From NCBI GenBank assembly GCA_030627285.1, contig DAOUSJ010000007.1:1-41570 (forward strand): a stretch of 41,570 nucleotides of DNA, in the 5' to 3' direction. Position 1 is the first letter of the stretch, and each line of letters starts with the position of its first letter. Shown one piece after another: positions 1 through 41,570 of the stretch. A program made the translations under genes and the position numbers. The stretch comes from Methylococcaceae bacterium. Its GTDB lineage: Bacteria > Pseudomonadota > Gammaproteobacteria > Methylococcales > Methylomonadaceae. The notes below the pieces were generated by a model. That model ran no database searches, was not told the DNA's origin, and saw only the letters and a list, made by a program, of their open reading frames with translations.

Positions 1-813
1 CATTCAATTGATATAAGTGCTTTAAGTAACAATAACCAACCACATTCTAGCGAGAATGAAACTACTTGTATTGAAATTAAAAATTTAAATCTTTTTTATG
101 GTGAAAAACAGGCCTTGTTCAATGTGAACATGAAAATTCCTAAGAAAAAAGTTACTGCATATATTGGACCTAGTGGTTGTGGTAAATCCACTTTATTACG
201 TAGCATTAACCGCATGAATGATTTGGTTGATAGTGCTAAAATTGATGGTCAAATTCTATTAGATGATAAAAACATTTATGATAAATCTGTAAATGTGGCA
301 GATTTACGTAGACGTGTAGGCATGGTATTTCAGAAGCCTAATCCATTTCCAAAGTCAATTTATGAGAATGTAGCTTATGGCTTAAGAATTCAAGGAATTA
401 ATGATAGGCGTACTTTGGATGAAATTGTAGAAAAATCCTTACGTGGTGCTGCCTTATGGGATGAAATGAAGGATCGTTTAAATGATAATGCGTTAGGCAT
501 GTCTGGTGGTCAACAACAACGTTTGGTAATTGCGCGCGCGATTGCTATTGAACCTGAAGTAATGTTACTTGATGAGCCAGCTTCGGCTTTAGATCCTATT
601 TCTACTTTGAAAATTGAAGAGTTAATTAATGAGTTGAAAGAAACTTATACCATCGTAATTGTGACGCATAATATGCAACAAGCGGCTAGGGTTTCTGACT
701 ATACAGCGTTTATGTACATGGGCGAATTAATAGAGTTTGGTCAAACTAATCAATTATTTACTAATCCTACTAAAAAACAAACTGAAGATTATATTACTGG
801 TCGTTACGGATAA
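1..813 (+). CDS. pstB: Phosphate ABC transporter ATP-binding protein PstB (5' truncated by window edge)
   Basis: Frame is open from base 1 ([13 protein letters not shown]...[21 protein letters not shown]), so the listed ORF start at 115 is internal. Walker [10 protein letters not shown], signature [14 protein letters not shown], Walker [14 protein letters not shown]. Followed by phoU. Confidence 0.95.
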
Positions 814-822
814 AATAAAACC

Positions 823-1539
823 ATGGAAAATAATAAAATAGGGCATCATATTTCTGAACAATTTAATCGTGAACTTGAGGAAATACGGAATAAAGTTTTG
901 ACTATGGGTGGCTTAGTTGAACGTCAAATTAATTTGGCTACGCAAGCTTTTTCGCAAAGTGATATTGAATTAGCAGAAACTGTGATTCAACAGGATAATC
1001 ATGTTAATGATTTAGAGGTAGAAATTGATCGTGAATGTATTGAAATTATTGCCTTACGTCAGCCTACTGCATTTGATTTAAGATTATTAATTTCAGTAAT
1101 TAAAACTATCAATGAATTAGAACGGGTTGGCGATCAAGCGAAAAGAATTTCCCAAATGACTATTCATTTATCTGATGGTGATAATAATGATCATTATTAC
1201 GAACTTCAACATATTTCTGAAATGGTTAGCGCGATGTTACATGATGCTTTAGATTCATTTGCCCGTATGAATATTAAGGAAGCAGCCAATATTAATCAAC
1301 AAATTAAAAGTGTAAATCGTGAATACCAAAGTATTGTGCGTCAATTAATTACTAAAATGATGGAAAATCCAACTAATATTAGTCGCTCATTGGATTTATT
1401 ATGGGCTGCTAGAGCTTTAGAAAGAATTGGAGATCATGCTTGCAATATTAGTCAACATGTAATTTATTTGGTAAATGGTGAAGATGTACACCATTTAAGC
1501 ACCGAAGAATTAAACAAAAAAATTGAACCAAAATTGTGA
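823..1539 (+). CDS. phoU: Phosphate-specific transport regulator PhoU
   Basis: PhoU repeats with E-x-x-x-D motifs (ELERVGDQAKRIS; ALERIGDHACNIS); directly downstream of pstB. Confidence 0.95.
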   Translation: MENNKIGHHISEQFNRELEEIRNKVLTMGGLVERQINLATQAFSQSDIELAETVIQQDNHVNDLEVEIDRECIEIIALRQPTAFDLRLLISVIKTINELERVGDQAKRISQMTIHLSDGDNNDHYYELQHISEMVSAMLHDALDSFARMNIKEAANINQQIKSVNREYQSIVRQLITKMMENPTNISRSLDLLWAARALERIGDHACNISQHVIYLVNGEDVHHLSTEELNKKIEPKL

Positions 1540-1557
1540 GCCTAAATCAATAATGCC

Positions 1558-2250
1558 ATGTCATTAAATATTCTTATTGTTGAAGATGAAGATGCTATTC
1601 GAGAAATGTTAATCATGGTTCTCAAACAATCTAATTTACAAGTTTTCGGAGTTGTAAATGCGGAAGAAGCATTGAAATTTTTAGCAGATAATCCTTTGCC
1701 AGATTTGATTTTATTGGATTGGATGTTGCCAGGAATTAATGGTATTCAATTAGCCCAACGTTTAAAAAAAGATGAGTTATATCAACAAGTACCGATTATA
1801 TTATTAACTGCTCGTGGTGAAGAAGAAGATAAAATTAAAGGTTTAGATTGTGGTGCCGATGATTATATGACTAAACCTTTTTCACCTAGAGAACTGATTG
1901 CACGAATTAAAGCTGTGATTCGTAGAGGTGGAAAAAATATTAATCCGCAACAAATTTCTATTGGCGATATGATATTAGATATTGCTCAACATAGATTAAA
2001 TATTGATAATCAAATTGTAGAAATTAGTCCAACTGAATTTCGCTTAATGCAATTTTTTATGAGTCACCCAGATAAAGTTTACAGTCGAACTCAATTATTA
2101 GATCAAGTATGGGGGCGCAGTGCTTACATTGAAGAACGTACAGTAGATGTACATATTCGACGCTTGCGAAAAATTTTAGCTAATTATCAAAAAGACCAGT
2201 TAATTAAAACAGTTCGAGGTTTTGGTTACCGTTTTTCCATACTGGATTAA
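1558..2250 (+). CDS. phoB: Phosphate regulon response regulator PhoB
   Basis: Receiver domain (DLILLDWMLPGINGIQL, DDYMTKPFSPRELIARI) plus OmpR-type winged helix (VDVHIRRLRKIL, IKTVRGFGYRF). Confidence 0.95.
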   Translation: MSLNILIVEDEDAIREMLIMVLKQSNLQVFGVVNAEEALKFLADNPLPDLILLDWMLPGINGIQLAQRLKKDELYQQVPIILLTARGEEEDKIKGLDCGADDYMTKPFSPRELIARIKAVIRRGGKNINPQQISIGDMILDIAQHRLNIDNQIVEISPTEFRLMQFFMSHPDKVYSRTQLLDQVWGRSAYIEERTVDVHIRRLRKILANYQKDQLIKTVRGFGYRFSILD

Positions 2251-2254
2251 TTCA

Positions 2255-3538
2255 ATGTTTATGTGGAAAAATATAATCATCAAATTAATGCTACTCATAA
2301 TCTGTACTTGGATTATAAGTATTTTTATTGGCCACTTTACCTTAATGCTGCTATTTATTTTTTTCGGAGCATTTATTCAACAAACTATTTTGATTTCTCA
2401 ACTAGAACGTTGGTTAAGTACTGGCGCTGGTGGTAATATTCCTAAAGGTAAAGGTATTTGGGAAAATATTTATTATCACTTTTATTGTTTACGCAATGCC
2501 AAGAAAAAACGCAAAAAACAATTAAGCAAAATTATTAAACAATTTCGTCAATCCACAGATGTATTGCCTGATGCAGCTATTGTTTTAGGCGAAAACAATG
2601 AAATAGAATGGTCGAATAAACTAGCTAAAAAAGTTTTAGGTTTAAAGAAAGTTGATAAAGGTCAACGCTTATCTAATCTAATTCGTAGCCCAGAATTCAT
2701 ATTATTTCTCAATACATCCCATGAAGATGAAACTTTAATAATTATTTCACCAATTAATTCAAATATAAGTTTACAAATCCGCTTGGTTAAATATGGAATT
2801 GGACAACGTTTATTAATTGCGCAAGATATTACCCAGCAACAAAAAATAGAAAGTATGCGCAAAAATTTTGTGGATAATGTTTCGCATGAACTTAGAACTC
2901 CATTAACAGTATTAAAGGGCTATTTAGAAACTTTACAGGACATTAATTACACTAATAACCAGCAATCTGAATTATTAGGCTATTCATTAACTCAAATGTA
3001 TGGGCAAACTGAGAGAATGCAGTATTTAGTTGATGATTTATTGCTCTTAGCACGTTTAGAAACCCAGCAACAAAAAGTTGGTTATGTAGATATTATAGCT
3101 TTAATCAACATCATTTGTATGGAGATAGAAGGTTTAGAAACTCAACCAAGAATTGAATTACATTTTAAAACTGATTCAGGCCTATATGGTGAAGAAGCTG
3201 ATTTATATAGTGCGTTTAGTAATTTGATAGTTAATGCTTTAAAATATTCACCGCCTGAATCAACGGTGAAAGTTATTTGGTCACAGAAAAATAATTATTT
3301 ATATTTTGATGTAATTGATACTGGCGAAGGTATTGCTGAAATTCACATTCCAAGAATTACAGAAAGATTTTATCGGATAGATATTAAACGTAATTATAAA
3401 TTAAGTGGCACCGGTCTAGGATTGGCTATTGTTAAACATGTATTAATGCGCCATGAAGCTAAGTTGATTATTAATAGCCAACCCCAACAAGGCAGCCATT
3501 TTAGCTGTGAATTTCCCAAACAAGCACTTAAAAAATAA
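2255..3538 (+). CDS. phoR: Phosphate regulon sensor histidine kinase PhoR
   Basis: N-terminal TM region, PAS-like region, H-box FVDNVSHELRTPLTVLKGYLE, ATPase boxes; follows phoB. ATG at 2255 preferred over 2222, which lies inside phoB. Confidence 0.93.
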   Translation: MFMWKNIIIKLMLLIICTWIISIFIGHFTLMLLFIFFGAFIQQTILISQLERWLSTGAGGNIPKGKGIWENIYYHFYCLRNAKKKRKKQLSKIIKQFRQSTDVLPDAAIVLGENNEIEWSNKLAKKVLGLKKVDKGQRLSNLIRSPEFILFLNTSHEDETLIIISPINSNISLQIRLVKYGIGQRLLIAQDITQQQKIESMRKNFVDNVSHELRTPLTVLKGYLETLQDINYTNNQQSELLGYSLTQMYGQTERMQYLVDDLLLLARLETQQQKVGYVDIIALINIICMEIEGLETQPRIELHFKTDSGLYGEEADLYSAFSNLIVNALKYSPPESTVKVIWSQKNNYLYFDVIDTGEGIAEIHIPRITERFYRIDIKRNYKLSGTGLGLAIVKHVLMRHEAKLIINSQPQQGSHFSCEFPKQALKK

Positions 3539-3541
3539 ACC

Positions 3542-3988
3542 TTATTTTAATAAACGTCCTTTAGCATCTTTTTCAATATGTCCTGCATAAATTAGAATGC
3601 CTTCAATAAATCCCCACATAACTCCAAAACCGCCAGTAATAAAAGTTACAATTATTTGCGCTAGAGCTACCCAATAAAATCCTAAATAAATTCTATGCAC
3701 ACCAATTGCACCTAATAATATTCCCAAAATTCCGGCAATATTTCTACTTTTAACTGGGCGCAGATTTTTTAAATGTACTCCGGCTATACTTACTTCAAGC
3801 ACTTCACCTTCTTCTTCTAAAAAATCTACTTCATCACCAACCTTAGGCTCATCTTCTGAAGTCCAAGTAGTAATATAAAATTCAAAAAATTGTTCTTCAT
3901 CAACTTTAATTACCCCAGTTTGAATATCTTTATCATAACTTTCTATTTGTCCTAACATTTTTGGCTCCTCAATAGTATAAATCTGCAC
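3542..3988 (-). CDS. TM2 domain-containing protein with N-terminal OB/cold-shock-like segment
   Basis: C-terminal TM2 pattern (AGILGILLGAIGVHRIYLGFYWVALAQIIVTFITGGFGVMWGFIEGILIYAG); N-terminal GQIESYDKDIQTGVIKVDEEQFFEF... resembles a small beta-barrel. Start may be the Met at 3958. Confidence 0.75.
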   Translation of the reverse strand: MQIYTIEEPKMLGQIESYDKDIQTGVIKVDEEQFFEFYITTWTSEDEPKVGDEVDFLEEEGEVLEVSIAGVHLKNLRPVKSRNIAGILGILLGAIGVHRIYLGFYWVALAQIIVTFITGGFGVMWGFIEGILIYAGHIEKDAKGRLLK

Positions 3989-3989
3989 A

Positions 3990-5030
3990 TTATGTGGTTG
4001 TTATGTGTGCTTGGGCAAATGTTGCCATATTATTATGTAATAAACATGCCATTTGCAATAATGGTAACGCCGCTACTGCACCACTACCTTCACCTAAACG
4101 TAAATTTAAATTTAATAAAGGTTTAACAGTTAAAGCTTCCAAAACCATAGCATGACCATGTTCTTGTGATTGATGCGCATAAAAACACCAAGATTTCACT
4201 AATGGATTTAATTTGATTGCAACTAATGCAGCTACAGTGGCAATAAAACCATCCACTAAAATAGGTAACTTTTGTTGAGCTGCAAAAATATATGCTCCCA
4301 CTAAAGCTGCAATTTCAAAGCCACCTAAATATTGTAAGATCTCTAAAGGAGTTTTTAAATGGGCTTGATGTCGCGCTAATGCTTGTTCAATAACTTGAAT
4401 TTTATGCTGTAATTTATCACCAAATACTCCAGTTCCTGCACCAGTTAAAACTTTAGCTTCTTGATTTAAGATAGCACATGCTATAGCACTAGCACTGGTA
4501 GTATTAGCAATTCCCATTTCACCACCAATAAAAATTTGCGCTGCTTGAGATAATGCCCGTTTAACTGCAAATTTACCAGCATTTAAAGCCTGATTTAATT
4601 GAATTTTAGTCATAGCTGCTTGAGTTAAAAAATTCGCCGTACCTAAAGCTGATTTATCTACAATTAAACTTGGAAATTCCAAGGTGGTTACTAAACCTAC
4701 ATCTATAACCTCAAATTCAGCTTGAACATACTGGCTTAAAACATTAATTGCTGCACCACCATGAAGAAAATTTTTCACCATTTCCACGCTTACCGCTTGA
4801 GGAAATGCAGATACTGATTCAGTAGCGATTCCATGATCCGCCGCAAAAACAGATACCCAAACTCGGTTAATACTAGGCTTTATAGTAGCTTGCATAGCCG
4901 CCAAGCGAATCGCTAAAGTTTCTAGATCCCCTAAAGAACCTGCTGGTTTAGTCAATTGTAATTGATGTTCTAATGCCAATTGTTCAAATTTTGCACTAGG
5001 AGGAGTAATTGAATCAAATAACCACTGCAT
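3990..5030 (-). CDS. cobT: Nicotinate-nucleotide--dimethylbenzimidazole phosphoribosyltransferase
   Basis: TKPAGSLGDLE, FAADHGIA, GEMGIANTTSASA, TGAGTG, HQSQEHGHA, LRLGEGSGAVAALPLL motifs. Confidence 0.95.
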   Translation of the reverse strand: MQWLFDSITPPSAKFEQLALEHQLQLTKPAGSLGDLETLAIRLAAMQATIKPSINRVWVSVFAADHGIATESVSAFPQAVSVEMVKNFLHGGAAINVLSQYVQAEFEVIDVGLVTTLEFPSLIVDKSALGTANFLTQAAMTKIQLNQALNAGKFAVKRALSQAAQIFIGGEMGIANTTSASAIACAILNQEAKVLTGAGTGVFGDKLQHKIQVIEQALARHQAHLKTPLEILQYLGGFEIAALVGAYIFAAQQKLPILVDGFIATVAALVAIKLNPLVKSWCFYAHQSQEHGHAMVLEALTVKPLLNLNLRLGEGSGAVAALPLLQMACLLHNNMATFAQAHITTT

Positions 5031-5552
5031 TTATTTCAATACCTGTGCTAAACCCGCTGTCACTAAAATTACTCGCTGACATATTTGGGCTAATTCTTGA
5101 TGCAATTTACCGGTTTCCTCAACAAATTTTCTGGTCATAGCTGACATAGGTATAATGCCTAAACCTAGCTCATTACTCACTAAAATAATATCCGTATTTA
5201 ACTGTGGCAAGACTGCAATTAACTCCGCTCGTTGTTGCTCAAATACTTGAATTTGCATTTCACCTTGTGAATTAAATAAACTCTGACTTAACCACAAAGT
5301 TAAACAATCCACTAATAAACAGCGTTCAGGTTGGGCATATTCAGTTAAAACTCGCGCTAAAAATAATGGTTCTTCTACTGTTTGCCAATGCGCAGGACGT
5401 TGTTGTTGATGTTTTTGAATCCGATGTTGCATTTCCAGATCTTTGGATTCTGCAGTAGCAATATAAATCACTTCTTTAGCAGAATTTTTAGCTAATTTTT
5501 CAGCATATAAACTTTTACCAGAACTTGCACCGCCAAGAATTAATTGCAACAT
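5031..5552 (-). CDS. cobU: Bifunctional adenosylcobinamide kinase / adenosylcobinamide-phosphate guanylyltransferase
   Basis: MLQLILGGASSGKSLYAEKLA P-loop, YIATAE, HWQTVEEP, LVDCLTLWLS, SNELGLGIIPM. Start set at 5552 (listed ORF to 5633 runs into the upstream gene); start/stop overlap with upstream ORF. Confidence 0.93.
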   Translation of the reverse strand: MLQLILGGASSGKSLYAEKLAKNSAKEVIYIATAESKDLEMQHRIQKHQQQRPAHWQTVEEPLFLARVLTEYAQPERCLLVDCLTLWLSQSLFNSQGEMQIQVFEQQRAELIAVLPQLNTDIILVSNELGLGIIPMSAMTRKFVEETGKLHQELAQICQRVILVTAGLAQVLK

Positions 5553-6055
5553 TAAACTTGCCTCATCATGGCAAACACCCAACCCATAACCCAATATGAA
5601 CCTAAAATGTATAACAAAGCAATGCCTAAACAAAAACTAAATGCTTGGGTCAAAGCATGACGTAAAATATGCGCTGTAACTATCCAATGCCAAATTGCTA
5701 AAGCAATGATTAAGATAAAATTAAACCCAAAACTAGACAAACTAATTAACACTGGAAATGCAAATAAACTTATTATTGCATCAACACCTAATAACGCCAT
5801 TAAGGTCTGTTGAAATCGTTCCTGTTTTGCTGCCAACATTAATATAATTTGACAAAAACCTAGTGCTAAAAATAATTCCACGCCTACTTGAATTAATGCA
5901 TTTAAGATACTAGTATTAAGCCACATAGTACTAAAACTAATTATCATATAGACTGCTATGACTAATTGAAATAATACTTTTGAATCTGGAATATCTTGCG
6001 GAGCTTTTTTAAATAGGGTAATTTCAAAGAATAATTTTATCAATGCTAGCATCAA
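5552..6055 (-). CDS. Hypothetical integral membrane protein
   Basis: Several hydrophobic helices; stop overlaps the cobU start by one base and its start overlaps the end of the ABC-F gene, so it is probably co-transcribed. Confidence 0.7.
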   Translation of the reverse strand: MMLALIKLFFEITLFKKAPQDIPDSKVLFQLVIAVYMIISFSTMWLNTSILNALIQVGVELFLALGFCQIILMLAAKQERFQQTLMALLGVDAIISLFAFPVLISLSSFGFNFILIIALAIWHWIVTAHILRHALTQAFSFCLGIALLYILGSYWVMGWVFAMMRQV

Positions 6056-7947
6056 ATTTCTGCCTGTTCCAATTGTTCACTTGCCAACATCCATGCTTCT
6101 TCAGTTGAATCTACGGCTTTATCAATTTCAGCTTTTTGAGCTAATAAAGCTTTTAAACGCTCTTTTTCACTGGCTTGATATAAAGCAGAATTAGACAGTT
6201 GTTGTTCTAATTCCTGCTGTTGTTCGTGATGAAATTCTAATTGAGTTTCAGCTTGTTTTAAAGCATCAGTTAAAGGTTTTAAACGTTGTCGACGCTGAGC
6301 TTCTTGTTGTCTCAAAGCTTTACGTGACCGTGTAGTTTCCGCAACTTCAGTAACTGCATCCAAGTTTTTAAGCTGCTTTTTTTGTGCCGCTAACCACAAT
6401 CTATAATCATCCAAATCTCCATCAAAAGGCATTACTTTACCATCAGCAACCAACAAAAATTTATCCGTTACTGAACGCAATAAATGTCTATCATGCGAAA
6501 CCACAATCATTGCACCTTGATAATTCTGCAAAGCTACACTTAAAGCATGCCGCATTTCAATGTCTAAGTGATTGGTCGGTTCATCCAATAACAATAAATT
6601 CGGGTTTTGATATACAATTAAAGCTAAAACTAATCTAGCTTTCTCACCACCTGAAAATGGAGCTACAAGTTCCAAAACTTGATCGCCTTTAAAATCAAAC
6701 CCACCTAAAAAATTGCGTAATTCTTTTTCGGTAGCTTTTGGATCTATACGCTGCAAATGCCATAATGGTGTAGCATCCAAATGTAATTGCTCTAATTGAT
6801 GTTGCGCAAAATAACCTAATCTTAATGCATCTGCTTGTAAAAAAATTCCGCTTAAAGCTTGCATATCCGCAGCTAATACTTTGATTAAACTTGATTTACC
6901 GGCACCATTTGCACCTAATAAACCAATTCTATCTCCTGGTGCAACTGACATGGTTACATTATCCAGAATAATTTTAGTTGGATAACCAATCTGTGCATCT
7001 TCCAATTGCAACAATGGATTTGGCATTTTTTCTGGTGCAGGAAAACTAAAATTAAATGGTGAGTCTATATGTGCTTGGGTAATTAATACCATGCGTTCTA
7101 AAGATTTCACCCGACTTTGCGCTTGCTTTGCCTTGGTTGCTTGAGCTTTAAATCTAGTAATAAAACTTTGAATATGAGTAATTTCGCGCTGCTGTTTCTC
7201 GTAAGAAGTTTGTTGTTGCGCTAATTTTTCTGCACGCATAGTTTCAAAGGCTGAATAATTACCAGTGTAAATTTGCGCTTGTTGCTTTTCAATATGCACA
7301 ATATGACTAGTAATTGTGTCTAAAAAATCCCGATCATGCGAAATTAATAATAGCGTGCCAGCATAAGATACTAGCCATTCTTGTAACCAAATTACTGCGT
7401 CCAAATCCAAATGGTTAGTTGGCTCATCCAACAATAATACATCGGATCTGCACATCAAAGCTTGAGCTAAATTTAAACGCATCCGCCAGCCACCAGAAAA
7501 TTCCTGCACGGCTTGTTGGTGTTGGTTAACTTCAAAACCTAAACCACTTAATAAACGTGCAGCTTTGGCAGGAATTCGATAAGCGTCTATTGCTTCTAAA
7601 GCAGCATGTAATTCAGCTAATTGCATGCCATCATTTTGTTGTTCTGCGACTTGAGCTTGTTGTTGTAATTTTCTTAAGTCACGATCGCCATCAATTACAA
7701 AATCTAAAGCTGTAGTTTCTAATGCTGGTGTTTCTTGAGCTACATGGGCTATTCGCAAACCAGGAGGCATAGAAAATTCACCTTCATCAGCATGTAATAT
7801 TCCTTGAATTAATGAAAAAAAACTAGATTTACCTACCCCATTTGCACCTGTAATTCCAGCTTTTTGACCTTTGTGTAAAGTGAAACTAGTTTGAGTAAAT
7901 AAGACTTTAATTCCACGTCTTAGACTAATATTTTTGAAATTTAACAT
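6052..7947 (-). CDS. yheS: ABC-F family ATPase (YheS/Uup-like)
   Basis: Two ABC cassettes (GANGVGKSS / FSGGWRMRLNLAQAL / LLLDEPTNHLD; GANGAGKSS / FSGGEKARLVLALIV / LLLDEPTNHLD), interdomain linker, C-terminal coiled coil, no TM domain. Confidence 0.88.
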   Translation of the reverse strand: MLNFKNISLRRGIKVLFTQTSFTLHKGQKAGITGANGVGKSSFFSLIQGILHADEGEFSMPPGLRIAHVAQETPALETTALDFVIDGDRDLRKLQQQAQVAEQQNDGMQLAELHAALEAIDAYRIPAKAARLLSGLGFEVNQHQQAVQEFSGGWRMRLNLAQALMCRSDVLLLDEPTNHLDLDAVIWLQEWLVSYAGTLLLISHDRDFLDTITSHIVHIEKQQAQIYTGNYSAFETMRAEKLAQQQTSYEKQQREITHIQSFITRFKAQATKAKQAQSRVKSLERMVLITQAHIDSPFNFSFPAPEKMPNPLLQLEDAQIGYPTKIILDNVTMSVAPGDRIGLLGANGAGKSSLIKVLAADMQALSGIFLQADALRLGYFAQHQLEQLHLDATPLWHLQRIDPKATEKELRNFLGGFDFKGDQVLELVAPFSGGEKARLVLALIVYQNPNLLLLDEPTNHLDIEMRHALSVALQNYQGAMIVVSHDRHLLRSVTDKFLLVADGKVMPFDGDLDDYRLWLAAQKKQLKNLDAVTEVAETTRSRKALRQQEAQRRQRLKPLTDALKQAETQLEFHHEQQQELEQQLSNSALYQASEKERLKALLAQKAEIDKAVDSTEEAWMLASEQLEQAEI

Positions 7948-8000
7948 GATGGGTAGATAAAATTATTTAAGTGAGCAAAGCTAATAAAGCTAAATTTTAA

Positions 8001-8522
8001 TTAGCCTAAACGATCAATCATGTCCTCTACTTGTTCAGAAAATTTTTCCAAATCACCACTAATCATGGTTTCTACTGGAATAATTAACGCAGTATTTAAA
8101 TCAATGTAAATATGTACATACTTTTCCACATATTCTACTCGCACCAAGTCATACCAAGGCATTTGATGTTTTCCAGAGGGAGATTTTTCTAATAAATAAT
8201 CTGGCTCTATACTTAACTTATAGCTACCAAACATAGATTTTTTTTCAACTTCAGTATATTTTTCTAAAATCTGGCGACGCATATCCAATTTCATTACATA
8301 TGGCGATACAAAACTCCATATTACCGCCAAAATAGCTACATAAGCGGCAGTCAGCATGTCAGCATAATAAATATAATAAAATAAGCCAATTATTAACATT
8401 ACTCCAGGCACAAATAAACTATTTCTGCGGATTGATTGTTGCAAAATTTGATCAGTTTTTATCCGTTGTTCGTTAAAATGTAGTAAATCTTCTTCTCTAA
8501 ATTTATATTCAATTTGAAACAT
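8001..8522 (-). CDS. YcxB-like family membrane protein
   Basis: Two adjacent TM segments followed by a PH-like region with YLLEKSPSGKHQMPWYDLVRVEYVEKYVHIYI and VIPVETM. Start MFQIEYKF at 8522 preferred over 8564. Confidence 0.65.
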   Translation of the reverse strand: MFQIEYKFREEDLLHFNEQRIKTDQILQQSIRRNSLFVPGVMLIIGLFYYIYYADMLTAAYVAILAVIWSFVSPYVMKLDMRRQILEKYTEVEKKSMFGSYKLSIEPDYLLEKSPSGKHQMPWYDLVRVEYVEKYVHIYIDLNTALIIPVETMISGDLEKFSEQVEDMIDRLG

Positions 8523-8544
8523 GATGCCATCATTAATAAAAGTG

Positions 8545-8579
8545 CAAAAACACCTGATAAGCATGCATACCTATCAGGT
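8545..8579 (-). terminator. Rho-independent terminator downstream of pgk
   Basis: ACCTGATA (8552-8559) / TATCAGGT (8572-8579) perfect 8-bp stem; T-run follows on the minus strand. Confidence 0.7.
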
Positions 8580-8588
8580 TTAGCTAAG

Positions 8589-9764
8589 CTATGCGCCGCG
8601 TTGTGCTAACATCGCAACTGCTGGAAGGGTTTTACCTTCTAGAAATTCCAAAAATGCGCCTCCGCCTGTAGAAGTATATGATACTTGTTCATTAATACCA
8701 TATTTATCAATTGCGGCTAAAGTATCTCCACCACCTGCGATTGAAAAAGCGTCGCTGGCAGCAATTGCATTACTTAATGTTTGAGTACCAGCACTAAATT
8801 GTTCAATTTCAAACACGCCTACAGGTCCATTCCAAACAATAGTTTGTGCAGATTTTAAAATTTCTGCATACTGTTTGCTGGTTTCAGGACCAATATCTAA
8901 AATTAAATCATCAGCTGCTACATCAGCTACATTTTTAACTGTAGCCTCTGCGGTTTCAGAAAATTCTTTAGCACAAACTACATCTACAGGTACTGGTATT
9001 GATGAACCTTTAGCTTCTGCAGCCGCCATTAAACGTTGAGCTTCAGGAACTAAATCAGCTTCATACAAAGATTTTCCTACTGGAAATCCAGCAGCTGCAA
9101 TAAATGTATTAGCAATCCCACCACCAACAATTAATTTATCTACTTTAGTGGATAATGATTCTAAAACTGTGAGTTTAGTTGATACTTTAGAGCCTCCAAC
9201 AATAGCAACTAATGGATGCTTAGGTGCTTCTAATGCTTTCCCCAAAGCAGATAATTCATTAGCTAATAAAGGACCTGCGCAAGCAATAGCTGCATGTTCA
9301 GCTACACTATGGGTAGAAGCTTGCGCTCTATGTGCAGTTCCAAAAGCATCCATTACAAATACATCACATAAAGCAGCTATTTTTTTACCTAAATCAGAAT
9401 TATTTTGCTTTTCACCAATATTGAAACGCACGTTTTCACATAAAACTAATTCACCAGCAACAATTTCAACACCTTTTAACCATTCAGTTTCTAAACGTAC
9501 AGGTATATCTAATAATGCGGCTAAACGCTCTGCAATTGGTTTTAGACTTGCAGCTGCAGAATATTCTCCTTCTGTTGGTCTACCTAAGTGTGACATAATC
9601 ATTACTGCCGCACCTTTTTCTAAAGCAATTTTAATCGTAGGAATGCTGGCTTGAATGCGTAAATCACTAGTGACCTGCCCGTCTTTTACTGGCACATTCA
9701 AATCTTGCCGAATTAAAACTTTTTTGCCTGATAAATCTAAATCCACCATATTAAGTATGGACAT
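8589..9764 (-). CDS. pgk: Phosphoglycerate kinase
   Basis: [84 protein letters not shown]. Confidence 0.97.
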
Positions 9765-9925
9765 TGCGTTTCCTCTAAAATTTAAATTATGTATGAAATA
9801 GCAATTTTATAAACTATTTATTTATGCTTAAATAAGTGAAAAAGTATAACATAATCAAGATAATAGTTTTAAATTGGCGCGCTATAAGATTCATAACTAA
9901 TTAAGACCATAGAATAATTTAAACT

Positions 9926-10669
9926 GTGACTATTTTAATATCTATATTACAAAGCTTGTTTTTAGCTGTGCAATTTTTAACCAGAATTCCAGTTTCGACA
10001 AATTTTACGGTTAATAACAAACAATTAGGACAATCAGTATTATTTTATCCGATTATAGGTTTAATTATTGGTTGCATATTATGGCTAATATCATTGTGCT
10101 TAATAACTGTAAATTCCGTATTATTAGCAGCCATTTTATTAGCTGTATGGGTGGCAATAACTGGTGGTTTACATTTGGATGGGCTGGCAGATTGCAGTGA
10201 TGCTTGGGCAGGTGGTTTAAATAATTCAGCACGCAGTTTAAAAATTATGCAAGATCCACATATAGGCGCATTAGCTGTGGTGATACTCATGATTACACTC
10301 TTATTAAAATGGAGTGCTTTATTTACTTTGCTTGAACAACAAATACCTTTAAATTTTTTAATTATTATTCCAATGTTAGCTCGGAGTGCTATTTTAATTT
10401 TAATGTTAACTGCTGATTACGTGCGACCACAGGGGTTAGGTGCAAAACTTAAACAATATTTACCAAAAAAAATTGCTGGCGTAATATTAATTGTCACATT
10501 AATATTAGGCATTCATTATCTTGGATATATTGCCATAATTTCCATGTTGGTATTAGTTTTTGCCGTGCATAATTTGGCAAAAAAACGTTTGGGTGGTATG
10601 ACTGGAGATGTGTATGGTGCTGTTGTGGAGTTAACAGAAACCACGTTACTTATAAGTTTAGCCATATGA
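9926..10669 (+). CDS. cobS: Adenosylcobinamide-GDP ribazoletransferase (cobalamin synthase)
   Basis: FLTRIPV, LGQSVLFYPIIGLIIG, GGLHLDGLADCSDAW, MQDPHIGALAV, GGMTGDVYGA; GTG start. Confidence 0.94.
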   Translation: MTILISILQSLFLAVQFLTRIPVSTNFTVNNKQLGQSVLFYPIIGLIIGCILWLISLCLITVNSVLLAAILLAVWVAITGGLHLDGLADCSDAWAGGLNNSARSLKIMQDPHIGALAVVILMITLLLKWSALFTLLEQQIPLNFLIIIPMLARSAILILMLTADYVRPQGLGAKLKQYLPKKIAGVILIVTLILGIHYLGYIAIISMLVLVFAVHNLAKKRLGGMTGDVYGAVVELTETTLLISLAI

Positions 10670-11304
10670 ATAAACATCGTTTTTCTAGTGCGGAATTAGA
10701 TGGAGTGTATAAGGCGATTTCCCAAAGACGTGATATACGCCATTTTTTGCCAGATCCAATTGATCCTGAAATTTTAATGCGTTTATTACAAGCTGCACAT
10801 CAAGCTGGTAGTGTAGGTTTAATGCAGCCTTGGAGATTTATTCGCATTACTAAATTAGAGTTACGCACAAAAATATATAACTTGGTTGAAATTGAACGTC
10901 AAGAAACTGCAATTGTATTGAATGAACGTAAAGATGAGTTTATGAAATTAAAAGTTGAAGGAGTTTTAGATTGTGCAGAATTATTAGTAGTTGCTTTAAC
11001 TGATAAACGTGAACAACACATTTTTGGTAGAAGAACTTTGCCTGAAATGGATGTTGCATCTACTGCTTGTGCAATTCAGAATATGTGGTTGGCAGCTAGA
11101 GCTGAAGGTTTGGGTTTGGGTTGGGTTTCATTGTTTGATCCCGATAAATTAATGCCATTATTAAATATGCCTATTGGAAGCAAGCCTTTAGCCATATTAT
11201 GCTTAGGTCATGTAACAGAATTTTATCCAAAGCCAATGTTGGAACTTGAGAAATGGGCAATAGCTAAACCTATAGGTGAATTTATTTCTGAAAATATCTG
11301 GTGA
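10666..11304 (+). CDS. bluB: 5,6-dimethylbenzimidazole synthase BluB
   Basis: Nitroreductase fold: ISQRRDIRHFLPDPI, AAHQAGSVGLMQPWRFI, RTLPEMDVASTACAIQNMWLAARAEGLGLGWVSLFDP; overlaps the cobS stop by 4 bp. Confidence 0.93.
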   Translation: MNKHRFSSAELDGVYKAISQRRDIRHFLPDPIDPEILMRLLQAAHQAGSVGLMQPWRFIRITKLELRTKIYNLVEIERQETAIVLNERKDEFMKLKVEGVLDCAELLVVALTDKREQHIFGRRTLPEMDVASTACAIQNMWLAARAEGLGLGWVSLFDPDKLMPLLNMPIGSKPLAILCLGHVTEFYPKPMLELEKWAIAKPIGEFISENIW

Positions 11305-11306
11305 TT

Positions 11307-11786
11307 TTAAGCTTGAATATAAACTCTAGTTTGAGTAGTAACTTTATCAAATAATTGCACAATATCAGCATTTTTCATTCTTATACAGCCATGAGATTCT
11401 GGTTTACCTTGTAATAAATGATCTGGACTTCCATGAATATAAATATATCTCCAAGCAGAATCTACTGTTCCATAACGATTTTTGTAGCCCTCCAAACCTC
11501 CTAACCAAAGAATTCTACTTAAAATCCAATCTCTTTGTGGATATTGTAAAGCTAATTCTGAAGTATAAATTTCTCCAGTAATACGTCTACCAACAAATAC
11601 ACTATATATAGGTTTATTGAAGCCAATTTTTGCTCGAATTTTATGCCAACCTCTAGGAGTACATTCACTACCTGACTTTTCACCTAATCCATTTTTAGCT
11701 GTGGAAACTTCAAACTCTTGAATAACTTCATGATTATTAATTATTTGTAACTTCTGTAAATTAATATCTATCTTTAAATGATCCAT
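11307..11786 (-). CDS. L,D-transpeptidase (YkuD domain)
   Basis: YIHGSPDHLLQGKPESHGCIRMKNADIVQLFD catalytic HGxxx..SHGCIRM motif. Confidence 0.9.
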   Translation of the reverse strand: MDHLKIDINLQKLQIINNHEVIQEFEVSTAKNGLGEKSGSECTPRGWHKIRAKIGFNKPIYSVFVGRRITGEIYTSELALQYPQRDWILSRILWLGGLEGYKNRYGTVDSAWRYIYIHGSPDHLLQGKPESHGCIRMKNADIVQLFDKVTTQTRVYIQA

Positions 11787-11814
11787 ACCAACACTTTATA
11801 TATAAAACTTAGTC

Positions 11815-11849
11815 AAAAAAAAGCCCCACTACCAAAGTAGTGAGGCTTT
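11815..11849 (-). terminator. Rho-independent terminator of the pmoCAB operon
   Basis: Minus strand AGCCTCACTAC-TTTG-GTAGTGGGGCT (11-bp stem, one G-T wobble) followed by a run of T's. Confidence 0.85.
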
Positions 11850-11895
11850 CTAAATTCCTGTATCCAAAAAATAATCTTTTAGATATTTTCCTTTA

Positions 11896-13140
11896 TTAAA
11901 TAAAAGATGGAATTAATGGAGCATCTACTTGAACCATTTGACGGTCACCTTCTTCATTATAGAAGAATAATAAACCAGCAAAACGACTATCTGGATCATA
12001 GATCAAATCAGCTAAACGGTAGACTTCCCATGCAGCATCAGAAGCAGTTACTTCAACAGTTCTAGTTTCACCTGGAGCTAGAGGACTATTATCAGAAACT
12101 GTTAAGCCTTCTTCAGCTAATAAATCATCTGGATAGCCAGTTTCATCTTCAGCAACGTCTGAATCTAAGAAACGAACCGATGCTGTCATGAATTCGCCTA
12201 AACGAACTGGAGCATCACCATCATTAGTAATGGTTAAGGTCATTTGCATAGCACGACCTGGAACACGATAAGTAGCGTCTTCAACTTTAACACTAACCGT
12301 TGTTTCAGGCATTTCAAGTGATTGAATGCCACGCATTAAACCAGCTTGAAGCGGTGTAGTTACAGGATATTTCTCAGCAGTCATTCCCATAGAAGTAGCA
12401 ACGATAGCAATTGTTCCTACTGCGAAACCAATACCAATTTTTTTGTCAGTACCAGAAATCAAGCTATCAGCTTTACCACTAGTAATAGCAATATGGCGTG
12501 GAACAAATAATGGGCGTCTAATCCAGAAAGCTAACCATGCCAAACCTAAAGCATACCAGAAAGCATGCCAGAAATAGATATTGTCTAATCCATAAGTTTC
12601 CAAGTTAATAGTTTCACCAGTTAACGTAGTGATATTATTAACAAAATCACCCATTGAACCAGTTATCGTTACCCATTTACCTGGACCAATGATAGGACCA
12701 CCGCCCTCAACATTCATCATGGTATGAATATGCCAGTCACCTGGACGACGAGCTTTTAATAAAACTTTAAACTCATAAGTTTCACCTAATTCTAATGACA
12801 CAGAACGAGGAACTAATTGTCCACCGATCCAAGATCCTGCACGAATAAATACAGGTCCTGGAATACCAATGTTCAAGAAAGAAACTTCTGGCTTATCAAC
12901 TGTTTCTGGCCATCCAGCAAATACGTGGAATTTTCCAGAAATAGTCATAGTTTCATTTACTGCAACTTCATCTTTTGACCAGTTTAAGTCAAACCAATGA
13001 ATAGTACGCATCCGCATGAAAGCCGCTTGCGATTTTTCACCATGAGCAGACGCGGTTGGTGCATGTAACATTGCCGCTGAAAGCGTTGTTAAAAGTGCAA
13101 CAAAAGATAATTTCGCAACTCTATTTTTTATTATTTTCAT
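11896..13140 (-). CDS. pmoB: Particulate methane monooxygenase subunit B
   Basis: Signal peptide ...TASAHGEKSQAAFMRMRTIHWFDLNW; cupredoxin ligands (mature N-terminal His, DWHIHTMMNVEGGGP). SD GAGGAGG just upstream of the ATG at 13140; the 13191 start is spurious. Confidence 0.96.
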   Translation of the reverse strand: MKIIKNRVAKLSFVALLTTLSAAMLHAPTASAHGEKSQAAFMRMRTIHWFDLNWSKDEVAVNETMTISGKFHVFAGWPETVDKPEVSFLNIGIPGPVFIRAGSWIGGQLVPRSVSLELGETYEFKVLLKARRPGDWHIHTMMNVEGGGPIIGPGKWVTITGSMGDFVNNITTLTGETINLETYGLDNIYFWHAFWYALGLAWLAFWIRRPLFVPRHIAITSGKADSLISGTDKKIGIGFAVGTIAIVATSMGMTAEKYPVTTPLQAGLMRGIQSLEMPETTVSVKVEDATYRVPGRAMQMTLTITNDGDAPVRLGEFMTASVRFLDSDVAEDETGYPDDLLAEEGLTVSDNSPLAPGETRTVEVTASDAAWEVYRLADLIYDPDSRFAGLLFFYNEEGDRQMVQVDAPLIPSFI

Positions 13141-13235
13141 ATATCCTCCTCTATCACTAGAGAATCTAAAATTTTTTAGATCATCTGGCAATAATACAAA
13201 TCATTGCCAGCTCTAAACTAAATAAATAGTTCTAT

Positions 13236-13982
13236 TTAAATATCGCCTTCGATAAAATCAGTTTTCGAAAACCATTTACCAAAGAAATGCCATAAGAAAT
13301 AAATAATTATACATACGAAACCAGAGAAGAACGCTGATACAGGTGCAACATCTTTACCGAAGGTTCTTAATGTACCTTTTTCAACCATTCTAATGTACTC
13401 AGGAGTACCAGTACGTACGTAATGGTAACCTTGTAAATCAGCTAAAGTCATCATCATACCGTTATATTCAACAGGTACGTGTAATGGCGCAATAATTGGC
13501 CAGTTACCAGGGTAGAATATTAAACCGTATGCTAAACCACCAACAATCGCAGTTAATGTCATGCTTCCAGAAAGCATTAATACAACATCAAGAATAATCG
13601 CACCAGGAATTAGGTTAGATGGGAAACAAAAGTTTACTGGGAAATAAGTCCATCCCCAGAAATTTAAATATCTGTTAATCCACTCGCCTAATAGAAGAGC
13701 TAAAACAGAAACTACAGCACCGAAAGGTAGACGGTAACGCCACCATAAACATGATTGAACAGCGGCTGGGAACGTAATAGATACAATAGGTGCTACGGTT
13801 ACCCATAGACGTCTATCTTTCCAATCACTCCAAAAATCCCAGTCTCCACCTGTTAACATATAGTGAATGTGATATCCACCAAGAACAGCAAAGAATAATG
13901 TGAAAAGAATCATCCAGTCAAACGTGCGAGAAACTTGTACCGCTTCTGCGCGAGATCGTACAGCTGATTGAGATGCGCTCAT
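13236..13982 (-). CDS. pmoA: Particulate methane monooxygenase subunit A
   Basis: GGDWDFWSDWKDRRLWVTVAPI, NFWGWTYFPVNFCFPS, ...RTGTPEYIRMVEKGTLRTFGKDVAPVSAFFSGF typical PmoA motifs. Confidence 0.97.
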   Translation of the reverse strand: MSASQSAVRSRAEAVQVSRTFDWMILFTLFFAVLGGYHIHYMLTGGDWDFWSDWKDRRLWVTVAPIVSITFPAAVQSCLWWRYRLPFGAVVSVLALLLGEWINRYLNFWGWTYFPVNFCFPSNLIPGAIILDVVLMLSGSMTLTAIVGGLAYGLIFYPGNWPIIAPLHVPVEYNGMMMTLADLQGYHYVRTGTPEYIRMVEKGTLRTFGKDVAPVSAFFSGFVCIIIYFLWHFFGKWFSKTDFIEGDI

Positions 13983-14120
13983 TAGCTTACCCCCTAAAAA
14001 TTAAAATTATATTTTTTATATTTAACTATCTTTTATCTTAAAACAATCCACCCACAAAATTATAAATGGATGGAGTATCCTAGGAGATAGTTTTTTTACT
14101 TTAAATAAAGAACTATGATA

Positions 14121-14873
14121 TTAAGCTAAGTCTTTTTTAAGTAATCTTGTAATTGTCATAACTTCTGTGTTCACAACACCCATAATTGCAAGTGCAGCCC
14201 AACCGAAGAATACAAACCCATAATGTAATGGTGCAACGAATAATTCTTCCATAAACCAGAAAGTATGACCCCATTCGTTTAAGCCAACATTAGGTAAAAT
14301 CATGAAAGGTCCGATTACAGAAACCATATACATCAAGTGTAAACCTTCTTGGTAAGTAGGTAATCTTGTTTTTGCATATAAGAAAGCTGAAACACCAGTA
14401 ATGATGTAAATTGGGTATGACAAATAGAATTCAATGATGTGACTTGGTGTAAAGTCAGTATCACGAACAATTGTTTGATGCCATGTACCATCTTGCTCTG
14501 TGAAGTAAGAAGCACCCCAATAAATAGCCCAACCGTACATAACTAACCATGTCCAGTGAGTAAAATGTCTTCTTAATTCTTCACGAGGTGTAATTGACAT
14601 TACTTTACGATCACGACTTTTCCAGATATATCCCCATAACACAGAAGCAGTCAAAACTTCTAGCGTTAATTCAATATATAAGAAATTCATCCAATACGTT
14701 TCAAATTCTGGAGCGAATGAATCTAAGCCAGCTGACCAGCCATAAACACCTTCATACCAACGAACCCAAGAATAAAAAACAAGATATAAAAGAAGTCCTA
14801 AAACAACGTTTCTTCTATTTAAAAGCGGTGCTTCTGCAGCATCTGCTTTCACTGACTCAGTTGTAGCAGCCAT
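14121..14873 (-). CDS. pmoC: Particulate methane monooxygenase subunit C
   Basis: WVRWYEGVYGWSAGLDSFAPEFETYWMNFLYIE; D-x3-H-x12-H site (QDGTWHQTIVRDTDFTPSH) and N-x3-H-x13-H site (LNEWGHTFWFMEELFVAPLH); SD AGGAGG upstream. Confidence 0.97.
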   Translation of the reverse strand: MAATTESVKADAAEAPLLNRRNVVLGLLLYLVFYSWVRWYEGVYGWSAGLDSFAPEFETYWMNFLYIELTLEVLTASVLWGYIWKSRDRKVMSITPREELRRHFTHWTWLVMYGWAIYWGASYFTEQDGTWHQTIVRDTDFTPSHIIEFYLSYPIYIITGVSAFLYAKTRLPTYQEGLHLMYMVSVIGPFMILPNVGLNEWGHTFWFMEELFVAPLHYGFVFFGWAALAIMGVVNTEVMTITRLLKKDLA

Positions 14874-15000
14874 TTCTACCTCCTAAAAAATTTTACAATC
14901 TCAACTCTATTAAAAGATGAGTATTATTTATACATCCTGAAAAAATAAAGTCCCTAAAAAACATAATAGAAACTAATACAGATTCCTTACTGTATTGCGA

Positions 15001-15028
15001 AGTTTACCAGTTCAAGCGTTTATGTCAA
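15001..15028 (-). promoter_or_regulatory. Candidate sigma70-like promoter upstream of pmoC
   Basis: Minus strand TTGACA (15023-15028), 16-nt spacer, TAAACT (15001-15006); ~125 bp upstream of the pmoC ATG. Confidence 0.5.
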
Positions 15029-15077
15029 GGTAAAAAATTAGATATTTTATAACGGTCTTTCATGCCTAGATAATTAA

Positions 15078-16058
15078 TCATTCAGTAAAGTTATTTTTTG
15101 CATAATTCATTGCGCCAATTAAGGCTGCATCAGAATTAATACATACCCTAATTGAAATTTTAGATAACATTTCACTATATCTACCTTTAGCCAAAAATCC
15201 TTGCATAAAAGTATTTTGTTGAATTATTGGTAATATTTTTGCTGCAATTCCTCCAGCTAAAACAATTCCTCCATATGGTAAGCATTTAAGTGCCAGATTA
15301 CCTGCTTCTGCGCCATAAATTCGACAAAATAAATCTAAAGCTCGAATACAAATAGCGTCACTCCCATTTATGCAATTTTCACTAATAACTGCTGCTGGAT
15401 CTTGAATTTGCATTTGTTGTTCAATTACACTATTAACTGTATTAGGAGCTAAACTTTGCAAAAATCGATAAATATTTACTAAGCCATCACCAGAAATCAA
15501 ACGTTCGTAACTAACATGTTCTGGATAAATTTTCATTAAATACTGCAATAATAAAATTTCTTCAGATGTATTGGGAGCAAAATCACTGTGTCCACCCTCA
15601 GTTGCTACAACATGATGTTTAATTCCATCCCATGTAACTATAGCTTCGCCTAATCCAGTTCCAGCTGCCAAAATCGCTATATTGGATTCTTTAACTATAC
15701 TTTGAGGATTTAATTCTACAAAATTTTGCGGGGATAAATTTAATATTCCCCAAGCTGTAGCTTCAAGATCATTTAACAAAAAAACCTTATTCGTGCCAGT
15801 TTGTTGTGCAATCACATCTGCTTTTAACACCCATGGTAAATTTGTAGTATTACAAACACCATCAATTACCGGTCCTGCAATTCCAAGACACACAATTGCA
15901 AGATTTTCATTACCTAAAAATTCAGTTAACAAAGATTCAAAAGTATCAAAGTTTCCACTAGCAAACTGTTGTTTTTTAATACATTCCCAAGTTTTATTTA
16001 CATATTCGTATACAGCTAATAAAGTCTTAGTACCACCAATATCACCAGCTAAAATCAT
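15078..16058 (-). CDS. glk: Glucokinase
   Basis: LAGDIGGTKTLLAVYE, VCLGIAGPV, LLNDLEATAWG, LAAGTGLGEAIV, ATEGGHSDFAPN, VLAGGIAAKILP. Confidence 0.93.
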   Translation of the reverse strand: MILAGDIGGTKTLLAVYEYVNKTWECIKKQQFASGNFDTFESLLTEFLGNENLAIVCLGIAGPVIDGVCNTTNLPWVLKADVIAQQTGTNKVFLLNDLEATAWGILNLSPQNFVELNPQSIVKESNIAILAAGTGLGEAIVTWDGIKHHVVATEGGHSDFAPNTSEEILLLQYLMKIYPEHVSYERLISGDGLVNIYRFLQSLAPNTVNSVIEQQMQIQDPAAVISENCINGSDAICIRALDLFCRIYGAEAGNLALKCLPYGGIVLAGGIAAKILPIIQQNTFMQGFLAKGRYSEMLSKISIRVCINSDAALIGAMNYAKNNFTE

Positions 16059-16513
16059 TATTTTGCCTCATAACTATTAAAAACTTTATACTGTGCATCT
16101 TTATCAAAACTAATTACTTGAAAAGCATCTTTTTTATTCCCCATTTCCATTCCTGGAGTTCCAACTGGCATTCCAGGTACAGAAATTCCCAAAACCTTAG
16201 GTTTTAAATTCAATAATTTTTTAATATCTTGCGCAGGCACATGCCCCTCAACTGCATAACCACCTATAATAGCTGTATGGCAAGAATTCATATTTTTAGG
16301 TACTGCATACTTAGCTTTAATCCCTAAAATTTCTGTAGTTACAACATCATTCACTTTAAAATCATGCTCTTTTAAATGCGCAATCCATTTACTACAACAA
16401 CTACAAGTAGGACTTCTATGAACTGTTATTTCTAGAGGATCTGTTATTTTCTCTTCTGCATTAATTCCAAAACTTGCACCTAACAAACCAATTATTAGAA
16501 ATAATTTTGACAT
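16058..16513 (-). CDS. DUF411 family periplasmic metal-binding protein
   Basis: Signal peptide, HRSPTCSCCSKWIAHLKEHDFKVNDV, MNSCHTAIIGGYAVEGHVPAQDIKKLL, GISVPGMPVGTPGMEMG; stop overlaps glk start. Confidence 0.88.
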   Translation of the reverse strand: MSKLFLIIGLLGASFGINAEEKITDPLEITVHRSPTCSCCSKWIAHLKEHDFKVNDVVTTEILGIKAKYAVPKNMNSCHTAIIGGYAVEGHVPAQDIKKLLNLKPKVLGISVPGMPVGTPGMEMGNKKDAFQVISFDKDAQYKVFNSYEAK

Positions 16514-16584
16514 GATTATCCTTTATATAATCTTAAAATATATAAATAAACCATAATTAATACACTTAAAGCAAGAATTCAAAC

Positions 16585-17652
16585 TCAAGTAAGATGATAT
16601 TGCGCACTATATTTATGTACCGCGCCCACCATAGCTTTAACATGTTCAGGATTTACATCAGGTAAAATTCCATGTCCTAAATTAAATACATGTCCAGAAC
16701 CATACCCATATTTAGCCAAAATAGTTTTAACTTTTTCTACAATAATATCGGGCTGAGCATACAATGCTATTGGATCTAAATTACCTTGCAAAGCTACTTT
16801 ATTTCCAACACGCTCACGAGCTATAGCAATATCAGTTTGCCAATCCAAACCTACAGCATCAAATCCAACATTACTAATGGATTCTAACCATTGACCGCCA
16901 CCTTTAGTAAAAAATATTGTGGGAACTTTAGTGCCATCTATATCAGTATTTAATAATGATCTAACTTGCTGTGCATAAGCCAAGGAAAATTGTTTATATT
17001 CTTCAGTTGCTAAAATTCCACCCCAAGTATCAAATAACATCACTGCTTGCGCGCCAGCAGCAATTTGCGCATTTAAATAACTAGCTACTGACTGAGCTAA
17101 TTTATCCAACATTTGATGCATTAATTTTGGCTCGTTATACATCAAAGCCTTAGTTTTTTGAAAAGTTTTACTACTACCACCTTCAACCATATAAGTAGCT
17201 AAAGTCCATGGACTACCCGCAAAACCAATTAATGGAACTCGACCTTGCAAATTTTTGCGAATTAATCTAACCGCATCAGTCACATATTTTAATTCTATTT
17301 CAGGATCTGGAATTGGCAATGCTTTAATATCCGCAACCGTTTTAATCGGATGCTTAAATTTTGGACCTTCACCTTCAACAAAATACAAACCTAAACCCAT
17401 AGCATCGGGAATAGTTAAAATATCTGAAAATAAAATTGCTGCATCAAAATCAAATCTTGCTAAGGGCTGTAAAGTAACTTCACAAGCTAATTCAGGATTA
17501 GTACATAAATTTAAGAAACTCCCAGCTTGTTCACGAATTTGACGATATTCAGGTAAATAACGTCCAGCTTGACGCATCATCCAAATAGGTGTTCTATCAA
17601 TAGGTTGTTTTAATAAAGCTTTAAGAAAAATATCGTTGATTAAATTAGTCAT
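16585..17652 (-). CDS. hemE: Uroporphyrinogen decarboxylase
   Basis: [73 protein letters not shown]. Confidence 0.97.
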
Positions 17653-17740
17653 TATGTGAATATTTAGGAAGGAATTAAAAACACAAAATCAAGCCTAGCA
17701 AATATTCCAGCTTAATTGTGATACTACAATGCAGAATTTA

Positions 17741-18625
17741 TTATAAATTGTATAAAAAATTTTGGAGCTGCAAAAACCAAGTTTCCAATATAGATTCTTG
17801 AATTTTATGCTCTTCGGTTAACAGATTTGTTATTGATTCCAGTAGTGAATAACTTACATATAATTGATCGAATGCAATAATAAACAAAATACCTGCTACC
17901 AATAAATAACTATAGAGAATTTTTTTAAAACGACGTTTTTGCGCTAATAACCTTTGTTCAACAACATGTAAAATATTTCTAGGTATTCCACGTGATTGTT
18001 TAAATAATTTGTTTACCAAACTAGAATTAATATCTTCTGCTAATAAATCCAATTCTGAAGTTTTGGTTAAACTATATAAATAGCCACCTATTTGGGATTT
18101 TTTTAATACCGGTATTTCAATAAAATAACAATTATCCAAACCATTATCAGTTATATGTTTAAGATATACTTGCGGCTTGGTTAAAACAAATATTAACCTA
18201 AGTACCGGATTCATAATTGCATATTCAAGCAGTTGATTAATCAAACCATCATTTAAAAACATCGCATTATCTAATGCTAAAATAATTTTTTGCTGGTGTG
18301 ATTGATAAGAATTCATCATTGAAGATAAATCTTGGTCTTGTAACTCAGGACTAGCTGCGATTAAAGTATGAATTAATTGAGTTTTTATAGCTTCTAAACT
18401 CAATTTGTCATTCCCATTAAGCAAACAAATTGAGCCAATATAATTACATTTATCATGTAGATATTGTAGAAATGTAGTTTTACCAACACCTTTTTTACCA
18501 CACAAAATAATCTGTTCAGTTTGGTTAGAAATTATTCTTTCTAATAAGGAAAAATTTTCAGTCCGTTCCTGAGAAATAAAATCTAATAATTCATCCGTTG
18601 ATTTATACACAATATCAACAACCAC
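17741..18625 (-). CDS. AAA ATPase in the DamX position, with C-terminal TM helix and no recognisable SPOR domain
   Basis: Walker A LCGKKGVGKTTFL, ExeA/DamX-like ATPase core, TM segment YSYLLVAGILFIIAF near the C-terminus; directly downstream of aroB. Confidence 0.7.
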   Translation of the reverse strand: MVVDIVYKSTDELLDFISQERTENFSLLERIISNQTEQIILCGKKGVGKTTFLQYLHDKCNYIGSICLLNGNDKLSLEAIKTQLIHTLIAASPELQDQDLSSMMNSYQSHQQKIILALDNAMFLNDGLINQLLEYAIMNPVLRLIFVLTKPQVYLKHITDNGLDNCYFIEIPVLKKSQIGGYLYSLTKTSELDLLAEDINSSLVNKLFKQSRGIPRNILHVVEQRLLAQKRRFKKILYSYLLVAGILFIIAFDQLYVSYSLLESITNLLTEEHKIQESILETWFLQLQNFLYNL

Positions 18626-19704
18626 TAATCAGCATTATAGCTATTAAGAACTTGCATAAGTAATGAAGTTTCAACTGCCATAGGCAAACAAGCCGTGCCA
18701 ATTGCATGTAAACAAATCACCCGAATATCCCCATTGATATTTTTTTTATCTACTGACATTAACTCAACATAAGTTTGTGCAGACATATCTTTAGGTGCTG
18801 TTACACATAAACCAGTTTTTTCAAATATATTTTTAATCCGCAAAACATCTGCAGCAGTTAAATAACCTAATTGTTGCGACAATAATGCAGCTTGACACAT
18901 GCCAATTGCTATAGCTTCTCCATGTAAATACTTTCCATAACCCATGCCAGTTTCAATTGCATGTCCAAAAGTATGCCCAAAATTTAAAATTGCACGAATA
19001 CCAGTTTCCATTTCATCTTGAGAAACAATTTCCGCCTTATTAATACAGGATCTTTCAATTGCAAAAGCTAATGCCGCTGAATCTCGCAACAGTAATTTTT
19101 CTATATTATTTTCTAACCAAATAAAAAATTCTATATCACGAATTAATCCATATTTGATTACTTCAGCAATCCCAGCTGCTAATTGACGATCATCTAAACT
19201 GGCTAATACTTGAGTGTCTATAATTACAGCTTGCGGTTGATGAAAAGCTCCAATCATATTTTTACCTAATATATGATTGACTCCAGTTTTACCGCCTACA
19301 GATGAATCAACTTGCGCCAATAAAGTTGTAGGAATTTGAATGAAGGCAATTCCACGTTGATAACAAGCCGCAGCAAAGCCTCCCATATCTCCAATAACTC
19401 CACCACCTAAAGCACATAAAGTGGCATTGCGACTAAATTTTTTTTCTAATAAAAATGTGAAAATAGTTTCTACATAAGCTAAAGTTTTATAATTTTCACC
19501 ATCTGGCAAAACAATAGTTTCAACTTGATAAGCCTCTAATTGTTGCATAACTAAAGCTAAATACAACGGTTCAATCGTAGTATTAGTTACAATAACTACT
19601 TGTTTTGACTTAATATGTTGTTCAAATAAATTATCTTTGAATAAATTCTCACCTATATATATAGGATAACTTCTTGAACCTAAAGCAACTTGTAATTGTT
19701 TCAT
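18625..19704 (-). CDS. aroB: 3-dehydroquinate synthase
   Basis: LPDGENYKTL, LGGGVIGDMGGFAAACYQRGI, IPTTLLAQVDSSVGGKTGVNH, GHTFGHAIE, LHGEAIAIGM, DKKN. Confidence 0.96.
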   Translation of the reverse strand: MKQLQVALGSRSYPIYIGENLFKDNLFEQHIKSKQVVIVTNTTIEPLYLALVMQQLEAYQVETIVLPDGENYKTLAYVETIFTFLLEKKFSRNATLCALGGGVIGDMGGFAAACYQRGIAFIQIPTTLLAQVDSSVGGKTGVNHILGKNMIGAFHQPQAVIIDTQVLASLDDRQLAAGIAEVIKYGLIRDIEFFIWLENNIEKLLLRDSAALAFAIERSCINKAEIVSQDEMETGIRAILNFGHTFGHAIETGMGYGKYLHGEAIAIGMCQAALLSQQLGYLTAADVLRIKNIFEKTGLCVTAPKDMSAQTYVELMSVDKKNINGDIRVICLHAIGTACLPMAVETSLLMQVLNSYNAD

Positions 19705-19711
19705 AACACAT

Positions 19712-20233
19712 TTAATTATGTTGTTGATATGCTTCCAAAATTTTATTAACTAAAACTTTACTTTGAATTTCATCAGTATTTATTTCAAAATCCGCACACT
19801 CTAAATATAATGCTTCTCGATATTGAGATAATTTTTCCAATTCTGCTTGCGGGTTAGATTTATTCAATAAAGGTCGTTGATTATCCCTACGAGTACGCTG
19901 CAAAATTTTCTCAATAGAACAATGCAAATACACCACAAAGCCATTTTGCATTAATAATTGCCGGTTTTTTTCCTGTAAAATAGCACCGCCACCTGTAGCT
20001 AAAACAATGCCTTTGATATCTACCAGCTCAGTTAAAATTTTTTGTTCTCGCTGCCGAAAACCATCCTCACCCTCATATTCGAAAATAGTAGGGATATCCA
20101 CCCCAGTACTTTCTTCAATAGCTTTATCGCTATCATAAAAAGGCAATTTTAACGCACCTGCTAAATGCCTACCAATAGTAGTTTTACCTACTCCCATAAG
20201 ACCAATTAAATAAATATTTTCTGATTGTTGCAT
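19712..20233 (-). CDS. aroK: Shikimate kinase
   Basis: IYLIGLMGVGKTTIGRHLA, FYDSDKAIEESTG, GEDGFRQREQKIL, LATGGGAIL, RPLL. Confidence 0.96.
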   Translation of the reverse strand: MQQSENIYLIGLMGVGKTTIGRHLAGALKLPFYDSDKAIEESTGVDIPTIFEYEGEDGFRQREQKILTELVDIKGIVLATGGGAILQEKNRQLLMQNGFVVYLHCSIEKILQRTRRDNQRPLLNKSNPQAELEKLSQYREALYLECADFEINTDEIQSKVLVNKILEAYQQHN

Positions 20234-20287
20234 AGCTATATTAAAAGGATAGTTTCACACCACCTTTTCACCTAAGTTGAAATGTTA

Positions 20288-22555
20288 TTAACGTAGTGAC
20301 AATGAATTTTTTACAATTTTTGGAGTAACAAATACCAATAATTCTTTTTTACGCTCGGTTTCCTGTTTATTTCTAAACAATGCCCCTAGTATAGGAATAT
20401 CACCAAGCACTGGAACTTTAGTAACATTTTTATCTCTATCATTCGCATAAATTCCTCCAAGAACAATAGTTTCGCCATCATTAACCTGTACTGTAGTAAT
20501 TACTTCTTCTTTATTAATGCCACCTGAATCATTAGCAGCATCATTTTTTATTGCCAATTCCATGATAATACTACCATTAGGGGTAATCTGTGGGGTAACT
20601 TTTAATTCTAACACAGCATCAATAAATTCTGTTTCGGTACCATCTGCACTCACAGTTGAAAAAGGAATCTGTACCCCTTGACGAATAATAGCCTCTATTC
20701 TATCCGAAGTTAACACCCTTGGATTAGAAATTAATTCTCCACGATTCTCACCTTCTAAAGCAGATATTTCTAGATTTAACACATAATCTGCCGCCCTAGC
20801 TAAAGTCATACCTAAAGCAGCTGGAGGAAATGCATTAGCACCTTGAGAAGCTAAATCAAATAAATAATTACTTTCCCCATCCTCTCCAGTAATTGAAGGT
20901 ACAAACACCCCTCCGCTCTCAAAAGTTCCATTTTCTGCATCAAAATCACCAGATTCTAAACCACCAATAGTTGGTCTAGGGCCTATAGCAAAACGTCCAC
21001 GGCTGCCAGTTCTAGCAGAGCCTCCAATCCCAAATCTAAAGCCTATATCTTTAGCGAAATTTTTATCGGCATTTACAATTCTGGCTTCAATCATAACCTG
21101 TCGAATCGGAATATCTAACAAATTAATTAAATGGCGCATTTCTTCCATTTTATCTGCCGTATCTTTCACAATCAACATATTAGTCCGCACATCAACTGTA
21201 GCCACTCCACGTTTGGAAAGCAGCCTACCTACACTAAAAGTTGTTTTTGTAGTACTAGTAGAAGCTTTTTTACTTCCAAGCAACATTCCACGTATGTCTT
21301 CAGCTCGTGCATAATTAATTTGAATGTATTCAGTGATTAATGGTTCTAATTGTTCCACAACCTTCTTAGCTTCAAGTTCTTTCTCCTCCAAAAGAATTAT
21401 TTTCTCAGTGGGAGCTACTAAAACTACATTACCAGTTTTACGCTGTGATAAACCCTTAGATTTCAAAATCATATCCAAAGCTTGATCCCAAGGCACATCA
21501 TCTAAACGTAAAGTAACCTCTCCATCAACATCATCCGCAGCAATAATATTTAATTCCGTAAAATCCGCTAGAATTTGTAATACTGAAGTAATTCTAATTG
21601 ACTCAAAATTTAAGGATAATCTATCCCCTGAAAAAGGAAATTTTTCTTTAACCTTTGCCTCTTTTTCAGAAGCACTCATAGGTCTAAAACTTACTGTTAA
21701 CAAACCATCTTCTTGATAAGAAGAATAATCGTAATTAGCATTGGCAGTAGTAATAGTTATTTCAGTATCAGCAAATTTTTTCAACGCATCAATTTTTTGC
21801 ACTGGAGTAGCAAAATCAGATACATCAAAACGTTTTCTAAACACTTCAGGTAGTTTAGTATTCAAAAATTTCAATACTACTTTACCAGCTTGTTCTTTAA
21901 CATCAACTACTGTATTAGGATTGGTCAAAGCTACTATTAACAAACCCTCACCATTTGAACCTCTTCTAAAATCAATGTCCTTAATAATTTGCTTGGGAAT
22001 TAACCGTGAAACTACCGACACATTACGATCTTCAGCCACAGAATTTTCAGTACGAATAGTAGTTTTAGGTATAGATTCAACCTTAATAGTCTGCGATTGT
22101 GGTTGTGATTGGGTTTGTAAAGATATATTAGAATTCTTAAGTGTTAATAAAACTTTATTGCCAGATATTTTGGTTTCATATGGCACATGCTCAACCAAAT
22201 TAACAATAATTCTAGTTCTACCAACAGCTTCAGCCACATAAATCTTACCAATAGCACCCTTATTAACTGTAAAACTTTTTTTACCTAAATTGTTTTTTAC
22301 CCCATAAAAATCTAAAGCAATTCTAGAAGGGTTATCAGTTTGAAAAACTTTAGGATTAACTGCCATGCCATTCATTTCCATTTGGACTTGAATTTTATTT
22401 CCAGAAACCACAGTAAAATCCAATGATTGAATAGCTAATTCATTAGCTAATACAAATTTCACATGTGAAATCATGACTAATAACACCATCACAACACAAT
22501 GCATTAAATTCTTTTTTCGACTCAACAATAATGCATTAATCGGCTTAATATTCAT
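20288..22555 (-). CDS. pilQ: Type IV pilus secretin PilQ
   Basis: N-terminal AMIN-like domains, secretin N0 region (ISLNFESIRITSVLQILADFTELNIIAADDVDGEVTLRLDDVPWDQALDMIL), secretin C-terminus (VPVLGDIPILGALFRNKQETERKKELLVFVTPKIV). Confidence 0.96.
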   Translation of the reverse strand: MNIKPINALLLSRKKNLMHCVVMVLLVMISHVKFVLANELAIQSLDFTVVSGNKIQVQMEMNGMAVNPKVFQTDNPSRIALDFYGVKNNLGKKSFTVNKGAIGKIYVAEAVGRTRIIVNLVEHVPYETKISGNKVLLTLKNSNISLQTQSQPQSQTIKVESIPKTTIRTENSVAEDRNVSVVSRLIPKQIIKDIDFRRGSNGEGLLIVALTNPNTVVDVKEQAGKVVLKFLNTKLPEVFRKRFDVSDFATPVQKIDALKKFADTEITITTANANYDYSSYQEDGLLTVSFRPMSASEKEAKVKEKFPFSGDRLSLNFESIRITSVLQILADFTELNIIAADDVDGEVTLRLDDVPWDQALDMILKSKGLSQRKTGNVVLVAPTEKIILLEEKELEAKKVVEQLEPLITEYIQINYARAEDIRGMLLGSKKASTSTTKTTFSVGRLLSKRGVATVDVRTNMLIVKDTADKMEEMRHLINLLDIPIRQVMIEARIVNADKNFAKDIGFRFGIGGSARTGSRGRFAIGPRPTIGGLESGDFDAENGTFESGGVFVPSITGEDGESNYLFDLASQGANAFPPAALGMTLARAADYVLNLEISALEGENRGELISNPRVLTSDRIEAIIRQGVQIPFSTVSADGTETEFIDAVLELKVTPQITPNGSIIMELAIKNDAANDSGGINKEEVITTVQVNDGETIVLGGIYANDRDKNVTKVPVLGDIPILGALFRNKQETERKKELLVFVTPKIVKNSLSLR

Positions 22556-22576
22556 TCATTTAATCCTTGACCACTA

Positions 22577-23125
22577 TTACTCTTCTGCGGCCATTTTCAA
22601 TGGTAATGAAGCATCTTTCTCATACCATGTATTAGGTTTTTTATCCGCAACAATTTCTACTAAAATAATTTTCTTTTCAGTAATTTGCATAATTTTTCCA
22701 TAATTTCCACCAACATAATTACCAACTCTCACCCGTCTAACTCCATCTTTAGATCGCACCAAACCCCATAAAACATCAGTTTTTACAGTCCCAACCATTT
22801 CTAAGGTATCCAATGGATAAGATTCAAGCTCTTCCTTTCTACGATTCAAATCAGGTTTAATGCCATTAGATGGCACATCATCATCCCCTAATATTTCCTC
22901 TTCTTCCTCAGGAATATCAGTCGGTTTAAAAGGATCTCGTGAACCATCCAAATTAAACAAAAAAGGTTCAACCGGCTTACTTTCAGGTAAAGGTGCAATT
23001 TCTTGTTTAGGTTTCGCCTTGACCTTACGAATATGTTTTTTTAAATCAGAAAAGTCATCATTATTGCAACCTTGCAAACCCAAACTAAACCCCAGCAATA
23101 TCCACCACAACGATCTTATAAGCAT
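22577..23125 (-). CDS. pilP: Type IV pilus lipoprotein PilP
   Basis: Lipobox GLQGCNN; FNLDGSRDPFKPT; LDTLEMVGTV...GLVRSKDGVRRVRVGNYVGGNYGKI. Confidence 0.93.
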   Translation of the reverse strand: MLIRSLWWILLGFSLGLQGCNNDDFSDLKKHIRKVKAKPKQEIAPLPESKPVEPFLFNLDGSRDPFKPTDIPEEEEEILGDDDVPSNGIKPDLNRRKEELESYPLDTLEMVGTVKTDVLWGLVRSKDGVRRVRVGNYVGGNYGKIMQITEKKIILVEIVADKKPNTWYEKDASLPLKMAAEE

Positions 23126-23131
23126 AAAACA

Positions 23132-23743
23132 TTACCCTTTTTTTGGTTTTTTAGCTTTCTCATCCTTAACTTCATTAACAGCCTCATTATAAGTTTTAAT
23201 ATCCGCTGTCATCTCCATCAAACCATCAGACTTCACAGTTAAAATAACATTATGCACGGTTACAATCCTTGGTAACGAAGCCAAGCCACTAACAAACAAA
23301 GCATGCTCCTCAAACTCACCCACCATTTTTATTTTATAAGGAACTTCAACATAAAAATCTTTAGAAACCTCGGCTTCAGGTTTAAACAATTCATTATCCA
23401 AACCACTAGCCAAAGCAGTTAAAGAAATCTCATCCAACAATGCTGCCACTTCAGCTTTAGTTGGCATCTGCTTAATCATCTTATCCAATAAAGTTTCAAT
23501 ATCTTTTAACTGAGCGCGATAATCTTCCAAATTAATCGCCTTTTGTTGTTTATCAGCAAAATCCTTTTTATACTCCACTTCCTTTTTTTCTAATTTTTCC
23601 TTTTCTGCCAGTTGCGGTAAAGTAAATTGATAAATACCGCCACCCAACATCAATGCACAGACTAGAGAAATAGCAGATATTTTAATTTGGATTGGCCAAG
23701 ATCCAGCCTCATTAAAATCCCAATTAACTTCTGATAAATTCAC
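23132..23743 (-). CDS. pilO: Type IV pilus inner membrane protein PilO
   Basis: TM segment then coiled coil, LDKMIKQMPTKAEVAALLDEISLTALASGL; gene order pilMNOPQ. Confidence 0.93.
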   Translation of the reverse strand: MNLSEVNWDFNEAGSWPIQIKISAISLVCALMLGGGIYQFTLPQLAEKEKLEKKEVEYKKDFADKQQKAINLEDYRAQLKDIETLLDKMIKQMPTKAEVAALLDEISLTALASGLDNELFKPEAEVSKDFYVEVPYKIKMVGEFEEHALFVSGLASLPRIVTVHNVILTVKSDGLMEMTADIKTYNEAVNEVKDEKAKKPKKG

Positions 23744-24312
23744 TATTCATCCTCATCATCATTCAAATTTTGTTCAGTTTGTTTAGCATTCAAAGTGAAA
23801 TCACTCCAAGCTTCCTTAGCAGCATTACCTTGCCCCTTAATTACCTCCAATTTAGGTGCTTCCAACCAAATAGAAGTTTCAATTAAATTCATATATTCAG
23901 AAATTCTGGAATTAGATTGTGATTTACCCTTAATAATCAAATCTCTATTTTTTTGTTTAAAATCAACAAGATAAATTCCTTCTGGAGTAGTTCTGCGTAA
24001 TTCATCAAACAAATGTACAATTTCAGGTCTACTTTGTTGCAAATTTTCAATCAAAGAAATTTTTTCAATCAATCGATCTTTTTTAGCTTTAATTTCCTCA
24101 ATTTCCTTAATTTTTTTCTCAACTTTTTTGATTTCTTTAACTAATAAATTATTCCGCTGAGTTTGATAATCTTTTAAACCTTCAATATACAAATACATCA
24201 AAGCAAATAATATACAAGTAACAACCGCGCTAACACCTAAAATAATCAAAAACTTTTGCTGTCGTTGTTGCTTTATCTCCTCACGCCATGGTAATAGATT
24301 AATTTTTGCCAT
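23743..24312 (-). CDS. pilN: Type IV pilus assembly protein PilN
   Basis: INLLPWREEIKQQRQQKF motif, TM helix, coiled coil; gene order. Confidence 0.94.
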   Translation of the reverse strand: MAKINLLPWREEIKQQRQQKFLIILGVSAVVTCILFALMYLYIEGLKDYQTQRNNLLVKEIKKVEKKIKEIEEIKAKKDRLIEKISLIENLQQSRPEIVHLFDELRRTTPEGIYLVDFKQKNRDLIIKGKSQSNSRISEYMNLIETSIWLEAPKLEVIKGQGNAAKEAWSDFTLNAKQTEQNLNDDEDE

Positions 24313-25376
24313 TAATCAAAACTCCTCAACGCTAATCCACAAGCTATCATCATTGCAGGCGCATCATCACTTAAATTTTGCGGCTTTATGCGACTAGACA
24401 ATGCCATATTAATAAATGGATTAGCTATGTAAGCTGACATATCCAACTCTTTTTCAACTATTTTTTCAAAACCAGAAATTGAAGCGCAACCACCAGCTAA
24501 AATAATACTATCAACATGCCTATTAGCACTTGAAGACATAAAAAATTGTAATGATCTAGAAATTTGTTGCACCATTGCATGTTTAAACGGTTCTAAAACA
24601 TCAGTAATATAATTATCTGGCAAGCCACCCTGTCTTTTTGCCAAGCCAGCTTCTTCATACGACAAACCATAACGACGCTGAATTTCCTCAGTCAATTGTT
24701 TACCACCAAAACTTTGTTCCCGCACATATATAGTTTTACAATTATGCAAAATATTTAATGTGGTCATAGTTGCACCTATATCAGCTATCGCAACTGTTTG
24801 AGTTTCAATAGATTGTGACATTTGCTCCGCAAGCAATAAAAATGCATTTTCCATTGCAAAGGCTTCAACATCCACCACCTTAGTTTTTAAACCAGCTTGC
24901 AATAAGGTTTCCACTCGATCATCAACATTTTCCTTCCTAGATGCAGCTAACAATACATCCAATTGATCATCATTATTCTCATTAATCCCCTGCACTTCAA
25001 AATCTAAATTAACCTCATCCAAAGCATAAGGAACATATTGATCTGCCACCGTTAAAATTTGCTCTTCAACTTCATCTTCACCCAAAGAAGCCGGAATTTG
25101 AATAGTTTTAGTCATCACCGAAGAACCAGCAACGGCAATACAAGCATTTTTTTCCTTAGTACCCGATTGTTTAATTGCCATTTTTATCGCATTCGTAACA
25201 ATCTCAATATCGGCAATATTCTTATCTACAACCGCATTTAGTGGCAATGGAATTACAGCATAACTTTCAACTCTGTAACGCTCTCCAGTTTTACTTAATT
25301 CCAATAATTTAACCGCTGCAGTACTAATATCCACCCCTAATACCACAGGATTTCTACGTTTAAATAAACCTATCAT
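24312..25376 (-). CDS. pilM: Type IV pilus assembly ATPase-like protein PilM
   Basis: VVLGVDISTAAVKLLELS, VADIGATMTTLNI, IILAGGCASISGF actin-like fold motifs. Confidence 0.95.
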   Translation of the reverse strand: MIGLFKRRNPVVLGVDISTAAVKLLELSKTGERYRVESYAVIPLPLNAVVDKNIADIEIVTNAIKMAIKQSGTKEKNACIAVAGSSVMTKTIQIPASLGEDEVEEQILTVADQYVPYALDEVNLDFEVQGINENNDDQLDVLLAASRKENVDDRVETLLQAGLKTKVVDVEAFAMENAFLLLAEQMSQSIETQTVAIADIGATMTTLNILHNCKTIYVREQSFGGKQLTEEIQRRYGLSYEEAGLAKRQGGLPDNYITDVLEPFKHAMVQQISRSLQFFMSSSANRHVDSIILAGGCASISGFEKIVEKELDMSAYIANPFINMALSSRIKPQNLSDDAPAMMIACGLALRSFD

Positions 25377-25619
25377 CGAACATTTCCATATCTTAATACC
25401 GTTAAAATTTGACTATTTACATGCTTTATTGATTTATTTGTCAGACTATTTCAAAAAAATATATTATGCTGAAGTATAGTAGCCTTTTTAATTTTAATAG
25501 CTAAAATCAACTTTATTTTCCTTTAGCTATTGTTCTAAAGTAAAAAAAAAGCTACTTTTAGACATGAAAATTTCTTTATCCATATTTCTAACCTGAGTTT
25601 GCAACTGCTTGTTTAAAAC

Positions 25620-28220
25620 ATGAACCTATGTAAAATGATTTTAAAATGGTTCGCCATTTTCACAGTAACCCTAGGCATATGTAGCTCTATAGCCGCCTAT
25701 TTTTTTTATTTACACTTAATTAGTGATCTACCTGATATTAATGCCCTGCGTAATGTAAAATATCAAACCCCATTCAGTATATATAGTAAGGATAATGCCT
25801 TAATTGCCAAATATGGTGAAAAGAAACGTAAACCTATCAAAATTGAAAACATCTCAAAACGGCAAATTAATGCTTTTTTAGCTGCCGAAGATGACAGATA
25901 TTACAGCCATCCTGGAGTGGACTATAAAGGTCTAGCTCGTGCTGCAGTTGAATTAATCCTCACCGGTAAAAAAACTCAAGGTGGTAGTACTATCACCATG
26001 CAAGTTACTAGAAATTTTTTACTGAATCGTGAAAAAACTTATACTCGTAAATTTAAAGAGATCATTTTATCGCTAAGAATTAATGAAAACTTCAATAAAG
26101 CTCAAATATTAGAACTTTATTTTAATAAAATTTATATGGGTCATAGATCATATGGAATTGTAGCGGCGGCGAAAACTTATTATGGCAAAGAATTAAATGA
26201 ATTAAGTCTAGATCAACAAGCTATGATTGCTGGTTTGCCTAAAGCACCTTCAATTTATAATCCTGTAACTAACCCTGAAAGGGCTTTAACACGGCGGAAT
26301 TATATTTTACAACGCATGTCAACATTGGGTTATGTATCGCAAACAGAAGCTGACAAGGCGATCAAACAACCGGTATCTGCAAAAATTCATGCTAGAAAAA
26401 TAGAGTTGTCTACACCTTATGTAGCCGAGATGGTACGCCAAAAAATCATTAAAGAATACGGTAAAGATGCTTATACCAGCGGCATGCAAGTTTATACAAC
26501 TTTAGATAAAAAATTACAGGAAACTGCTAATAAAGCTCTAAAAAATGCCCTTCATAACTATGATAAAAGACACGGCTATAGAGTTAAAAGCAACTCTGTA
26601 TATACCACTGAAAAAGCTTTTTCCGCTTTAAGAATTGTTGGCGATACTTATCCAGCGCAAATATTATCTATTAGCAATAAAACCGCCGTAGCTAGATTAC
26701 AAGATAATCGAAAAATAGAAATCCCTAAAAAAAATATATATTGGGCTAGACGTTATAAAAATACCAATTGGCGTGGCGGACAACCTAGAACTTTTAGTAG
26801 CTTGTTTAAAGTCGATGATATTATTCGAGTTAGATATTTAACTAATGAAACTTGGGAATTAACTCAAATTCCAAAAATTCAGGGCGCATTTGTAGCTTTA
26901 AACCCGATTGATGGTGCAGTAATAGCATTAGTTGGTGGCTATGATTTTCGTAGAAATGAATATAATCGGGTCACCCAATCTAAACGCCAACCAGGATCAG
27001 GATTCAAACCAGTAATTTACACTACTGCATTAGAAGAAGGTTTAACTGCTGCAACTTGGATTAGAGATTCACCCATAATTATTCGTTCTGGCAATGCAAA
27101 TGATAGAAAATGGCGACCACAGAACTATAGTCATAAATTTTATGGTCCTACCAGAATTAGAACTGCTTTAAGAAAATCCAGAAATATTGTAGCTATTCGC
27201 CTGATGCAACAATTAAGTATTGATAGAGTTATTGAAACTGCGAATAGATTTGGTTTTGAAGACAAACAACTTCCACATGGTTTGTCACTAGCATTAGGTA
27301 GTGGCTATGCTTCACCGTTACGGATGGCAAATTTTTATGCTACTTTTGCCAATGGGGGTTATTTAGTTGAACCTTACTTTATAGATAGAATTGAAGATCA
27401 CCAAGGTAAAATTATTTTTCAAGCTAATTCAAAAATAGCCTGTCCTACCTGCGTATATCCAGATCCTAATATTAATTTATCTACAATTGTTAATACCAGT
27501 ATATCCGAACCGACTATGTTACGTAAGGGGCCGCCTAGATTACAAGATTTCTCGCCTAAAATTAGTAAACAAGCACTAGCGATTAAAAATAATAAATTTT
27601 TAAGAATAAATCCTGCTTTAATAACACCTAACAAACATCATGCTAAACGTGTTATTACGCCTCAAGTTAATTTTATTATGAATTCTATGCTTAGAGATGT
27701 AGTCCAACGAGGCACAGCAGTAAGAGCTAAAAGCCTTAAACGCTTGGATTTAGCTGGAAAAACTGGCACCACTAACGATCAAAGAGATGCTTGGTTTAAT
27801 GGTTTTACTCCTAATGTTGTTGCAACAGCTTGGGTTGGCTTGGATTCATCCAAACCTTTAGGTAGAGGAGAAACTGGCGGTAAATCTGCATTGCCAATGT
27901 GGATAGAATTTATGCAAACAGCTCTAAAAGATGTTCCTGAAGCTCCATTTGAACCACCTGCTGGAGTAATTAAACGTTATATTAATGCTAATACTGGTTC
28001 AATTAATAGAAAAAACAGGGGCATGGTAGAGTATTTTATAGAAGGCATAACTTCTAAACGTCGCTATATATCCACTAAAAAATCTAAATATAAATCCAAA
28101 TCCAAATATAAATCCAAATATAAATCTAAATCTAAATATAGACCCAGAACTAAGGCCACTAAAGCAGTTCGTAAACGTACAGAAAAGAAAGCTAGAAAAA
28201 CAATTGATGACTTGTTTTAA
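25620..28220 (+). CDS. mrcA: Penicillin-binding protein 1A
   Basis: Glycosyltransferase EDDRYYSHPGVDYKGLARA, KTQGGSTITMQVTRNFLL; transpeptidase RQPGSGFKPVIYT, AGKTGTTNDQRDAWFNGFT; divergent from pilM. Confidence 0.95.
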   Translation: MNLCKMILKWFAIFTVTLGICSSIAAYFFYLHLISDLPDINALRNVKYQTPFSIYSKDNALIAKYGEKKRKPIKIENISKRQINAFLAAEDDRYYSHPGVDYKGLARAAVELILTGKKTQGGSTITMQVTRNFLLNREKTYTRKFKEIILSLRINENFNKAQILELYFNKIYMGHRSYGIVAAAKTYYGKELNELSLDQQAMIAGLPKAPSIYNPVTNPERALTRRNYILQRMSTLGYVSQTEADKAIKQPVSAKIHARKIELSTPYVAEMVRQKIIKEYGKDAYTSGMQVYTTLDKKLQETANKALKNALHNYDKRHGYRVKSNSVYTTEKAFSALRIVGDTYPAQILSISNKTAVARLQDNRKIEIPKKNIYWARRYKNTNWRGGQPRTFSSLFKVDDIIRVRYLTNETWELTQIPKIQGAFVALNPIDGAVIALVGGYDFRRNEYNRVTQSKRQPGSGFKPVIYTTALEEGLTAATWIRDSPIIIRSGNANDRKWRPQNYSHKFYGPTRIRTALRKSRNIVAIRLMQQLSIDRVIETANRFGFEDKQLPHGLSLALGSGYASPLRMANFYATFANGGYLVEPYFIDRIEDHQGKIIFQANSKIACPTCVYPDPNINLSTIVNTSISEPTMLRKGPPRLQDFSPKISKQALAIKNNKFLRINPALITPNKHHAKRVITPQVNFIMNSMLRDVVQRGTAVRAKSLKRLDLAGKTGTTNDQRDAWFNGFTPNVVATAWVGLDSSKPLGRGETGGKSALPMWIEFMQTALKDVPEAPFEPPAGVIKRYINANTGSINRKNRGMVEYFIEGITSKRRYISTKKSKYKSKSKYKSKYKSKSKYRPRTKATKAVRKRTEKKARKTIDDLF
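28079..28138 (+). repeat. In-frame tandem AAATC(T/C)AAATATA-type repeat encoding K-S-K-Y-K-S basic tail of PBP1A
   Basis: AAATCTAAATATAAATCCAAATCCAAATATAAATCCAAATATAAATCTAAATCTAAATATA read directly; translates to KSKYKSKSKYKSKYKSKSKY. Confidence 0.85.
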
Positions 28221-28230
28221 ATAGTATTAA

Positions 28231-28261
28231 CCTCAACTAGAAGTATAAAATCTAGTTGAGG
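28231..28261 (+). terminator. Hairpin downstream of mrcA (terminator-like, no clear T-tract)
   Basis: CCTCAACTAG / CTAGTTGAGG perfect 10-bp stem, 11-nt loop. Confidence 0.5.
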
Positions 28262-28339
28262 CTAGCAAAACCAAATATAAATAAATTTTTGCTTAACTTT
28301 TTGTTAAAATCATTTGTTTAAATACAAACACTTACAAAC

Positions 28340-28771
28340 ATGAAAATCTTTCTTTTTATTGTCGCCTTAATTGCCTTATTGGTTTTTCAAAGCAAAGCAG
28401 TAATGCCATGGGTACATTCTGTAATCTCTTCAGATTTATTTATTGAAAAAGATGATGGGGTGGGGGATGCTGGCGCGCCAGTTATAGATGATATGACTCA
28501 ATGGGCATTTGAACATTGTAATTCTAGTATCAAAAATGATATGGATGAAGAATTTAATGTTTTATTTGCAGAACAACCAATTAATGCTTGGGGAATTGGT
28601 AATTATCAATATGTAATTAATTCCGAAATTGAAATTATCCCAAATAACGCTCAAAGTTTCAGTAAACGTTATGTTTGTAGGATTAAATATACTAACAAAG
28701 AAGATTTAACTGAGTTATCAAACTTGGATAATTGGTCTGTAAACGGTATTTCTGGATTAAATGATTTATAA
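28340..28771 (+). CDS. Hypothetical protein with N-terminal signal/anchor
   Basis: ATG ORF with hydrophobic N-terminus MKIFLFIVALIALLVFQ and plausible soluble C-terminal domain; no recognised family. Confidence 0.65.
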   Translation: MKIFLFIVALIALLVFQSKAVMPWVHSVISSDLFIEKDDGVGDAGAPVIDDMTQWAFEHCNSSIKNDMDEEFNVLFAEQPINAWGIGNYQYVINSEIEIIPNNAQSFSKRYVCRIKYTNKEDLTELSNLDNWSVNGISGLNDL

Positions 28772-28895
28772 CCAACTAAAATATAATCGCCTGATATTAA
28801 CAATAATTGAACATAATTGGCTCAATCTACTTAAGAAATAATCAGCTTTTTGCGTAACTGCAATGAATCACTTACAATCTACTCTCTCATATTTG

Positions 28896-28992
28896 ATACA
28901 ACATTATTATGTTGTATTTAAAAACTTATAGTATTTTTTCTCTCCAAAAAATATTCTGTAAACTTAATTTTGGAATAAAATAACGTTATTTT
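28896..28992. promoter_or_regulatory. Two palindromic sites upstream of aceE
   Basis: ATACAACAT-TATT-ATGTTGTAT (28896-28917) and AAAATAACGTTATTTT (28977-28992), both perfect. Confidence 0.45.
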
Positions 28993-29020
28993 TAAGTTTT
29001 CCAACCAACAAGAGTTATTA

Positions 29021-31693
29021 ATGAATAAGAGTTTAAAATCGATTAATACCATCCAAGATGATATTGACGCGACAGAAACACAAGAATGGTTAGAGTCTTT
29101 ACAAGCGGTTTTAGAAACTGAAGGTCGTGAACGGGCGCATTTTTTAATCGAAAAATTGGTAGATTTAGCTAGAAAATCAGGTTCAGATATACCATTCAGT
29201 GCAAATACGGCCTATATAAATACTATTCCAGTTGAATTACAACCGCGTTTTCCTGGAAACACAACTATAGAACGTAAAATTCGTTCTTATATTCGCTGGA
29301 ATGCAATGGTTATGGTATTGAAAACCAATAAAAATACCAATGTAGGTGGACATATTGCAAGTTTTGCCTCAGTTGCAACTATGTATGATATTGGGCAAAA
29401 TCATTTTTGGCATGCTCCATCAAAAGAACACGGGGGAGATTTAATTTTCTTTCAAGGTCATTGCGCTCCTGGAAATTATGCCCGTGAATTTTTGTTAGGG
29501 CGTTTAAGTGAAGCCCAGATGGATAATTTTAGACAAGAAGTTGATGGTGGTGGTTTATCTTCTTATCCACATCCATGGTTAATGCCAGATTTTTGGCAAT
29601 TTCCTACTGTTTCCATGGGCTTGGGTCCCATAATGGCTATTTATCAAGCTCGTTTTATGCACTATATGCAAGACCGAGAATTTATTGAACTTAAACAACG
29701 TAAAGTATGGGCATTTTTAGGCGATGGTGAAACTGATGAACCTGAAACTTTAGGTGCAATTGGTATGGCTGGGCGAGAAAAATTAGATAATTTAATTTTT
29801 GTAGTTAATTGTAATTTACAACGCTTAGATGGCCCTGTGCGTGGAAATGGCAAAATTATTCAGGACTTAGAAGGTCAATTTCGCGGTGCTGGCTGGAATG
29901 TAATTAAAGTTATTTGGGGTAGACGTTGGGATGCATTATTAGCCAAAGATAAAGATGGAATTTTAGTTAAACGCATGATGGAATGTGTGGATGGCGAATA
30001 TCAAAATTTTAAATCTAAAGATGGTGCTTACGTTAGAAAACATTTTTTTAATACTCCAGAATTACAAAAATTAGTCGAAGATTTAAACGATAGAGATATT
30101 TGGGAATTAAATCGTGGCGGACATGATCCAATTAAAGTCTTTGCTGCTTATAAACAAGCTGTTACACACATAGGACAACCTAGTGTTATTTTAGCCAAAA
30201 CCATTAAAGGCTATGGCATGGGTGAATCTGGCGAAGCTAGAAATACTTCCCATCAACAAAAGAAAATGTCTTTAAATTCAATTCGTAGAGTAAGGGATAA
30301 ATATACCTTGCCAGTATTAGATGAGGATTTAAACAAATTACCGTATTTAAAATTTGCTGAAGATTCTAAAGAATTATTATACATGCAGGAACAACGGGCT
30401 AAGTTAGGAGGTGATTTACCTGCAAGAAAGCAAAAAACTGACGATTTAATTATTCCACCATTAGAAAAATTCAAACCCTTATTAGAACAAAGCCGTGCTG
30501 GACATGAAACTTCAACTACGATGGCTTTTGTTAAAATTTTAAATATTTTAGTTAAAGATAAAAATATTGGTCGTCGAATAGTGCCTATTGTGCCAGATGA
30601 ATCGCGTACTTTTGGTATTGAAGGCATGTTTAGACAGTTAGGTATTTGGTCACATGTAGGGCAACTTTATGTGCCGCAAGATGCTGAACAATTGATGTCT
30701 TATAAAGAAGATACACATGGTCAAGTTTTGCAAGAAGGTATTAATGAAGCCGGTGGTTTATGTGATTGGATAGCTGCTGGAACTGCTTATTCTACACATG
30801 GAGTCGCAATGATTCCGTTCTTTATTTACTATTCCATGTTTGGTTTTCAAAGGGTTGGCGATTTAATTTGGGCAGCTGGAGATCAACGTACTCGCGGATT
30901 TTTATTAGGTGGAACTGCTGGTAGAACTACTTTAAACGGTGAAGGTTTACAACACGAAGATGGACATAGTCATTTAATGTCTGCTACGGTGCCAAATTGC
31001 ATTTCTTATGATCCTACTTACGCTTATGAATTAGCGGTAATTGTGCAAAAAGGTTTACAAAGAATGTATGCTAACCAAGAAGATGTGTTTTATTACATCA
31101 CGGTTATGAATGAAAATTATGCACAACCAGCAATGCCAGCAGATAGTGCCGCTGATATTCTAAAAGGCATGTATTTATTTCAAGCAGCTAATTCAAAACC
31201 TCAATTACAATTATTGGGTTCAGGCACGATTTTTAATGAAGTGGTAGCAGCAGCAGTTTTATTACGTGAAGATTGGGATATTGAAGCTAATATTTGGAGT
31301 TGCCCAAGTTTTACTGAGCTAGCACGTGATGGTCAAACCTGTGAACGTTGGAATCGCTTACATCCAACTGCAACTGCAAAAAAAGCACATGTAGATAAAT
31401 GTTTAAATGCACTTTCAGCACCTGTAATTGCTGCTAGTGATTATGTGCGTGCATTTCCTGAACAAATTAGAGCTTATATTGATGCCCCATATACAGTATT
31501 AGGAACTGATGGTTTTGGTCGCTCAGATACTAGAGAAAATTTACGCAGATTTTTTGAAGTAAATCGACAACATATTGTAATTGCAGCTTTAAAAAGTTTG
31601 GCTGACATCGGAGAGCTTGAAGCGGATAAGGTTGAAGCAGCAATTAAAAAATATGCAGTGAATGCGGATATAATTGCCCCTTGGTTAATTTAG
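29021..31693 (+). CDS. aceE: Pyruvate dehydrogenase E1 component (homodimeric type)
   Basis: NTNVGGHIASFASVATMYDIGQNHFWHAP, FQGHCAPGNYAREFLLGRL, AFLGDGETDEPE, NLQRLDGPVRGNGKIIQDLE, HEDGHSHL, VLGTDGFGRSDTRENLRRFFEV. Confidence 0.97.
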   Translation: MNKSLKSINTIQDDIDATETQEWLESLQAVLETEGRERAHFLIEKLVDLARKSGSDIPFSANTAYINTIPVELQPRFPGNTTIERKIRSYIRWNAMVMVLKTNKNTNVGGHIASFASVATMYDIGQNHFWHAPSKEHGGDLIFFQGHCAPGNYAREFLLGRLSEAQMDNFRQEVDGGGLSSYPHPWLMPDFWQFPTVSMGLGPIMAIYQARFMHYMQDREFIELKQRKVWAFLGDGETDEPETLGAIGMAGREKLDNLIFVVNCNLQRLDGPVRGNGKIIQDLEGQFRGAGWNVIKVIWGRRWDALLAKDKDGILVKRMMECVDGEYQNFKSKDGAYVRKHFFNTPELQKLVEDLNDRDIWELNRGGHDPIKVFAAYKQAVTHIGQPSVILAKTIKGYGMGESGEARNTSHQQKKMSLNSIRRVRDKYTLPVLDEDLNKLPYLKFAEDSKELLYMQEQRAKLGGDLPARKQKTDDLIIPPLEKFKPLLEQSRAGHETSTTMAFVKILNILVKDKNIGRRIVPIVPDESRTFGIEGMFRQLGIWSHVGQLYVPQDAEQLMSYKEDTHGQVLQEGINEAGGLCDWIAAGTAYSTHGVAMIPFFIYYSMFGFQRVGDLIWAAGDQRTRGFLLGGTAGRTTLNGEGLQHEDGHSHLMSATVPNCISYDPTYAYELAVIVQKGLQRMYANQEDVFYYITVMNENYAQPAMPADSAADILKGMYLFQAANSKPQLQLLGSGTIFNEVVAAAVLLREDWDIEANIWSCPSFTELARDGQTCERWNRLHPTATAKKAHVDKCLNALSAPVIAASDYVRAFPEQIRAYIDAPYTVLGTDGFGRSDTRENLRRFFEVNRQHIVIAALKSLADIGELEADKVEAAIKKYAVNADIIAPWLI

Positions 31694-31705
31694 GAACATA
31701 CAAGC

Positions 31706-32992
31706 ATGAGTTTAATTGAATTGAAAATCCCTGATGTGGGTACTGATACTGAAGTAGAAGTGATTGAGGTATTAATTCAAATTGGGGATGTGGTCGAACT
31801 TGAACAAACTTTATTGGTTTTGGAAACTGATAAAGCCAGTATTGAATTGCCTGCTACTGCCGCCGGAAAAATTGAAAACATTAAAGTTAAAGTTGGAGAT
31901 AAAGTATCTGAAGGTGTGATAGTTGCGACACTATTATCTCAAACAAATACAGAACCAACTCCTGATATTCCAGCAGCTGTAGAGCCTGAAGAACAAATTG
32001 AAATACCAGCAGAGCCTAATCCTGAAGTAAAACCAGCAGTAGAAATTGCTCCTGAAATTATTTTAGAACCTAGCAATTCTGGGTCTGTAGTACATGCCAG
32101 CCCAGGAGTACGATATTTTGCTCGCGAATTAGGCGTAAATATTGCCCAAATAACATTAGGTTCTGGACGTAAAGGGCGGATTATTAAAGATGATGTTAAA
32201 GCTTTTATTAAATCTGAATTAACTAAAAAATCTAGTGAGACTAATTCTGGCACAGGTATTCCTGCAATTCCAGCGGTAGATTTTTCCAAATTTGGTGAAA
32301 TTAAATCTGAACCATTAAATAAAATTAAACGCTTAACAGGTAAAAATTTAACTTGTAATTGGTTGAATATGCCTATGGTTACGCAGCATGAAGAAGCTGA
32401 TATTACTGAGATGGAGGTATTTAGAAAATCTTATAATGCCGAACAAGGTGCTAATAAAGAATTAAAAATCACGCCTTTAGTTTTTATTATTAAAGCTTTA
32501 TTAGCTGCAATGAAAGATTATCCACAATTTAATAGTTCATTAGCTGCTGATGGCAATAATTTAATTTATAAACAATATTTTAATATTGGTATTGCGGTGG
32601 ATACTCCAAATGGTTTGGTAGTTCCAGTAATTAAAAATGCAGATCAAAAAAGTTTACTCGAATTAAATAACAGCATGCGAGTATTAAGTGAAAAAGCTAG
32701 GAAAGGTAAATTAATGCCAACTGATATGCAAGGTGGATGCTTAACAATTTCTAGTTTAGGTGGCATTGGTGGCACAGCTTTTACTCCAATCGTAAATGCG
32801 CCAGAAGTAGCAATTTTAGGTGTAACCCGTGCCAGTATGAAACCAATTTGGAATGGCTCAGAATTCATTCCAAAATTAATGTTACCACTAGATTTAACTT
32901 ACGATCATAGAGTAATAGATGGTGCAGATGGCGTGCGGTTTGTAGTTGCAATTGCCAAATATTTAGCTGATATTAGACGCTTATTGTTATAA
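31706..32992 (+). CDS. aceF: Pyruvate dehydrogenase E2 (dihydrolipoamide acetyltransferase), single lipoyl domain
   Basis: Lipoyl motif VLETDKASIELPATAAGKI once, E3-binding domain SPGVRYFARELGVNIAQITLGSGRKGRIIKDDVKAFI, catalytic LPLDLTYDHRVIDGADGVRFV. Confidence 0.95.
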   Translation: MSLIELKIPDVGTDTEVEVIEVLIQIGDVVELEQTLLVLETDKASIELPATAAGKIENIKVKVGDKVSEGVIVATLLSQTNTEPTPDIPAAVEPEEQIEIPAEPNPEVKPAVEIAPEIILEPSNSGSVVHASPGVRYFARELGVNIAQITLGSGRKGRIIKDDVKAFIKSELTKKSSETNSGTGIPAIPAVDFSKFGEIKSEPLNKIKRLTGKNLTCNWLNMPMVTQHEEADITEMEVFRKSYNAEQGANKELKITPLVFIIKALLAAMKDYPQFNSSLAADGNNLIYKQYFNIGIAVDTPNGLVVPVIKNADQKSLLELNNSMRVLSEKARKGKLMPTDMQGGCLTISSLGGIGGTAFTPIVNAPEVAILGVTRASMKPIWNGSEFIPKLMLPLDLTYDHRVIDGADGVRFVVAIAKYLADIRRLLL

Positions 32993-33040
32993 TTTGCACT
33001 AGCTAAAATTTAATTTAATCTGATTAAGTTACCTGAATAA

Positions 33041-33070
33041 GTCTGTAAAAGCGTAAAAATTTTTACAGGC
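33041..33070 (+). terminator. Terminator downstream of aceF
   Basis: GTCTGTAAAA / TTTTACAGGC stem (one G-T wobble), 10-nt loop, T-rich region just downstream. Confidence 0.6.
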
Positions 33071-33076
33071 TTATCT

Positions 33077-33406
33077 TCATTTTTTTATTACCTTAGTTAC
33101 AACTTTTTTTGGAACAATCACATCAATTAACAAAATATTATCTTTATTATTTTCAATAGTTTTTTCGCCAATTCCAGAAACTTCCATTAATGATGCTACA
33201 GTTTTAAAATCTCCATTAACAGTACGATATTCAATAATGGCTTGAGCTTTTTTCACACCAATACCATTCAAAGATTCCGCAATAATTTCAGCATCAGCAG
33301 TATTAATATTAACTGGTTCTGCTAATACTTGCGCTGAAAGAAAAACAAATACTAGAAATAAAACTTTTTTCATGTGAAAATCTCTATGCATTAAAAAGAA
33401 TCCCAC
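33077..33406 (-). CDS. ComEA-like helix-hairpin-helix DNA-binding protein
   Basis: Signal peptide then VNINTADAEIIAESLNGIGVKKAQAIIEYRTVNGDFKTVASLMEVSGIGEKTIENNKDNI. Start may be the internal Met of MHRDFHMKKVLFL. Confidence 0.9.
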   Translation of the reverse strand: MGFFLMHRDFHMKKVLFLVFVFLSAQVLAEPVNINTADAEIIAESLNGIGVKKAQAIIEYRTVNGDFKTVASLMEVSGIGEKTIENNKDNILLIDVIVPKKVVTKVIKK

Positions 33407-33611
33407 AGTTTATCTAACTCTGTTAATCTGTCAAGTATTTATCTAGTAATAATTGTTTTTAAAGTCTCGATCAAGCAAATTTTTCTGTTACATATTTACT
33501 TCTAGATACTCCATGTGTCTAAACACATAAACATTATTTATCTAGGTATTAAACTACAACACAATTATTGAATTAGATTTATCTAAAGAATACACCTTAC
33601 TCATTGACAGC

Positions 33612-34206
33612 ATGAGTCAGCAACTTAGTGAAGATAAGATTGCAACAGGAATTTCTTTAGGAAATCAAGCCCCTGATTTTTGTTTGAAAAATTATAATGG
33701 CGATGATATTTATTTAAATAAAGTATTACATGTTGTCTTATCTTTTTATCGAGGCGATTGGTGTCCTGTTTGTCAAATTGAAAGCGCAACAAGATAATAT
33801 TAATGGTTCATGGAATTTACCCGTGCCTGCTACATTTGTATTGGATCAACAAGGAATAATATGTGGGCGACATGTTTCATCTGACTTTTTAACTAGAATT
33901 GAACCTATTGAAATTATTGGAACTTTGGAAAGATTATTGGGTAAAGATCAGGCACTTGCTTCTTATTTACACAGTAAAAATGAAATTTTACGGAGTACAT
34001 TAAAAGAATTAACTCGAACGCAAGAACAGTTATTACGTAAAGAAAAGAAGGCTGTTATTGGAGATTTAACTGCAGGTTTGGTACATGAAATTAAAAATCT
34101 GTTAAACCCTATTAGCTTTTTTGATCTAATGGTAGATGATTTTTCAAGAATCAACGAATTAAATTACAAGTATATCTTCAAATGTTACCAACGTATTTGC
34201 AACTAA
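33612..34206 (+). pseudogene. Degraded peroxiredoxin (AhpC/TSA)-histidine kinase fusion
   Basis: Frame 1 (33612-33797): LGNQAPDFCLKNYNGDDIYL...VVLSFYRGDWCPVCQIE then stop. Frame 2 (to 34206): NGSWNLPVPATFVLDQQGIICGRHVSSDFLTRIEPIEIIGTL + coiled coil + H-box LTAGLVHEIKNLLNPI, then stop before any ATPase domain. Confidence 0.8.
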
Positions 34207-34275
34207 AAAATATTAACCTATAAATTTATTATCTGTTATGGGATAGCTTATCCCGAACTCAGGTTAATTAAAGTG

Positions 34276-34938
34276 TTAAACCCTTATCCCAATATTCTGC
34301 TTATCCATAACAACCTTAAACATCATCCCTAAAATATCGTTTTTAAAAGCCTTATTTTCCTCAAATTCCTTATATAAATCCGTGTAATCAAAGACTAAAC
34401 CTTGTATTTTATCTTCCATCATTTTATCAAAGGTAATTTTAGAATTTTGTACATCTGAAAACTTTGTTGCCCTGATATATTCTTCATTTATCGCAATTTT
34501 ACTGGTTAAGTCTTCAAATAATATCTTGGTAACAAGGTCATTTTTACCAAACTCAGTTTCGCCCCATTTTTTATTAAATTCAGCGATAATTTCTTGCAAA
34601 AATTCTTTTTCAGGTTCGGCTTTAGAACCTCTCATCTGCGGAGTAATGGGGTCTATTTCTGTAACTCCATTATCTAGGATAATATCTTGATTTAAAGCCT
34701 GTCTGTGTTGGGTATAGCTATCTAAATCAATGCTATCAAGTAAGCCCTCTATACTTTCATTGTTGACTTTTAGTTTTAATTTAGGAATTAGGAATTTTAA
34801 GAACCAATACAATTCTTCCCAATATTTTTTATTAAATGGAATAATCAAAGCTAAAAAAGCATAGGTTTTTACAAATGAACTAGCTTTAACTTTAAAGCCC
34901 ACTTGCTCATCAGTTTCTAGCTCATTAAAAAGAGCCAC
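34276..34938 (-). CDS. hsdR: Type I restriction enzyme HsdR, C-terminal fragment (frameshifted from 34917-37220)
   Basis: ALFNELETDEQVGFKVKASSFVKTYAFLALIIPF continues the HsdR reading after a 1-nt shift; called start is an internal GTG. Confidence 0.88.
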   Translation of the reverse strand: MALFNELETDEQVGFKVKASSFVKTYAFLALIIPFNKKYWEELYWFLKFLIPKLKLKVNNESIEGLLDSIDLDSYTQHRQALNQDIILDNGVTEIDPITPQMRGSKAEPEKEFLQEIIAEFNKKWGETEFGKNDLVTKILFEDLTSKIAINEEYIRATKFSDVQNSKITFDKMMEDKIQGLVFDYTDLYKEFEENKAFKNDILGMMFKVVMDKQNIGIRV

Positions 34939-37220
34939 ATGACTATCAATATTTTTTCTAGTTCTTCCCTATCTTTCTTTGCAAAATAATTTGCGGTGAA
35001 ATCTTGAGCTTCTTGCTTTTCGTAAACTTGAAAATCTGCCAATGCCTCTTCTAAGTCATTTAATTTATTTGGGTCGGTATCTTCGCTTAATAAAATACAT
35101 TCATAATAAGGGTCAAAAGCTTCTTTTATCTCTTTGGTCGTATTCACAAAATCTAAAACAAAAGTATCACTTTTATAGGGTTTATAAGCTCTATTTAGTC
35201 TTGATAAAGTTTGCACCGCTTGAACACCCTTTAAAGGTTTATCAACATACATTGAGTGCAATAATGGCTCATCAAACCCCGTTTGAAATTTTTCTGCCAC
35301 GATTAAAAAACGGTATTCTGTTTCTTTGAGTTTTTCAGGAATTTTACCGCTATCAAAACCGTTTATTCCTGTTTCGGTGTAACCATCCCCTTTAAATTCT
35401 TTTTTCCCTGAAAAGGCGATAATGGATTTATAAGGCGAATGAATTTTTTTTAAATATTCATCAAAAGCTTGCTTGTACTTAATTGCATTAATAATGCTAC
35501 TGGTAACCACCATTGCTTTAGCTTTGCCGTTTATGTCTTTAGTTTTGGTCATAAAATCATCCACCATCACCGCCGTTTTTTTAGCAATAGTGAATTCATG
35601 TCCCTCAACATAAGCTTTAATTTTTTTCTTAGCTTTTGAGGTATCAAAAACAGGGTTATTTTCTGCTGTTTGTAATAATTTATAATAACTTTTATAGGTG
35701 GTGTAATTTTTCAAAACATCTAAAATAAATTCTTCTTGAATGGCTTGTTTCATAGAATATAAATGAAATGGCTCTCTTTTTCCCTCACTAGTTTTAGTCC
35801 CAAACAGCTCTAAAGTTTTATTTTTAGGGGTCGCAGTAAAAGCAAAATAACTAATATTTTTAGGTAACTTTTTAGACTCCATCGCCTTAATGACCTCATC
35901 TTCGCTATCAAATTCACTTGATAAGGTCGTATTCATTTTTCCTGCTGTCTCCCCTGTTTGGCTAGAATGAGCTTCATCAATAATAATGGCAAAACGACTG
36001 CCTTTTAATTCGGCTATTTCCTCCACTACAAAGGGAAATTTTTGAATAGTAGTAATAATAATTTTTTTACCATTTTCCAAAGCACTTTTTAACTGCTGGC
36101 TACCTTGTGTAATTGCTTCAACTACATTATTAACTTGAGCAAATTGCTTAATGTTATCCCTTATTTGTTTATCTAAAACCCTACGGTCTGTAACAACAAT
36201 AACGGAATTAAAGATCACTTTATCATCGCTAGAATGTAGTTCTACCAATTGATGAGCAAGCCAAGTTAAAGAGTTACTTTTCCCTGAACCTGCGGAATGC
36301 TGAATTAAATATTTTTGCCCTGTACCGTTTGCTTTAGCATGGGCGAGTATTTTTATAACTGCATTCAATTGATGGTATCTAGGAAAAATAAGCTTTTTTT
36401 CTTTTTTTAAGAATTGAGCATAATTTTCTATGATGTTACTCAATGAAGTTTTAGTTAAAATCGACTTCCACAAGTAATCCGTTTTAATCCCATCAGGATT
36501 TAAAGGGTTGCCTTTGCCGTTAGCGTGTCCCTTATTAAACGGTAAAAAAACGGTTTTCTGTCCGTTTAAATAGGTCGTCATATAAACTTCGTTAGTATCA
36601 ACCGCAAAATGTACTAAACAGCGAGCAAGTTGAAAGAGCGGCTCTTTAGGGTCACGGTCTTTTTTATACTGTTTTTTAGCCTCTTCAACGGTTTGATTAG
36701 TCCAGTGGTTTTTTAACTCAAAAGTGATAAGCGGTAAACCGTTTATAAAAATCACCATATCTAAGGAATTGCGGTTTTTATCGCTGTAATAGAGTTGTCT
36801 TGTGACTGAGTAACGATTTTGTTGATAACGGCTGATACTTTGCGGATTTTTATCTGAGGTGGGTTGTTTATAGAGTAATTGAAATTTTAACTCTTGGTCA
36901 CTAATGCCTTTTCTTAGTAGCTCTACAATGCCCTTTTGTTGAATTTGTTGATAAATTCGTTTACAAAGTAACTCTTTGTAATTTTCGCCTCGTTTCTTTT
37001 TATATTCGGCTAAAGTGTCGGCTTGGGTTTCTTCTAAGAAGTTGAAAAGTTGCAAAGTATCAAGGCAATAATCTTTATTGTAGTCTTGTGACTCACCTTG
37101 AAAGTAGCCTGATTCTTGTATTAAGCTTTTTTCGATTAAAGCTTCAAAGCTTTCTTCATTGGTTTTTGTTGGCATAGTGATTTTTGTAGGTGCAGATTTA
37201 TCTGCATTTTTAATAACCAA
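34917..37220 (-). CDS. hsdR: Type I restriction enzyme HsdR, N-terminal nuclease/helicase portion (frameshifted; likely start at 37175)
   Basis: Nuclease region NGLPLITFELKNHW; IQHSAGSGKSNSLTWLA (Walker A), IIDEAHSSQTGE, FAFTATPKNKTLELFG, VAEKFQTGFDEPLLHSMYVDKPL, VQTLSRLNRAY. Confidence 0.93.
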   Translation of the reverse strand: MVIKNADKSAPTKITMPTKTNEESFEALIEKSLIQESGYFQGESQDYNKDYCLDTLQLFNFLEETQADTLAEYKKKRGENYKELLCKRIYQQIQQKGIVELLRKGISDQELKFQLLYKQPTSDKNPQSISRYQQNRYSVTRQLYYSDKNRNSLDMVIFINGLPLITFELKNHWTNQTVEEAKKQYKKDRDPKEPLFQLARCLVHFAVDTNEVYMTTYLNGQKTVFLPFNKGHANGKGNPLNPDGIKTDYLWKSILTKTSLSNIIENYAQFLKKEKKLIFPRYHQLNAVIKILAHAKANGTGQKYLIQHSAGSGKSNSLTWLAHQLVELHSSDDKVIFNSVIVVTDRRVLDKQIRDNIKQFAQVNNVVEAITQGSQQLKSALENGKKIIITTIQKFPFVVEEIAELKGSRFAIIIDEAHSSQTGETAGKMNTTLSSEFDSEDEVIKAMESKKLPKNISYFAFTATPKNKTLELFGTKTSEGKREPFHLYSMKQAIQEEFILDVLKNYTTYKSYYKLLQTAENNPVFDTSKAKKKIKAYVEGHEFTIAKKTAVMVDDFMTKTKDINGKAKAMVVTSSIINAIKYKQAFDEYLKKIHSPYKSIIAFSGKKEFKGDGYTETGINGFDSGKIPEKLKETEYRFLIVAEKFQTGFDEPLLHSMYVDKPLKGVQAVQTLSRLNRAYKPYKSDTFVLDFVNTTKEIKEAFDPYYECILLSEDTDPNKLNDLEEALADFQVYEKQEAQDFTANYFAKKDREELEKILIVMWLFLMS

Positions 37221-37256
37221 AAAATATCATTCGGATGCAGATAAATCTGCACCTAC
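37186..37256. repeat. Nested palindromic inverted-repeat element (MITE/REP-like) between hsdS and hsdR
   Basis: GTAGGTGCAGATTTATCTGCAT (37186-37207) and its perfect reverse complement ATGCAGATAAATCTGCACCTAC (37235-37256), 27-nt spacer; each arm is itself palindromic (TGCAGAT-TT-ATCTGCA). Confidence 0.85.
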
Positions 37257-38512
37257 GGTATTTTTATCTTTCCTGTCACGGCATCATAACACAGACGTTC
37301 TTTGTACTCGTTTATCAGGTCTATTTCTTGTTGATATTTGGCTTTTAATTCGTCTATCTGTTGACTTTTTTCTTCGATGTAATTGACGATTTGTTTTTGT
37401 TCATTAAGCGGTGGAATTGAAACTAATATATTTCCTATAAAATTCCAATTAGCTCTTGGCATTTTTGAACCATAAGTAGAGCTATCAATTAAACTTATAA
37501 ACTTACTTGTTAGAAATAAATTTAATAAAAAATATTTATTGAATAACTTAGCTTTAAAAACTAATAACTCACTTGTACAAATTCCTGAAAAATCAGCAAT
37601 AAAAGCCTTTGCTAAATAAGGTCTTAATTTAGAAAATAAAACATTCCCTTTTTTAAAGTTTTTGCTTACTCCTTCAACTTCTATATTAATATCTAAATTT
37701 ATAATTTTACCTGTCCAACTTTCTATATTTTCTAAGCCTATATATTTTCTATTATTTATAGTCTTTTGATTATTTACTAAGTCTACACAAAATTTTAACT
37801 TCCTAATCTCCCAATATTCAGGAATATCGCCTATCCACTCAACTCCTGAATTTTTATAATTCACATCAGGGTTAATCCCTTTTGTCACCGCCTGAGTAAT
37901 TAGGGTTTTCTTTTCCTCTTCCAGTAATTCAATAAGCCTTTGTTTATTTTTTATAAACTGCTCTATTTTTTGGCTTTTATCATCAAGGAAAGAAGCTATT
38001 TTTTGTTGTTCCTGAAGTGGTACAAATGGTATAAAAAAATCTTTTAATCTGCTTTGGTTTAAAATTGGTAATGTAATTACAATAGCTAAATTGTTTAATA
38101 CATCTGGAAAAATACTAATATAATAAAAAACAAATTTATAATCACAAACTCTAAAATCACCAATCACGTTTATTTGTTGATTACAACAAAATTTATTCAA
38201 TGAGTAAGATACCTTCCCTAAAGTTCCACCTATAGAAACTAATAAGACACTATTTTCATTAAACAACTTACATTCTCTAAGATTAATAGCTAAATTAGAT
38301 ATTTTCCTGTTTGAGGATTTTAGATTCTTTACCTTTAAATCAGAAGGTGTAAACCAATTAATTTCTTCTTTATAAAATTTAGGGTTACTAGATTTTGGAG
38401 TAGTACCTGTATATATTTTTGCAATATATTTAAGCCTTCTAACTTCCCAATTCTCAGGAATATCCCCTATCCATTCAACCCCTGAATTTTTATATTTCTC
38501 GTATGTTTTCAT
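37253..38512 (-). CDS. hsdS: Type I restriction-modification specificity subunit HsdS
   Basis: Two TRDs each preceded by YKNSGVEWIGDIPE.WE.R.LK, and conserved helices (PLQEQQKIASFLDDKSQKIEQFI; PLNEQKQIVNYIEEKSQQIDELKAKYQ). Confidence 0.94.
   Translation of the reverse strand: MKTYEKYKNSGVEWIGDIPENWEVRRLKYIAKIYTGTTPKSSNPKFYKEEINWFTPSDLKVKNLKSSNRKISNLAINLRECKLFNENSVLLVSIGGTLGKVSYSLNKFCCNQQINVIGDFRVCDYKFVFYYISIFPDVLNNLAIVITLPILNQSRLKDFFIPFVPLQEQQKIASFLDDKSQKIEQFIKNKQRLIELLEEEKKTLITQAVTKGINPDVNYKNSGVEWIGDIPEYWEIRKLKFCVDLVNNQKTINNRKYIGLENIESWTGKIINLDINIEVEGVSKNFKKGNVLFSKLRPYLAKAFIADFSGICTSELLVFKAKLFNKYFLLNLFLTSKFISLIDSSTYGSKMPRANWNFIGNILVSIPPLNEQKQIVNYIEEKSQQIDELKAKYQQEIDLINEYKERLCYDAVTGKIKIP
37805..37858 (-). 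repeat. HsdS internal direct repeat copy 2 (pairs with 38441-38494)
   Basis: 54-nt stretches, few mismatches, both encoding YKNSGVEWIGDIPE(N/Y)WE(V/I)R. Confidence 0.8.
38441..38494 (-). repeat. HsdS internal direct repeat copy 1 (pairs with 37805-37858)
   Basis: See paired copy. Confidence 0.8.
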
Positions 38513-38521
38513 AAACTGTCC

Positions 38522-39397
38522 TTAGTGAATAATAGAGTTAAGCACACCATCGGTTTCATCTTCCAAAGCCAAAATATCCGCCCTAATGGTATCAAGAGTC
38601 CTTAATTGCTTAGGTTTATAAAAATGACGATTAAAATTAATCTCATAACCCTTAACCGTTTTACTATGGTCAATCCAAGCATCCGCTACAAACGGCAATA
38701 CTTCCCTATCAAAATAAACCTGAATATCCTCTTTTAACGGCACACTTTCAGAGTCCCTTAAATCACTATCCGCTTCAAATTCAACTCCCTTTGCGGTCTT
38801 CTTTTTAATCACTTCCTTAGCTTGCTCATCTTTCCAACTTACCGCAGACAAGAAAACCTTTTTATCAGCATTATCAAACTTTAAACCTAAATCTTTTAAA
38901 GCCTTATCAATTGCCTTTTTAAAAGCATTAAAATCGTTAAATTCTTTATCAACCTTAGCTTGTAACTTTTTAGCAATCGCCATGACTTCAAGTTGATGTT
39001 TCCAAGTTTCAACATTAAAAAATTTCTTTTTATCCGCTGGACTCACTTTTATTTCTTCCAATTTCACATAAGCTTCAAACGGATTTTTTAAACTTTCTAA
39101 ATCTTCATAAACCGCTTGCGGATGCTTCGCATAAAAATAGCTCATCAAATCCCTTAGCTTGTCGATAAATCGTAAACTTTCAATCGCTTCATCAGTAATT
39201 TTAGCTGAAAGCCTTAAAGGTCTATCTACAATGATTTTATTAAAACCAAAATCCGCATTATCAAAAATCTTAGCATCTTCATTTTCTATAAAATCAAGGT
39301 AAGTATCAGTAATATTTTTGATATGTTCAGGTGAAAACTGGCAATTTTTATTTCCTAAACTCTTTCGCATTTTTTTCAAACTGTTGACTTGCATCAA
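38522..39397 (-). CDS. hsdM: Type I DNA methyltransferase HsdM, C-terminal fragment (frameshifted)
   Basis: KMRKSLGNKNCQFSPEHIKNITDTYLDFIENEDAKIFDNADFGFNKIIVDRPLRLS is the standard HsdM C-terminal continuation. Confidence 0.9.
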   Translation of the reverse strand: MMQVNSLKKMRKSLGNKNCQFSPEHIKNITDTYLDFIENEDAKIFDNADFGFNKIIVDRPLRLSAKITDEAIESLRFIDKLRDLMSYFYAKHPQAVYEDLESLKNPFEAYVKLEEIKVSPADKKKFFNVETWKHQLEVMAIAKKLQAKVDKEFNDFNAFKKAIDKALKDLGLKFDNADKKVFLSAVSWKDEQAKEVIKKKTAKGVEFEADSDLRDSESVPLKEDIQVYFDREVLPFVADAWIDHSKTVKGYEINFNRHFYKPKQLRTLDTIRADILALEDETDGVLNSIIH

Positions 39398-40694
39398 TAA
39401 GCTGAATTTTGCCTTTGCGATGTTCCGCTTTACGATTACTTAACACCCAAATATAAGTAGTGATACCCGTGTTATAAAACAGGTTTTTAGGTAGTTGAAC
39501 AATAGCCTCTAGCCAATCATTTTCAATAATCCATTGCCTAATATTACTTTCACCGCTTCCAGCATCGCCCGTAAACAAAGCTGAACCATTATGAACCGTT
39601 GCAATACGGCTTCCCTGTTTGGTGTCATGCTTCATTTTAGAAAGCATATTAACTAAGAATAGTAATTGACCATCACTAACTCTAGGCACGCCCACAGTAA
39701 AACGAGGGTCTATAATTTCCTTTTTTTCGCCCACAATAGTGTCATAATCTGACTTCCAAGATTTACCATAAGGCGGATTAGATAACATAAAATCAAATTT
39801 TAATTGTGAATGCTTATCTATCTGTAAAGTAGAACCGAAAGCAATATTATCAGGTTCAGGATGGTCTTCTTTAAGCATCATATCCGCCTTACAAATAGCA
39901 TAAGTTTCTGCTTGTAATTCTTGCCCATACAAACCACAGATTGCTTTAGACCGAATTTCACCCTCTAAGTCATGAATAAAATGCTCGGCTTCGGTCAACA
40001 TTCCACCTGAACCGCAAGCAGGATCATAAACAAGGTGAGTTCCCTCTTGAATACTGTCTTTAACAGGTAAGAAAACCATGTGAGTCATTAATTGAATAAC
40101 TTCTCTAGGGGTGAAATGTTCCCCTGCTTCTTCGTTGTTTTCTTCGTTGAATCGCCTAATTAATTCTTCAAAAACATAACCCATTCCTAAATTAGTTAAA
40201 CTTGCCATCACCACATCGCCCTCGCGGTTTAAAACAGGTTTAGGGCTTAGGTTTATATCTTTAGAACAAAATTTATCGACTATTCCGTATAAAATATTAG
40301 CTTCATCCATTGTTTCAAGCTGATTTCTTAGCTTAAATTTACTAATAATTTCTTGAACATTTTCACTATAACCATTTAGATAAACTTCAAAATTTTCTTT
40401 AATTTTACTGGGTTCATCAAGCAAACTTTTAAAAGTAAATTTTGAAGTATTAAAAAAGACATAACCTGAATCTTTTTTTAAACGACTTTGCCCATTAATT
40501 CCCTTTTCATCTAAAAATTGCTTTGTTTTAAGCACTTGGTCTTTAGTCGGTTCTAATAAAACATCAAGTCTTCTTAAAACCGTAAAAGGTAAAATAACAT
40601 CACGATATTTTCCTCTGACATAAACATCCCTAAGTAAGTCATCTGCAACTGACCAAATGAAAGCAACAATTTTATTGTGTGTTGAATGATCCAT
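39348..40694 (-). CDS. hsdM: Type I DNA methyltransferase HsdM, N-terminal/catalytic portion (frameshifted)
   Basis: GEHFTPREVIQLMTHMV, VYDPACGSGGMLTEAEHFI, LSNPPYGKSWKSD (N6-adenine MTase NPPY); ends QLIDASQQFEKNAKEFRK* after the frameshift. Confidence 0.93.
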   Translation of the reverse strand: MDHSTHNKIVAFIWSVADDLLRDVYVRGKYRDVILPFTVLRRLDVLLEPTKDQVLKTKQFLDEKGINGQSRLKKDSGYVFFNTSKFTFKSLLDEPSKIKENFEVYLNGYSENVQEIISKFKLRNQLETMDEANILYGIVDKFCSKDINLSPKPVLNREGDVVMASLTNLGMGYVFEELIRRFNEENNEEAGEHFTPREVIQLMTHMVFLPVKDSIQEGTHLVYDPACGSGGMLTEAEHFIHDLEGEIRSKAICGLYGQELQAETYAICKADMMLKEDHPEPDNIAFGSTLQIDKHSQLKFDFMLSNPPYGKSWKSDYDTIVGEKKEIIDPRFTVGVPRVSDGQLLFLVNMLSKMKHDTKQGSRIATVHNGSALFTGDAGSGESNIRQWIIENDWLEAIVQLPKNLFYNTGITTYIWVLSNRKAEHRKGKIQLIDASQQFEKNAKEFRK

Positions 40695-40821
40695 ATTTTC
40701 CTAGTGTTATTTATTAAATGTTAGGCATAGTCTAACTGTAAACTTACTTTTTTCAAGTTTTGCAATTTATTTTAATTTTTAAAAGCCTGTTTGATTATCA
40801 ATACCTTCGCCAAAATAATGA

Positions 40822-41271
40822 ATAAAAAGTAGACCAGATAAATTAAAAGGTCGTTATGTGCGAATTAACTCATTAGACTGGTCAGAAAAACCTGTACTCG
40901 GATGGATTAAAAGGCTGGAATTTCCAGTTGTTTTTCACTGCCAAGTATTTAAAAATAAAGATGGAAGCACAGGTTTACTCTATTTGATTAGCAATGATGT
41001 TGAGGCAACAAAAACGACTATTGAAACAACCTACCAAAAACGGTGGAAAGTCGAAGTCTTTCATAAAAATATTAAATCCAATACGGGGCTAGCAAAATCG
41101 GTAATAACACAAAGCAATCATATCTTCATGTCGCTTTATGCGGCTGCTAAATTGGAGTGCTTAAGTATAAAAACAGGACTTAATCCGTTTACATTAAAGC
41201 GCAAGTTGTATTTAAAAGCTATTCGACAAGCATTCGATGAATTGCAGATTTTAAAACAAGCTACTGCGTAA
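40822..41271 (+). pseudogene. C-terminal remnant of a DDE transposase (IS701/IS4-like)
   Basis: SRPDKLKGRYVRINSLDWSEKPV...KNKDGSTGLLYLISNDVEAT..TTYQKRWKVEVFHKNIKSNTGLAKSVITQSNHIFMSLYAAAKLE; in-frame stop just upstream and no N-terminal half. Confidence 0.75.
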
Positions 41272-41335
41272 CATCAGTTAATAACAGAATTGCATCATTA
41301 ATTACTGAATTAGATTTATCACTTATAGCGTAAAA

Positions 41336-41365
41336 CCTCGTCGTTCAGGGCGAGGATGTAAGCGG
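41336..41365 (+). mobile_element. Hairpin resembling an IS200/IS605 right end (solo remnant, no tnpA/tnpB in window)
   Basis: CCTCGTC-GTTCAG-GGCGAGG hairpin followed by ATGTAAGCGG, resembling 3' ends of tnpB-type elements as I recall them. Confidence 0.45.
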
Positions 41366-41385
41366 ATTAAAACATATTTCATACT

Positions 41386-41570
41386 ATGATATATGTTTGT
41401 GTTAAAGTTATGCATAATTCAATTGTAGCCGGACAAAATCATGCTTATTTAGCCAAACAATTGGAAGCATTTCAACAAGGAAGCCGCCATGATCCTATTA
41501 TGTCACCTATAGCTAAAAATTTAATCAAGCAAGATATTCAAGATATTGCTGCCTATTATGCTAGTCTATC
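41386..41570 (+). pseudogene. Cytochrome c4/c5xx-like C-terminal fragment (heme-binding N-terminus absent; runs off window)
   Basis: MIYVCVKVMHNSIVAGQNHAYLAKQLEAFQQGSRHDPIMSPIAKNLIKQDIQDIAAYYASL matches the post-heme part of class I c-type cytochromes; no CxxCH upstream in frame. Confidence 0.65.

Follow-up and report, generated by a model that had tools for sequence, protein, structure and literature searches.

The nuclease of Type I restriction-modification (R-M) enzymes has no activity of its own, and HsdM is needed for restriction as well as for modification (PMC12707154). R-M genes that are phase variable and carry homopolymer tracts are well known (for example PMC6789123). Poly-A transcriptional slippage has been found to rescue frameshifted genes in Buchnera and Blochmannia (review, PMC5009743), and for slippage by the E. 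coli RNA polymerase a run of "at least 7" T "and even more adenine residues" has been given (PMC6260861). In Vibrio, single-nucleotide indels rose 334-473 fold after deletion of mutS, most of them in homopolymers, and the substitution spectrum moved towards transitions (PMC5854121).

Here we describe a Type I R-M operon in which hsdM and hsdR are each interrupted by a one-base frameshift. It lies in the window, by which we mean the whole stretch of 41,570 nucleotides analysed, taken from a 1.93-Mb draft genome of 117 contigs (G000). The particulate methane monooxygenase genes pmoCAB are present in the window and identify the organism as a methanotroph of the order Methylococcales. G001, G004 and G005 represent sister species, G004 being another species of the same genus. 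From the sequence evidence set out below the operon was probably functional until recently and was then inactivated by two real one-base frameshifts, most likely through ordinary recent gene loss in a lineage with a broken mutS and not through a genetic switch or a sequencing error.

The hsd operon and its frame breaks

The genes lie on the minus strand in the order hsdM, hsdS, hsdR, and all Type I subunits were present with their domains (HsdM_N and N6_Mtase, two Methylase_S stretches, HSDR_N and the SWI2/SNF2 motor). hsdM is divided between ORF1 (40694..39348, 448 aa), which carries HsdM_N and the N6_Mtase catalytic domain and ends out of frame past an A7 run, and ORF2 (39397..38522, 291 aa), which encodes the C-terminal part in a different frame. 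The PADLOC Type I methylase model PDLC03029 (661 positions) matched ORF1 over its positions 1-427 and ORF2 over 421-660. Homologues follow ORF1 as far as QFEK and ORF2 from MRKSLGNK without a gap, and because the match switches at this point the extra base was placed in the A7 run (39370..39376 on the minus strand, T7 on the plus strand). The break site is passed in a single frame by 91 of 92 HsdM homologues. hsdS (38512..37253, 419 aa) contains two specificity domains, the two Methylase_S stretches, and is intact. hsdR consists of ORF1 (37220..34917, 767 aa) with HSDR_N nuclease, SWI2/SNF2 motor and T1R_D3-like domains, followed in a different frame by ORF2 (34938..34276, 220 aa) with the C-terminal domain; its homologues, of ~1000-1120 aa in one frame, align contiguously over both. 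In hsdM and hsdR alike ORF2 overlaps ORF1, and start codons are found near each shift.

The one-base loss in hsdR falls within 34948..34957 on the minus strand, an interval made up of an A6 run (34952-34957) and the bases just 3' of it. The initial annotation had described two A-run indels, +1 in hsdM and -1 in hsdR. Both one-base breaks appear to be real and the hsdM insertion does sit in A7, but placing the hsdR loss inside A6 is not secure. The residue which ORF1 encodes beyond the run is I, as it is in 45 of 54 homologues, while N occurs in none of them. The most likely site of the loss is therefore immediately 3' of the run, at ~34948-34951 on the plus strand, rather than inside it. The same annotation was right that hsdS is intact and that the operon shows no further lesion, other stops or indels not being visible. 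Since hsdM and hsdR do not have the uninterrupted frames of a Type I R-M system, the operon was classed as a broken member of this group and not as an active system.

A truncated HsdM would keep its catalytic domain and lose about the C-terminal 40%, and a truncated HsdR would keep the nuclease and motor and lose the C-terminal domain. In EcoR124I-type enzymes the HsdR C-terminal domain helps assembly with the methylase. With both subunits shortened in this way we infer that restriction is gone and that modification is probably gone; the truncated HsdM might retain partial activity.

On the side of hsdM the operon is flanked by a C-terminal fragment of an IS701-family transposase (40858..41271, plus strand; positions 190-317 of 318), and on the side of hsdR by a decayed partial copy of a redoxin-histidine kinase gene (33562..34206, plus strand). 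This is the second copy of that gene, the other being found with a premature stop on another contig of the same genome (G000:C84, L246:4353-5783), where it adjoins a Type II R-M pair that looks intact (an Eco47II-type endonuclease with a C5 methylase, L246:1966-3994). In G004 an intact redoxin-histidine kinase gene adjoins an hsdM fragment. R-M genes seem to have inserted repeatedly at the 3' side of this kinase gene. A dispersed repeat of ~45 bp lies just past hsdR (34224-34272), with copies of 83-97% identity in several G005 contigs and in G002.

A second assembly and a frameshift census

A search of 237 genomes from the family found the operon as a near copy in G004 only; the hsd locus also occurs on G035:C20, from a relative in the same order. 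The 44-kb contig C92 of G004 contains a block of ~23.3 kb (at ~20730-44085; L031, L140) which is 99.9% identical to window positions 16048-39383. The two sequences differ by 11 substitutions, nine of them transitions (9:2), with no indels, and both frameshifts are present in each. For the genes of this block, separate G004 orthologues of 68-73% identity lie on contig C2; for those of the other C92 half, orthologues of 70-83% lie elsewhere in G000. Because the G004 orthologues of the flanking genes are only ~70% identical, the near-copy block is considered foreign to G004. Most simply, C92 would be a chimera that holds a second strain of the window's species within the bin of another species, a contaminant of that public bin. 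We considered that both frameshifts might be carried independently, and conserved, by G004, which would favour functional frameshifting, and dropped this on the same grounds, its own orthologues standing at ~70% and the 99.9% block being foreign.

Identity breaks off inside hsdM at 39384, which places the C92 join 8 bases away from the A7 run. Had the two parts been joined through a shared k-mer of at least 21 bases, both hsdM alleles would have the same A7. The G004 hsdM itself is found in two pieces, on C71 (L032:1524-1690) and on C92 (L031:5552-6785), contigs that share ~52 bp. The piece on C92 is ~95% identical to the hsdM of the window, in genomes ~70% alike, which suggests transfer of hsdM between species.

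Comparison of the window hsdM with the G004 allele beyond 39384 gave 52 synonymous and 9 nonsynonymous changes (pN/pS 0.04), and hsdM was therefore under selection until recently. Conservation of the gene halves beyond each shift was similar to that in intact homologues (hsdM rank 23 of 72; hsdR rank 6 of 53, slightly fast). As these halves are not unusually diverged, the hsd lesions look young.

For the census 452 kb (23%) of the genome was compared with ORFs from 1.6 Mb of G001. This yielded 177 kb of conserved coding sequence with 139 full-length genes and 479 A/T runs of 6 or more, in which a single frameshift was observed outside hsd; the same scan readily picks up the hsd breaks. The one frameshift affects a hybrid histidine kinase (G000:C105, L224:8943-11818), where it lies beside an A7 run, within the first receiver domain. 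A further candidate at pmoB (window ~13200) was discarded, as it reflects a stop-to-stop frame that extends upstream of the gene. At the census density of 1 per 177 kb of conserved coding sequence outside hsd, ~0.03 frameshifts would be expected in the ~5.1 kb of hsdM and hsdR, where there are 2 (P ~ 4e-4 by our own arithmetic).

These data bear on the main alternative, that miscalled homopolymers or an assembly junction made the frameshifts and that the genes are intact in the cell. Both lesions are at or beside A runs and the C92 join is close to one of them; moreover both assemblies may stem from related projects. Nevertheless the lesions are identical in two assemblies separated by those substitutions, and only one of the other A/T runs in conserved genes is accompanied by a frameshift. 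Longer runs in the same operon (T8 at 35444 and ten runs of 7) are in frame, and the window's own contig has no assembly break in hsdM. Accessory genes also carry lesions of other types, namely a 2-bp duplication in mutS and the stop codon in the redoxin-kinase gene. An artefact of this kind is accordingly unlikely in our judgement, and random or pervasive sequencing error appears unlikely as well; the mild argument against error made in the initial annotation, from the lack of frameshifts in the other long core genes of the window, gained support from the second assembly and from the census. As a calibration, the case shows that public data alone can support frameshifts as real even when they resemble errors, here through a second copy on a chimeric contig in another bin.

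The broken mutS, expression rescue and phase variation

The genome contains other inactivated accessory genes, namely mutS, the hybrid kinase and the redoxin-kinase with its stop. In mutS, a 2-bp tandem duplication (AG) leaves two ORFs, of 713 and 137 aa (G000:C113, L244:3902-6444), and cuts MutS domain V between positions 101 and 102. In the sister species G001, G004 and G005 the gene is intact, with frames of 857-860 aa, and in G000 mutL is present as an intact ORF of 545 aa. The mutS lesion was seen in one assembly only and may be later than the hsd lesions.

Loss of MutS would strongly raise single-base slippage in homopolymers and may in this way have contributed to the insertion in the hsdM A7 run. 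The lesions in hsdM and the hybrid kinase and the transition bias between the strains fit such a loss, while the probable position of the hsdR lesion outside a homopolymer counts against the link. The absence of indels beside 11 substitutions over 23.3 kb does not look like a strong mutator, and the one frameshift in 177 kb outside hsd adds no support. We therefore put forward only tentatively that MutS loss helped cause at least the hsdM lesion, and regard a natural mutator as possible from the sequence. In kind the finding is ordinary, and its interest for further work lies in the link to mutS. Should the mutS break be confirmed, the species would be a methanotroph naturally deficient in mismatch repair, and metagenomes would then allow direct observation of a defence system in decay.

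A second alternative is that working subunits are still made, through transcriptional slippage, ribosomal frameshifting or reinitiation, the last giving a two-chain HsdM. The overlapping frames with start codons near the shift in each gene would allow this, and in E. coli a methylase gene with a one-base deletion is restored by slippage (PMC6260861). In hsdR, AGGGA occurs ~8 nt upstream of the run, with a modest downstream fold (z -1.86), but these bases belong to the codons of DREELEK, and the hsdM site has no downstream fold beyond chance (z 0.0). The A7 and A6 runs are at or below the length which the E. coli RNA polymerase needs for slipping, and the split is common to no homologue. Rescue of this kind is thus considered very unlikely. 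The suggestion of slippage as described in insect endosymbionts is disfavoured on similar grounds, the organism being a methanotroph, nearly all homologues lacking the frameshift and the runs being too short or borderline. The dnaX -1 frameshift layout has AGGGA upstream of the slip run and a fold downstream; window positions 34947-34975, with the hsdR AGGGA and fold, resemble it, probably by coincidence of the DREELEK codons.

Slightly less probable again is reversible phase variation, in which the runs would gain or lose a base between cells and switch the system on and off, the more rapidly with MutS lost. The one-base lesions near A runs in otherwise intact genes, the broken mutS and the recent purifying selection on hsdM are what such switching would lead one to expect. 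On the other hand the runs, at 6-7 bases, are short, and the operon, with 11 runs of 7 or more, contains a longer one; the hsdR loss is probably outside its run, and joint reversion of two genes would be required. Tract length, which had been suggested for comparison between cells or strains, was compared in two assemblies, the window and G004:C92, and was identical at both sites; on these observations the proposal of reversible A-tracts is disfavoured. In viral contigs, a search for the exact pattern of either site, with the run length left free, found no match. A more far-reaching version, and the one to which we give least credence, is that MutS loss makes ordinary A6 and A7 runs fast reversible switches, with the Type I system and mutS itself, through its revertible 2-bp duplication, toggling between cells. 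Were switching true, it would imply a population-level trade of phage defence against DNA uptake.

Coordinated silencing, in which loss of the methylase selects for loss of the nuclease, was rejected as unnecessary because the Type I nuclease depends on HsdM and HsdS and is disarmed once hsdM is broken; restriction would be lost through either lesion by itself, and the second would be near-neutral decay.

Comparison with known systems

As a case of recent inactivation, the locus is closest to known Type I R-M operons (PADLOC MTase_I PDLC03029; Pfam HsdM_N, N6_Mtase, Methylase_S and HSDR_N), with which it shares three subunits in one operon and from which it differs in the one-base frameshift that interrupts each of hsdM and hsdR. 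It resembles the phase-variable R-M genes of Neisseria and Helicobacter in its one-base frame breaks, which lie at a mononucleotide run or next to one, but here the run is only 6-7 A, length variation was not seen and the loss in hsdR probably lies outside the run. With the slippage-rescued genes of Buchnera and Blochmannia it has in common an A/T-rich genome and a frameshift at an A run, whereas this organism is no insect endosymbiont, its runs are shorter and its relatives are without the frameshift. The likeness to mutS-deficient mutators, the mutS-deletion lines of Vibrio (PMC5854121), consists of a broken mutS, single-base indels at A runs and transitions as 9 of 11 substitutions; in contrast to those lines there are few frameshifts elsewhere and mutL is intact, and the comparison is one of sequence.
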